A stretch of DNA of 64,000 bases, taken from positions 4,339,316 through 4,403,315 of the forward strand of contig CM053327.1 of assembly GCA_028583605.1 (NCBI GenBank), written 5' to 3'. Below the pieces are notes generated by a model, which saw nothing but the letters and a program-made list of their open reading frames with translations, was not told the DNA's origin and did no database searches. Shown in pieces: positions 1 through 64,000 of this stretch (its first letter is position 1; each line of letters opens with the position of its first letter). Origin of the DNA: Dastarcus helophoroides. Its lineage: Eukaryota > Arthropoda > Insecta > Coleoptera > Bothrideridae. Position numbers and translations under genes: made by a program.

Positions 1-480
1 TTGCAAAAAGATCGATATTGATACACAAAAATCACTCAGAAATAAAACATTTCTTAGAAAAAACAGCATAATTCGGCAAAGAATTGTTTATAGGTTTATA
101 CGTATCGACTATATGCTTATAGAGACGTAGAATGGAAGAAAATAACTTGGAATTTTCAATTTCAACTCGGAATTTTGAAAAAATAATCAAAATTTCTAGA
201 AAATACTCTTCAGAAAATATAAAAACATACATTAATTAATTTTACTTATTTGTTTCTTTTATTTTATTTTTTTTTCATTTTGTTAATTAGTAAAAGTGAA
301 GAATAAAATCTAGTGACCTTAACATTATATAAATTTGACAAATAAAAACGTGAAACTTACCAAAGAAAAATTTCCTAATATATATTTTGAGTTTACGTAT
401 TTAACTTATCACCGATCAAGAATCGACTTTTTTTTTTGAAGTGAAAATTACAAGAGCGTAGAAAGAACATCAAAATTATC
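1..480. other. AT-rich flank, no gene seen
   Basis: No coding sequence or terminal repeat is recognised. The open frame on the minus strand at 32-232 is rich in Phe, Ile and Lys, as expected from base composition, and has no known motif. Confidence 0.5.
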
Positions 481-487
481 ACGGAAT

Positions 488-655
488 ATTGACTTTTTCT
501 TCTTTAAATCCCGAGATTAAGGTCAAAATTTCAACTTTAATGTGAAAATTTCGAAAAAAAACGTCGAAATTTGGTGTTTAAAGTCGAAATTTCTAAAAAA
601 AAAGTTGAAATTTTAATTTTTAAAAATGAAAATCTTATAAAGGCGTAAAAAGGAC
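488..655 (-). repeat. Short minisatellite block, inverted orientation
   Basis: Degenerate units of the type GTCGAAATTTCxAAAAAAA run here in the orientation opposite to the main array that follows. The core CGAAATTTCG is itself palindromic, so orientation is read from the side on which the A- or T-run lies. Confidence 0.75.
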
Positions 656-671
656 ATCGATTAAAAAAAAA

Positions 672-2335
672 TGTTGTGTTTAGAAATTTCGACATTTTTC
701 TCAAACTTCGACTTTTTTCTCAAATTTAGACTTTTTTCACAAAATTTCGACTCTTTTGGGAAATTTTGACTTTTTTCCGGAAATTTCCACTTTTTCGAAA
801 TGTTACAAAGGCGTAGAAAAGACATCGATTAAAAAAATGTCATTTTAAGAAATTTCAACTTTTTTTTCTCAAATTTCGATTTTAAGCTCGAAATTTTGAC
901 TTTTTTCTCGAAATTTAGATTTTTTTCTTAAATTTTGACTTTATTTCTCAAAATTTCGACTTTTTTCTCGAAATTTTGACTTTTTTCTCAAAATTTGATT
1001 ATTTCCTCGAAATTTTGCCCTTTTTCTCGAAATTTCGTTTTTTTTTCGACTTCTTTCTCAAAGTTTTGGCCTTAATATAGAAATTTCGACATTTCTCTCA
1101 AAATTTCGACTTTATACTCAAAAATTCGACCTTTTTTTATCGAAATTTCGACTTTTTTCGCAAATTTCGACTTTTTTTCTCGAAATTTCATCCTTTTGCT
1201 CGAAATATTTCGAAATTTCTATTTTTTCTTGAAATTTCGACGTTCTTCTCAAATTTCGAATTTTTGCTCGAAATATTTCGAAATTTCGACTTTTTGTCGA
1301 AATTTCGACGTTATTTTCAAATTTTGACTTTTTCGCCGAAATTTCGGCCCTAATCTGAAAAGTTCGACTTTTTTCTCAAAATTTCGTTTCTTTTTTCTCA
1401 ATTTTAGACTTTTTTCTCAAATATCGACCTTTTTCTCAAATATCGAGTTTTTTCTCGAAATTTTAACCTTAATATCAAAATTTCGACATTTTTCTCGAAA
1501 TTTAGATTTTTTTCTCAAATTTCGACTTTTTCCTCGGAATTTCGACTTACGTTTTTCTCAAACTTCGACTTTTTTTCTAGAAAATTCGACTTTTTCTCGA
1601 AATTTCGACCGTTTTCTCGAAATTTCGACCTTAATCTGAAAAGTTCGACTTTTTTCTCTAAATTTCGTCTTTTTTTCTCAATTTTCGACTTTTTTCTCAA
1701 ATATCGACTTTTTTCTTAAAATTTTGACCTTAATATCGAAATTTCGACGTTTCTCTCAAAATTTCGACTTTATACTCAAAATTTTGACCCTTTTTTTATC
1801 GAAATTTCGACCTTTCTTTATCGAAATTTCGATTTTTTTCGCAAATTTTGACTTTTTTTCTCAAAATTTCGTCTTTTTGCTTGAAATATTTCGAAATTTC
1901 TACTTTTATCTCGAAATTTCGACGTTATTCTCAAATTTCGAATTTTTGCTCGAAATATTTCGAAATTTCGACTTTTCCTCAAAATTTCGACTTTCTTCCC
2001 AAAATTTCGGCCTTAGTCTGAAAAGTTCGACTTTTTTTTCAAAATTTCGTTTTTTCTTTCCCAATTTTAGACTTTTTTCTCAAATATCGACTTTTTTCTC
2101 GAAATCTTAACCTTAATATCAAAATTTCGACATTTTTCTCAAATTTCGACTTTTTTCTCGGAATTTCGACTTACGTTTTTCTCAAACTTCGACTTTCTTC
2201 TCGAAATGTCTACCTTTTTCTCGAAATTTCGACTTTTTTTTCAAATTTCGACTTTTTTCTCGAAATTTTGATCTTAATCGCGAAGTTTCGATTTTTTATT
2301 CGAATTTTCAATTTTCATCTCGAAATTTTTAAAAA
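672..2335 (+). repeat. Minisatellite array, ~20-bp unit
   Basis: About 1.65 kb of tandem, degenerate units with consensus close to TCGAAATTTCGACTTTTTTC. A longer order is visible. The phrase CGGAATTTCGACTTACG occurs near 1536 and again near 2160 (about 624 bp apart), and the phrase CGACTTTATACTCAAAA near 1108 and 1766 (about 658 bp apart). This suggests duplication of a ~0.65-kb block followed by indels. The 128-codon open frame at 1724-2110 is a repeat translation (Phe/Ser/Lys-rich) and is not a gene. Confidence 0.9.
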
Positions 2336-2454
2336 AAAGATCAAAATTTGCTAACTAAAAATAGCAATTATTGAACGCACCCTACTACAAACTGTCAAGA
2401 TTGTTGGGAAAGAGGAGTGGTGGGACGCAACTGTCATCTGCCTAATTTGACCAT

Positions 2455-2860
2455 AGTGTAGAAATTTTGACTTATTCGAAAAAAAATTTCGATATTAAAG
2501 TCGAAATTTCGACATTAGTCCCGGAATTTTAAGAAGAAAGTAGAAATGTCAAGAAAAAAGTCGAAATTTAGAGAAAAAAGTCAAAATTTCGAGTGTTAAG
2601 TCGAAATTTCGAGTTTAAAGCCGAAATTTCGAGAAAAAAATCAAAATTTAAAAAAAACCGAATTTTTGACAAAAAAGTCGAAATCCCTAAACATTTTTTT
2701 TATAATCAGTGTACTTTTTACGCTTTTGTAAAATGTCGAAATTTCTAAATATAATTTTTTTTAATGAATGCCTTACTACGCTTTTGTAAAATGTCGACTT
2801 TAAACTCAAAATTTCGACTTTTTTCTCGAAAATTCTACTCCATGCATACATATGTCAAGA
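2455..2860 (-). repeat. Minisatellite array, opposite orientation
   Basis: The same unit as the array upstream, now read as GTCGAAATTTCGAGAAAAAA. The two arrays are separated by about 100 bp of non-repetitive sequence (2350-2455), so the locus forms a large inverted repeat. Confidence 0.85.
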
Positions 2861-3130
2861 AAGCCGAAATTTGGGGTAATAAAAAATTGAAATTACTTAA
2901 CGTAGTCTACTGCCAAGTGTCAATATTAAATTGTAAAAGGGTGCATGTATTGGGAAGCCATGAGTTCATTCTCAATTTTTATTAAAATGTCTACATGGCT
3001 ATTTTGCTTATCATAAGCTGAATAGTTGGCAATTTCCAAAATTATTTATATGCTTAAATATACAATCAGCCGTTTTTCTACTGATATTTCAATTCGTATC
3101 ATCGTACATTTTTTGGGGAATATTCATTTC

Positions 3131-3176
3131 GGGGAGGGTCCGGACCCCTTGGACCCCTCCCCTGGCTACGTGCCTG
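3131..3176 (-). mobile_element. Orphan hAT-type terminus
   Basis: Read on the minus strand from 3176 this begins CAGGCACGTAGCCAGGGG and continues into a GGGTCC-rich stretch. That matches the general pattern of arthropod hAT ends (CAG-x-GGCGTAGCCAG). The GC-rich block stands out from its AT-rich surroundings. No partner end or 8-bp duplication was found upstream, so only one end survives. Confidence 0.55.
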
Positions 3177-3894
3177 TCGCTTCTACTACTTCAAGAACTG
3201 AAATTTCCTTTGGTAAAAGAATACTAAGGTGATAGTGCATCCGCTTAAAGCCTGTAAAATAGGATGTTATGCTTTTCAATTGCTGAGTAACTGATGCTTC
3301 TGCGAGTTGGGAGAACTAAGTACATGTTAAGTGGGTAAAAAAAAACATTTTCAGAAGAAGGCAATTAGGGCGCCTAATAACAACCATTTCCTTAACAGAT
3401 CTACTCTAATCCAACTATCAGGGTTAGAGGCTATACCAAGGGTCGAAATAAAAAAATGCCTCTCTGTCTAGTTGTTAATGATTATGATCTAATATTCTTT
3501 TTCTGTAGGAAAACTGTGAATGCCATTTGATGATTTTGGAGAAGAAATTGATCTTCTTCTTTTGGTGACTATGCGTTCCAGATGTTGGCGATCATTCTGG
3601 CTATTGAAATTTTGTTGACGGCTACTGTAAAGAGCTGGCTACTTGTTAACGAAAACCATATTCTCAAGTTTTTTTAACTAAGAAATTCTTCTGCGGCCTG
3701 TACTTCGTTTACCTGGTATTTTTCCTAAACCACCAAAACACAAAAACAAACTATTTTGCTACTATCTTTTGGAAATATCTCGAAAAAGATAAGTAATATA
3801 ATTTCTCATACATCCTAAGCGATACCTAGGTTTAAATTATATAAGTCGTTAAGTAACATGATTTTTAATGCAAAAAAAACTCTGCGATTTGGTA

Positions 3895-4170
3895 AATGGT
3901 TAACTTAAATTGCTCTGAGTGTAATGCTGTATACATAGGTCAAATATCACGTAATTTTCACATTAGGTAGAGGAAACATCTTGCTGCCTTCAGAAATTGA
4001 CACCTAAAAATATCAAATTTTGCAAAGCATCTATTCAAACACTTAAAGTTGCATGCGCGAATACAGTAGAAGTATTAGATATTTGTAATAACACTAAAAA
4101 ACTTAATTTCTTGTAAGCCACAGAAATTCACAAATATTTACAATCAATTTACACTTATGAGCGAGGAGCT
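3895..4170 (+). pseudogene. Penelope-like element GIY-YIG endonuclease relic
   Basis: Translating from about 3898 gives CSECNAVYIGQISRNF followed by H-I-R, an in-frame stop and R-K-H-L-A-A-F-R-N. The C-x2-C pair before a VYIGQ motif, then R-x-F-x-x-R and a basic/His stretch, is the arrangement of the GIY-YIG nuclease at the C-terminus of Penelope-like elements. After a frame change the same strand reads NTVEVLDICNNTKKLNFL, like the tail that follows the nuclease in these proteins. At least one stop and one frameshift make it non-functional. No reverse transcriptase was recognised upstream. The hammerhead-bearing repeats elsewhere in the window may belong to the same class of element. Confidence 0.72.
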
Positions 4171-4304
4171 TGATTTTCTGAACACATCTCTAATTGAAGC
4201 TTTGGACGAGAATTCGGATTAGACGGAATATTCGTAGGAGTTTGTGATTCATGGAGTTTGTTAGCATAACAACGGCTAAACAAATGGCTGGTATGACCGC
4301 CGAT

Positions 4305-4342
4305 GATGCAGTAATGCGAAACCGTTTTCGCATTACTGCATC
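4305..4342. repeat. Perfect 17-bp hairpin
   Basis: Arms 4305-4321 (GATGCAGTAATGCGAAA) and 4326-4342 are exact reverse complements around a 4-base loop (CCGT). No element boundary or TSD was recognised around it. Confidence 0.85.
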
Positions 4343-4396
4343 TCCGTTCGGTGTTAGCAAATATTGATCGAAACATTGTGGAATTCTTAATTTCTG

Positions 4397-4660
4397 TTGC
4401 CTTTTTATCGCAAAGAAAATTTAATAGTTCTGAAATGTATACTGTCCTTTCAAAATTTTATGCCGAATTCGGAAGACAAAAATGGTAAAATTTTTGTATT
4501 AAAACCACTTAACAAAATAAATAACATCCATTTATATATTTTTTTTGATTCTTTAAGTGATGATTTTATTGGTATATTCAAGGTTAAATTTGAAAAGCCG
4601 TATGTCGACGTGAGCAGAATTGAAAACGCTTGCTTTAGAATAAGGTGTTACTCAACATAG
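4397..4660 (+). other. Unrecognised 87-codon ORF, probably not a gene
   Basis: An open frame with no motif I recognise. It lies between a PLE relic and other repeats, lacks splice or start context, and its composition follows the local AT bias. It could be a fragment of a decayed element. Confidence 0.2.
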
Positions 4661-5149
4661 GATGACATTTAAAGTTCAAGGGTATTTTGCCCCTTGTCTA
4701 AATGGTAGAACTTCTGCCATGATGTGTCCCCCTGTATATCTTTAACCAACAGGGTTTTTTTAAGGCATATTTGGTTCAATCATCATAATTTTTGGATTCT
4801 GGTGTTTAATTATTATTCAGTTTGTTAAACATGCCCTTTAATAATAAAAAGATCCAGCCAACATACAGTATTCTACAAAAATATTCCCAACCAAAAAAAT
4901 AACTGAGATGGTGGAGGTTACTAAGTGCCACATGTCCTGTCATTGGGTGTCACTGATTAACTTAATTATTTAATTACCTTCCCAATGGACGTACAATAGT
5001 TATCCCTGAAAAAGTTTCATAAAGTAAATACATTTTCTTCTAACCGTAAACAAAAGAATTAATATGAAAAAGGTATAAAGAACAAACCAGCCCAGCCTCC
5101 TTATAAATTCATGGCATTATAAATATCTACTAGCCTCAAGCGTTTCAAG

Positions 5150-5535
5150 AGAGGTTCATGGACGACACCGAACAATAAGAGTCAATCTCCTACCATACTC
5201 AACGCTCGTATCGACTTTACGGTCACTAGACTTTCGATATTAAGTTGGTTTGTGTGTGAGTTGTATGAAACTTGCAGACCGTTCGAATAAGTAAAGGAGA
5301 GACAGATAATGGTGTCTATCCAACCGCAATTTTCGTTAAATTATTTCAACTTGAGTGGAAGTGTTTCGATTTTAAATGAATATTTAGATTAAGTGATAAT
5401 TTGTGATGTTATTTTCTTATTTTTTCTTAATATATGCATTTAATTGTGAGTTCGAAGTGTGTTGTAAGTGGTGAAGGTCTTGTTGCCAGGCTACTTTACC
5501 TGCGGATTTACTTAAATATTCTCGTCTTGCATAAG
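5150..5535 (+). promoter_or_regulatory. Possible promoter and non-coding first exon
   Basis: This stretch is less AT-rich than its flanks, is not obviously repetitive, and ends in a consensus splice donor: ATAAG at 5531-5535 followed by GTAAG. Only a short upstream-type ORF is visible inside (start near 5309). A hypothesis is that this is an untranslated first exon on the plus strand. The next good host-type signal on that strand is the acceptor at 50868. No TATA box was identified. Confidence 0.3.
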
Positions 5536-5972
5536 GTAAGTTAATCAAACAGAAATCTATTATATTTAGGGGTATAACCCTTTAATACTGTATAATTATA
5601 GAGTAGAGGTAGAAACAAATATCCCAAATCAACTAAGAAATATTTAATATACATTTTTTGCTTTAATTAAATGGGGCTGCCAAATTTTTGATTTCTTCAC
5701 AGCTTGGTACATATTTTAAGCAAGATATGCATTATCTTCATCACTTTGATCAAATCAAGACACTGAATCTTGGTTTGTTTGCACATCGCACATCATGTAC
5801 TGGCAGCATAATATTAACTGTAATAACCTTCAAATAAAATCAGTTTTACGGGTAACTTTTATATTTTAAAAGAATCTTATTTTCATTAAGGATGTTGATC
5901 GAGTAAGGAAAAGGTTTTGCTTTCTTATCACCTTATGTGAGTATTATTTAATTACGCAATTTAAAGTTATAA
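5536..5972. other. No gene seen
   Basis: AT-rich sequence directly after the putative donor. No ORF, repeat boundary or RNA motif was recognised. Confidence 0.5.
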
Positions 5973-6200
5973 TTACGTGTATTTCTTGAGGACAAACATA
6001 CGAATCTCGAAACTCGATGTTCTCCGCTTTGACCCCTTGGGGACTGAATTGTTAAAATCCGCCAAATACATAATTATATCGAATTGTTCACGACATACGA
6101 CACGGAAGATTAGGTCCACGTTACCTAAATTATAAAAATAATTTGTTTTGGGGATGGATAGGTATTTATTGGGGGTATATTTTGAAATTAGTTTCATAAT
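5973..6200 (-). repeat. Dispersed repeat, family A
   Basis: Read on the minus strand it contains GCGGATTTTAACAATTCAG, a motif that recurs in degenerate form in the repeats at 9060-9480 and 18130-18720. A segment here (6085-6200) matches 8850-8970 in inverted orientation, including TTAGTTTCATAATGTA and CACGACATACGA. The short ORF on this strand is part of the repeat. Confidence 0.6.
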
Positions 6201-6390
6201 GTATAGGTTGTCCTAAAAACACAAAAGGTATAATAGTTCTATTTCTTTTAATTGAACATCATATATATTTTCACATTGTTGGATTCTAGGATCAAAATAG
6301 TTTTATTAAGATAACAAAGGCTTCCACGACCAGAGTCAGTACAGGATATACTTCTTCCGGGATTAGTTCGTGTCAAAGAACTACTAAAAG

Positions 6391-6435
6391 TGTTCGACGT
6401 TTCGCCCACTATCGTAGGGGACTTCTTCAGGAACA
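6391..6435 (-). ncRNA. Hammerhead-like fold, probably inactive (copy 1)
   Basis: On the minus strand CTGAAGA (6424-6430) is followed by an extra A, a stem GUCCC/GGGC, then GAAAC (6399-6403) and GUC. Flanking GTTC and GAAC can pair as stem I. The extra base before stem II departs from the strict hammerhead consensus. Confidence 0.4.
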
Positions 6436-6789
6436 AAGAAAAGAAATATAAATGAAAAGAGGAATATGAGGGAATATGCAAAAATGAAAGAATGAAAAGG
6501 CCAATTTCAAAACATCAGAGCACGGGAACTCAGTATGTCTCTTATGTATGTCTCAGTATGTAACTCTTCTAGAAGAGTTTCGCCTCTGGTGTGGTGGACA
6601 TACTGAGTTACCGTGCTCTTCTGTCTAAACTTTCTTATCCTTTGTACCAATTTTCAATTCAGAAGGGTTTTGCCTCTGGTATGGTGGACATACTGAGTTA
6701 TCGTGCTCTGATGTTTTGAAATTGGCCATTTCATTCTTTCATTTTTGCATATTGCCTCATATTCCTCTTTTCATTTATTTTTCTTTTCT

Positions 6790-6835
6790 TTGTTACTGAA
6801 GAAGCTCCCTACGATGATAGGAGCGAAACTCTTCT
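6790..6835 (+). ncRNA. Hammerhead-like fold, probably inactive (copy 2)
   Basis: CTGAAGA (6796-6802), an extra A, a perfect GCTCC/GGAGC stem, then GAAAC (6825-6829). The sequence after GAAAC reads TCTTC rather than GUC, so no cleavage site is evident. Confidence 0.35.
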
Positions 6836-7054
6836 AGAAGAGTTTCGCCTTTGGTATGGTGGACATACTGAGTTACCGTGCTCTTCTGTCTACACTTTCT
6901 TATCCTTTGTACCAATTTTCAATTCAGAAGAGTTTCGCCTCTGGTATGGTGGACATACTGAGTTACCGTGCTCTGATGTTTTGAAATTGTCCTTTTCATT
7001 CTTTCATTTTTGCATATTCCCTCATATTCCTCTTTTCAATTATTTTTCTTTTCT

Positions 7055-7100
7055 TTGTTCCTGAAAAAGGCCCCTACGATGGTGGGCGAAACGTCGAACA
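7055..7100 (+). ncRNA. Hammerhead-like fold, degenerate (copy 3)
   Basis: CTGAAAA replaces the CTGANGA core (7061-7067). It is followed by a GCCC/GGGC stem and GAAACGTC (7088-7095), with GTTC and GAAC flanks able to pair. The core mutation argues against activity. Confidence 0.35.
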
Positions 7101-7161
7101 CTTTTAGTAGTTCTTTGACACGGTCCAATCCCGGAAGAAGTATATCCTGTAGTTTTATTAA

Positions 7162-8801
7162 GGGTTAGCTCGGCTAAACCTTAAGGATATAGCAACAATT
7201 TTAACGTTTACATGCTCAACACATATTTAAGCTATTAAAACCAAATTTAAGTTAAAGTCTATTAATTGATTAAGTTTTGCGTCGCATGTGTAAAAATTGG
7301 TTAGTGTATAGTGGATGTCCGAAAATTTTGATCAAATTAGCACAATATTAATAATAATTTCTATTTTAAATAGAATACCCTGTGTTCTATGCCATCCTCA
7401 ATTGTAAAATTTAATTTTCTAGCAAATATTACTATACACCCCTATAGCTAACTGTTCAGGTTTTCATAAAAAAACCCACATTTTCACAATGCAAAACAAT
7501 TTTAACAAATTTATTATTTATGAAGTCAGCTGTGGAATTTGCAAAAATCAGAACTACTTGAAATAAACTGCAGATTGAAAGAAAAAAAAATATTCGACAA
7601 GCATCGTTTAAAATTTTAAATATTATGAATTAATTTGGTAGAGGAAAATAATTGTTTTAATTCCAGTGAACCGGAATGGTCTATTATAAGTGTTTAAAAT
7701 GACGATACTTTGACTCCAAATGAAAACATAATTTCTTTTCAAGGCCTTCAGCAACATTTGTTAATTTTTCTACGCGCTTATTTCATGAAACTTCTCCGAC
7801 GATTATCCTCAGGTTAACTAATTTTTGTTGAAGGTGTGTTAAAGAAAATTCACTTTTCATATTCCCCTAAAAAGAACTGGTGAATTCAAATTAAACGATC
7901 CCTTTTTTGCGGAATATTTAAATGGAACACTTTTTATAAACTTTCATAAATAATTTACAATCTTAGTACATTTGAGCATAAGGGCAGTAATGTGGCTTAA
8001 AATGAATGAAATTCCTCTATATTTCCATAATGAAATTGGAAAATTTTTAAATGTAGCTTTTATAAACTTTAGATTCCAAGAAATGTGTTTGAGAATTGAC
8101 CCCCACGATGGCTCAATTTAAATGCGCTGATTTTTTATGAGGATATGTAAAAGAATTTATTCTTGGCCCACCTAACATAATAAGAAGGAGCCCATCGGAG
8201 AACATGTACGAAATAAATGCCCAGAATTGTTGACACGTATTGCTGCGGGCATTACCCTTATAATAGGCCAGTATTGTTTGTTGGATTTTCAAACTTTTTT
8301 ATTTTTATTTTCCTTGAAATGAATACTATTTAAATCTTTAAGTAATGATTATAAAAGGTTTCTCCTTTAAATCTGCTGCTTATTACAAATAGTTCTGATT
8401 TTTTTAAATATCAATAGTCATAGTTGACTTGATAAATATTAAATTAAATTATCGGTTTCCATTTTGAAACAAATAGCGAACAGTGAGCTAGATGGAAGTC
8501 TAATAACATTCGATAGAGAATTAAATTCTTTAACTAATGTTGACGTAAAATAAAGCGTGTTCCATTTAAAACAAACAAGTTATTATCGTTTAAAACTTCT
8601 ACTTATTTAGTTAATATTTTCGGACATCCCTATAACCTAATCAATTTTTTACATGTGCGACGCAAAACCTAAGTACAATTCAACCTTTATTTGGTTATGA
8701 TAGGTAAAATAATGGTTGACAATTTGAACGTTACAATTTTTACTACATTTTGTCAAAATACAAAATATCTGCGAACCCTTAAGGTTTGAATTAGGTAAAC
8801 C
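7162..8801. mobile_element. Foldback element with long inverted arms
   Basis: The left arm, about 7162-7400, and the right arm, about 8540-8801, are inverted and diverged. Shared anchors are AAACCTTAAGG near both outer ends, TTTTGCGTCGCA near 7276 and 8660, and GGATGTCCGAAAAT near 7315 and 8625. No ORF lies between. The outer ends GGGTT and AACCC align, but no convincing target duplication was found, so the superfamily is open. Confidence 0.6.
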
Positions 8802-8849
8802 CATTTAGAAAAATTCTACTTTGATATTTTATGCTTTTTAGGCATCCTG

Positions 8850-9000
8850 TAGATTATGAAACTAATTTTAAAATGTAGCGCCAATGAGCCCCCATCCATT
8901 CCTTTTTTAAATCAAATAATATAGCTGTATGTTTTCGTATCGTATGTCGTGAATAACGCGGTATGTTTTTCGTAGATCATTTTTTTAGAGTTTTGTGTAA
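8850..9000 (+). repeat. Dispersed repeat, family A (inverted copy)
   Basis: This is the reverse complement of part of 6075-6200 with many substitutions; both share the CGTATGTCGTGAATAA stretch. Confidence 0.5.
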
Positions 9001-9059
9001 TGAAACATAATTTAAATTTTTTACTTCATGAAAACTTTGATACCTCTCCTTCCCGTTAA

Positions 9060-9480
9060 GTAGCTATTGAATAATAAAATCATCTATGTTTATGCTCAAT
9101 ATTTATTTCATATGTTTTCTATACACATTTTGGGTTACAACATTATTTTTTTATTTTTGTTCTTTTCCAATTTTTGCCACCACGGGTTTAGTTATTTCTT
9201 TTATTATTGGTTATTAATTATTCACACAAAATTTCAGTTTATAAAACGCATGTTAACTTTCTTCCATACTAAACTTTAAACTCGATTTCACCCCTTTTTA
9301 CTCCTTTAGTGGCTGAGTTGTTAGTCGGCCAAACACGGGTCTAATATTTTTTTTGTAGATTACTTACATGAAAGTTTAGGTTTTAAAATGTAATATTAAC
9401 TCTGTTCCTTGCTAATTTGAAAATTTCATTTCGCCACCTTTTACCTCTTTTCATTGCAGTAAATACACTTTAGATCGCTC
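9060..9480 (-). repeat. Family A repeat, degenerate internal units
   Basis: It contains GGCTGAGTTGTTAGTCGGCC, a diverged form of the family A motif. The 70-codon ORF here (9067-9279) is Phe/His/Ile-rich and has no motif. Confidence 0.4.
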
Positions 9481-9639
9481 CTGCACTTAATATTTATGGA
9501 TTTTTATATCTTTTGAAGTTTTTTTATTCTTTATAGACGCCATCTTTGATAAACTCCCACAGAAAAAATTCGAAGTCAGTTCTTACTGGCCAATAAATTC
9601 GAAAAAAAATGTTTTTACAGCGGGCCTTTATTTTTTATA

Positions 9640-10135
9640 AGAAATCATCAAATGTTATAAAAAAATACAGGTTGCCGTTTTAAAAAATGAAATTGGTAGA
9701 TGTAAAAGAAAAATTAAACATATTTTAATTTGGTAAAGCATACCATGCATACCATATTTTAATTTGGTAAAGGCTGGGAAAAAAGAAAGAGTTGTCGTTT
9801 AAATATATTTCTAATTTCTGCAGCGACTAAAATATCTGACAATTCCGCACTAGGTGGACCTACTATACAGGATGTCCACCTAGTGCGGAATAGTAAGATA
9901 TCTCAGTAGTGACTGAAGTTACAGAAAACTGTTAACATGCTATTCCTCCTTTTCACCAAAGCTCTACAAAATGAAAATATGGTGGAGTGTACAGGGTGCT
10001 TAAATTTACCTGTGCAGATGCCAACTTTATTTTTTTAAATAGCAACTCATATTTTTTATTGCATTTTCTGATTCCCCGTAAAAATAAAAGTTACGTTGTA
10101 AATAAAGTTTTTCGAATTTCTACATTTTTTTAATT
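9640..10135. repeat. Head-to-head palindromic repeat (family B)
   Basis: The two arms meet at a perfect hairpin (9842-9859 and 9874-9891, loop 14 bases). Each arm resembles the family B repeats at 16745-17275 and 49285-50100, sharing AAATGCAATAAA, a GAAGTTGGT-type motif, GGGCTTTGG-type motifs and the end ATTCCGCACTAGGTGGAC. One arm is plus and one is minus, so this is an inverted dimer of a dispersed element. Confidence 0.65.
9842..9891. repeat. Perfect 18-bp hairpin at dimer junction
   Basis: Arms ATTCCGCACTAGGTGGAC and its exact reverse complement flank a 14-base loop containing TATACAGGAT. The same terminal sequence ends the family B copy at about 17246-17275. Confidence 0.9.
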
Positions 10136-10247
10136 ATTCAGATATTTGTACAAAAACAGCAGAAGAGAAAGGACATAATGAATAAATTATTTTTTGAGGA
10201 GTGCTTAGTTAAATCCCGTATTTATGTTTTTAAAATATGATACAGGG

Positions 10248-11276
10248 CAGTGGCGTGCAGTGCCATCTGAGACAGGGTAGGCAAATCCAATGATTCCGAC
10301 ACAGACAAAAATAAACGTTGGAGTAAATGTAACGTAGCAAAAATGATCGTGTATTAACAAAGCAGAAAATCGTTGCAGGAATCCTATTCGCACGTTTCAA
10401 AGTGGAACTAAACTTTATGAATTATTAGGCTTTTCATTACGCATATATTTTTCTTTTGGAAATAATAATCTATTTGTAATTGTCATAGATTTTTTTCCCA
10501 AAATATCCAAACACAAGTTTAAGTGGAGGAATAAGACGTCCTGTCGCCGTAAGTTCGTGTTTATTTTGAAATTATTTGAACACCAATGAAAGTTTTTTAG
10601 CCACTGTATAAGCAGTTTTCACCATGATCGGATTTTCACTGCATTTTCATACCGTCACTAACAGTCCAATAAACCAACTGTAACAGAACAGTTCAATACT
10701 ATGTATATATTAAATGTCTTGAATAAAGCTTTTTATAAAATAAAACGAATGAATTCGATTTGTACTAAATAAACACTATAAAACACACACGGAACGTAGA
10801 CGTTGACAATAAGACCAACAAATTGCATTATAAGTTAATATTCAGGGGATTTACCGAAATAGAAAGTTCTAATGTAATGTACGTATACTGTAACAAAAAT
10901 GTCACAGCAATATACAATTTAGCAAGTAAAACGTGTTGCCTTTACATCTCCATATAAGCGCTATGGTATTGTTGTTATCTGCGTATGCCTTTGGCTTATG
11001 GGACACATTACACCTATATGGGAATATTGTGATGAAATGTGACTATTCACTGGAATATAACCGGATTCGTGTTAACTTTGCAATAACTTTGAATTAATTT
11101 TAAAAGTTTGTACCTTTTATTAATGGTCGAAAAAAAAAACAAAGTATTAATAAAAAGAAATACTGTGTCCGCTGAAAAAATAATTTTATTTACGAGTAGG
11201 AGTACATTTATATTTTCTTTTCCGATTTTGCTAGGGTAGGCAATGCCTTTTTGCCTTCATAGCATGCCTGCCACTG
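10248..11276. mobile_element. Non-autonomous hAT element, complete
   Basis: It begins CAGTGGCGTGCAG and ends CTGCCACTG. It is bounded by a perfect 8-bp target duplication ATACAGGG at 10240-10247 and 11277-11284. An 8-bp TSD with CAG..CTG ends is the hAT signature. The 1029-bp interior has no transposase. GGGTAGGCAA occurs near both ends in the same orientation. The insertion split a pre-existing repeat terminus (ATACAGGGTGATC), so this is a nested insertion. Confidence 0.9.
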
Positions 11277-11284
11277 ATACAGGG

Positions 11285-12290
11285 TGATCAAAAAATTAAT
11301 TCGCTGTTAGAGAACTGTAAATGACCAAATGTCGCTTATTTTAAATGGACACCCCTTATTTTCTGTAGTGGTTGAATCGGCCAATCTATGCTAAAAACTG
11401 AAGGTTATCAAAACATTCTAACTTTTCTTTATCAGGCGGTAAAATTTATCTTCCAAAGTAATTTACACACAGGCACACACATTTTCTGAAACAGCAATTT
11501 TGTTAAATATACTTTTATCGACATCAAATGATATAAAAATTTATTTCCATGAATATGGAAATATAATTTCAATTTAAGAAATATAATTTGTGTGTATCCA
11601 TATAAATCGAACCTGCAAGTCAGCATTAATTAATGTAAGATATTAATTTTTAAATATAGATCCATATCCTTGTCTAAATATCACTAGCCGCTACTGAATT
11701 GTAGGCTCATTGATTAGAGCATTTTTTCAGTTTTCTAAAAAGATTTCAGAAATGACCTTGATTTATATGTTTAATAACGTGTGTCAGTCAATTTAAAAAT
11801 CTTTCTAAGAAATGTGTAAATCAGGTCCCTTCAGTTTTTTTCTTATTCAGGTTAGACTACAATCATATATTGCAAATAAAAAATATAATATGACTACGGA
11901 GGATGTTCAATGATTAATGAGGCAATATGAGTATAGTATCGCAGAAAAAAAGGACGAAATAGAAAATGTTGCATGATTTTCAATTATACCATGCAATAAA
12001 AAAATGACATTTCACAAAAAAAATACATGGCTCCACCTACCCACGAAGAAAGAAAATTAAAATTTTCCTACCTACAAACGTATCTTCCATGACCATGATA
12101 TAATATAAGACTGGTAATGTAACCCGCTATATCTCACTGTTGCGATAAGTGGCACTAAAATCGGAGACGATTGAAAAGAAAACACCATATGAAACATAGA
12201 CAGTAGAAGGGCTGCCTTGAGTAGATTAAGCAATGCTTTCTTATACAATTGTTTCGCAATTTTTCGGTTCTATATTTATATTTTAATTAC
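11285..12290. other. No gene seen; older repeat flank
   Basis: The first ~100 bp continue the repeat split by the hAT element (GGTGATC...). The rest is AT-rich, with short random ORFs only. Confidence 0.5.
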
Positions 12291-12293
12291 AAA

Positions 12294-12470
12294 ATGGACA
12301 AGACTTGTTTTGTGTCTATGTACAATAGTGGTTATAAAAGCTGTCATGAAAAAGTGTCGTTGTTTCGAGTGCCTAAGGACAAAGTTGAGGTATGGAGGCA
12401 AAAAGTCTCGTGAAATGACCGGCTATTGTCAACTCGAAATTTTGTATGCGAAAAACCTTCAAGTTAGTAG
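12294..12470 (+). pseudogene. THAP-domain relic (N-terminus of a P-type transposase)
   Basis: An ATG at 12294 opens MDKTCFVSMYNSGYKSC, followed by FRVPKDKVEVWRQ. After an in-frame TGA and a frame change come NDRLLSTRNFVCEK. This is the THAP zinc-finger order: an N-terminal Cys region, an F-R-x-P-K-D motif, the invariant W, then the C-terminal V-C-E-K stretch. The final His is not evident (CEKP where CEKH is usual). THAP domains bind DNA and form the N-terminus of P-element transposases. The longer ORF in another frame (12217-12546) is a shadow. The P-type C-terminal fragment ~1.7 kb downstream on the same strand may be the same gene. Confidence 0.65.
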
Positions 12471-13737
12471 TCTTTTTGTATATTTAAGAAAGAAAAATGA
12501 TATTAATAGACAGACCAGCCGTTTGATTTATCAGGGTTTGGCTTAAGCATAGAACATTAGCTATAACTTTTTTAAAAATGTTTGTAAAAAAAATGCGTCA
12601 GATAAACTTTTTTGGTTAAATATTTGTCACTTTCTAGTGAATTTGATTTTGTTTTCTTAACTCTTATTTTGTTGCTTTGGTAATTAATTTTTGAGTTTTC
12701 AAATGACACTTGCATTTTTTATTTGCTGTTTTGAAAAAATGTTAAGTTTCTGCATTCGGTAACATCAAATTTATAGGGGTTGGATTCGGAGAATGTGTGC
12801 CATTCCCACTGAACATCCTACGCATTTCATAGTGAAAACTGAAAATAAATAGAAAACTGGCGACGCTTTAAGCTTTCCAAATTAATTAACTAAAAAACTA
12901 TTTTTAAAAGCTGTCTATGCTTATCTTGCTTGCTATGTTACTTAATAATTTGTAACCTATGGAAATTTAATGAACTGCGAGTTATCTGAACAGGCACCAC
13001 ATTTCTAATTAGACATTAGTAAAATTTTCAAAGGATATGGCGTGACCAAACACATTCATAGCTGGCTTGTTAGGGAAAGTATAATGATAATACTACGATA
13101 TACCTTCTGCTTAATACTAGTCAAGGTCTCTTATCAATTATTAATATTTTAATAACGTAAACCAGGGAGCTTGGTTACATTGAAATAAAATGATATATTT
13201 AATAACACTCTCAGCACATTACACAATAAACTTTTCCAGTAAGACGTTGAATAAATTTCCAAAAAAAAAAATACTTTCCTACTTTTCTCTGGTACTTATT
13301 TCAGCTCAGCTTGTTTATGATTAATTTGCCCGCAAAATACAGAATGGATCATAACTAATGAAACACAGAGAAAGGGTGGATTTCTCGTACAGAAATAATG
13401 TGATTTTAAATTAAAAAGGAAAATTCTGATCTTTTTCCATAATTATTGAACATATTTTAATAAAAAAACGAAATTTGGCACAGGTGATACGAGTCGACAA
13501 ATCCAAATATGTTAACAGATTACAAGAAAATAATATAAGGCGCTTTCTACCCTACGCTCTATGACTCCTAATGGTCATAACTATTTTGCTCACCCATGTT
13601 TATTTATTTTAAAAGAGTACCTTTATTTTCCTATATTTTTGACGCAAAATACGTTTACCTACTAAATGTTGATAAGAGCCACCGTTTCCAACGTATTTTA
13701 AAGTAAAATGTAAATATTGGTTGACTTACCTGGTATG

Positions 13738-13990
13738 GAAGATCAATCTTAATTATTCGAGCATTGGAGTCTTTCTATGATGGTATTTAGTAGGTTCCAT
13801 TTTATTGCCTGACGATGCATAGGTCGAAAGTATGTGTAAAGAATCTTTCCGGATCGGTCCAATCTCCGTGGTGGCGTAATATCTCATTCAGTTCATTATG
13901 GCGGTTAAATAGAATTAATTTTTGGGCATACATATATTCTAGGGGTGGTTTGGACTGCGATGCTCGAATAATTAAGATTGATTTTCATTA
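13738..13990. repeat. Inverted repeat, ~25-bp arms
   Basis: Near 13738 the sequence AGATCAATCTTAATTATTCG (then AGCAT) is mirrored near 13962-13988 as GCTCGAATAATTAAGATTGA. The ~200-bp interior is somewhat GC-richer and has no recognised gene. It lies within the span of the P-type relic. Confidence 0.7.
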
Positions 13991-14164
13991 CCACGTAATT
14001 CAATCAATCTTTAAATTATTCATCGCATCTCCGTCCTTCTGTGGCCGTATTTGGTAGATGTTTGTAGAGAAAAGGTAGTACGATTTTGTGTGCAGAGAAA
14101 AACAAATGGGCTTATAGATGTTAGCATTAGGGAACCCGCCACTGTCTTCCCTACATAGAATGTG

Positions 14165-14603
14165 CCACATGTGATACAAACCCAGGACCCAGGAAGGATG
14201 ATTTTTTAAACAATTTGATGTCAAACTCAGTGATTTAACTTTCCTTAAAGATCGTGGTGGTTTAACTTACCCATCTGAAGATGTGATTACTGTATGTCAA
14301 GAAACAGAAACAGTTATAAAATTTTTTAATAATAATAATAGAAAATCTACACCTACATTAATGAAAACAAAAATTGTGTATCATGTGCTAAAAAAGTTTT
14401 TAAATCTAAACGTGTTTAAAGATTTGCGTGGACATCAATTTGATAATTTTCTCAATAATTGTAATCACATAATAGAGCTTCTGAGAGCTATTTGTGAAAA
14501 ATATATAGACACAAAAATACACCATGTCACCAAAATTTTTAATACTATGGAAATAACCAAAAGGCATATTTTAAATAAAGTGACAATTTTTAAAGAACAA
14601 TAA
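14165..14603 (+). pseudogene. P-type (THAP9-like) transposase C-terminal relic
   Basis: The frame ending at 14603 reads KDRGGLTYPSEDVITVC, then a helical Lys/Asn-rich stretch, LRGHQFDN, and NHIIELLRAICEKYIDTKIH. The KDRGGL-x-YPS motif, an H-x-F block and an I-x-L-(I/L)-RAI-x-EKY block are the pattern I know from the C-terminal part of insect P-element/THAP9-like transposases. The open frame extends 5' of the ATG at 14283 to about 14200, so the fragment is better described as a 3' exon piece. No catalytic core is visible between the THAP relic and here. Confidence 0.6.
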
Positions 14604-14619
14604 GTACATTTAAACTATT

Positions 14620-15110
14620 TTGTAACATCAATTCATCTATTTTCTATTTTTAGCAAAAAATTTTTTTTGCTGAAAATCCCCACTATAATGGCTAAAATTT
14701 CGAACATTTCAAGCAGTCGCGTAACGCAATTTGCTTCCGAAATGGTTAATTTATATTAAGAATTTTTTACTTATTAACTTTGTACCTAAATGTGACTCTT
14801 CTGGAGCTTCTTCAATAAGCATATATTTATTTCCGGTGCAAACCATTCTTTGGGTTTATTTATCTCAATGCCATCGAATTTTCTTTTTGGAAGCGATCCT
14901 AATTTTAAATATTGTATTTGGCAATTTTGATATTATAGTTAGTATTTGTCGTTCTTTTGAGTATTTAGAATAGGTTTTCAATGAAGTGTTATAAGTAAAT
15001 TGTGTTATCTCTTATAGTATATATTCCATATCCATTTCTATATCATTACCTACGTAACGTTTTTGTAAGTAATAAGATAGAAACTTAGAAACATAAAAGA
15101 TCCCACAAAA
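14620..15110. other. No gene seen
   Basis: AT-rich sequence following the P-type relic. The 80-codon ORF at 14731-14973 has no motif. Confidence 0.5.
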
Positions 15111-15113
15111 ATA

Positions 15114-15317
15114 ATGATTTCCATTTCTTGCCAAAACAGCATCCATTTAAATTATTTTATTTACCCAAAAACCCCTGGTTACAAAGTTTCACTGAAATCG
15201 ATACTGCCGTTTCGGAAAAAAAAATATGTTTCTAAAAAAAATAGTTGGAAAATAGCACTCCTGGACTTTTACCAAAAAGCACTTATCAAAATTATCTTTT
15301 TGGCCCAAAAACACCTA
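15114..15317 (+). repeat. Dispersed repeat with two internal units
   Basis: Two similar units read CCCAAAAACmCCTrrTTACAAAGTTTCA then TCrATxxTxxCCGTT at about 15161 and 15303. This resembles the widespread insect motif AAGTTTCATCxAAATCG..CCGTT found in several TE families. Confidence 0.55.
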
Positions 15318-15504
15318 ATTACAAAGTTTCATCTAAATCATTAGAACCGTTACGCGTTAAGTTTCGTGTTTATAAATTTTACTTAATCCGGCCATGTCCA
15401 AGAGTAGTGGGATGCAGTCTTCCCAGAGTCACCCACTTCCCCGGATTATAAATTCAGCGGTTCACATGTTAAGGCATTGAAACGTTCAGTCTATTTAGTC
15501 TCTG
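15318..15504 (+). mobile_element. Truncated copy of the 41857-42518 hAT MITE
   Basis: It matches 42345-42518 closely: CGTTACGCG, ATCCGGCCATGTC, AGAGTAGTGGGATGCAG, CAGCGGTTCACAT and the terminus ACGTTCAGTCTATTTAGTCT ending in CTG at 15504. The matching left end (CAGAGACTAAATAGACTG) was not found upstream, so the copy is 5'-truncated or rearranged. Confidence 0.8.
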
Positions 15505-15605
15505 ATTTAAAACAAAAAACGCGGGGCGCAGTAAAACTATTAACCGCACTACTCATGCAACAATTATTTTATTTATTGTATGCGCTCCACGTTTTTATTT
15601 TAAAT
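15505..15605. repeat. Imperfect ~27-bp hairpin
   Basis: ATTTAAAACAAAAAACGCGG at the left is mirrored by CCACGTTTTTATTTTAAAT at the right, with a few mismatches. It abuts the end of the truncated hAT copy exactly. Confidence 0.7.
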
Positions 15606-16744
15606 CTTACAAGTACTTTCATAGTTATAAAAAATTCATAATGACAAATTTTCAGGAACATCGGTGTAGGGTAACGAACATGGATAAAATTATAAATCTG
15701 TATGGAATTAGGACTAATTATTTTATACTTTTTGGTCGGTTTTAAAAATCGTGTTAAATTAAAAAGCTTTTTTTATTTAAATTATTTTCTACTTTTTACC
15801 CTTACTTTGTGAGTGAAGTTTTGCAATTTATTCTAAAATAGATTAATCTTGCAAAATTATTTTGATTCCGATTAGTGTTAAAGCTTGTCTGTTTTTGCAC
15901 ATTTTCTGGTGGTTGTTGCGTCGTTTGTGTTGGGTAGCTGTCTTCTTAACCGTCGTAGAAATTGTTACTAATACATTATTGACTATTAAATATTATTAGG
16001 TATTTAATTATATTACTGCCTACTTCTTTTTTTTTTCCTTCATTTCAGTATTGTTTTAATTGTCAGGTCTTAAACCAATTCAAGTAAAACCTTTAGGTGT
16101 ACCTATATAAATTCCAAGATAAGGATTTGTAAACTCTTGGTCACATAAGATACATTCAGATATATAATTTCATACAGGGTTTTAATCTTATGCAGATGGT
16201 CCTGAAAATTTGTGACTATGAATAATTTTGAATTTGTAGGATTTGAAACTAAAAACATGAAACGCATACAATACCTGCATAATTGATGCATGAATAGATT
16301 TTATTGTGTTGGATCGTATAAATATTTTACCCAAGTCACTACCAATTTCACTGCGTTGATTGGTTGTCTCGGCTATTTTAGTTAGTTTAAAATTAAATTG
16401 AATAATTAAAAATATAACTAGTTCATATTAAAAGTATGTTTCTCAACTGACAAAATTGGCTATGACTTATGCGCTTATCTTATAATTTATCAATTTTTAG
16501 AAGTTTAAACATTTTGATCTGAGAACCTACACATAATTATATAAAACTCTTCTGACTTTTTCCATTTGAAATCGCTCGACTAAAAGTTTACATACCCTTT
16601 TGAAGATACGACCATTAACATTACTTTCCAAGAATTACTGATTAAACTGCCATTCGTCAGTTGATATTTTAACTTTGGTGACAGTTTTATAAAAATACAG
16701 ACTATCTTGTGAATTTGTTGATTTAAATTTTTAAGACGATATAA
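15606..16744. other. No gene seen
   Basis: AT-rich sequence without recognisable termini or coding motifs. Confidence 0.5.
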
Positions 16745-17275
16745 TAATTTTTGGCATATGAAATATTAAATGAAAGTTGTAGTAATTAATAGGCCGATTT
16801 AACCACCAAAGAAAATAGGGGAAATTCTATTTAAAATTAGCCAGTTTTGGCCATTCAACAATCTTTAAAAGCGAAATAAGTTTTTGTTCACCTTGTGTAA
16901 TATTTTAAAAATCTAAATAGGGGATTTGATTTGGCAGCTATTTGTTAATAAATTTTGAATAAATCATTTGTTTATGACGTATGTCGTAGCCGTAATGGAT
17001 TGTTTTATATTACGCCGTAAATTGCTTTTTTTGCACAATTATCTGAATAATCAGAAAAAAAATTATAGCTACGCTTTATTTTTCATAAAGGATTAGAAAA
17101 TCAGATAAAAAATACATGTAATTAAAAAAAATGAAGTTGGTGCCTGTACAGGGAAAAGGAAACACTTTTGTAGAGCTTTGGAAAAGAGGAGGAATTGTTT
17201 CTGAAGTATTTTCCGTAACTTCACTCGCTGCTGAGCTATCTTACTATTCCGCACTAGGTATACATCCTGTATAAT
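16745..17275 (+). repeat. Dispersed repeat, family B
   Basis: Colinear with 49285-50100. Shared anchors are AGTTTTGGCCATTC, a CCTAAATrGG-type phrase, ATCATTTG then TxATxACGTxxxTCGxAGCCGTAAT, TTTTTGCACAA, GAAGTTGGT, and the end ATTCCGCACTAGGT. Its last 200 bp also match both arms at 9.6-10.1 kb. Confidence 0.75.
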
Positions 17276-17289
17276 CGGCTAATATCTCA

Positions 17290-18125
17290 GCTGAATGGCA
17301 CAAGTATCGCTGATATCACTGCACATTCGTGGAGCAATGGAAATCTTAGAGCGAAGCAATAATATGTATGGTTAAGTTTAACTTGAAATATACTTTTTAG
17401 GGTAATTTTAGGCTGTGTTTATTTATATTCATGGATTCAATCGATTGCACAAATTGAAAACAAAACATTTAAATGGATTAAACCAAAATTATAACAGTTA
17501 CCAGTAAAAGGTTTAACACCTTCTTTATTGGGCTTATTCATTGGAAAAATCAAATTTTGTGTTAATTCAATTTATTTGACAATACATTTCACAATATAAA
17601 TATATTGTCTTTAATTCCTTTACGACAGATATAAAGCTATTTAATATAAATGCCAAATTGAATAACTGAACTATTGCGGAAATATCATTAAATATGACCT
17701 CTATTTCTAGACCTGAGGTGCCAAAACGGTATATATAAATGAATTACCTTTGAATCATAATTGGTCTTCCTTGTAGTCAAGAACGCAACCTACGTAAATC
17801 ATGTAAACTTCCGTTATGATTAAAAAACCGATTTAAAATGAATTTATACTTCTTTTTAGATAAACATAACTTTTATAGTCGTGTGTAAAGAAATTAATAT
17901 ACTGGTAGCTAAAATCTTTTATTCTGGCATTGCTGGAAGTATTAAATTAAGCGGATAACATACAAGAGTTGGATACTTCTATCCATTTCAATTATTAATG
18001 TAAGATTAGTTTTAAATGTCTTTTATGAAAAAAACTATTAAAAAAATTAACGATTTTAAGTAAATACCTTTGTATTTAGGTAACATTAAAAAATGTTTAC
18101 GTTCAAGAGTTATGGGTTTTGTCAC
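17290..18125. other. No gene seen
   Basis: AT-rich sequence with no recognisable repeat boundary or ORF. Confidence 0.5.
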
Positions 18126-18129
18126 TAAT

Positions 18130-18720
18130 TATTAGAGAGTATAAGGCTTGTTTGTTTCCGTCAAAGTTTCATGAACTAAGGTTAAAGGGGAGTGAAATGG
18201 TGTTTCAAAATCAGCAAAAGACAAAGCTAATGCTGCATCCCAGAATCTAAAATTTTGTGTAAACATTCTATGAAAAAATTAATTGGACATGTGTTGGTCG
18301 ATTTTAACAATTCAACTCCAAAGGGGGTAAAAAGGAATTAACTGGTGTTTTGCAATTAATATGGAACAAAGTTAGTAATGCCTTCTATGACCTAAATTTT
18401 TTTGCAGGTAACCTTGATAGAAATAATTAAAAACGTATTTGGATCGCAGTTGATATGGGAAAAAGCTGAAAAAAATATTTTAAAGCTTTAAATTGCATGT
18501 GAAAAAGATATGAAACGAATAATGCGGCACATACTTGGCCGATTTTTATAATTTGACCTGTAATGGCATCGAAGTTTGAATGAGACAAAATTAAAAATTC
18601 ATTCCATAACCCAATAAATAGTCTGTGTAAAGAATATATGAAAGAAATGACTAAATGACTTGTCGATTTAAAAAATCTAAACCCTAAGGGGGGGAAAAAT
18701 TATATTATTTCATATTGAAA
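18130..18720 (+). repeat. Family A repeat, 3-4 degenerate units
   Basis: The motif GGTCGATTTTAACAATTCAA recurs in diverged form at about 18297, 18537 and 18660, each followed by a G-run and AAAAA. The inverted relatives are at 5973-6200 and 9060-9480. Confidence 0.55.
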
Positions 18721-20045
18721 AAAAATGTAAAATTTTTTATAAGACAAAAATTATATTTTTAAAAAACAATTTTATCCCAATAAGGCAAAAGTTTGAAAAT
18801 TCTTAAACCTTATAAGTAGGTCAAATTTTTGAAAAACAATCGAAATTTAAACAAAAAATGTAATAAAACCAGAAGGGCAAAATGTTTGAGGCATACAAGA
18901 CATTCGGAGACAGCACTTTCTCTGCGGTCCACCTTGAAAGATTGAGGACTTTTGTCTACGGAGACTTTTTTCTAGAGAAATTCCAAGCTATGGAACTTGT
19001 CACCGAAAGGAATTTTCCCCAAAAATTGCAACCTATCTATGTTTCAGAAGGCGGTTCATCGCCATCTAACCTTGATTCCGCATCCTACTCGCAGTGGTTT
19101 GAAGACATAATGGGGTTGCCCTTTGCCAGTAATTTAAACTTAAAAGAAATAAAAAATTTCAACATAGCCCAAATGTAGATAAAGAGATAAAATTTTAAAA
19201 ATAAAATATAACTTTCAAAAAAGCCAAAACTTCAAGAAAAATTTAATATACTAAAAATCGGTTAGAATTTGCAAAAGAAAACGATAAAAATTATGGAAAA
19301 GATCAATATTTTTGAAGTTAACATGAAATAAAGAACAGAAATTTCAAAAAATCCGATATTTTCAATAAAAAATTTTCAAAAAAGTTTGAAATTTTACCAT
19401 AAGCAAGAGGCAAAATTCTAAAATAAGTCCAAATTTTTCCATGCCACAATTATTTTGTAAAAGGCTTAAACTTCAAAAAACTGGAAATTTACAAATACCT
19501 AGCTAAAATATTTGAAAAGTAGTCGAAATTTTGTAATAAAATCAAAACCTTCAGAAGAGGCGAAATTTTCAACAGAGTAATTCAATTTTCGAGAAACAGA
19601 TGAAATTCTGAAAAAATGTCAACGTTTCCAAAAAAAATCCCAAAAATTGTGATAATTTTTAAAATGTCGATTTTTTAACAAAAGTTGAAAATGTTAAATT
19701 AAAACATATTTAAAAAAATAATTTTCAAACACATGTCAGACTTAAAAATACACAACCTTTCGAGAAAAGATTGAAATCTTGAAAATGCCGACATGATGAA
19801 AATAATCGAAAACTTTAAATAAAATTTGAAATTATAAAAACGAGTAACTTTAATAAAAAAATTCACAATTTTCATACACCTCGAAGTGGTCAAATTTTCT
19901 TAAAAAGTAGAAATTTAGAAAAATTGCATTGCAATTTTCAGAAATGTCATATTTTCGAAAAAAAAGTTAAAATATCAGAAGGTTTAAATTTTCAAAAAAG
20001 GATGATGTTGCATTTTCCAAAAAAGACGAAACTTTAAATGTTAAA
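18721..20045. repeat. Degenerate A-rich minisatellite
   Basis: Loose units of the kind GAAATTTTCAAAAAAGTC recur across 1.3 kb. They are similar in style to the inverted block at 2455-2860 but more diverged. The region is interrupted at 18882-19178 by a non-repetitive coding-like island. Confidence 0.65.
18882..19178 (+). CDS. Unrecognised 98-codon ORF inside the A-rich minisatellite
   Basis: I do not recognise this protein. It starts MFEAYKTFGDSTFS and carries a mixed hydrophobic/acidic body (FFLEKFQAMELV, YVSEGGSSP, YSQWFEDIMGLPFA). Unlike its surroundings it uses G and C freely, has a balanced amino-acid mix and no low-complexity runs, so it looks coded. The last ~16 residues return to the A-rich style. 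A weak donor (CCA then GTAAT, near 19128) sits where the coding look ends. It may be a captured exon or retrocopy fragment. There is no clear promoter and no acceptor with a pyrimidine tract. Confidence 0.4.
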   Translation: MFEAYKTFGDSTFSAVHLERLRTFVYGDFFLEKFQAMELVTERNFPQKLQPIYVSEGGSSPSNLDSASYSQWFEDIMGLPFASNLNLKEIKNFNIAQM

Positions 20046-21853
20046 TCCATGATATGAAATAAGTGCAATACTTCCTAAAGCTAATTATGGCTTTAATGAA
20101 AAATTGTTTGTCAGACAAAACAAACGCAAAGGAGCAATTTTACTAAGAAATGGAGATTGTTTATGCAATTATTGCTTATTTTGAAAAAAAATTCACTGGC
20201 CTACCATTATTTTCGTTAAGAATACTTGCGTAAATGGTAGCGCGGATGCCCTCGGCAGAAGTAGAGCAAATATTTTTACTTTTAAAAAATGTGTGTTTAT
20301 ACCTCTTATCTACCTAAAACCAGAAAGATATTTTAAGCGATATTTTAATCTAAATTTTCTATTCTAGCTAGAGTTTTAAAAACCTTTTCTTGCAATTTTT
20401 TAAGTAGAACGCCTTTTAAATTTTATATTCTTATAAAAAATAATGGAATTTAGAATAAGAATAGTTATTATAAAATTTTTGCTAATATAAATAACAACGG
20501 GGTTATGAGAACCTAAACGTATATTATAAGAATTCGAAAATTGATGGGAAATCAGCTTAGTAGACTATGGAAACAAATGTCAACTTCTATATATGCTGAA
20601 ATTAAACAGCGGAGTTATGGACCCAAAATGACTTATTAGCTTTTCAATCTCTTATGCTAGACAGGTATAATAAATGTGCAAATAAAACCAAGTCAGACAA
20701 GTAATTTTGTTGGAGGAACACTTACGCAAACCAAGTGGTGTTCTGGAAGAAGGCCAGTCTACTCCTAACTATAGGCAAATTTTTGTCTTGAAGCCGGCTA
20801 GAAACGCACGTACATCGCTTGAGATTTCTAAGCGTGTGCATATCTCTCATTGTGTAGTTAATATCTGCCTAAAATATCCGTGGAAGATGTTTTCAGCCAT
20901 CGCATAGTGGGCCGAGATTAATAATTTTCGACCAAAACTTTAAAAATTATGAAACTTACTGAATAATAGATGGTCATTACAGAAAAAATATTGAAAAAGT
21001 TATCACCAAGAAGTTAGGGTGAGTATCAGGGGTTGAAAATCTAACCAATTTAAAAAAAAAATTAATCTAAAAGTAATACAAAATTAGTAAAACAATTATT
21101 TTTTTGAAAGAATAGAGTGTATGTAAGGGGTATGAAATAATACGAGTCAAATTGAATCAGTCGTTAACTCCTAAAGTGGAAATTTCTCTTATCTGCAACA
21201 TTATGTTTAAAGCATTATTAGAAAAAAGGCGCAGCTAGGCGCAGCCAAAAATTGTAGAACATCAAAGTCCATACTTCATTCAATATCAAAAAAATACGAA
21301 AAGGCTAAAGTTTGTTAAAGTAAATATGAAACAAATAAAAATACTAATTTTGCTGATTTTACTGAACGGAGTCTGATACCTTTTAACTGTTGACAAACTC
21401 AAGTCATAACCCGCTTGTTATTTTTTAAAATGGAATACAGATTAACTTGACTTGTTCCATATCAGATATGGTTAATTTTTCAAATTATCAAATAATATGG
21501 CAATCGCAAATATAGTGAAATTTAACTGTGCGATAATTTATTTAAACACCTCTTCGTTTTAAGGGCTGCAGCGTGAAATGGGAAAACATATGGGAACTAT
21601 AATCAATTGTTCCTTTAAGAATAAGCTTTACTCCTGATAATTAACTGGTCATTAGGCTATTTTCCTCAAGTATGAAAAATTCAGTTCTTCTTAGTTTTGG
21701 CCAGAAATTGCTCAAATTAACCCACTGTGCGTTGCCTGAATTTTTGTATGCGCGATCAAGGACGTACGTACATATCTCAATGTATGGTGGTAAAACATCT
21801 TTATGTACACGAGATATTTTGTATCGTTCTGTCACTAGCTGTTCGTTTTCTTA
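20046..21853. other. No firm gene; AT-rich with one weak ORF
   Basis: An ORF at 20707-20907 (LRKPSGVLEEGQ..., ISKRVHISHCVV) faintly recalls the helix-turn-helix start of Tc1/mariner transposases but is too short and diverged to call. The rest holds no recognised feature up to the TSD of the P-like element. Confidence 0.4.
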
Positions 21854-24423
21854 CTGCACACCAAGAAGACTATAATAAGGAGGGGGAAAACTTGTATGGA
21901 AGGGGTAAGCTCCAAAACGTGTTGCAATGATTAGGTGGTGGGATTGGAAATTGTGCAAAGCTTCTCTGCGGATCTCCTTGCCTTATTTACATTTTTGATC
22001 TGTCAACTTTGGAGGTAAATTGAATGAAATTAATCTTACCTGGAGATTGGAATTTTCGAATCTCGTAAAAAAGAAAATTATAACGAAACGATCAGTAGCT
22101 GTATGTCATATAGCAGCAGCTGTTTATTTATAGAGAAGCGGACAGTGGTACACTTCGTTGGTAGGCGAGACCTTTGTTATTGGAAAGAGGAAGTTAAAAC
22201 TTGATAAATTAGAAATTTTAAGTATACTAGAGGCAATATAAAGGATTTTAAGAATAAGTAAAAGATGCTTTAAACTTTTGTTCAACTTAATTGAAGCCAG
22301 AGAAAAATATTTTACAATTATATGGAGTTTCAACAGGTGATGAATTAATAACAGCTCCAACATTTCTGGAGACAGAATTTTAATGCAGCCCTATCATGTT
22401 GCTAAATAAACTATTTCTATTCATACAAGTAGCATGTAAAGTTGTCTATAAGACAAAGGTGAATTTGTTTCAATACATTTTAATTTTAAAAGTTAATTCA
22501 ATATTTGTATAGGTACTTCGAACACTAGCAAAATGACTCGATACTTCTAAGGAATGATAGAAAACATGAAGTTCAAGAAAAAAACCATATTTTTATTGAA
22601 AAAGATAGGAATATTCATGAAGAATTTACATTTAAGTATAAATCGGCTTAAGAAGCATCAAATTGTCCAAGATGATGTACTTCAAGTGCCTCAAAGGCTG
22701 AACTATCAGTTAATGGGATAGGAGCAGTTCTTTGACAGGAGAATATTAAAATAAATAAATTTAACAAAATAACATTTTATCAAAGACATATTATCTTGTT
22801 TTTTATTGTATAAAACCAATATAAATATAATCAATTATATTCTAGCCATTTTAATAATGTTTAGACAAAAATTCAAAGATCATCTGGATCATCCATTGCA
22901 ATGAATATTATGTTCACTATAGAACAATTAAAGCTATTCACCCCTCTGAATTGCTCATTTCTTATAATCCGCTTGCATTGAAACTGGAAAAAAAATGAAA
23001 AAATGTAAATGTAGTGTTTATTAGAAGTCTTTATTTCTTACTTTCTAATAGTAATAGGTTTAAAGTAATTCCATGATGTTTGCTAACATGTTAATATAAC
23101 GAGACTGAACTTTTCTCTGAAATAAGCATCAAATGTATCTTCAAAGTCCATATTTTGAAATTCATTCTTTCATTAGGCTATCCCAGAGAAGGGGCACATA
23201 ACTAAGAAAAGAAATGGATTAATTAAGAAATGAATAAATAACGAGTTAGTTTTTTTACTAATGTTTTAGTACAGGATCACTGTTTTCCAAAAATAAAAAA
23301 AAATACAATAAATCAGAGAACTACAAAATATTACCCTCACTTCCTCCACTTAATTGACTTTTCTTTTTATATTTCATTAAAATACTAACTTGGTAACCCA
23401 GTTTTTCTTCTTAACATATTCAACAATGAAATTGTCGGAATAGTCTAAGTCATTAGTGATATTTCTCGTACATTAGGCTTTTTATTTATAAAACGGATTT
23501 TGGTCATTGTTATACGTCGAATAGCTTTCATATTCATAAATACTAACATATGTGATGATAATTCACCCTACCATTATTTTGTCTTAAATAGTTTTGAATT
23601 ACGCAAAATTAAAGCGACAGCGAAATCATTTTGATAAAATTTCTCCAAATGACAAGACATAAACATCAAAACATAACCTACAAAGGGATTTGTCATAAAT
23701 GTCTGGTTACTTTTGAATGTGGACTTGTCCCCAGGATGCGCAGTATCTCATAGCGCAATAGATAGCCACGCCTAACACATACACTGAACCAAAAGTGAGC
23801 ATAAATACAATGAAAAAGTTCGTAGCGCAGATGAAATGTTTCGTTAAAATTGGTCCTACGTAAAGGTTCATTGGGCTAACGAAACTTAGTTCGTCACTTA
23901 ATGTAATGAAATTTCAACGAAGTCCGTTCATGTTTTAATGTCATATATTTGTTAATTCAATAATCATTCGTTATTCATTTTATGAATACAATTCGTAATC
24001 TTTATGAATTGTAATAATTGGTTGAATGAACAGAAGCATTGATGCAATGAATCTTATTCGTTGGTACAACGATTATTAGATATTTCTATTACCATAATGT
24101 TCATTGTTTTTATGAATTTTGATAATTGCTGGAATAAATAAGGTTGTCATTATAACAAATTTTATTGAAAAATAATAGTATACAAAATTTTATTAATATA
24201 ACAATGTTAAATCATCAATTTGTCCTCATGTGCAACATGTAAAGAGTTGAATCTGGAGATTTTTCTATTTTAGATTGTGATTCCTCGATGTATGTAGATG
24301 TTTCACAAGAAGTAAACAATAATTCTCGCTAATCTTTGATGCTTCTTTCCAGTGGCGGCTGGTGCTAATAAAATTTGGGGGTTGCAAAGAGACATTTGGA
24401 AAAATGTGCCGAAACTGGAAATT

Positions 24424-24760
24424 TTAAATTAAGCTGGAGGAATTAAGAAATATTTTGTTTTCATTTTCGCAAAAAAACAGAAAGAAAAAGAAGAGGAAGT
24501 CCATCTTTGGCATCTTTTGCCATCTTTTGCCATCTTTGGAACTTTTCTTTGAAGACATCGTTAATGCGGACAATCTTTCCTGGCATAATGTATTTTTTAA
24601 AGAGTTTATTCTTTCCAAACTGGACAAGCACCATTCTGCTTCAGCGAAAGTCATTGGGATAGTTATCAGGATTTTTAAAAGATTTAAAGTTTCACTAAGC
24701 TCACTATTTTCTGAAATAATGTTATAGAGTACAAGTAAACCAAAAGCCGATTTAAACTTT
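24424..24760 (-). pseudogene. hAT transposase C-terminal relic
   Basis: Reading on the minus strand gives NIISENSELSETLNLLK, then MTFAEAEWCLSSLERINSLK and a Lys-rich tail with a poly-Phe run. The block P-M-T-x-x-x-(A/S)-E-x-C-(F/L)-S-x-L-x-R-I-K/N is the hAT dimerisation domain and corresponds to TPESERCFSTLKRIKS in the 38-41 kb element. The zinc finger and most of the catalytic core are missing or unreadable; the region upstream to ~25180 holds scattered matches only. Confidence 0.75.
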
Positions 24761-25287
24761 TCTGTTTCATAAATTAGGGTTAGTTTAGTTCTTAGTTTTT
24801 GTAAATTAAAAAATGGATGAACCTTGACGGTTTCTTTAAAATTCTTTTTAGGAAAAGTGATTCTATGTTGGTTAAACTTTTCAGAAAAAAATAAGGTTGC
24901 TGCAATTAAAAGGCCAGTGAAGCTGAATCGTTTTTTAGCTTAGCAGATAACAATGTCGCATAGGTACTTCTTTAACTTCGCGAACTACTTCTGCTAAAGC
25001 TTTTTACAAAACACCGTCTGCACAATATTTAAGTCTGGAATAGGTCATCCACGTCGCTTAATTTCCAGTTTTTTCGACACAGATCGGTTACAGAATGGCT
25101 GTGCAATTAAACTTTGCACTGAATCCATTTTTATTTGTGTTTCAAGACTCGGAACATTGCCCGATGATAGATTATAATAGTGAATCGATATTTGGTTTGC
25201 ACCCACAAGTGCAACCTAATGCTTGCTTATGGGCAAGTATTTTAAGCGAACAAAATATGAGTTAAGGCGCAGGTGCATATGTGTAAA

Positions 25288-25319
25288 GCAAAGTTTGCAG
25301 TCTGGCCTGCAAACTTTGC
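25288..25319. repeat. Perfect 13-bp hairpin inside the hAT
   Basis: GCAAAGTTTGCAG and its exact complement flank the 6-base loop TCTGGC. The same word family (GCAAACCTGCAAACC) recurs near the element's right end, suggesting subterminal repeats. Confidence 0.85.
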
Positions 25320-26682
25320 AAACCGTGGACCCAATATGTCATCAAACGCTTACGAATCGACGGAATCCGCAATATTCAGCAGTATGGTTGGTAGCGATAA
25401 ACCTGTTATCAATAAATAAAATAAACAACATAAATAACAATTTACTTTCTTTTTTATCCCAGCGATTTTTTGGAGGTTGCGCAAACCTGCAAACCTTAGC
25501 ACCAGCCGCCACTGCTTCTTTCATTATTTGCTTCCTTTTTCATTATCAAATTCGTTTTTACGGAGTATCGATGCATTGTTCACGTCCATCTGTTCGTATG
25601 TGTACCTACCAAACATAGTTCAATAATATTGTTGCAGAATTACCTTAAAATATTAAAACCAAGTAGGTAACTAATACTTACTTTTAGAAATATTTTCCTT
25701 GGTTTTGACCTACTCCAATGAAACCTTGATATTTTTTTCACATGATGAAATTATCCAGAAAAATAAGTATGTCGTTTATTATGTTGTTCCAAGTATTTAT
25801 CCATTTGTGTGATCGTGAACAACATTATTCAATCTGTAAGGAAGAGAAAATAAAGAAAGTGCTAGATTTATTTAAACCATACGTACCATCATGTCAGGAT
25901 TTACTAAAAGCGCCATTTTTCCGCTGGTGTTTTGCTTCTAAATGATTTTGAATATGGTTAAGTGAAATTGCACCTTATAATAACTGTAACAGAAATAATT
26001 GAACTAGGCAAAACTTTATATTTAATAATAATAGTTACCTTTTCCTTTCTAAACATTTAGTAAATATTTCACAGAAAGCCCTCACTGTATCGTTTCGTTC
26101 ATCTGCAAACAACTGAACCAAACTGAGTTCTTATTTTGCAGGTAGTGGACGAAATGATAATGGCAAGATGGCAAGCACATGTACTTTCTCATTATAAGTT
26201 AACAAATCCTGGGTTCAATTGATTCTTTCGTTATTGCAACGTATGATTTTCAATAATTTATGTTTTTTGTTCGTTACGACAATGAATCATAAAACATTAA
26301 ACTAGAAACAGATTATCACACAATACTTTACTACGTTATTACAATGAACAAATTTTATAAAACTGTTCGTAAACTGGTAGTGAACGTAATTCTTTTATCC
26401 AATAAAATAGTTCATTGGATTTATGAAAATTTTGTTGTTAAAATAAATCTTTTACATCCATCCATTCATTAGTACAATGAATGGTAATTTATTTTGATAA
26501 TGAACTCCATCATAAAATTTCATGAAAAAAATCATTGTCTCGATAAAATCTTGTCAAAAACCACTTGTTATTGATATTATAAACAGTATTTTTTTCAGTG
26601 TATCCACGGAATTTGTCTCTTATTTTTATACAGCGAAGCATATGAAGTTTTCCTTCCTTATTATAGTCTTCTTGCTGCGCAC

Positions 26683-27510
26683 TTTACAATACTATGGCTG
26701 ATAGCAGAAAATATCCCAACGAGTTTTTAGCAGAGTTTATAAGTCGTTGACGCCTTTTAGTTGCCGTCTTTTGATTAATCTTTTTATTTCTTTATTATAA
26801 AAACACACGCCATTGCTAACAAATATAACTCACTGTCACTCACCGTCGACATGTCAAACAACAAAATGACATAAAGCTAATCTTCGACATTATGTCCTTC
26901 ACCAGGTCGCTATTTCGTTTACCTAATTGTTCCTTCAGCATAACTACATGTCTGATAGATGGTTATCAGGTGGTTTTAGTTGCAAATTGCTTCTCTATCA
27001 GTAGGTTTTAGTTCTAAAATTACTTGTCTGTAAGTTGGTTTTAATTGTACAATTATACTTATCTAACAAAGATTAACAAAGATTTAACGTTACTTCCGGT
27101 TCAAAACTCTCCGAATATATCTACTTCACATTTTGTTTAGCCTATATTAGAGGGTATTAAACTGTTGACATTTATCTTCATAACCTGCTAAGCTACTTTC
27201 TCGTCAATCTTTAAATTTTTATGATATTTGTTTACGTACTTAGAGCTCCGTTACTATTCATCTTTTCAAAAAATGTATAATTACTTTTTAATAAATTCCT
27301 TCACCTTTCATAAAAACGTAAAATTTAAAAGGTGTTTTATTTAAATAAGTAATTTTGTGATAAAACTCAAAAATGCGATGTTCAATTGTTTCTTTGGACC
27401 CACCATAATAATCACGTTTAAAAAATACACGGCTTCACTAACTTAACTAAAGTTGTATCTTTAATAATAAAATAAAGTTAGCAATAGTACCGAGTTCATT
27501 CTGAACACCC
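26683..27510. other. No gene; short degenerate tandem at 26960-27060
   Basis: Three ~34-bp units around GGTTTTAGTT-x-AAATT-x-CTT-x-TCTxT are discernible. Otherwise the sequence is AT-rich without recognisable features. The phrase ACACCCTGTATAC near 27505 marks the boundary of the next dispersed repeat. Confidence 0.4.
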
Positions 27511-27700
27511 TGTATACAGCAAATTTAATCACGACTTTTTAAAAGAAATATTTTTTGTGTTACTTCATATTTTTTGGTTGCACAAAAAATGTTGTCTGTG
27601 CCTTATCCGCGAGACATAGCATAGTGCCCCCTGGTAGAATATTTCTCTCGATAGGCTAAAGAGTTACTTTACCGCCTAGATACACAAATAGCTATTTATA
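27511..27700 (+). repeat. Dispersed repeat, family C
   Basis: Colinear with 50097-50290. Shared are GCAAATTTAATCACG, CATATTTTTTGGTTGCAC, ATATTTCTC and a TAACTATTTAT-type end. Confidence 0.75.
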
Positions 27701-27910
27701 ACAAATACAAAATAATTTTTCATAACTCATAAACTACATTAACCATAAATATATACCGAAACCTCGCCCAAAAATATCAAACATTTGTCCAAGCATGAGG
27801 GAATCTTCAACATCTACTTTTTTTTTGGTGAAACAGACTAGTCCTTGGTTATGTTCTAAAATTTAATTACAAATCTTGTCCCCTGATAGCTTGGCTATCG
27901 AAACGAGTTA

Positions 27911-29289
27911 GGCCTAGCGCTGATATGCAATTTTCAGTTGCGCAACTGTTTGGTTTCAAGAGTGACTGCTATGGGTTTATATGGTAGCGCGCTCACATGC
28001 AACTAAAAGTTGCTGCAACTAAACAGTTTGTGTTTTGTCACAAACCAAACGATTGCGAAACTACCTGCAGCTGTTTTGTATCACATTGACTTAAATGCAC
28101 TGGCGCTGACTTGCAACTGAAACCAGGCAATTTGTAGCATATGATCATCGTAGAAGACAAAGGGTGTAATTTAATTTTTATTGTAGATTTTTAAATTTGT
28201 AACATTATTAACTTATATTAGGGTTTAATGTAATTTCTTGTGTAGAACTATTAAACTTGTTACTTGTTACATCAATTGGTTCCGGTAACAATTCTGAAGT
28301 ACTTGTTATGTATAAGTTTATAACCCTTGATTTTTGTTCCATTGCCACAATTCTCGTAATTCGAGGCGAGGGTAATTTTGATTACAAGAAAGAGAGTTAG
28401 GTTGTAAAAATTCTACAGTTAGGTGACTAGACATAATGAACCATATCGCGCCTTTTCCCTTTTAGTGCCTAGAAGTTAATCATTACCAATATTGGTGTTT
28501 TCTTTTTCTGTATCTGCAGGAGAAAAAAGGAACTTCAATATTTCTTAACGTGTACTTGTGATCACTACGGTATCCAATTTTTTGCATTAAACGCAGTACA
28601 TTACTTGTGTAGCCATTATTTTAGATTAGAGTAGTTGATGTAAACAGTTTAATTCGAATTACTTGACAAATCGATATGTTTTCTACAGAACCGCACGGTA
28701 AGAAATAATTTTTATACATATTTAATTTATAAGCTCTCAATCACATAAAATGAAGTGCTACACAATCGCTGTGCCGCGCCACATTAGTGGACAATTAATT
28801 TTTTAGTTACCCTATTAATTAAAAATTTTCCCAACTAAAAAAAGATTTTTTTGACTTTAAACTTCAATTATAAAATATAAAACTTGAACTTTTGTACTCA
28901 AATTATTATTCAATATTCATCCTATTACAGTTCGAAAAATGTTTTAGACCACATCACGAAAATAAACAATTAAAATCATTAATTATTTTCTGAATGACTG
29001 ACTACGCAAGCAAATCTTCGTGCAATTTATAAAATTGCCTTTTTATTAAATGCTGGCTTTAAGGTGATGTATCCAATATCGCTTCCTAGGCTTTCTTTTT
29101 TTCCTCTACTTAACTCGAAAGCACATACAGTAGCTAATTCGAAGACGTCCATATTGAAACTAAAAAGTTTCAGTTGCATGTGGGCTCGCCTGCCTGTGAC
29201 CAAACTGTTTGGTTGCGTAAGTGAGCGCGGTTTACTAGAAAACGAACCAAACAGTTGCGAAACTGAAAATTGCATGTCAGCGCTAGGCC
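27911..29289. mobile_element. Harbinger/PIF-like element with TTA duplication
   Basis: It starts GGCCTAGCGCTGATATGCAA and ends with the near-perfect inverse. TTA sits at 27908-27910 and 29290-29292. GGCC-type ends plus a 3-bp TTA TSD are typical of PIF/Harbinger and Tourist-like elements. The terminal inverted repeat runs ~45 bp (to CAACTGTTTGG) at high identity. Further inside, GCAACT/CAAACAGTTT words recur as subterminal repeats. No transposase was recognised; the 82- and 118-codon ORFs cover repeat sequence. Confidence 0.85.
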
Positions 29290-29292
29290 TTA

Positions 29293-29365
29293 GAGCAACC
29301 TTTGTTATGTTTTCTAATCTGGCTTGGTTTAAGAGGACAAATTTGTATTTTAATTTTATAATATC
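29293..29365 (+). repeat. Dispersed repeat, family D
   Basis: The stretch GAGCAACCTTTGTT then TTTTxTAATCT and a GG-x-CAAGATTTGT-like end recurs at 33112-33180 and, diverged, at 63068-63130. It also adjoins the hammerhead-like fold at 30.6 kb in inverted orientation. The Harbinger-like element inserted at its edge. Confidence 0.65.
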
Positions 29366-30590
29366 TACTGTTATATATTTAATCTTAATATGTTATATAA
29401 GAATTAGATATTATGCATAATTTATTATATAACATACTATACGAATATGAACATTGGTGAATTTCATATAACAAGGTTTAAAAATACCAAAATAAAATTT
29501 CAACCTCAAATTAAAAAAATAGCAAGTCTCAAACTTCATTTTGCATCCATAATGCCTAGAGCGCTTCAAGCCCTAGGCGATTGCCTAGCTCTGTTATGGG
29601 GACTATTATGGCCCTAATATTTATTAACATTATTTATTACTGCCAACGCCCGATGTTTCACATCGGGAATTGGTAATAGTTAAACTCTAAACGTTTTACC
29701 CAGCGGAAGTTTTATCTTTAAACGATTTAATTTAATCATTTGGAAGAATGATATTGAACCCTTGCATCTGTTTAATATTTCAATCGATACCAATAATCTT
29801 GTTTCTCTTGCGCAGAGTAATAAATTGTTTAATAGCTAGCTTTGATCATTATGATCTGCTAAAAATAGCTTTCAATAAAGTTGACGAACTTCTGTAAAAG
29901 GTCTGCGTTTTTATAAGAAGGACCAAAATGAGAAATAGTTTTCCTTTTTGCTAAGTCAAAAAATACAAAGATTTACTCTAATGCCTTTTGCAAAAGTGTT
30001 TTCCTGAGCACATTAAAAAACGTGCTAAAGAAGTGTATATTCTGTATATGTGAAATATTGACTAGAGATTTTTCTAAACTTACCTTAATTGCTATATCAC
30101 CTAGAAATCACAGAGAAAACAATTCAGTTTTATTGAAATGCAAATATTGTAATCAATAGTATGAGAATTTCTGGAAAAATATTATTTAAAACCTACTACA
30201 TAAGTGTCATTAATTTTAGGATATCCCAAGAAAAGAACCCAGCCTACTAGTATTAATTTTTGTCTTCTAAATAACAAAATAAAAAAAAAAATTAAAACCG
30301 ACAGAACGGCTGCGAACAAATTTATGTTTAAGATTTATAACATCGTATTATCTTTTGTGGTACGTGGGCCACATTTACTGTATTGTTCATCTGAAGTGAT
30401 CTAAAACATCGAAATAGAGGACTATGTGTATTGTTTTTAATTCACACAATTTTCAACAAATTACTATGTGAACTGGACTTTGTAATTTCTCACGAAATGG
30501 TATGTAATTATCTACAAAGTAGAAAATGTGTCACTATGCTTTTTTTTATTTACATTATCAGAGATTTGCAATTGAGTCTGTTACATAACA
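29366..30590. other. No gene seen
   Basis: AT-rich. A small hairpin (CCCGATG-TTTCA-CATCGGG) lies at 29649-29667. No coding motif or TE terminus was recognised. Confidence 0.45.
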
Positions 30591-30603
30591 TGTAATAAGG
30601 TTG

Positions 30604-30644
30604 CTCTGACGCGTTTTGATAGCGAAGCTATCATCTTCAGAGAG
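30604..30644 (-). ncRNA. Hammerhead-like fold, probably inactive (copy 4)
   Basis: On the minus strand: CTCT (stem I), CTGAAGA, an extra T, a 6-bp stem GATAGC/GCTATC, AAAA where GAAA is canonical, CGCGTC, then AGAG (stem I partner). ACGCGT is palindromic, like the stem III of dimeric hammerheads. The extra base and the lost G of GAAA argue against cleavage. Confidence 0.4.
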
Positions 30645-30797
30645 ATACTCACACCTAATCCTAAAAATAGTCCTTGTATACTAAAAATATTCACTTCGTG
30701 CGGGATCTACCGCATCCGAACGCGCAAGTGTTAAGAGTAATAAATAGGAATTCTATGTTAAATTCATGTGAAAGTTTAGCCACCCATAAGGCTGAAG

Positions 30798-32872
30798 CAA
30801 GAAGAGTATAATAAGGAGGGAAAACTTGTATGGAAGGGGTAGGCCCAAAAACGTGGTGCAATGATTAGGTGGTGGGATCGGAAATTGTGCAAAGCGCCTC
30901 TGCGCATCTCCTTGCTAGTGCTAATCGGTGGTACCAACTTGCTAATGTTTTTATTTACATTTTAGATCTGTCAACTTTCGAGGTTAATTGAATGAAATTA
31001 ATTTTTCTTGGAGATTGGAATCTCGTAAAAATGAAAATTATAAAGAAACGATCACTAGCTGTATATCATATAGCAGCAGCTGTTTATTCATAGAGAAGCG
31101 GACAGTGATTCACTTCGTTGGTAGGCGAGACCTTTGTTATTGAGAAGAGGAAGTTAAAACTTGATAAATTAGAAATTCTAAGTATTAGAGGCAATATAAA
31201 GGATTTTAAGAATGAGTAAAAGATGCTTTAAACTTTTGTTCAATTTAATTGAAGCCAAAGGGAAATATTCTACAATTATATGGAGTTTCAACAGATGATG
31301 AATTAATAACAGCTCCGACATTTCTGGAGACAGAATTTTAATGCAGCCCTATCATGTTGCTGAATAAAATATTTCTATTCATACAAGTAGCATGTGAAGT
31401 TGTCTACAAGACAAAGGTGAATTTGCTTCAATTCATTTTAATTTTAAAAGTTAATTCAATATTTGTATAGGTACTTCGAACACTAGCAAAATGACTCGAT
31501 ACTTCTAAAGAATGATAGAAAATATGAAGTTCAAGAAAAAAAAACATATTTTTGTTGAAAAAGGTAGGAATATTCATGAAGAATTTACATTTAAGTATAA
31601 ATCGGCTCAAGAAGCATCAAATTGTCCAAGATGATGTACTTCAAGTGCTTGAAGGGCTGAACTATTATGTTAATGGATGGGAGCAGTTCCTTTACAGAAA
31701 GATATAAAAATAAATAAATTAAACAAAATAACATTTTATCCTAGACATATTATCTTGTTTTTTATTATATAAAACCAATATATGCAGTTATATTCTAGGC
31801 ATTTTAATAATGTTTAGACAAATATTCAAAGATCATCTCGATCATCCATTGCAATAAATATTATGTTCACTATAAAACAATTAAGGCAGCTATTCACCCC
31901 TTTGAATTGCTCATTTCTTATAATTCGCTTGCATTTAAACTGAAAAAAAAAAAAATGTAAATGTAATGTTTATTAGAAGTCACAATTTCTTACTTTCTAA
32001 AAGTAATTCCATGATGTTTGCTAACATGTTAATTTAATGAGAGTGAACTTTTCTCTGAAATAAGCATCACATTTATCCCCAAAGTCCATATTTTGAAGCT
32101 TGTTCTTCCACTAGGCTATTCCAGAGAAAGGGCACATCACTAATAAATAAAAAAGGATTAATTAAGAAATGAATAAATAACGAGTTAATGTTTTCACTTC
32201 TTGAGATTAAAGTCCTAATGTTATAGTACAGGATCACTATTTTACAAAAATAAAAAAAAATACAATCTATCAGAGAACTACAAAATATTACCTTCACTTC
32301 CTCCACTTGTTTGGCTTTTCTTTTTATATTTGATTCTAATACTAATTTGGTAACCCATTTTATCTTAACATATTCACCAATGAAATTGTCGGGATAGTCT
32401 AAGTCATTAGTGATATTTCTCGAACATTAGGCTTTTTATTTATAAAAACGGATTTTGGTCATTGTTTTACGTCGAATAGCTTTCATATCCTTGAATAATA
32501 CGTGTGAATTCTCCTGCAGCAATGTCACCTACAAAATGAAGGTATTTTATATTCATAAATACGAACGTATGTGATGATAACTCACCTTACCTTTATTTTG
32601 TCTTAAATATTTTTGAATTACGGAAAATTAAAGCGACAGCGAAATCATTTTGATATAATTTTCTCCCAAGGACAAGACATAAACATCAAAACATAACCTA
32701 CAAAGGGATCTGTCATAAATGTTGGTTACTTTTGAATGTGGATTTGTCCCCAGGATGCGCAGTATCTCATAGCGCAATAGATAGCCAGGCCTAACACATA
32801 TCCACGGAATTTGACTCTTACTTTTATACAGCGAAGCATATGAAGTTTACCCTTCTTATTATAGTCTTCTTG
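30798..32872. mobile_element. P-like non-autonomous element, copy 2 (intact ends)
   Basis: It starts CAAGAAGAGTATAATAAGGA and ends TTATTATAGTCTTCTTG, with a perfect 8-bp duplication GGCTGAAG at 30790-30797 and 32873-32880. It is 2075 bp and aligns along its length with copy 1 at high identity, differing by substitutions and small indels (for example extra sequence at about 30915-30955 and 32490-32540). No transposase was recognised, so it was probably mobilised in trans. Confidence 0.87.
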
Positions 32873-33111
32873 GGCTGAAGACAACCTTATGAATAGTTGC
32901 GCTTGGCCTTTAGGTCACTCATCTCTGTTAAAAATAGTTAAGGTTGATAGGTAAGGAATTGTGACACTGCGACGTTTATGATTAGATGCGCATGCGCACT
33001 CCGATGCGGTCGATCATGCACGAAGTGAATATTCTTAGAACATAAGGGTTAATTTTAGGATTAGGTGTTAGTATCTCTCTGAAAATGGTAGTTTGGATAT
33101 CAAAACGCGCT

Positions 33112-33180
33112 AGAGCAACCTTTGTTGTATTTTTTAATCTTGCTCGATTTCAGGGGCAAGATTTGTTTTTCAATTTTGAA
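33112..33180 (+). repeat. Dispersed repeat, family D
   Basis: CTAGAGCAACCTTTGTTGTA followed by TTTTTTAATCTTGCT and TTTCAGGGGCAAGATTTG matches 29293-29365. Confidence 0.65.
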
Positions 33181-35150
33181 AATAACCAAGGACCACTCCG
33201 TTCCACGAAAAAAATAAAAGATCAGGTCATATTTTTCATACTTTTTATTATAAACAACTATTTTAGGTGTAAAATAAAAATTGAAACACACCAAAGTAAC
33301 AAAAATGTTCAATAAATAACAAAATCCCTGACAAGTTCCTTAAGTTTTGAAGGTTTGCAACTTTGATTCTATAAATCGGTCACAGCCTACTGCTACAAAT
33401 AAGGTACTTATGGGAAAGTATAATTTTGACCTTGATGTTCAAAATAAACATAGACAACAATTTTTGACAAGAATAAGTTTTACCTAACCAGTAACAAAAT
33501 AATATGTCGAGTGTTCATTTAAAAGATAAAGTTGCCATATATTTCCAAAATTATTTTTTTTAGGGAACCACTGACTAAGCCACTAAATATTAGTTAAGGA
33601 TAGTTTTTACCTTTTTAAGGTATCAAGGCATAATGGAAATAAGGCGAGTGTCTTAGTAGCGAAAATTTTAAAAATTTCTCTGTGGTTTATAAACTGATAA
33701 CAGCTATGACATATTCGATGATGGAATATTTCATTTCATAAAAAGGTTGCAAAATAAAGGAAAACACTAACACTCTATTTTTATAAACTCGAATGCTATC
33801 GCAAAAAACTACTACAAATGGGTCGCCCTGTACACATTTATCATTGTTATGCAATTTAATGCCTTATGGAAAAGTTGTAGGTTGATGATTTAAGGTGTTA
33901 TTAATTAATCTTGATATTTAACAGATTATCTATGCAAAGCAAAACTAGAACAACATATATCGATTTAAACTGACCTGAACTACGTCATAAGCCATAAGCC
34001 AACAAGCTGGGAATACAAACAAGTTTTTATTTACCTTCAAAGAAATGTTTAGTGTTTAGAGGTAATTAACTTTATTGAATCTATGCCTAAGTCAAATTAT
34101 GGCCATAGCGGAAGGTAATACCGCAGTTATGAATACCGTAACCGGTAACCAGACAGATGTTTTCAATATATTATACCTAATGCATAATAATGACCCAGTT
34201 ACGTTGTAGACGTTTATACATATTATATATGTATCTTCTGGTTTTATAAATGAAATCAATAAAGCACGCCTCAGGTGTAGTTGGACCATACACGTATACA
34301 ATCTTAGCATTAATATATTTGATGACACGAAACATTTCAAAAATAGCTTGTCTAAATATCAAGTATGCTATATTTTGAAATCAGAAGATAAAGAACTTTT
34401 ATTTAAAGTAACCTTTTACAGGGCATTCTATTAAACAATTGAAACTAGGTAATTTCTTGAATTATCCAATATTAACATTGTTTATTCAAACGAAAATTCT
34501 TCTAGCTATAAAAATATAGCAAAGAACTGTAAAGCTTTCATTTGTATTAGTAGATATATCAGGCTGATTCTACGCCAAATGACGTCATGGTAGCTTCGGA
34601 TGGCATGTTGCTGTCGCAGGCTATTACAGTAATTCAGTTTTTTGCTAAAATCCTAGGCAGTTCGGTAAACACTGGCAAATTAAGAAATGATCAAATATTT
34701 TGCTCTTTGACTGGAAGAAATAAGTCGTTTACCCAAAAGACACTGTTCATCAGGTGAATAAGCAAACTAAAATTATTTTTTTGCATGACTGATACTAATT
34801 AGCCTTTTATTAAAACGACGTGTCTGTTTTGGGCTTTTAGAAAAAGATTTCAAACTCTGTTTATTGTCATAGTCAATAAGAAGTATTTAAAATGGCAAAA
34901 AATTATATCAAAAATTCCTCGAGAGCATTTTGGTAACATGCATGGTCAAACTGAGACAGGGGTGATATATTTTTCTTCAAAACTGTGTTTTCATCTAGCT
35001 AATAAAATATAGCGTTAATTGTAAATTTATCTCGAAACCCGCCTTTCTTGCAGTTATTTATTTATTCTAACATCTGTAAAACAAAATCACGGACTACTAG
35101 CACCATCAATCTGTCAAACTAAATTTCATATAAGTTTATTAATTCATAAA
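33181..35150. other. No gene seen
   Basis: AT-rich with short composition-driven ORFs. A repeat-terminus-like phrase (GGGTCGCCCTGTACAC) occurs near 33820. Nothing else was supported. Confidence 0.45.
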
Positions 35151-35162
35151 ATGCTGTATAAA

Positions 35163-36631
35163 CAGGTTGAACCACATTTGATTTCCACTATAGGGATCTC
35201 GTAAACCATCAGAGAGAGATACAAGGAAGTTTAAATAGGCAAGTTAGTGCAGAATTTTATGCCCAATATTATTTTGCTAAAAAAACAATTGAATTTCAAT
35301 TTGCTTTGATTTTATTTAGAAAAAAACTAAAAACTGCCATTTTTAAAAATCAGCTGTAACTTGTTTATTTAAAGTTCAATTGAAAAAATTCAAAACTTTA
35401 ATTAGTTGCTTTTTAAGAGCTTTTTATTGGTGTACATTTATTTTTTCTAAATTCAACTGTTTTCGAGAAAATTATGTCAACTTTATGATTTCTTATACAT
35501 GCCATATTGGATTTTATCATTTTCGAATTTAACATATTTTTATGAATAATTTGATATATGTTATGCCATACTTCAAATGTAACAAAGTGGGTTAAATGAA
35601 CTAATTTTTTATTTTTATACAAAAAAATTGTATTAGGCGACCCAAGTGCCATAAACTTTTAATAATAAAAAATACAGTTCCTAAAAAAGCAATAATTATT
35701 ACTAAAAAACCAAAAATATTACAACAAACTGTATAGTATTGAAATATTTATTAATAATCGTAACGTGCATGATTTCCTCAAAACATTGTTGAAGCTTTAT
35801 TAAGAATGACTTTCTCATGACTCACACGCGAGTGTGCGTTTTAGACTTCTCTAGAAGTTAAATATTTTAAGACGGATAATGTGCATAAATATGAGAATCA
35901 TTTCTCATGTTAGATTCTTAGATATTTCACGTTACATGAATAAATATTTAATGTTAGAAGAATTTTTGTAAAAATTGCCGACAAAATTTTTAAAACATCT
36001 ACACGTTTTCATAGAATTACACCATTTAAAGCGATGCATGTACGTTAAGATTATATTAAAAACTGTTTAAATATTGCACAGTTTGTTACAATATTTTAAG
36101 TTTTTTAATAATTATTTTTACGTTATTAGGTACTGTATTTTTATTATTAACAGTTATGGCACTTGCATCGCCTACTATCAATTTTTTGTTTAAAAATAAA
36201 AAAAATAGTTCATTTAACCTACTTTGCCACATTAGAAGAATTGCATGTCATACATTAAATTAATCAGAAAAATATGTCAAATTCGAAAATGATAAAATCC
36301 ATTATGGCGTCCATTAGAAATAACAAAGTTGACATAATTATCTCGGAAACATTTTAACTAAGAAAAAAATAACTTAGACCAGTAAAAAGGCCTTAAAAAT
36401 CAACTAGTTACAGTTTTTGATTTTTTCAATCGGATTTCAAATAAACAAGTTACAGCTGACTTTTGAAAGTGACGATTTTTAGTTTTTTCTAGGACGAATT
36501 GAAATGCAATTGTTTTCTTAGCGGAATAATATTGGGCATTAAATTCTCCACTACTTTGCCCATTTAAGCTTCCTTGTATCTCTAATAGTTTACGAGATTC
36601 CTATAGTGAAAATCAAATTTGGTTCAACCTG
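35163..36631. mobile_element. Foldback element with ~500-bp inverted arms
   Basis: It starts CAGGTTGAACC and ends GGTTCAACCTG. Arms of about 35163-35690 and 36125-36631 are inverted throughout (shared: ATAGGxATCTCGTAAAC, AAGCTTCCTTGTATCTCT-type, GATTTTATCATTTTCGAATT, TAAATGAACTA). Only ~430 bp lies between them. TATA adjoins both ends, consistent with a TA or TATA target, but the exact TSD is uncertain. Confidence 0.8.
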
Positions 36632-36639
36632 TATATATT

Positions 36640-37600
36640 ATTGATATAATAAAATTCATCTTCAATAATAATTCATCTCCATTCGCTTTTATTTTAATTT
36701 TTAATACGTTTTAAATAATGAACAATTGTTATTATTGTATTATATTTGAGGTTGTAGTGAAATTGACTGGAAGGTATAAAGAAAATAGTAAAAAATATTT
36801 TGTTTTCAATGAGAAAAGGCTCTGCTGATAAAATATAACGTAAGTTACAATGTTATCGCGAAAGATAGCATTCATGCGGCTTTCTACATTTGGTAACAAG
36901 GAATAACATATGATACTCAATGCCACCTAAATATTCCTAGACAACGCGTTTTACAATAACATTGCTAGTTGCAATATAAATAATGAATATTAACACTGTT
37001 TGGAAGAAATAAGGTATTTGCTTAAGTTGCTCTAAATCCATATTAATTTTTTTTTAAATATATTTATTTTCAAAACACCTCCACAGACACACCCTCACCC
37101 ACATAAACACATATGACAGAAGACCTAGTTTGGAAAACCCACCAAGGGGAAAAAGAAAAATTAATCTTTAAAACATTAAATATGCCAGGTATTATTAAGT
37201 CTTTATTTGAAGGATTGATATTAACGAAAACATAAAGCGATAAGATTATCATGCTAATCGTGGATTCTGTTAACAATTTATTCATGTGTGTTCCATCTAT
37301 CTGTAATGATTGGATTAAAAGAATTAAACATCTATAGTTTTACCTATACTAATTTTTCACTCAACGAAAGATTTAATTACTGCAATTATTATTATTATTT
37401 AATGTGAAATTCAAAACACATGTTGTCTTCATTACTAATCACCACAATAATTTTCTTACGGTTGAAATGTTTTGCTGAACTTTGGACACAGTTTCATCTA
37501 TTAAATTAAATTTATTAACAACTTATTGATGTGATGTGACACAATAAATCGGTAGCAAAACTACTTTTTCAATACAACTTAAAAAAATGTTTAAGGTAAT
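36640..37600. other. No gene seen
   Basis: AT-rich. Minus-strand ORFs at 36732-36926 and 37070-37285 have no recognisable motifs. Confidence 0.45.
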
Positions 37601-37604
37601 GAGT

Positions 37605-37945
37605 ATGACAAATGACCAATTAAATGTTTTGTAATTAAACAGTTGAACGTGCTTAAAATTGAAAATTTGTGCAACCGCAACCATAAGCTAGTTTCGGCTT
37701 TCCTTGGCCTCATCAGTATGGTACGGTGGTTGTATACACTTCCAATTTAAAGCCGTTAGTCAGTCGTATAAGTATCCAAGAGAGTAAATCCATATTGGGT
37801 AACTTGTAACTGACTTTTATCTGTTTATTACGCAAACATTTTCGCCACATGCTAATTGAAGCATTCTTCTCTGCTAAGATAATAAGCCTTGTATATAGGA
37901 ATATATACAAGTTTATTACGATGCAATTGTAATCAGCCAAACCAT
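37605..37945 (-). mobile_element. PLE-type repeat with a mutated hammerhead (copy A)
   Basis: Read on the minus strand the order is ATCGTAATAAACTTGTATAT, TACTCTCTTGGATACTTATA, CGGCTTTAAATTGGAAGTG, the hammerhead, then CAATTTTAAGCACG and ACATTTAATTGGTCATTTG. All of these blocks recur at 54869-55270 (copy B) and part at 49053-49170 (copy C). The 75-codon minus-strand ORF (37713-37940) translates the repeat and has no known domain. Confidence 0.7.
37668..37736 (-). ncRNA. Hammerhead ribozyme, mutated cleavage site
   Basis: The core CTGATGA is at 37710-37716 and GAAAC at 37691-37695 on the minus strand, with inner stem I CCATA/TATGG intact. Relative to copy B, stem II has one broken pair (GGCC/AGCC). 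The cleavage triplet region reads GCT instead of GTC, which breaks the A15.1-U16.1 pair, and outer stem I has changes. Probably inactive. Confidence 0.75.
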
Positions 37946-38245
37946 TCTTCTTATTAGCAAAGGTATCATCATCGGTAATTAAATCTTATTTTAATTACTT
38001 GAAGCCACAAATTACTCAAAGTGATTTTTGTCGAAAACAAAAGGCGTGGAAGGGGCGTTTTGTAACTTTTAAATTCATCTATCCTTGTAACATTCAATGT
38101 CTCTTAGGCAACAAATACTATTAGAAAGAGTTGAAACACATATCTGCTAATCCAAGTGGGAACCAATATAAAATACTTCTTCACTTCTCTCGCCTTTTTA
38201 ATTAGGAAGCAGACACCCCAGATTATTATTATTTTAATGCGAACC

Positions 38246-41200
38246 CAGTGGCGGCTGGTGTTAAAGAGCGCGAGAGCGCGCGCTCCTCGTGAAATGAGCG
38301 AACGATTCTTTTTTATTTAATGTAAAAGATTTGGATTTATCTCATTTTTAAGCACAAAGTAATGATATACTAATTAACTAATACTTATGAGTGACTTGAA
38401 ATAACGCAGGCAAACGTTTTATTTCATTATGTTATATATTATGAGGAAATTGAAATACGTTGGTGCGCGCAGAATTATGCACCTAGCGTGGTTGTCGTGT
38501 GATGGCTATCAACGGCCTCAACGGGATACGGAGAAATAAACTACAGAACACCACGTTAAAGCTAGCTCGGGGAACGCTGCACCCCGCTTATGCGCTATTG
38601 CCAAATGGTGAGTGCGAGACAGAGTTTGGAGTGTGCATTTACGGTTTATGATGCAAGATGCGTAGGTACCGGCTGATCTGATTGCGATTACTAATTCTGC
38701 CGTTTACAGGTCTAACTGCTAACAGTACCGCTATTCACAAAGAGATAGCAGTACCCATTCTGGGGTCTAATTATTAATTTGTTGATTTCGTTCTAATTAT
38801 AGCGAAAATAGTCGCTGAATGAACACGCACTACTAATGATGACATTGACAGTACGCGTAAAAATTTAAAGTGCATGTTTTTCAGTTTCAGTATTTTCCTT
38901 TGGATTTAAAATTTAATTTTGTGTTTAAAATGAACAGTACCAGTTTTTTATTTAAAAAAAAGATTTTAGTTAACTTTCACTGGAAGAAAAAGTAAAAATA
39001 AAAGAACTAGGTAGACCTTTGCCATGTTAAAACTAGAACAGAAGTGTGAAAAAAAAAATCTAAAAAAAGAGCGTTTACAAGGCATTTTTCTACGAATACC
39101 TATAAGAAGAATAACTGTATATGTGGTTGCGAGGTAACGAATTTGCTGTACTGTTTTCCGTGTGTGTTATTTTACAATCCACCGGGGTTTTCACCGTCAG
39201 ATTTAAGTTGGGCTAGAACCGGAATAAAAGATTTAACTATTTATTATTAAAAAACATGAGGGATCGCATAGTTATATTAATTTTTGCACAGCGGTCGCTT
39301 TACTTGGAAAAGTCAATATTATAGCTGAACTTAATTCTGCTCATAGGCAATGGAATATAATGAGAAAGTTAGAAAAAATGGCTATATTTTGAAATGAATT
39401 GTTTCCTGCATGAAATTTTGCAGCGCATTCGAATTAGCACTCAGAGGTCATGAAGAAAGTGAACAATCATAAAATCGTGAAATATTTAGGAAACTTGTCG
39501 ATTTTTCCGCTGAATTAGATGTAACCCTTCAAGAACATTTAAAAACTGCAACCGTTTTTCAGGGAACATCAAAAACCATACAAAATGAAATATTAGATTC
39601 TATACTGGCGACTTGCAGAGATGAAATCAGTAAACAAATTAGAGATTTAGAATTTCTGTCTGTTCAATGTGACGAAACTACAGACGTAACTAATTGGTGT
39701 CAGTTGGTATTGACATTTAGATATGTACGTGATAGTACAATTTGTGAGAACTTTTGGGGATTTAAAAGACTTAAAGACAAATCCGCCAAAGGCATAACAG
39801 AACGTATCCAAGAAGAACTGGACCCTTTAATTTTGCAAACACCTCACAAATTAATTGCACAAACTTACGATGGTGCAAATGTTACGAGTGGTTCTATAAA
39901 TGGAGTGCAGACTCAAATTAAATCAAAATATCCTTATGCCCATTATGTTCACTGTTATGTTTACCAGCTTAATCTTATAATGTAGAACATTCCAAAGTTC
40001 GTGTATTTTTTAATAACCTATCAGCGCTATTCCTGCTTTTTTTTCTAAATTCGTCTAATCCATGTGATGTCTTTAAAGAAATTGTCAAACAGAGATTGCC
40101 CAATGTGGCAGGAACTCGGTGGAATCATAATATTAGAACAGTAAATACTGTGTATGAAAACCGGGAAGAGCTAATGAAGTATTTGAAAAAATAGAAGAAA
40201 GATGTACAAATGGTGCAACTTTAAATGAAGCTTCCGGCTTCAGACGAGCTTTAGAAGACACAGAATTTGTTTTGGTTGACATTGTTTCACAAAATTCTTC
40301 CACACGTCGACGTTCTTTATAATCAAATTCAGTCGAGAAATAAGGACAGTATACAACTTCAAAAAGACATAGTTAATTTTGAAAACACCATTTCTACCAT
40401 TAGAAAAGAAACAGAAGACATTGAGAAATGCGTCAATACAAACTTTCCAAGTAGAAGAAGGAAAAGAAGTGATCATCATTTACAAAAAAGTGTGTATGCC
40501 AAAGAAATCTGCGACGTAATCATAACACAAATGAAGGAGTGATTTTCGTACCGTGGACACATTCTAGCTGCTAAACTATTTAAAAATCAACTATTTAAAA
40601 GATTTGCAGCTACTTTTCCAGTTAGTATTTTCTAAGCTGTGACTTCTGCTTATCCACACATATCTGCGCTTCGATTGAAAACAGAACTGACAGTTATTTA
40701 TTCAAGACCGGATTATGTTGATATTATTGGTGCCGTTAATTTATTGTCAGAAAATAATTTAACTGAAACATTTTTTGAAACACTAAAATTATTAAATATA
40801 ATTTTAACAACATCAATGACAACTCCAGAATCAGAACGCTGTTTTTCGACGCTTAAAAGAATTAAAAGTTTCTTACCCAATACTATGAACAATGATCGTT
40901 TAAATGCATTAGCGATGATATCTATCAACAAAAATATGGTGCAGGAGATGAAAAAGTAATAGAAAACTTTATTTCCTTAAAAGGTCGTAGAGCGGATTTT
41001 ATTTATAGAAAATATTTTTTTTGTGTTTTTGTATAGTCTAATTACAACTTTGTAATAAAATACATTTTATCTTCCAATGTAGTTTTCATTAAAAAATAAT
41101 ATAATTTTATTCCTATGAAAGCAAATAAATTTAATTAAGTACCGTAAAGCGGTAGCGAGGTGCAACCTTTTAAAAAGGCTCAGAAATGTGGATAATGTTT

Positions 41201-41433
41201 TTTTTTTTGGACGCAATCAATATTATTTAGAGATGATAACTCGAAAATATTTTGTTATTAGATGGTAATTAAATTTAATTCGTAAAAATACTATTTAATA
41301 TTACACCCTGTGTATCACTTTTGTTTCTCCTAAATTAAATACCTTGCTACGGCATCGGAGTCACCTAAACTCTTAACTATTAATATTTTTTGCATCTGCG
41401 CACCCCCTGTTAAAAAGTCACCAGCCGCCACTG
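38246..41433 (+). mobile_element. Full-length hAT element (ZMYM-type)
   Basis: The ends are CAGTGGCGGCTGGTG and its inverse, with a perfect 8-bp duplication TGCGAACC at 38238-38245 and 41434-41441. It is 3188 bp. The left end continues into a GC-rich hairpin (GAGCGCG...CGCGCTC). It encodes a degenerate transposase on the plus strand. The internally deleted element at 24350-25514 has the same termini, so the family contained both autonomous and deleted members. Confidence 0.95.
38931..40959 (+). pseudogene. hAT transposase (ZMYM1-like), disrupted
   Basis: In shifting frames the plus strand reads SLEEKVKIKELGRPLP (near 38980), then CGCEVTNLLYCFPCVLF (TTF-type zinc finger, near 39125), then FELALRGHEESE, ATVFQGTSK, FLSVQCDETTDVTN, TYDGANVTSG, and finally TPESERCFSTLKRIKS in the C-terminal dimerisation domain (40639-40959). 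The order and motifs are those of hAT transposases related to vertebrate ZMYM1. QCDE and TYDGA are candidate catalytic acid positions. Several stops (for example before NREI near 39468, and after LNLIM near 39985) and frameshifts make it dead. The start is taken as the ATG at 38931, but this is uncertain. Confidence 0.88.
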
Positions 41434-41441
41434 TGCGAACC

Positions 41442-41848
41442 TATCTTTTACGGCACATCGTTGGAAACCTCGTTGATTTCTTTTTACAGTCTTATAGCAA
41501 AATGTTAAATCCGATTAATTTTTGGGATATCGATGTTTAAAGTAAGCAACATTTTGAAAAACTAGTAACTTTAAATATGTCTTAGATAAAAAATCCTGAA
41601 ACAAAAATCTCAAATCCATATGGAGGAAACCAAAGGTGTTTTTTGACTTACATTGTAATGTGTAAAATGTCCCTTACTTAAACTTACATGATTCTATGTA
41701 TAAAGCTACTTTTATTGGGAGAATGTCAGTACGTATCGTTAAGCAATTGTATGCTAGCAGTAGATATATTGTCTCTTGCGAATCGTGAAAATTTACAATT
41801 TCCACTTCTAAATCCCCTGTAAATATGATATGTTGTAAATAATCATTT
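41442..41848. other. No gene seen between two hAT elements
   Basis: About 400 bp of AT-rich sequence separate the two hAT insertions. Nothing was recognised. Confidence 0.5.
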
Positions 41849-41856
41849 GTGCTGCC

Positions 41857-42518
41857 CAGAGACTAAATAGACTGAACGTGACAGGGTAAGCAGTGAAGGC
41901 AGTTGAAAGCATGGCGAAAGCCTAGCTCGCAATGCTCTCTTATTATTTTACAGACCTTTCCTTTTAGAAAATAGGCTTTAAATATGGGAACATTGTCGAA
42001 ACCGCAGTGAACATATTAGTGAAGGAAAATCAAGAGTTTCATTCTTTGGGTAGGTAAAAATAAAATATATAAATATTCAATTATCGGCGTGCGAGCGTCA
42101 CAGTTTGGCCGTTTTTGAAATCACGCGGGTGGCACCCGCGCGCGGGTAGGTAGGATGCATTTGTTTTCAGCGAGGCACCCGCGTGGGGTCACCCGTTCCA
42201 TTCTAAATAACTTGCTGCAAACAAATGTATCCTACCTACCCGCGCGCGGGTGACGGGTGCTTCCCGCGTAACTCTAAAAAAGGCCTTTCAGTGCAATCAT
42301 CACGTGTTTACAGCATTGGCTTAACAATATTGTAAACAGGCGTACCGTTTCATCTAAATCGTCAGAACCGTTACGCGGCAAGTTTCCTACCTATTTATAA
42401 ATTTTACTTAATCCGGCCATGTCAAAGAGTAGTGGGATGCAGCGCCCCACTTCCCCGGAATTTACATTCAGCGGTTCACATTTTACGAGACTGAAACGTT
42501 CAGTCTATTTAGTCTCTG
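41857..42518. mobile_element. hAT MITE with nested GC-rich palindrome
   Basis: It starts CAGAGACTAAATAGACTG and ends with the inverse, and has a perfect 8-bp duplication GTGCTGCC at 41849-41856 and 42519-42526. It is 662 bp with no ORF. The right ~170 bp are shared with 15318-15504. A second palindromic element occupies 42101-42295. Confidence 0.92.
42101..42295. mobile_element. GC-rich foldback nested in the hAT MITE
   Basis: Both arms contain CCCGCGCGCGGGTAGGTAGG and ATxCATTTGTTT, preceded outward by an ACGCGGG motif and GGCC-TTTTT. The arms are ~65-70 bp each around a ~45-bp centre. The strong GC content contrasts with the surroundings. The ends (CACAGTTTGGCC / CACTGAAAGGCC reading inward) do not give a clear TSD, so the superfamily is unknown. 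Confidence 0.75.
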
Positions 42519-42526
42519 GTGCTGCC

Positions 42527-43458
42527 ATTTCAATGAATTTGAGTTTAGTTTTTACGGAAAATTGTATTGAAATAGTGTAAATAAAGCTCATGAAGTTATA
42601 CGTTGCATCCGAATTTGAACTGCTAAAATGTTTCGTGTTTCGTCAACTCTTGTGTTAAACCGGCTATCTTGCCATTTTTGCACGGCAAGGAGATCCGTCT
42701 TTACTCAGCCTTCGTGTAGTAGAGATCGCTTGTGTAGCTCTTTTGTGTAAGAAGATTCCTTAATGGAGATGAGAGAGGCCATTTTGCCATTTTTTGCTTT
42801 TATTTTTCTGAAACGCGGCTTCCTTAACAATAGAGAATTTCAGGGGCAAACTAGTGAATCCAACAAGATAGAATTGTTTCGTTTTTGACTACTTGTGGAA
42901 CTTCTGAACTTTTAGGCTCTTTGGTGGACATGACCAGATGAAAATATTGAAGATCGTATTATGTAATTTGCTTTGAATTTGAATACACTTTTTTTGCAAC
43001 GACTACCGAATCCCTCCCTAGGCAAGTGCAACAACTTAGGCTTTGTTCGGAGTAGGACGAATTTAGTGCTGCCTTAGAAGCCTTGACCATGAAGGATTTC
43101 CTTTGTCATAGTAGTGGAAAATAACAGTTCTTTTGCTTGTTGTAAACTTTTGTAGTTTTTTGTTTGTTTTTGTTTTTATGACAGAGTAATACTCTCGAGG
43201 GAAAACATTTGGTCTATTATTAGAAAATTCCAAATTTAAACCTATAATTCTATTCTGGTGTAGTACCAAGGTTTTCCCAATTTTAATAAATACCGTGACT
43301 TCATTCTGCAAGTCTTTAAATTTAAATATTTGCGTGCCCCAAACCGTAGTTGTCCAGGGTACTCGGCGGATCTGGCTACATACCACACTTCCAAAACCTA
43401 CTGTAATATTTTTAACCCAACGAACAATTAGAGGCTTGTTTTTAATTCTTTATTTTTT
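42527..43458. other. Unassigned, moderately GC sequence; weak ORFs
   Basis: 42600-42860 is less AT-rich than average, but no splice sites or motifs were recognised. The 107-codon minus ORF (43063-43386; WTTTVWGTQIFKF...) has a mixed composition but no known domain. It could be a remnant of a gene or element. Confidence 0.35.
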
Positions 43459-43462
43459 TATA

Positions 43463-44612
43463 CAGGGTGAGTCAGAAAGAATGGGTCAGTAATAAATTTA
43501 AAATACCAGACACAAGAATATTACGACTGAGATCAATACTAATGTGGCTAATTTACGATATACAGGCGTTCCAAATTTAAATTTTTTTCTGAAATTTCTT
43601 AATGACTGTAAGAGTTTTGACGCTATAAATTTGAAATCAATAATTTTATGTTTCTTGGTGTAAGGACTACGAATTTTAAGCTTATTTTAACCTCCTAGAG
43701 GGCGCTAGATTCGCCATGTTATTAATATAAATTAATATTTTTTTTTTGTCTTTTGAGTTACGCTCAAAACAAATAAATAACATAAAAGAACGACCAATTC
43801 AACATAGAAAAGACACTCCTGTTTGAGTCATCTAAAACTATCGGTTTTTAAGAAATTTGCATTCAAAAATTTTAATGTGTTTTTTACGATTTTTTAAGGC
43901 GCAGATATTATAATACTTTTTTCAAATTTGAAGAATTTAGTTTTTAAAAAAGAACTAAATTATCTTTAGAAGTTGCGATAAATAATTCAAGAAGCCGCAA
44001 ATACATTTCAAAAAAATAGAGAAATTTGGTTTTGACATTTAAGAAAGTGAAATTTAAAATTTATTGAAGTACGTGGTAGGCACTTCCAGCATTTCATTTG
44101 AAGTTTTTTACTGTCTGTAAACACCAATAATTTTAATTGTTTTTTACTGGGGCTTTGATTCTTTCTCCGTATCTTTGCATATTTTAAAAATAAAAAATCA
44201 TAATAAATTACATTGAACATTTTAAATGCAAATAACCCAAAAACCTATAGTTTTAGGCGATCCAAACAAAAGTACTTTTTATAATATCGATCTGCTTTAA
44301 GCATAACTTAACATATAAAAAAAATATGTTTTAAGTTACGTAAATAATAATGTGAAACTGGCGCCCTCTAGGGGTAGAGTCAAAATAAACCTCAAATTTT
44401 TAATTCCTACACTAGAAAACATAAAATTCTTAAATATTAAATTTATAACATCAAAACTTTCTCAATTATTAAGAAATTTCCAAACAAAATTTAAAATTTG
44501 TAGACTCTGCTTCCCTTAAACGACATTAGTATACGGCATGTTGGGCTCAATCGTAATATTTTGGTGCGTGGTATCTCCAGTTTAGGTTGGCCTCTTTTTT
44601 GTGACTCACCTG
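43463..44612. mobile_element. Foldback element, CAGGGTGAGTCA ends
   Basis: The ends are CAGGGTGAGTCA and TGACTCACCTG. Inverted arms of ~250 bp share AATATTACGA, GAAATTTCTTAATxAxTG, TTTTATGTTT and an inner CCTAGAGGGCGC block. TATA precedes the left end (43459-43462) and follows the right (44613-44616), so a TA or TATA target is likely. No transposase was found. Confidence 0.82.
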
Positions 44613-44677
44613 TATATGTTAAGATAAATTGTCACCCTCGTGGTAAGAACGTATCAAGGCTTAGAGCCAACATTTAA

Positions 44678-45245
44678 GGTTTGTTCCAACCGAACATTTC
44701 TGATTAGTTTCCGATTAATTCATGAACTAATTCGTACGCATGCGTGCACTCCGTATTAAACTCCGACTGGTTTGGGATTGTACCACGTTGGAACGCACGT
44801 TGGGAGTTCTCGGAAAATCCCTGGTCTTCGCACTCTCATTCGAAAAAGACGAAAATAAATTTTCATCACTTATAAGTCCCTCCGCGAAATTCATTTTTGT
44901 TATTTTTGAGCAAATATAGCGAATGAAAAATAGAAATCAGAACTTAACAACACAATTTTACATTTGCCCTCGACAAGATCAAAACATTTGACAATGGTAT
45001 TGACATATAACAGCTGAGAAATTAGATACCGCTTATCGATTACATGTTCCCAACTGCAAGTACAAGCTCTCAGCTGCTGACTATTCTGATTGATCACAAA
45101 TCAATTCACGGACTAGTCAGAGTACTGTTGGAACACCGGATTGCCAGTTTGGTTGGAGTTTGCAACTTGGTTGGAACGGCAAATTTTTGCATCTACATGC
45201 GCCGGACGGTTGCAAACTGGTTTGATGTTCGGTTAATATTCCATA
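44678..45245. repeat. Possible decayed MITE with direct repeat
   Basis: A ~42-bp motif starting CTGATT and containing AATTCAxGxACTA occurs at about 44697 and 45090 in the same orientation. GTTCCAAC/GTTGGAAC words are scattered near both sides. The plus ORF at 45044-45298 lies on this repeat and is not supported as a gene. Confidence 0.35.
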
Positions 45246-45299
45246 ACTTCTATGTAACTATAAGTGTAACTTGCTTATTTAGTCTGACTTTTATATAAT

Positions 45300-46600
45300 C
45301 TAGATTATAAACTAAAGTCATAAATAATTTTTATTTTATATGTTAGATCAATAATTGTACAGCTGTTTTTGACTTTAATTTTGTCATATTATTTTTCCTT
45401 CGCGATATTGGATAGTGGTGTTCGTTTTCTGTTTATTGTGTAAGTTTTCAGATGCGCCCAATACATTTGTTTGAAACTTAATTTGTTTTTATTTACCTTG
45501 GCAACTGGATACAGTAAGAAAATCCCAACCCGCCCTCCAACCACCAACGAGCTGCCGGAGTTGATACATCTTAGTTCCTTTTTGAAAGGAGGGAAGAACA
45601 TCCATTAGGAGCTAATCACCCCTATTAATGTTTCTAAAAAAAACTCACTCCCTGTGATACCTCGTTGGAAAGATTTTTTTATTCTTCTTTGCAGGTGTGC
45701 AGAAGTAAATAAACTTTCCACCTAGGTATTACACCGGGTGGGTTTTAATTTTCGAAAAATTAATAGGGATGGTTAGTTTTTAAAACGAGAGGGGGAAGAT
45801 AAGTCAAAAAAAGCATTTTTTGGTTTCCCCGATGTGCATTTTTAATCTTTATGACAGAACTTTTTCTCTAACAATATGAGATAATTAAAATAATTATTTC
45901 CCAAAAATTTTGTTTATTTTAAACATCGATATCTCAAAAACTTATCGTATCTTTTAAGATTTTGGTATAAGACTGTAAAGAAAAAGCAACTAATATTCCA
46001 ACGATGTGCCAAACAAGGTACGTTTGCATTAAAAAAATAGGTTTGAGTGATGTAGTTTTAACCAATTTGCGACATAAGCAAACATTGATAGTCATTTTTC
46101 ATAAACCATTAAAATGTTGTTTTATATTTTTTAGTTATGCAAAGTGATGGAGGTTTGCAAACCCAAGAATTGCTAAACAATTTTAAATGGAATGGCCTAT
46201 TTTTAGTACCTAATATAAAAAGAAGAAAACATTATTTTTTTAATAATACCAATTACGTAAAGTTTCCTTTGATAGGTTTCATGCAAATTAATTTTTTTTT
46301 TAATTTTTAAGTTTTGGGTAATTATTACTAATTAAATAAATAGTTATTACCATTTAGACACATTGTTAACATTCCTAAATAATAATCGAAATTGGGCAGA
46401 TATTTAACAGTGCCGGAAAAATTGACAATTAAAAATATGTATTTTATAGGATCGTTTACATGAAAACTTTCGGAAGTCCTAAGAGATATCAAAATGAAAT
46501 TTTGTTCAGTAACGTACATCTATTGAAAGCACATTTTAAAATTATTTTTATTTAATTGCAGTAATCAAATACAGAGTGTTGACATAAACATGTTTTTTTA
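45300..46600. other. No gene seen
   Basis: AT-rich. No recognisable termini or coding motifs. Confidence 0.4.
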
Positions 46601-46603
46601 AAT

Positions 46604-46800
46604 ATACAGGGTGTTCTACTTAAAAAAAGTAAGTTTATATCAGCACAGTGTAAATGATAGGTACAACAAAATGAAAATAATTTTTAAATGTGCTCCCTAG
46701 GAATGTATGCCACTGGGCAAGATTTCATTTTGATGTCTTTTCAGGCTTAGGAGCTATTCTCCGTCCACGCACTAATGGCGGATCCTGCATATTGAATTTT
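46604..46800 (+). repeat. TATACAGGGTG-type repeat terminus
   Basis: TATACAGGGTGTTCTACTTA starts a repeat of the same terminal class as those at 43463, 63367 and 63478 and the one split at 10240/11277. Only one end is recognisable. Confidence 0.5.
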
Positions 46801-47800
46801 CTTGATATTATTTTTACTCAATAGTTATTCCTGATTGCTACTTTTTAAATTGTCTCCATGTACATATTTTAAAAGCTCTTTCATCTTTAATTTTCGTTTT
46901 TTTTTAAATCAAGGTGCTGTAATAAGTTTCACCTTTTTATATTCGTATTTATTCGAAATATTTGAAGGAAATTATTTTACAAAGATGTGCAGGGCGTTAT
47001 TTTTACTGTTTCTCTTCACTCCAATTTGGTTAATATATAGATAGGTCTTATTTGACAAACAAAATTTATAACAATTAGAAAAATTCATCAATTTTAAGTT
47101 CCAAAATAATGCATTATTTACGAAACACTGCTCTATTATGATCTACAATCAAAAATTTCATAAATACAACCATCAACTGGAACTAACAAACCTTTTCAAG
47201 CGTAATATATCTTACAACAAAATCGTAACTGAGATTTGGTGTTGCCAAATTCTGCACATGGCCCAGTCGACGAGAAAAGAGCTAGGGGGGTGCAAATTAC
47301 AAACTAATACAACAGCGATTTTGAAATTGTAATCTATTTTAGATCAGTTTTGAGCATGCGTTTAAGTTGCAGTGACGCGTGGGGCTATGCGTCAGCGCCA
47401 TTTTGACAAACACATTTTAGTATATATCTCGAGAATGGTGAATGAAGAAAATACAAGAGACCATATTAATAGAAAAAAGTATGATTTCACATTTTTATTG
47501 AACATATTTTTCTATAGAATAAGTAGGCAAATTTATGAGTTAGTACAATGAAAGGTTTGCATTTTTTAATGGTTTCTTAATAATATCATAGTTTCTAAGA
47601 TTAATAGTTTGTGGAGTTTGACTTAATGAAGACCAAACATTTTCAATGAATTTTAACTTAGGTATTTCGCCGTGACCCACAAAATATATTATATAAAAGA
47701 CCTACTCTGTAATACAGATTCAATGTTTATTTATGCCAAAGGTGGTTTCAATCACCAAACGCTATGCGACTTTCCAAGGCAATTAATTTGATGAGGCAAT
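46801..47800. other. No gene seen
   Basis: AT-rich with short ORFs. Nothing recognised. Confidence 0.4.
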
Positions 47801-47807
47801 ATACCTA

Positions 47808-48764
47808 CAGTGTGTTTCACCGGGAATCGCCGCGATCAATATCTGACAACCCTATATATTTTTGCATTTTTGGATTTTACGTGATATTTTAAGGCCACTT
47901 TGGATAACAAACATTTTTCCTAAAATTTATGGTTTCTGAGATAATTGGCTTTTTATAAAAAATTGAAAAATTGACAGATGCAGAATTTCACGAAATTCTT
48001 CGTATCTTTTTTCAGAAACCACATGTTTATTTCATATTTGGTAGGTGAGATAAAGACATCTCGCACAACTTTTATAAGTTCAAAAACACTATTTTGAGTG
48101 GTGAATTTACGACTGTGAGCGACCCGATAAGTGTTCATTTAAGGTGAAATGGGAAAATAAAAGTAAAAAATTGCAATTATTTCTAAAAGCTCTAAAGCTC
48201 TAAAAGCAACCCTAAGAAAGCTTCTATTAAGTGAAAGATAATTAAAATCTTCATAAGATACGCCAAAAAAATATAGGGTGTTTTATTTAAAATAATAAAG
48301 TTATCGCTCTTTGAATTTATCAAAATGTTCAAACATGAATTCAACACTCTGTATAATGTTTTTAAACTTATGAAAGTTACGCGAGTTAGCTTCGTATGTG
48401 TTCTACTTACGCACTAAATGTGAAATTAATATTTGGTTTCTGGATAGTTTCGTGGGGCCTTGCACCTGTAAAAATTTTTATATAAATTCAATTATTTTGA
48501 AAACTAAATTTTAAGAAAAATGTTTGTTATTTAAAGTGGCCTGGCCTTGAAATATCAAATAAGATCCAAAATGCAAAAATAAATAGGATGCCGCATTGAA
48601 AATAACGAAATTAGTGTCAACATCCGATATAACTGGAATTACTAGAATTTGGCGAATATTTTAGTTGTGTTGGTCTTGTTGCGTTTCCTAAGTTGCCAAA
48701 TTTTCAATGGTTTTAGATGAAGTCTTTACCAATCGATCGCGGCGATTCCCGGTGGGACTCATTG
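47808..48764. mobile_element. MITE with conserved ends and TA duplication
   Basis: The left end CAGTGTGTTTCACC and the right end (inverse CAATGAGTCCCACC) both continue into an identical GGGAATCGCCGCGATC. TA lies at 47806-47807 and 48765-48766. Inner arms are diverged but alignable (ATTTTAAGxCCA, AAACATTTTTCxTAAAATTTA). It is 957 bp with no transposase. TA duplication suggests a mariner/Tc1-type MITE. Confidence 0.8.
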
Positions 48765-49052
48765 TATATATTTTCATGTCTCTAAAACTATAAAACTAAA
48801 ATTTTAGAAAAGCTTTTTTTACAAAACATAGATTTCTTAATGCTCTTCAATTTTAATAGTTACTCTTGTCAGTTATTATTAGTGGCCCTCCAATTTTATT
48901 AAGCAAAAACCAAAAAATGAACAGTTCTGCTTTATTACCCGAAGAAGGTTTATTTTGGAAAAATAACATAGTTTGAATGAAAAAGGTTAATTTATTTATT
49001 TTTTTATAAATTGGTTTGGACCCTTGTAGTTACTACCTAAGATCAACTATTC

Positions 49053-49170
49053 TAACGGTACGATCCTTGTAAACACTTTCAGCTTAAAGCCACTAGTCAG
49101 TAGTATAAGTAGTCAAAAGATTTCACTTCCATTGGATTACTTGGAACTGACTTTTAACTGTTTATTATAT
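49053..49170 (+). mobile_element. Fragment of the PLE-type repeat (copy C)
   Basis: Aligns with 37720-37830 (plus orientation): GGTACG, AAAGCCxxTAGTCAG, GTATAAGTA, ACTGACTTTTAxCTGTTTATTA. The hammerhead core itself is lost. An inverted echo of the last ~25 bp occurs at 49228-49255, so the 3' side is palindromic. Confidence 0.65.
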
Positions 49171-49284
49171 ATACAAGGTTTGTAATCTCAGCAAAAATAC
49201 CTAAATTAGGAGGTAGCAAAAATATTTGCGTAATAAATAGTTAAAAGTTAGTTATAGAATTTTATCGTCTTGTTAAGAAAAGTT

Positions 49285-50100
49285 ACAATTTCTCTATAAT
49301 CAGTAATATTTGGCATAGAAAGCATTTAACAAAAGTTGAGAGACCGATTCAAATACCAATAAAAATAAGAGTTTACTATTTAAAATAAACGAGTTTTGGC
49401 CATTCTAAATTCTCTAAAGGTTCTGTATAATATTTGGAAAACCTAAATGGGAGATTTAATTAAACAATTATTTGTGAATAATTCCTGAAAAAATCATTTG
49501 CTCATAACGTCCTTCGCAGCCGTAATACATTCTTTTTACACCAAGCAAAAAATTGTCGTTTTTGCACAAACATCTAGCTAACTCAAAAAATATTGGAAGT
49601 TGAAAATTTTTTTTTTAAATAACCTTTATTTTTTTATGAGAAATCAGGAAATGCAATAAAGAATAATATGGGTTGCTATTTAAAAAAGTAAGTGGGGCCT
49701 GTATGGGTAAAATTAAACACATCCTGTATACTCCGTCATATTTTAATTTTGTAGGGCTTTAGGAAAGAGAGGGAGTTGCCCATTAAAATTTTATTGTATC
49801 TAGATGGACATCTTTTATACTAAAATGCGTTTACCAAAATGGTAAAATGTTAAAAACTCGATTTTTTTTTACAGTATATAATCTTTATTTTTTATAAGAA
49901 AACAGAAAATGCAATAAAAAATAAAAGTTGTCATATAAAATAAAATGAAGTTGGTCCCTGCATAGTAAAATATTAACGCCCTGTATACTCCGCCGTATTT
50001 TAATTTTGTAGTGCTTGGAAAAAGAGAGGTAGTTGCCCTTTAAGAGTTTATTGTAACTTCAGCGATTAATTCAGCTATTCAGCACTAGGTGGGCACGCTG
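49285..50100 (+). repeat. Dispersed repeat, family B (with internal duplication)
   Basis: Colinear with 16745-17275. The block from TTTATTTTTTATxAGAAAxCAGxAAATGCAATAAA through GGGCTT...GAGAGG occurs twice (about 49615-49790 and 49880-50060). It ends in TCAGCACTAGGTGGGCAC, the family terminus. Confidence 0.72.
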
Positions 50101-50290
50101 CAAAGAGCAAATTTAATCACGGCTTCTTAAAAGCAATAGGTTTTCCATGATAACATATTTTTTGGTTGCACCGGAAATTTTGTATATGCCTCGTCCGTAT
50201 AACTCTTTTAGAGATTGTCAATATATTTCTCGGTATGCCAAAGAATGGTTTCGCGGACTAGGCGTACAAGTAACTATTTATGTAACGATG
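50101..50290 (+). repeat. Dispersed repeat, family C
   Basis: Matches 27515-27700, starting GCAAATTTAATCACGGCTTC. It abuts family B, whereas copy 27515 does not, so they are separate insertions or a composite. Confidence 0.7.
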
Positions 50291-50868
50291 CATAATATGA
50301 ATAAAATATATGATATATTAAATTAGTTTAAAAATGCTGCTGAATTAGAACATGAGAAAAGCCAAAATATTTTTAGAAATCATTCAGCAATGAAAATAAT
50401 TAGTTACTCCACTGTAAAACTTTTAGGATAGCAAAGAAAAATGGTTTGAGTTCTTTTCAGTCGGACTATAAATAAAGAAGTGAAAGCAGATTTTTCAAAA
50501 TTAGACTGTTTTCTTTATAAAACCTAAACAAGCCTGTATTCACTTATTGTCGTTTCAAGGGCCTGTTGATGGGCATATAATTTGACACAACTTTGTCCAT
50601 GTCAGTGATTTTATTTATACCTTCAGTAATAACAATGATACTCATAATCCAGTGGAACATTCCACAATGTTGCCATTAAGGTAACGCAAAAAATTAACAC
50701 ATATGACAGATGTATTTGTTTTTATTTTCATTCTAATCCTATGTGCTTGAAAATTGCTTAGTTTAGGACAAATATTAAGAGTTTGCGTACTTTGCCAATA
50801 GCGGTTTTAAATGACTACCTCCGATTTTAAGTTACTAGTCAAGCTAAGCGAAATTGTTTTGTTTTAGG
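50291..50868. other. Upstream intron-like sequence
   Basis: AT-rich and without recognised repeats. It ends in a pyrimidine-rich splice acceptor TTGTTTTGTTTTAG at 50868, directly before the coding exon. Confidence 0.5.
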
Positions 50869-52301
50869 AAATGGTGACTTACAAGAAATAGGATGGCAGC
50901 TATTACTGATATTGAAGTTAATCAAATTGAAATACACGAAACAGATCTTATTGATCTTAGTGACTCATCCCCGATAAATTCTAATTCATCTGATGGTACA
51001 TTAGACAGCACGGAGGTGTCCAGGAATTTACTTGATACGGAAATACCTGAATTCGAAGAAACATTGCAAAATTTTAATCAATTTCCAATAGAATGCAATC
51101 ATTCGCGAAGTAGTAGCCTTGATGTAGAAGACATTTTAATTTCAATAGAGGATGACAATGAAATCAGTAAACAACATTCGTATTGTGCCATTACCGGTTA
51201 AACGAAGCTATAGTGAAATTGTATTTGATACGCGGGAAACCTTATCTACTGAAAATTTAACTAGGTCATGGTCATGTGATAATATTGAAGCAATGGAAGT
51301 TTTAAACAATCTTGACGAAGTTCTTAATGCTTTATTGGACGAATCTGATAACATTTTAAACATAAGTAAGGAAAACAAAGATTTTCCTTCCAGAGAAGGA
51401 AATAGAAGAGTGCCTCCTAGAATTAGATAACTACTTAACAACATTGGATCCGGAGGATTACGTTGAAATTCAAAGCGAACTTTTCGATTCCTCTGATAAT
51501 CCAGGTAACCCTGAAATTAATAAAAATAAAGTGCCAAATGATGTGATTACGGCTTCCGTCCATGTAGATAAAAATTACGACAAAAAATTCCTGGCTCGTA
51601 AATCGCAATCAGCAAGGTGTAACAGAGTTGGTAAAATTTTACTGCAGGGCACTCCTTACACTATAGGATCGTCCAGGAAGCGCCGCTCGAAACTTCAGGA
51701 TAGCATAGTGTGCCACGATTGTATTTCCGGAACAGCTGAATCTCGGCACGAGCGGGGTGTAAATCAGGAACGTCGATTACACGCAGCTGTTGACTGCTGT
51801 ACCGGAACCGTCGTGGTTGAGCCATCAAGAACTTCTAATGGCAGTCTAGATGTTAGTGGTAATTTATCCACCGATATGGATGATGCTAATAAAGGCAATA
51901 CAACTGTTGCCTCATGGCTAAGATCCTCTATGAGACGATTACAACATTTTAGATTACCTAATGCTCTTCCTTTAGAATCGAGCGTGGATGTGCCAAGTGC
52001 GCCTAGTACGAATTTGCCGGTTGAAAGACCCGTGAGTGCTCCCTCGCGATTACCTCCTACCGAATCGGAAAGGTCTAGATCGCGGTTAAGGTCCAGGCTT
52101 CCTGTAGGTGTTGAAGTATCCTTACAACCCAACGGAGGTAGAGCGCGTAGTAGTTCAGCTTCTTCTAGATCACAGCCATTAAGAAGTTTATCTTCTAGTG
52201 AATCTAGCCTTGACTCAACAGATAGTACAACGAACGGAACAACGGTCACTCCTCCAGTAAGAAGTACTCAAGAACCAACTGCAACAAATAATTCTCGAAG
52301 G
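50869..52301 (+). CDS. Long host-gene exon, N-terminal part of a Ser/Arg-rich protein; two frameshifts
   Basis: A good acceptor (TTTTAG) precedes a short 5' leader and an ATG at 50893. The first frame (MAAITDIEVNQIE..., to 51201) is acidic and Ser-rich. Coding then continues in another frame as LPVKRSYSEIVFDTRE to about 51366, and in a third from about 51396 (EIEECLLELDNYLTTLDPED) to 52301. There CGAAG is followed by the donor GTAAGA. The later part contains ASWLRSSMRRLQHFRLP and a long Arg/Ser/Pro-rich low-complexity linker (SERSRSRLRSR, SSESSLDSTDS). The protein is >460 residues so far and continues past the exon. No catalytic domain is present. It might be the disordered N-terminus of a HECT-type E3 ligase (HECW-like), but that is a weak impression. 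The frameshifts could be assembly indels or pseudogene damage. Confidence 0.75.
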
Positions 52302-53960
52302 TAAGATTGTGCTAAATTCCAAATTATAAACGGTAGAAATAAAATTACTTTTAATCAAATATTACATAAAATTTGCAGAAATTAGGAAAATGTGACACGC
52401 ACCTTATTTAATTATAGCTAATCATTAACTGTGCTGCACAGAAATATGTAATTTCATATTCGATCTTAAGTTAATGTACGTTAGGATATTGTGAAATAAG
52501 ACACACACAGTAATAAAGTAACTTACGTTTGGTACGGTAAGCTAAAATAGGATTAGTTTACTATAAATAATTCGCCAAGAGCCAGTAGGGCTCGGACAAT
52601 TAGGGTTCCGTGCCAATTACTGCAATGAACAGTAAATAGACCAAATTAACACATTTTTACTTATATATGAATTTGAAATTTTATCCCAATTTTCATGTGA
52701 AAAAATATTGTCTATTTTCAGATATAGACACTTTTTTCTACAATTAATATCCAAATATTTATGGAACTGATAAGTGTGTTGGTATTGTCCCAGATAAAAA
52801 GCCTTCATTTGCATTAGCAATAAGTCTAAGACTAACACAGTTTAGGGCATGGCCTCGAATCTCGCTAAAATATTCAATTCTAAACGCAATTACATCATTG
52901 CGTGAAATAGTGCTAACCCTGAAAATATTTATTTAAATGAAATAATGTAAAGATGAATTTGATATGCATTCTATTCTTCAGCTAAATCAAGTTATTTATT
53001 TAAAAACATATATTACTGTATCATAATTTTTTTTATTAAATAATCTCCATAAAATAATTTTTTTATTAAAACTATTACTAATACTAACCCTACGAAAATC
53101 TACATTTTATCTTTAAAAACCTAGGAAAACAGGGGGACATAATTTTTGATACCTTTTGAGGTGTATCTTTAAGTAGATTGAACCAAAATTTATTAAAAAG
53201 GTAGGATCCTTGCAGATAGATCTTCCCAATGATGCCTTATACGATGTTATTAACTAAAACTTGATTTTTTCAAGACCAAAATTAATATTCATTCCTATAA
53301 ATTTTCACCCTACCTCGTAGAGTCGACAGGGAAGTGCTATCAAATTTAAACAATAACTGACCTCAGCATCTTATTATTACAAATGAATCAACACAATTTC
53401 AAGTTATTTTGACCTTAAATTTAATACAACAAAATAAAAGTGAGGCTGTTTATTTCAACTAGACTCAAATCTGAATGAAATATTTATTTAGAAAATTAAA
53501 AGAATTTGTTTAGCACAAATAATCTGAAAATAGTTCTTATATAAAGCTTCAATCTTTAATTCCCCAAAAAATATTTTAATGCTAAAATTGCAAGGTTTTC
53601 CCTAAGCTAGCCATTGAGTTTGCACCAAATGCAACGAATCTATGTTTCGGGCAACTGAATTATTCCCCAGTTTAATGTGCGTTTTTCGTTTTACTAACTT
53701 TACAATTTCAGATACGTATTTATAAAGTGTTTAGAGGGCAAAATTCTTTCGGTGTAGCCCCACTTTTCCTGCCACATGGCTTCGCCGGGTCAAATTCTTG
53801 ATTTGCTACATTCAAGGGTCTTCGTTATTAATATTTACCAGCCTTCATATTACCCAAATTTACGTGACTCCAATTATTTAAACTGGAAACAAACCAGGCC
53901 TAACAAATATCCCTTATCGAATCTGTAAACTGCTAAGAAGTTTGTTTCTCACTCAAAACG
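52302..53960. other. Intron-like sequence after the exon
   Basis: Begins with the donor GTAAGATT. AT-rich, with no further exon or TE terminus recognised. Confidence 0.5.
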
Positions 53961-53963
53961 TTA

Positions 53964-54326
53964 TGTTACAAAATTTTTTTGTATGATATTATCACAAACG
54001 GTTGTCGTAAATTTGTATCAGTGATTATGTGATGTTCAGAATTGTCTGGAAATATTTGTTAATGGGAGGTGGCCGCAAGAATGAATGATACGACAGGAAG
54101 ACATTATTTGTTATTTATTTATTATTTTTTTCACGACTGATCTGTTTCTCGAACAGATCGCTCTAGAAGATGGAAGGCTATAAATACGCGGTCGTCTTTC
54201 CCTCGAGATAATCAGATAGTTAGTAAGTTCAGTGATTCATAATTGTTGTTTTCTAGAATAAGTTTGAAAGAAATAAACTGTTTACAATTCACATGGTTTT
54301 AATTATCGAACCGGTAAAACGTAACA
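53964..54326 (+). mobile_element. LTR of a gypsy-like retrotransposon
   Basis: The 363-bp segment starts TGTTAC and ends GTAACA, an inverted TG..CA pair. It holds a TATA box (TATAAATA, 54179-54186), a downstream transcribed-type region and a polyadenylation signal (AATAAA, 54272-54277). A small hairpin (GATCTGT..ACAGATC) lies at 54139-54159. The sequence just after it starts like a primer-binding site. Confidence 0.7.
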
Positions 54327-54328
54327 AC

Positions 54329-54346
54329 TGGTGTCATAGGGGGGAT
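54329..54346 (+). promoter_or_regulatory. Putative primer-binding site
   Basis: TGGTGTCATAGGGGGGAT begins two bases after the LTR end. TGG complements the CCA end of tRNAs. I cannot assign the tRNA. Confidence 0.5.
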
Positions 54347-54495
54347 TAATTGTGTATATTGTGTTTTATTTATCGGAGAAACTTACGTAAGGTTCCCAAA
54401 TATTGTGTTAGTAAATCGTAATGGTAAATAAATTTAGATTCTAACGCGGAGGTTATTAACTAAAAAATAGTTTATAGGGGCACTACCAAAAATTT

Positions 54496-54720
54496 TTGAA
54501 CAATCTGCAACATTTTATGGAAACGAGATCGAAATCTATCAAAATGAAACAACAATTGCAAGTGATATTAGCAATGCTGAAAGACAAAGAAGAAAGGGGT
54601 GAAGAACGAAGACAAGAAAATAAAGAACGAAGACCACAAGAAAAAGAACAAGATGAAGAATGGAGACGAAAGGAATTGCGTAGTCTGTTAGCAAATATAA
54701 CAGAAAAGATGGGAGAGTAG
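54496..54720 (+). pseudogene. gag-like coiled-coil N-terminus
   Basis: The 74-codon frame (MNNLQHFMETRSKSIKMKQQ, then a Glu/Arg/Lys repeat such as KEERGEERRQENKERR and RRKELRSLLANI) is a charged coiled coil, as often begins gag in insect gypsy-like elements. It lies ~170 bp after the putative primer-binding site. It stops at 54720; the next ~120 bp keep the Glu/Lys-rich style in another frame. The gag body is separated from it by the PLE-type repeat. Confidence 0.55.
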
Positions 54721-54868
54721 ACGTTGCAAAAGTGAGAGAAGAAATGTAAGAAGAGATTGGCGAAATCAAAGAAAAAATGGGAGAAGTAAAACAAGAATTC
54801 CACAACAAGCGTCTTCATTTGGACAACGCAACACAGAAAAAGGTCACATCGAAAATGCCATGAAGAAA

Positions 54869-55270
54869 TCACCCAATGGGGGTTTACTCTCTTGGATACT
54901 TATACCACTGACTAACGGCTTTAAGTTGGAAGTGTATACAACCACCGTACCATACTGATGAGGCCAAGGAAGGCCGAAACTAGTCTATGGCTGCGGTTGT
55001 ATATATTTTCAATTTTAAGCATGTTTAACTGTTTAACTACAAAACATTTAATTGGTCATTTGTCGAACTAGATGAAAGTAAAGTCACGCCGAGGACGTTT
55101 ATATCTATGGATGTTGCGATGCAATCTGTGATACAAGCCTTGCCTCATCTACGTGAACTTTGCAACTGCAATCTAGTTTTCATTAGATTCTAATGAAATT
55201 AGATTTCAATTGTATCGTAATAAACTTGTATGTATTCGCATATACAGGTCTTATTATCACAGCAATGAAG
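54869..55270 (+). mobile_element. PLE-type repeat with intact-looking hammerhead (copy B)
   Basis: Blocks shared with copy A are TTTACTCTCTTGGATACTTA, CTGACTAACGGCTTTAA, the ribozyme, TCAATTTTAAGCATG and AACATTTAATTGGTCATTTG (to about 55065). A further block shared with A (TATCGTAATAAACTTGTATG, about 55210) lies downstream of the ribozyme here but upstream of it in copy A. This is the order expected if B spans the junction between two tandem units. The repeat interrupts a gag-like retrotransposon relic. Confidence 0.7.
54935..55003 (+). ncRNA. Hammerhead ribozyme, type I, complete core
   Basis: Outer stem I is TATACAACC (54935-54943) with GGTTGTATA (54995-55003). The internal loop is ACCGTA / CTGC. 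Inner stem I is CCATA (54950-54954) with TATGG (54986-54990). The core is CTGATGA (54955-54961). Stem II is GGCC (54962-54965) with GGCC (54972-54975) around AAGGAA, and GAAA is at 54976-54979. Stem III is only A-C/G-U (ACTAGT, palindromic), and the predicted cleavage follows C54985 (GTC). All conserved core bases are present. The short palindromic stem III is the feature reported for hammerheads of Penelope-like elements, which may act as dimers. Function is inferred, not shown. Confidence 0.88.
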
Positions 55271-55424
55271 AAGTTGTTAAATGGACAATTCACACAACAT
55301 AAATCGGAAAGTGTACCTGCTGTATCTTCTCACAAAGTGAAATCTCCGACCTATGATGGACAAACATCCTTCGAGACCTGGCGAAAACATGGGGTTTTAA
55401 TTATCAAACTGGAAACACGTAACA
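55271..55424 (+). pseudogene. gag fragment followed by an LTR-end echo
   Basis: The 105-codon frame (55193-55510) includes HKVKSPTYDGQTSFETWRKH (about 55330-55390). The pattern KxPTYDGxTSxxxW is a recognisable gag block of gypsy-like elements. Directly after it, TTTTAATTATCAAACTGG and CACGTAACA (to 55424) match the 3' end of the LTR at 54297-54326, so the frame reads from gag into a truncated 3' LTR. The element is therefore a short internally deleted relic. Confidence 0.6.
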
Positions 55425-55429
55425 ATACA

Positions 55430-57130
55430 ATAGTCGTAGATTTAGCATTTTTCAAAAACAATCGAATACAATTCAATAAAAATATATTCGATAAAATAGA
55501 ACGGATTTAATATGACGGCACCTTAAAAATGAACTTCCATAAATATTAAATATCTTATATCATGTGCTGATCATTTTTTATCTCTGCTAACTGCAGCATT
55601 TGGCGCCCATATACAGATATATTTTTTAGTTGGGAGGTTACCATATGTTGGGTACCACTCATTATAGAGACAACGTTATTTTTTTTTAATTTGCCCCCCA
55701 TTTTCAGTTATACCAGAAGTAATAATCAACTTTCTTATTTTAAATATTATTTGGATTTTACGTAAAAAAATAAGGCGAGTTTAGGTATACATGTTTATTT
55801 TTATCTTTGATGGTTTTAAAAATATTTCAATGTTTCGGAAAAAAATGACTTAAAAGGGGGTAAGTTTGACTCATTATATCTATGACCACTATACTTTCTC
55901 TTTGGGGAACAATTAAGAAGCACGTTTTTGGTATGACTTATGTATGAAAAGAATATTGCTAGGAACGATCGGATGTGCTTGAAATTGTTACTCGACCAGA
56001 AATTTTAAAACATGCCTTTAAATATATTGAAACCGAAAGCCGTCATTTCGAATACTGCTGCAAAATTTGGAAAATTATGCAAAGTAGCTTTTTCTCTCTT
56101 TTATCTGAGGAATTTAAAAATTATTAGAAAATATAAACTCCCCTTAAAAAACTATTTAAATAAAATAAAACAATAAAGATGATGAAATTTCCTTCACTCT
56201 GTATAATAAATGTGAAAACTGATTATAATATTGTAGTCTCCATATTAGGACATTGTATGTCTTTAACTAAATTTTTTTTCCGCTAATCACACAAAGATAC
56301 AAAGAGTCAAACTAACCCTCTTTTCTGTCATTTTTTGTTTCGAAAACTTGAAATATTTTCAAAACTATTAAAAATAGCAATACATTTTGTTTAAACTTAC
56401 CTTATTTTTGTACGTTTCTAACAAAAAATAAAATTTGGAGGTTGCCATTTAAAATAAGAAAGTTGGTCTATATAACCCATATAACCGAAAATGAGAGAAA
56501 GTTGAAAATATTTTTAAAAAAAAGTTTATTCTCGAAAGACCCATCTACAGAATTAGCTGGTCTTCATAAAAAGTGGTTCTCCCTATAGATACCCCTACCT
56601 CTCAACCAAAGGAAAACCTCCCTGTAGAAATTCTAGACCTTATCAGAAATCTAACTCAATGAGGGTTTAGATGATGAGAATGAGTTCAGTGGAGTCTCTT
56701 TAGAATTCTTTCAAAATTATTTTCGACAAATAATTTTAGGAAACATCAACTATATTTCTTAGTTTTAAAAATTAAAATCCTACTTCGGATTAGAAGGGTT
56801 TGAATCCTAGTTTTAAATTTAAATCGAAAGTATTTCTCAAAGTTATAATAAGCGGGACTTCATAAAATTTTGGAGCATTGTGTGTCCCAATTTTGTAGTA
56901 GTTTGGTAACTATCAAGGATTATACTCATTCAAACTGTAGCTGCAGAAAACTAAACTGCTGTTCTTTGTTTTCGAAGTTATACAATTATATTACCGCGAA
57001 AATATATGTACAGAGTAAGCCCACAAACTTATAAGTTAATTTGGCTACTCGTACCAAAGAAACAAAATTATATTCGCTTAACAAATTGGCTTCTCACTCC
57101 AGGGCAAAGACAGTAAGAAATATAGCATCG
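55430..57130. other. No gene seen
   Basis: AT-rich. No coding motif or paired termini were recognised. Confidence 0.45.
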
Positions 57131-57135
57131 TTTAA

Positions 57136-58632
57136 CCCGGCGTTGGTACAGTGGGGTATGGGTCCATACATACTGTGTACAGTAGGATATGATGCTAGGC
57201 ATGTTGTTTAGATTATGGGCTAGAAATACTGTAATATCAATTAATTTAAAAGTAGAAATATTTAAGGGTAATAATAACTTAAAAATAATCAAATATATTT
57301 AAAACAAAAAATTATGCAGAAGAAAGTTGAGCTTTACGAATGGATTGTATAAAAAAAATTATATTACAGGCGTACTCTAAAAAATATTGGGTCAAGTGGG
57401 GTAACTGTAAACGATTTTGGAAGTTTTTTGTTTAAAGCTCCATGTTCTCTTAATGAAAATTGAATTGGGACATCTCTATGATGATTCAATTATCCATTAA
57501 CTTTTATGTCAATTTATATTGTTAAATATGAAAATTTTGCAGAATATTTTACAAAAACTTCAGCTTAAAATTACTTCCTCAGTTTTAATGACAGTCGAAA
57601 ATATTAAGATAATTAAAAACAGCCATTTGAAGGGGCTATAATTTATAATAGTTTTCAATGGGACAATTGCATTTACTGTTTCAGATGTATTTTATTCATG
57701 TAATGTACTCTTATTATCCTTCTGTTTGGGTAGAGGAGTCAGCTATCAATTTTTTGCTTTATATATTTCGGTAGAAGAATAAAGTCTAATTGAGGATCTA
57801 GAATATGTGGAGCATCTCCAGGAAAAATTCCAGTAGTTGCAAAATCTCAGATGACATTGGCAGGAGTAATTTCCCACATCCAAACGTTATTAAAAGTTCA
57901 GAAAATTTTGCCTTTTGAAAAAAGTCTCATTACCTGTGCATTAATGAATGTTTACAATAACATCATTGTTTTGTTTTCAATTTCCTCTATTCAGTGAATT
58001 TTCTGGGGCAATTGTAAATACCGACTCACATTATTTGTGAACATTTATAACAAATATTCATGCAATTTGTCGACTTATATCATGCATATTAAGAGTATTT
58101 ATCAATAATTTTTATTAAAATAATGCTGAAATACATCTTATGTGATTTCTAGACATTTTTGCACCTTTTCACATAAAATATCGTCACTTTTTTATTCTAC
58201 TGATTAGTGCGATAAAAGTGTTACTAAATAAATAAAGTATTACAGCCTATAATTTCCATTAGTTTAAAGTTTCTAGAGTTGGATTTGCCATTTTATTAGT
58301 ACATGTGGTGCAGCATATTAAAAGATTTTGTTATTATCAATGAAAAGGAGGTGTCAATCCATTTATTACATATGGTATATCTAAAAACTTTGGTGGGATA
58401 TACAAATAAAAAATTATAACACAGTGTGAGATTAGACATCTGTGCTGTGAACTAACCCCGTATAACTTTAATGGCGATACTTTAAAGACTAAAATTTGTA
58501 TGTTTTTTTATGACAAAAGACATAAAACGATGATACAAGAAGACTTGTGAAGCTGGCGGCGTGTATGTGCATTACACCATGACATTGTAACGTAGGTTGA
58601 GGTATATTATACCCCACCCTACTAATGCCAGG
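57136..58632. mobile_element. piggyBac-like non-autonomous element
   Basis: TTAA lies at 57132-57135 and 58633-58636. The left end CCCGGCGTTGGTACAGTGGG and the right end (inverse CCTGGCATTAGTAGGGTGGG) match at 19 of the first 24 bases. TTAA targets with CC-starting ends are the piggyBac signature. GTGGGGTA-like words recur near 57390. There is no transposase in the 1497-bp interior. Confidence 0.75.
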
Positions 58633-58636
58633 TTAA

Positions 58637-59950
58637 CTCGGGTTAATTCAGGAAAATATCCTTGAAAAATCGAAAAATAACTCTTGCTGTTCTCGAGATT
58701 TTAAAAAAATAAAATTTTGGTTTTTCGTTTGCTATTTGAAGGGTAATCCAAAATACTTTTTTCTTTGCCCATTTTTATTTCTTAAAAGGAACCCAAAAAA
58801 GTATTTTTGTAGGACGTTTTGTCTTTTCGCGGCCATTATCAAGTATTTTATATGTGACTAAACTTTTCGAATCTTACCATTATCAAAAAGAAAATACTTT
58901 TTTCAAATCTTTAGTGTTACATAGTTCTTGTGGTTTTATTTAAGGAAAATGAAAATTTATGTGGACTAATATGGCGCAGAGATGTGAATATTTGAAGACA
59001 ATTTCAAAAAATAAAAATCGAAAACTCTATTATGATTTTTGTATGATATACAAAGTTATTTTTATAGATATCCATGTAACTTTGATTATAATAATTCGAT
59101 TAATATAATAATATGGTTTTTGAGTCTTCACATTTTTTTGCATATTTAAATTTTAATTGAGAGTAAAGATATTTACATTCAGTTAAAAGGTTAAGCGATA
59201 CGCCTACGGCTTTAGTATAATGGAAATATCTTCATTAAAATTAATTTATTGCTACAGATGCTGCATTGTGCCTTAGTATGCTACTCCTTATTCTCAACGT
59301 TAATTACTGCCTGCAATTGCATTTTTATTAATATTATCCTATTTAAACACACGATAAATATGATTGTTGAAATAGTTCATCCGAATTAACTAACTTGCGA
59401 ATAGTGCATTAAGCTGCAGCTTTGATCAAATCAATTCTTTTAAATCAGCGTTGAAAAACGGGAATCTAGATTGTTGGCAGCTTTGTTAATTTTCCGCCAA
59501 TGCTAATTGGCATACAAAAATTAAATATGGGATCAGATGCGTAGTACCCAGCGCGCGTATTTGCTACCTGAAATATTTTTTTTTTCATTTATTTTATTTA
59601 TTTATTTTTTAAAGTGAAAACTTATTTAGACGTGTTGATTAATTTTTATTGGGACATACTCATATGTTTTCATGTCACCAACATGATCTACTGTTAACAG
59701 TAACAATATACATATGCAGATATGAGTAAGGAGTGTAATAAAATATAAAATGCGTGATCTACACCGGGACAGAGCCTGGGATCTACCATGGATAATCAAA
59801 CAAACTATCATTTGCGGCACCCTATGTTGGAAGTTTTATAGTAATTAGACTGTAAAATTAACCTGTAGAACAAATATCTTTAGAATGCACTACTTGCTAC
59901 TTACCTACTAATATATCTAATATACAAGTTACATTGACTACGTATAAAGT
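58637..59950. other. No gene seen
   Basis: AT-rich; a (TTTA)-rich microsatellite lies at about 59580-59612. Nothing else was supported. Confidence 0.45.
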
Positions 59951-59963
59951 TTAATGTGTGTAT

Positions 59964-60240
59964 ACAGAGTGATTCACATAAGAGTACGACCGTCACAGAT
60001 CTGAAACGCAACCTAATATACAAAGTTCGTTGATTTTTATAGTAGGAAATTTTAGCTTTGGACACCCCTTTAGAAAAGTCAAAATAAGAAGGTTAATTGA
60101 TAACAACCATTTTTATAATTGTATCAAGCCCTGAGTAAGGTCGAAGTACCATCATCTGTTTTTTAAATGAGATGTATTTTTTATTAAAAGATTGTTATAC
60201 AGAAATCAATAAATCGATATTTAGCGTAGAAAGTACCGAC
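59964..60240 (+). repeat. Repeat of the TACAGxGTGATTCAC class
   Basis: TACAGAGTGATTCACATAAG starts a sequence of the same style as the TACAGGGTG termini elsewhere. No second end was found. Confidence 0.4.
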
Positions 60241-60693
60241 TGTGCGGTACGTAATTGAAGGAAGTAAAGCACTACTTTTCAAAATGTAGGTAGCAACGTT
60301 TGCTCGTAATATGAAGGACTAACGTTCACTATTTTTTTTACCATCATTCCTCTTCCTTTATTCCCTCTATTTCAATATATATTATCATTATGACATATTA
60401 GGGTAAATTAATATTGCAAACTTATCTACTATATCTATTCTAGAGTTCTCGTGCTGGAGCCAATAGGTATCCTATTTCTTTCCTTTTCTTTAGGTCTTGT
60501 ATCAGCTAATACTGGCATGATTTTTTAAATAACCAATAAGAAGCGTGACAAAAAAAAAATTGAATTAATTGTTTTTAATGAAGGCAACCTTGCTAAGTTA
60601 CTCTTTTGATTAAAATAAAATTCTCTTCATTTTGATATTAATTAAGTAACACATGTTTCGTAGGGAGAACCTTAGCTGCGCTTCGCGGTCAAC

Positions 60694-60768
60694 TTTCCTT
60701 TAATCCAAAGCCTTAACTGCGCTCTGACTGTGTTGGGACCTTTAATCCCAAGCCTGAACTGCGCTCCA
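60694..60768 (+). repeat. Tandem ~45-bp repeat, GC-richer
   Basis: CCTTTAATCCAAAGCCTTAA then CTGCGCTC recurs at 60739 as CCTTTAATCCCAAGCCTGAA then CTGCGCTC. A related word (CTTGCCTGAACTGCGCCC) lies on the minus strand at the start of the MULE ORF (about 61895-61920), so the two may be linked. Confidence 0.6.
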
Positions 60769-61053
60769 AGTTGATAATTAGAGATATGCAAGTAGGTAGA
60801 CCAGGTATAAACTGCAGAAATGTAGCATCGGCAAATAAAACACAGATGTTGTGGAAAAATCATGGCATGTATATTTTACTACATTACACAACAATTATAC
60901 ATACATATATAATAAATTTATTTACAAAACTGAAAACATTTTATACAATTTTTACAATACATAAATAATAGTTCTTATTTTAATATAATACAACTATTAT
61001 ATTTATATGATACACATTGTACAAAGTCATATCTGCTAATATGTTTTTGACTC

Positions 61054-61918
61054 CTACTGAATAATTTTAATAGCAATAAAATCTCTATGCCTTTTTACAA
61101 TAGCTTGCGGTTCCCAATTTTCTTTTGCACTCACAGTTTTAATTTTTATATAAGTATCTATCTGTACAGATTTTAGAGTGTCCAGAAATACATGAATATT
61201 TGGATAAGGTGAGCAAAATGGTTGGTTAAATTTGGAATGGAAGGACTCACATGCATTTGCAGTCCTACCAAGAGATGCACTGCTTGCGTCCCAAAAGGAT
61301 GGAGGAAGTAATGTACCTTCCGTTACGTAGCTGTCCGTCAAATAGTCCGAAAATTGAAAAATTTGTGTGTTGCTGGGAATGTCTGACATTAAATCGCAAA
61401 CGAAGGCATCACTCACTTCACTTGGGTCCAAGAACGTCAGTCCAAATACGTGTCGTAACCATTTACCCTCTACAGACTTTTCGTCCTTATAGTGAGTAGC
61501 AAGTCCCAGTTGCTGAATTTTTCGCCACCAAGCCTGCGCCTGATGAAATCTACAGCCTCACCATAGGAAAATTTTTCATCACACTTATGTCTATCGCCTT
61601 TTCCAAATCTACGACAATGGTTTCGGGGTTCCACAATAAATTTTGTTCCTGGCATTTCCTTTTCAGCACATCAAACATCACGCTATATGCAGATTCGTGT
61701 TTGTTTTTCAGTAGGCAAAATGCAGTGGGGGCATAGATATCACTGCTACGCACATGAATTTTGAATAATTGCATAAAATACTTTGTGCAATAATCGAAAG
61801 TTCCGTCAACGTACATTTTTTTGCTTTCGCATAAGAACTTCAAATTTGTATCTGCGCCTAATAATCCAGTTTCTAATGGTCCCTTATGACCATTTAATGA
61901 AGGGCGCAGTTCAGGCAA
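61054..61918 (-). pseudogene. MULE-type transposase relic
   Basis: The minus strand reads ESKKMYVDGTFDYCTKYFMQ, then YAPTAFCLLKNKHESAYSVM, TIVVDLEKAI and NFPMV, then (after a 1-base frame change near 61560) GCRFHQAQAWWRKIQQLGL. It continues through KWLRHVFGLTFLDPSEV, RTANACESFHSKFN and a Lys-rich C-terminus ending at 61054. DGTF..C, the late D-x-E-K-A and C-x-F-H-x-x-Q are the MULE transposase-domain hallmarks. The usual N-terminal zinc finger (FLYWCH or similar) is absent. No terminal inverted repeats were identified. The frameshift and missing N-terminus suggest a dead copy. Confidence 0.85.
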
Positions 61919-61929
61919 GGGATGAACTT

Positions 61930-62815
61930 TTTCTTTAAAATCACAGTAATGACATTTTAGGACGGAGTGCAGTTAATGATTCTTCGTTTCGTACTCTTAT
62001 TACCTTTTACATTAAATAATTAATTATTCTTAATTAAAGGTATTCTGGCTAGGATTTAATTAGGCAGCCTATGCGCGATTTGTGGGTTTGTGTGTTATCA
62101 TTTATTAAATATTTAAATATACAGCTTTTTCAGATAACAGATGTGGTAAGGTTGACTTTAGTCGGAATTCTAACTATCAAACAAGATTAAAATTATGCTA
62201 AAAGATGTTCAAATTATTTTCCTTTATTTTGCAAACTGGCTTAAATTTCGGACGTATCTTGTTTACATGCGATACTTTCAGGCATGCTGGGCATGATGTT
62301 AGGACTGTCCAACTTACATAATTTATTATCACTCCTATTCATGAACTTTGGATATTGCGATGAATTTCAAGCTCGTAGGGGTCGTATTTAATGCTAATCA
62401 CCCTTTATGTTCGGGATAGTGAGAAATTAGAACAACGTTAACAATGAACCGGCAATGTAAGCAATGACCGTTCATATTGGCCATTGTAAGAAAACATATT
62501 GTTTGCAAGCAGTCACGCAGTCCGTTTTCAGAGTTTAGGCTTGCAATTTGAATTTATTCTTTTTTCTTAAATTTCGCTTACAACTCAAAATTTAGGTTTT
62601 TTTTAGAAATTTAGGCCTAGTTATCAAATGTTTTACCTTCATTATAATATACTGATTTTTTTTCTCTAAATGTCAAATTTAAACCAAAAATGTTGAATTT
62701 TTCTATCCAAATTTTGTGTTAAAACCTTATTTTTTTATAATTTTAAAATCTTTTTGTAAATTTGGACTTTTACTGAAACGCATATTTAAAATTTAAATTG
62801 AATATTTTAGAGTGT
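61930..62815. other. No gene; minisatellite-like stretch at 62560-62770
   Basis: AT-rich. Around 62560-62770, AAATTTxGxxTTTTTT-like phrases recall the 0.7-2.3 kb array but are too diverged to call a tandem array. Confidence 0.4.
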
Positions 62816-63067
62816 GATAATTACATTATTGCAACAAAAAAAGGAGACTGAAGCACATGTACTCGGGAAATCAGTTCCCAATTCGCAAGGAGTCAATAGT
62901 AATGACGTGCCACAAAATGCGAAAATTTCCTTATTGCAAAATTTCGTTTGGTATCAAAACTATGACAAAATTTGTATTCAGCAAACATTTCTGCAATGGT
63001 CCAACATTGCTCCTGCACTGGCTAGCGGCACAGCGGTACCGGTTCAGCTCTGGCAACCTGCTGCGCT

Positions 63068-63130
63068 GTAACGCTTGTTGTGTTTTTTAATCTTTCTTGG
63101 TTTCAGGGAACAAGTTGTGTATTTCAATTT
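63068..63130 (+). repeat. Dispersed repeat, family D (diverged)
   Basis: ACGCTTGTTGTGTTTTTTAA followed by TCTTTCTTGGTTTCAGGGAA and CAAG matches 33116-33165. The preceding ~50 bp (63015-63068) are unusually GC-rich. Confidence 0.55.
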
Positions 63131-63366
63131 AAACGATGATAAAAATTTAAAAAAAATAATAAAAAACTACAGGATTTAAGTCAGTCTGTTTTTTACTTCG
63201 TATTTACTCCGTCCAAGATATCAATGTGGAGTAATCGCTGGGCAGTGTGACTAGTTCAAAAATATTTTCCACAATGAGCTCCTATCCCTGACTTCCACGT
63301 TGGACAATGTTTACATTGACCGGGCACTGCAGACAATGACTGATTTTCCACTGGGTCTGTAACATA

Positions 63367-63660
63367 TACAGGGTGGACCATAAGTAATGGTACATAGAGC
63401 AAGAATAGATTTTTCGTATAAAAATAACGTAATCTAGCCACAATTACGTTTTACCAAAAGTCGATATTAACAGGGATACAGGGTGTCAAATTCGAAAAAA
63501 AAAGTGATTTTTTCGCATAACTGATGAACACATTTCACTATAGTCAAGAAATTTGGCGTAGGGGGTTTTTTTGGTCAAGAAATTCTAATTTGCCAACAGA
63601 CTGTCAGTAACTCATAGGGGGCGCCACCCGCGCTAGCTTGTATTATTTTAAAGCATCATA
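63367..63660 (+). repeat. Two TACAGGGTG termini and an inner GGGGGCGCC block
   Basis: ATACAGGGTGGACCATAAG (63367) and ATACAGGGTGTCAAATTCG (63477) are ~110 bp apart. Further in lies TAGGGGGCGCCACC (63617), like the CCTAGAGGGCGC block ~230 bp inside the 43463 element. The window ends before any second terminus. Confidence 0.45.
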
Positions 63661-64000
63661 ACTTTTTTATGCCTTCATTTACACTTATTTTCAGTGGATA
63701 TTTTTATTTACCTACAGTTTTTATGAAAAAAAGGTTGACTTTCTAAATGTTGATACAAGCAACCGTTTTCAAGATATTTGCTTATATCAAATATTACTCT
63801 ATTGACACATATTTTTTAAATTTCTGAAGCAAATTTAAATAAAATACCAAAACAAAATTTAGTTTCAAAAATAAGTATGTGAGAAATGATCTTTTTCATG
63901 TAAAAGGATTGTAAAAAATTAAAATTCTGGCTATCCCTTATTGAAATTCATCTCCAAATATCTGCTTTGACTACCCATACTATTAACATTTTCTTGCGCG

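What the first reader, a model, noticed from the sequence alone, without database searches (positions are those of the whole stretch)
54935..55003. Complete type I hammerhead ribozyme in a Penelope-like repeat
All conserved positions are present: CTGATGA, stem II GGCC/GGCC, GAAA, a GUC cleavage site and a two-part stem I (5 bp inner, 9 bp outer, separated by an internal loop). Stem III is a palindromic ACTAGT giving only two pairs within one molecule but six between two. That matches the minimal, possibly dimeric hammerheads reported for Penelope-like elements.
Basis: partly seen in the sequence, partly recalled or inferred. Interest (0 to 1): 0.9.

Follow-up and report, generated by a model that had tools for sequence, protein, structure and literature searches.

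The report
Self-cleaving RNA in a jumping repeat
The stretch encodes an intact hammerhead self-cutting RNA inside a small, non-coding jumping element present in well over a thousand copies in this animal's genome, and the way the sampled copies are inserted suggests they borrow the machinery of Penelope-type retrotransposons.

Summary
Window 54935-55003 carries every conserved hammerhead position, with cleavage predicted after C54985. It is not chance: its 31-nt core occurs 1,933 times in this genome (up to 2 mismatches) against 0 for the reversed control. Rfam's cut-off is not reached, but the same models miss sibling copies too. The host repeat is not a Penelope-like element (PLE) proper. 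It is a 466-nt non-coding unit, found single or as head-to-tail tandems, that is, an animal retrozyme. The window copy is a 5'-truncated monomer (54868-55264) flanked by an 8-bp target duplication.

The informative part is how copies are inserted. In 23 of 55 chained insertions two arms face head-to-head. Where both outer ends fall in the two recurrent classes (17 of 23), one lies at unit position ~266 and the other at ~466, never two alike. Three of three PLE insertions looked at in the same genome show the same rule with a ~35-nt 'tail'. I conclude that this is a new retrozyme family, probably moved by a PLE enzyme. Catalysis, circular RNA and the helper enzyme are untested.

The parts
54868..55264 (+). 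Retrozyme copy A: 5'-truncated monomer of the 466-nt family-R unit (unit positions ~67-466)
   Evidence: BLAST to genome copies; 93% identical to the reference unit over 54866-55264
54935..55003 (+). Type I hammerhead ribozyme; cleavage predicted after 54985
54979..54984 (+). Palindromic stem III ACTAGT: tetraloop hairpin in a monomer, 6-bp duplex between two copies
   Evidence: duplex -4.8 kcal/mol alone, -6.2 with one flanking base on each side
55059..55076 (+). Site A: recurrent 3'-type insertion end (unit ~258-277, mode 265-266), about 80 nt after the cleavage site
   Evidence: 39 of 76 arms in the sampled copies end here; position in this copy inferred by alignment, the copy itself runs past it
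55255..55264 (+). Site B: the other recurrent 3'-type end (unit ~457-466); the actual 3' end of this copy
   Evidence: 29 of 76 arms
55068..55262 (+). Predicted ~200-nt domain closed by a 12-bp helix (unit 270-281 with 451-464) whose base brings sites A and B together; one pair of it is a mismatch in this copy
   Evidence: folded on the L044 unit; hypothesis only: 35 of 466 windows of this length close like that, no covariation
54860..54867 (+). Left target-site duplication ATGAAGAA
55265..55272 (+). Right target-site duplication ATGAAGAA
37606..37934 (-). Second copy (B) of the same family, unit 404-466 then 1-266, ending at site A; its cleavage triplet is mutated (GTC to GCT), so its ribozyme is probably dead
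49057..49254 (.). Old fragment of the family (81-83% identical), two short arms in opposite orientation

Best explanation
Window 54868-55264 is a copy of an animal retrozyme, a non-autonomous, non-coding retroelement whose RNA cuts itself with a type I hammerhead. Likely cycle: tandem copies are transcribed as multimers; neighbouring hammerheads pair through their palindromic stem III and cleave after each GUC; the 466-nt monomers are probably ligated into circles; a PLE-type reverse transcriptase/GIY-YIG endonuclease then inserts the RNA into a staggered break of roughly 8-12 bp. The two broken DNA strands are primed on the RNA at two different fixed internal sites, A (about 80 nt after the cut) and B (about 200 nt further on). 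The two cDNA arms meet head-to-head, sometimes by microhomology, or one arm alone joins the target. Shown by sequence: ribozyme anatomy, copy number, tandem unit, target duplications, the two end sites and the one-of-each rule in the sampled copies. Inferred: catalysis, dimer action, circles, and the identity of the helper PLE.
For: Copy number 1,933 against 0 control. 29 of 76 arms exceed one unit, up to 1,922 nt, so templates were multimers or circles. Target duplications of 6 bp or more at 22 of 55 chains against 1.3% after re-pairing flanks. Two-arm insertions: 17 of 23 have both ends in the classes, all 17 A+B, 0 A+A, 0 B+B. PLE-1 (L054, L055) and PLE-2 (L076) insertions, 3 of 3 looked at, also have one short and one tailed end, about 33-36 nt apart (read by eye). 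Published PLE hallmarks agree: inverted pLTRs, 8-10 bp duplication, tail at one of the inverted pLTRs (PMC3846280, passages); internal RT start 111-118 nt into the ORF with the ribozyme cut at 26, i.e. 85-92 nt after the cut (PMC11167929), against about 80 nt here. A PLE with an 814-aa frame and RVT_1 and GIY-YIG domains is present. Units of one insertion differ by 2.3% against 4.4% between insertions, 0 of 2000 permutations as low. Unit RNA folds as a circle at -155.5 kcal/mol, z -10.9. Ribozyme core intact in 48 of 57 spanning segments of the BLAST-chosen loci.
Against: No Rfam hit at gathering score. In isolation the active fold is only about 0.8% of the predicted ensemble (stem III and tertiary contacts not modelled). 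The hammerhead is no better conserved than the rest of the unit (2.3% against 1.7-3.3%), and its stems show no convincing compensatory double changes. Intact-core counts are inflated by how loci were chosen. Arm ends are not enriched at the cleavage site (1 of 76 within 5 nt; 1.8 expected), so cleaved linear RNA leaves no trace. Opposite arms are closer than the median between-insertion distance in only 11 of 15 insertions. No sequence shared between the unit and PLE-1 or PLE-2 was found in the loci held (one 13-nt match apart), so the helper is unidentified. Six of 23 two-arm insertions are not clean A+B: L025, L045, L048 and window 49057 have another end; L056 is cut by a second element; L041 has site A after a short deletion. 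No RNA data.
Confidence: 0.8

Rival explanations
1. The unit is the pseudo-LTR of an autonomous PLE of this genome that I did not find, so the copies are solo pLTRs rather than retrozymes.
For: PLE-type ends and inverted arms; hammerheads do sit in the pLTR of PLE-2 here.
Against: In the 50 sources with family-R chains (49 loci and the window), PLE-1 and PLE-2 proteins match near a chain only in L051, 451 nt away, where the unit is a separate insertion with its own target duplication; exact 466-nt head-to-tail tandems are what short circles or multimers give. A PLE unlike PLE-1 and PLE-2 would be missed by this test.
Confidence: 0.1
2. Retrozyme moved by LINE-type machinery with ordinary twin priming.
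For: Head-to-head arms and junction overlaps (5 nt or more at 9 of 23 junctions, BLAST boundaries) resemble L1 twin priming (recalled).
Against: In L1 the second priming point is variable and the 3' end has poly(A) (recalled); here both ends recur and the flanks printed show no regular poly(A). PLEs of the same genome share the rule.
Confidence: 0.08
3. Plain satellite DNA spread by unequal crossing-over; the hammerhead is a relic.
For: Head-to-tail repeats; conservation not concentrated on the ribozyme.
Against: The sampled loci are dispersed one- to few-unit insertions, 22 of 55 with target duplications; the window copy has an open empty site.
Confidence: 0.03
4. The element moves as proposed but the ribozyme is not needed: uncleaved multimers are the template.
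For: Arms up to four units long, no enrichment of ends at the cleavage site; in the lizard PLE ribozyme-dead RNA was still inserted in vitro (PMC11167929).
Against: Core retained in 48 of 57 BLAST-chosen segments, but these are mostly young copies, so retention is weak evidence.
Confidence: 0.25

Closest known systems
Animal non-LTR retrozymes with type I hammerheads (mussel, coral, axolotl; PMC7229834, text parts 1-4 of 6 read)
   Same: Non-coding, AT-rich, tandem units of a few hundred bp, thousands of copies, type I hammerhead; stem III of one pair under a palindromic tetraloop as in axolotl/newt, which work better as dimers.
   Different: Unit of 466 nt is longer than the 170-400 nt RNAs (150-450 bp repeats) reported; the A/B insertion footprint is not described in the parts read.
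Penelope-like elements with hammerheads and one-sided tails (PMC3846280 passages; PMC11167929 parts 1-3 of 4)
   Same: Head-to-head arms, short target duplications, tail at one arm only, RT start about 80-90 nt after the ribozyme cut.
   Different: No coding sequence; 'tail' of about 200 nt instead of about 30-40; stem I extended with an internal loop.
pDo500 satellite of Dolichopoda cave crickets (PMC2837043, passages)
   Same: About 500-bp insect repeat with a hammerhead; single and double-hammerhead action proposed.
   Different: Described as satellite DNA; sequences not compared here.

Membership tests
Type I hammerhead ribozyme | Conserved core CUGANGA...GAAA...UH with three helices, stem I open | tested here: met
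   stem III only a tetraloop hairpin in the monomer
Type I hammerhead ribozyme | Covariance match above the curated cut-off | tested here: not met
   23.7 against 52 bits; the cut-off also misses the sister copies scanned, so I do not take it as defining
Type I hammerhead ribozyme | Self-cleavage activity | not testable with these tools
   none
Animal retrozyme | Short non-coding AT-rich unit with type I hammerhead, in dimers or multimers and many copies | tested here: met
   longest stop-free stretch in the doubled unit 89 codons (+) and 47 (-)
Animal retrozyme | No LTR/PBS/PPT; target duplication longer than 4 bp | tested here: inconclusive
   duplications met; absence of LTR features only judged by reading the unit
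Animal retrozyme | Abundant circular and linear monomer RNA | not testable with these tools
   no RNA data
Penelope-like element (autonomous) | RT plus GIY-YIG frame within the element | tested here: not met
   no match of PLE-1 or PLE-2 proteins in or next to the chains of 50 sources, L051 apart where it is a separate PLE-2 copy
Penelope-like element (integration mode) | Head-to-head arms, short duplication, tail on one arm | tested here: met

The most novel reading that the evidence does not exclude
One RNA, probably a circle, is read from two fixed entry sites at once, one per broken DNA strand. The sites are 200 nt apart in sequence but lie side by side at the base of a 12-bp helix, so that PLE 'tails' and retrozyme ends are the same structural device and the retrozyme is a PLE parasite that mimics the PLE entry structure without sharing its sequence.
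Probability: 0.3. Interest if true: 0.7.

Novelty: new member of a known kind. Interest (0 to 1): 0.45.

Why it matters
Who moves animal retrozymes is open: the 2020 paper names PLEs as a strong candidate only. The two-end, one-of-each footprint found here is a genomic signature that ties a retrozyme to the PLE way of insertion. It can be looked for in other genomes and gives defined RNA positions to test with the purified PLE protein system described in 2024 (PMC11167929).

Tried and rejected
Rejected: the unit as part of the PLE-2 copy in L051. It interrupts that copy's pLTR with a target duplication, so it is nested. Rejected: a template-switch chimaera between family R and PLE-2 in L071; its flanks share a 7-bp duplication, so it is nested too. 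L075, where a family-P piece abuts the unit, stays unclear. Rejected: recurrent ends near unit 432-444; most are other elements inserted at a TATA palindrome. Led nowhere: a helper PLE sharing sequence with the unit; enrichment of arm ends at the cleavage site; covariation. The A-B helix is weak evidence: 35 of 466 windows of that length close like that, 7 of them being the A-B one itself, and forcing it costs 3.7 kcal/mol. Not done: naming the organism, or searching the unit in named genomes. Literature: searches (listings) and the papers named; no description of this footprint in retrozymes was seen there. The 2014 and 2017 PLE-hammerhead papers are not held.

Sampling: of 1,933 core copies I read 55 chains in 50 sources, the window's three included; L021, L048 and L049 give two chains each, and in L049 these are one copy split by another element. 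28 loci come from BLAST hits and L051 from a GIY-YIG hit, which favours long copies; 20 loci (L056-L075) follow the order of the listing at the start of contig C1, which shows exact core matches first. Intact-core counts are therefore biased: 75 of 83 overall; by set 48 of 57, 28 of 29 and 1 of 2 in the window (slightly looser inclusion). In the 20 listed loci: two-arm 7 (6 A+B, 1 unresolved), one-arm 13 (12 at A, 1 unresolved). Target-duplication lengths allow up to 4 nt of element and are upper bounds.

Full report
OBSERVATION. The window lies in a 539-Mb genome held without a name. Rfam gives nothing at its gathering scores over the window. In the 251-nt stretch the best match is Hammerhead_HH9 with 23.7 bits, E 7.5e-4, cut-off 52. 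That failure is not informative: of five further loci scanned, the 3 family-R hammerheads of L072 and L074 scored 20.9-21.9 bits, and no hammerhead model was listed for the PLE locus L076 or the array L077. Copy number is the better test. The 31-nt core with up to 2 mismatches occurs 968 + 965 times in the genome and never in the reversed control. The wider pattern for short-stem-III hammerheads gives 22,666 hits against 6.

THE ELEMENT. The ribozyme sits in a repeat unit of 466 nt (reference: one unit of L044) that occurs alone, truncated, or as exact head-to-tail tandems. Unit landmarks: hammerhead about 136-204, cleavage after 186, AATAAA at 43 and 421, a perfect hairpin at about 427-450. 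The longest stop-free stretch in the doubled unit is 89 codons on the + and 47 on the - strand. The window copy A covers unit ~67-466 and is flanked by ATGAAGAA on both sides (54860-54867, 55265-55272). With the two flanks put together one frame is open across the site, so this is a clean insertion. A second copy at 37606-37934 (-) has a damaged cleavage triplet; a third, 49057-49254, is old.

INSERTION FOOTPRINT. I mapped the unit onto 50 sources and chained the pieces: 55 chains, 23 with two arms facing head-to-head and 32 with one arm. Outer 3'-type ends fall into two classes: A, unit 258-277 with a mode at 265-266, and B, unit 457-466. Of the 23 two-arm insertions, 17 have both ends in a class, and all 17 are one A and one B; none is A+A or B+B. 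The other six: L041 (B, and site A after a short deletion), L056 (A, other arm interrupted by another element), L025 and L045 (B with an end at unit 34 or 49), L048 (266 and 293), and the old window fragment. One-arm chains: 20 at A, 9 at B, 3 elsewhere. Target duplications of at least 6 bp are found at 22 of 55 against 1.3% when flanks are re-paired at random. Overlaps of 5 nt or more occur at 9 of 23 head-to-head junctions (BLAST boundaries, so approximate).

TEMPLATE. 29 of 76 arms are longer than one unit, the longest 1,922 nt, so the template was a multimer or a circle. Inner arm ends are not enriched at the cleavage site. Units within one insertion are closer to each other (2.3%) than to those of other insertions (4.4%; 0 of 2000 permutations as low), and opposite arms are as close as units of the same arm (2.31 and 2.33%). 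Insertion by insertion this is weaker: opposite arms are closer than the median between-insertion distance in 11 of 15. The pattern fits both arms copying one RNA. As a circle the unit folds at -155.5 kcal/mol, z -10.9 against 60 shuffles. Cost of forcing the active ribozyme in the circle: 2.7 kcal/mol.

LINK TO PENELOPE-LIKE ELEMENTS. The genome holds at least two PLE families. PLE-1 has an 814-aa frame with RVT_1 and GIY-YIG (L053) and no hammerhead by my pattern in L053 and L055. PLE-2 carries a GIY-YIG frame followed by a minimal hammerhead with palindrome ACGCGT (L076, L079). Three head-to-head PLE insertions were looked at (L054, L055, L076); each has one short end and one end longer by about 36 (PLE-1) or 33 nt (PLE-2) (read by eye). 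This is the published PLE 'tail', optionally present at one of the inverted pLTRs (PMC3846280, passages). In the anole PLE the RT starts 111-118 nt into the frame and the ribozyme cuts at 26, i.e. 85-92 nt after the cut; there, in vitro, both strands used the same start sites, unlike the strict one-of-each seen here. Site A lies about 80 nt after the cut in family R, and the PLE-2 short end about 63 nt after it. No sequence shared between the family-R unit and PLE-1 or PLE-2 was found in the loci held. The footprint, not the sequence, makes the link, and which PLE serves is unknown.

A STRUCTURAL IDEA. Sites A and B are 200 nt apart. In the isolated fold, that segment is closed by a 12-bp helix (270-281 with 451-464) whose base carries both sites. 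This could explain a 200-nt tail acting like a 35-nt one. The evidence is thin: 35 of 466 windows of that length close like that (7 of them this one), the circle prefers another fold by 3.7 kcal/mol, and the pairs hardly vary.

RIBOZYME. Alone, the active fold is about 0.8% of the predicted ensemble; in the best fold ACUG at the core pairs with UAGU of the palindrome. A second copy would compete for that palindrome. This and the amphibian precedent (PMC7229834) favour action as a dimer within tandem transcripts. The solitary window copy would then be a poor cleaver. Conservation does not single out the ribozyme, and no convincing compensatory double changes are seen in its stems; the copies are too young, and chosen with too much bias (see Tried and rejected), to decide.

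VERDICT. A real hammerhead in a real mobile repeat. The kind is known (animal retrozyme). The family, its 466-nt unit and the two-site footprint were not met in the searches. Two further hammerhead families (P, with a 170-nt tandem related to PLE-2, L077; Q, roughly 370-nt unit with a GTA site, L078) share the genome.

Noticed in passing
whole genome; L076, L077, L079: Hammerhead family P (CTGAAGAT...GAAACGCGTT), the most frequent in the places listed: in the pLTR of a GIY-YIG PLE and also as a 170-bp tandem that combines the element's end in direct and inverted orientation.
   Followed up: partly
L078:336-1488: Third hammerhead family Q with a GUA cleavage triplet in a tandem of roughly 370-nt units; HH9 35.3 bits, still under the Rfam cut-off.
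   Followed up: no
window 27823-27910, 29287-29360, 30597-30794, 32873-33211, 63070-63154: Decayed pieces related to PLE-2 / family P.
   Followed up: no
L053, L054, L055: Young PLE family with long open frames (RVT_1 + GIY-YIG), near-perfect head-to-head copies (99.3-100% in self-alignments) and a ~36-nt one-sided tail ending just before the likely start codon.
   Followed up: partly
L049:4600-5205, L056:1-416, L058, L059, L067: At least two other elements inserted at the TATA palindrome of the unit's hairpin (unit ~432-444), with CAG/CTG ends like TA-targeting DNA transposons (recalled, not tested).
   Followed up: partly
L051 and L071: Family-R units nested inside PLE-2/family-P copies with target duplications.
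   Followed up: partly
window 61550-61972 (-), 39473-39985 (+), 14202-14603 (+): DNA-transposon remnants: MULE transposase domain, weak DUF4371 match (below its cut-off), THAP9 C-terminal domain.
   Followed up: no
L051:2298-2699: Amiloride-sensitive sodium channel exon (PF00858, E 2.3e-23); by eye it resembles insect members, so the host may be an arthropod, which I did not establish.
   Followed up: no
window 54500-54860 and 55265-55450: The window copy interrupts a frame that looks gag-like by eye; a 33-bp repeat (54295 and 55393) flanks the region.
   Followed up: partly
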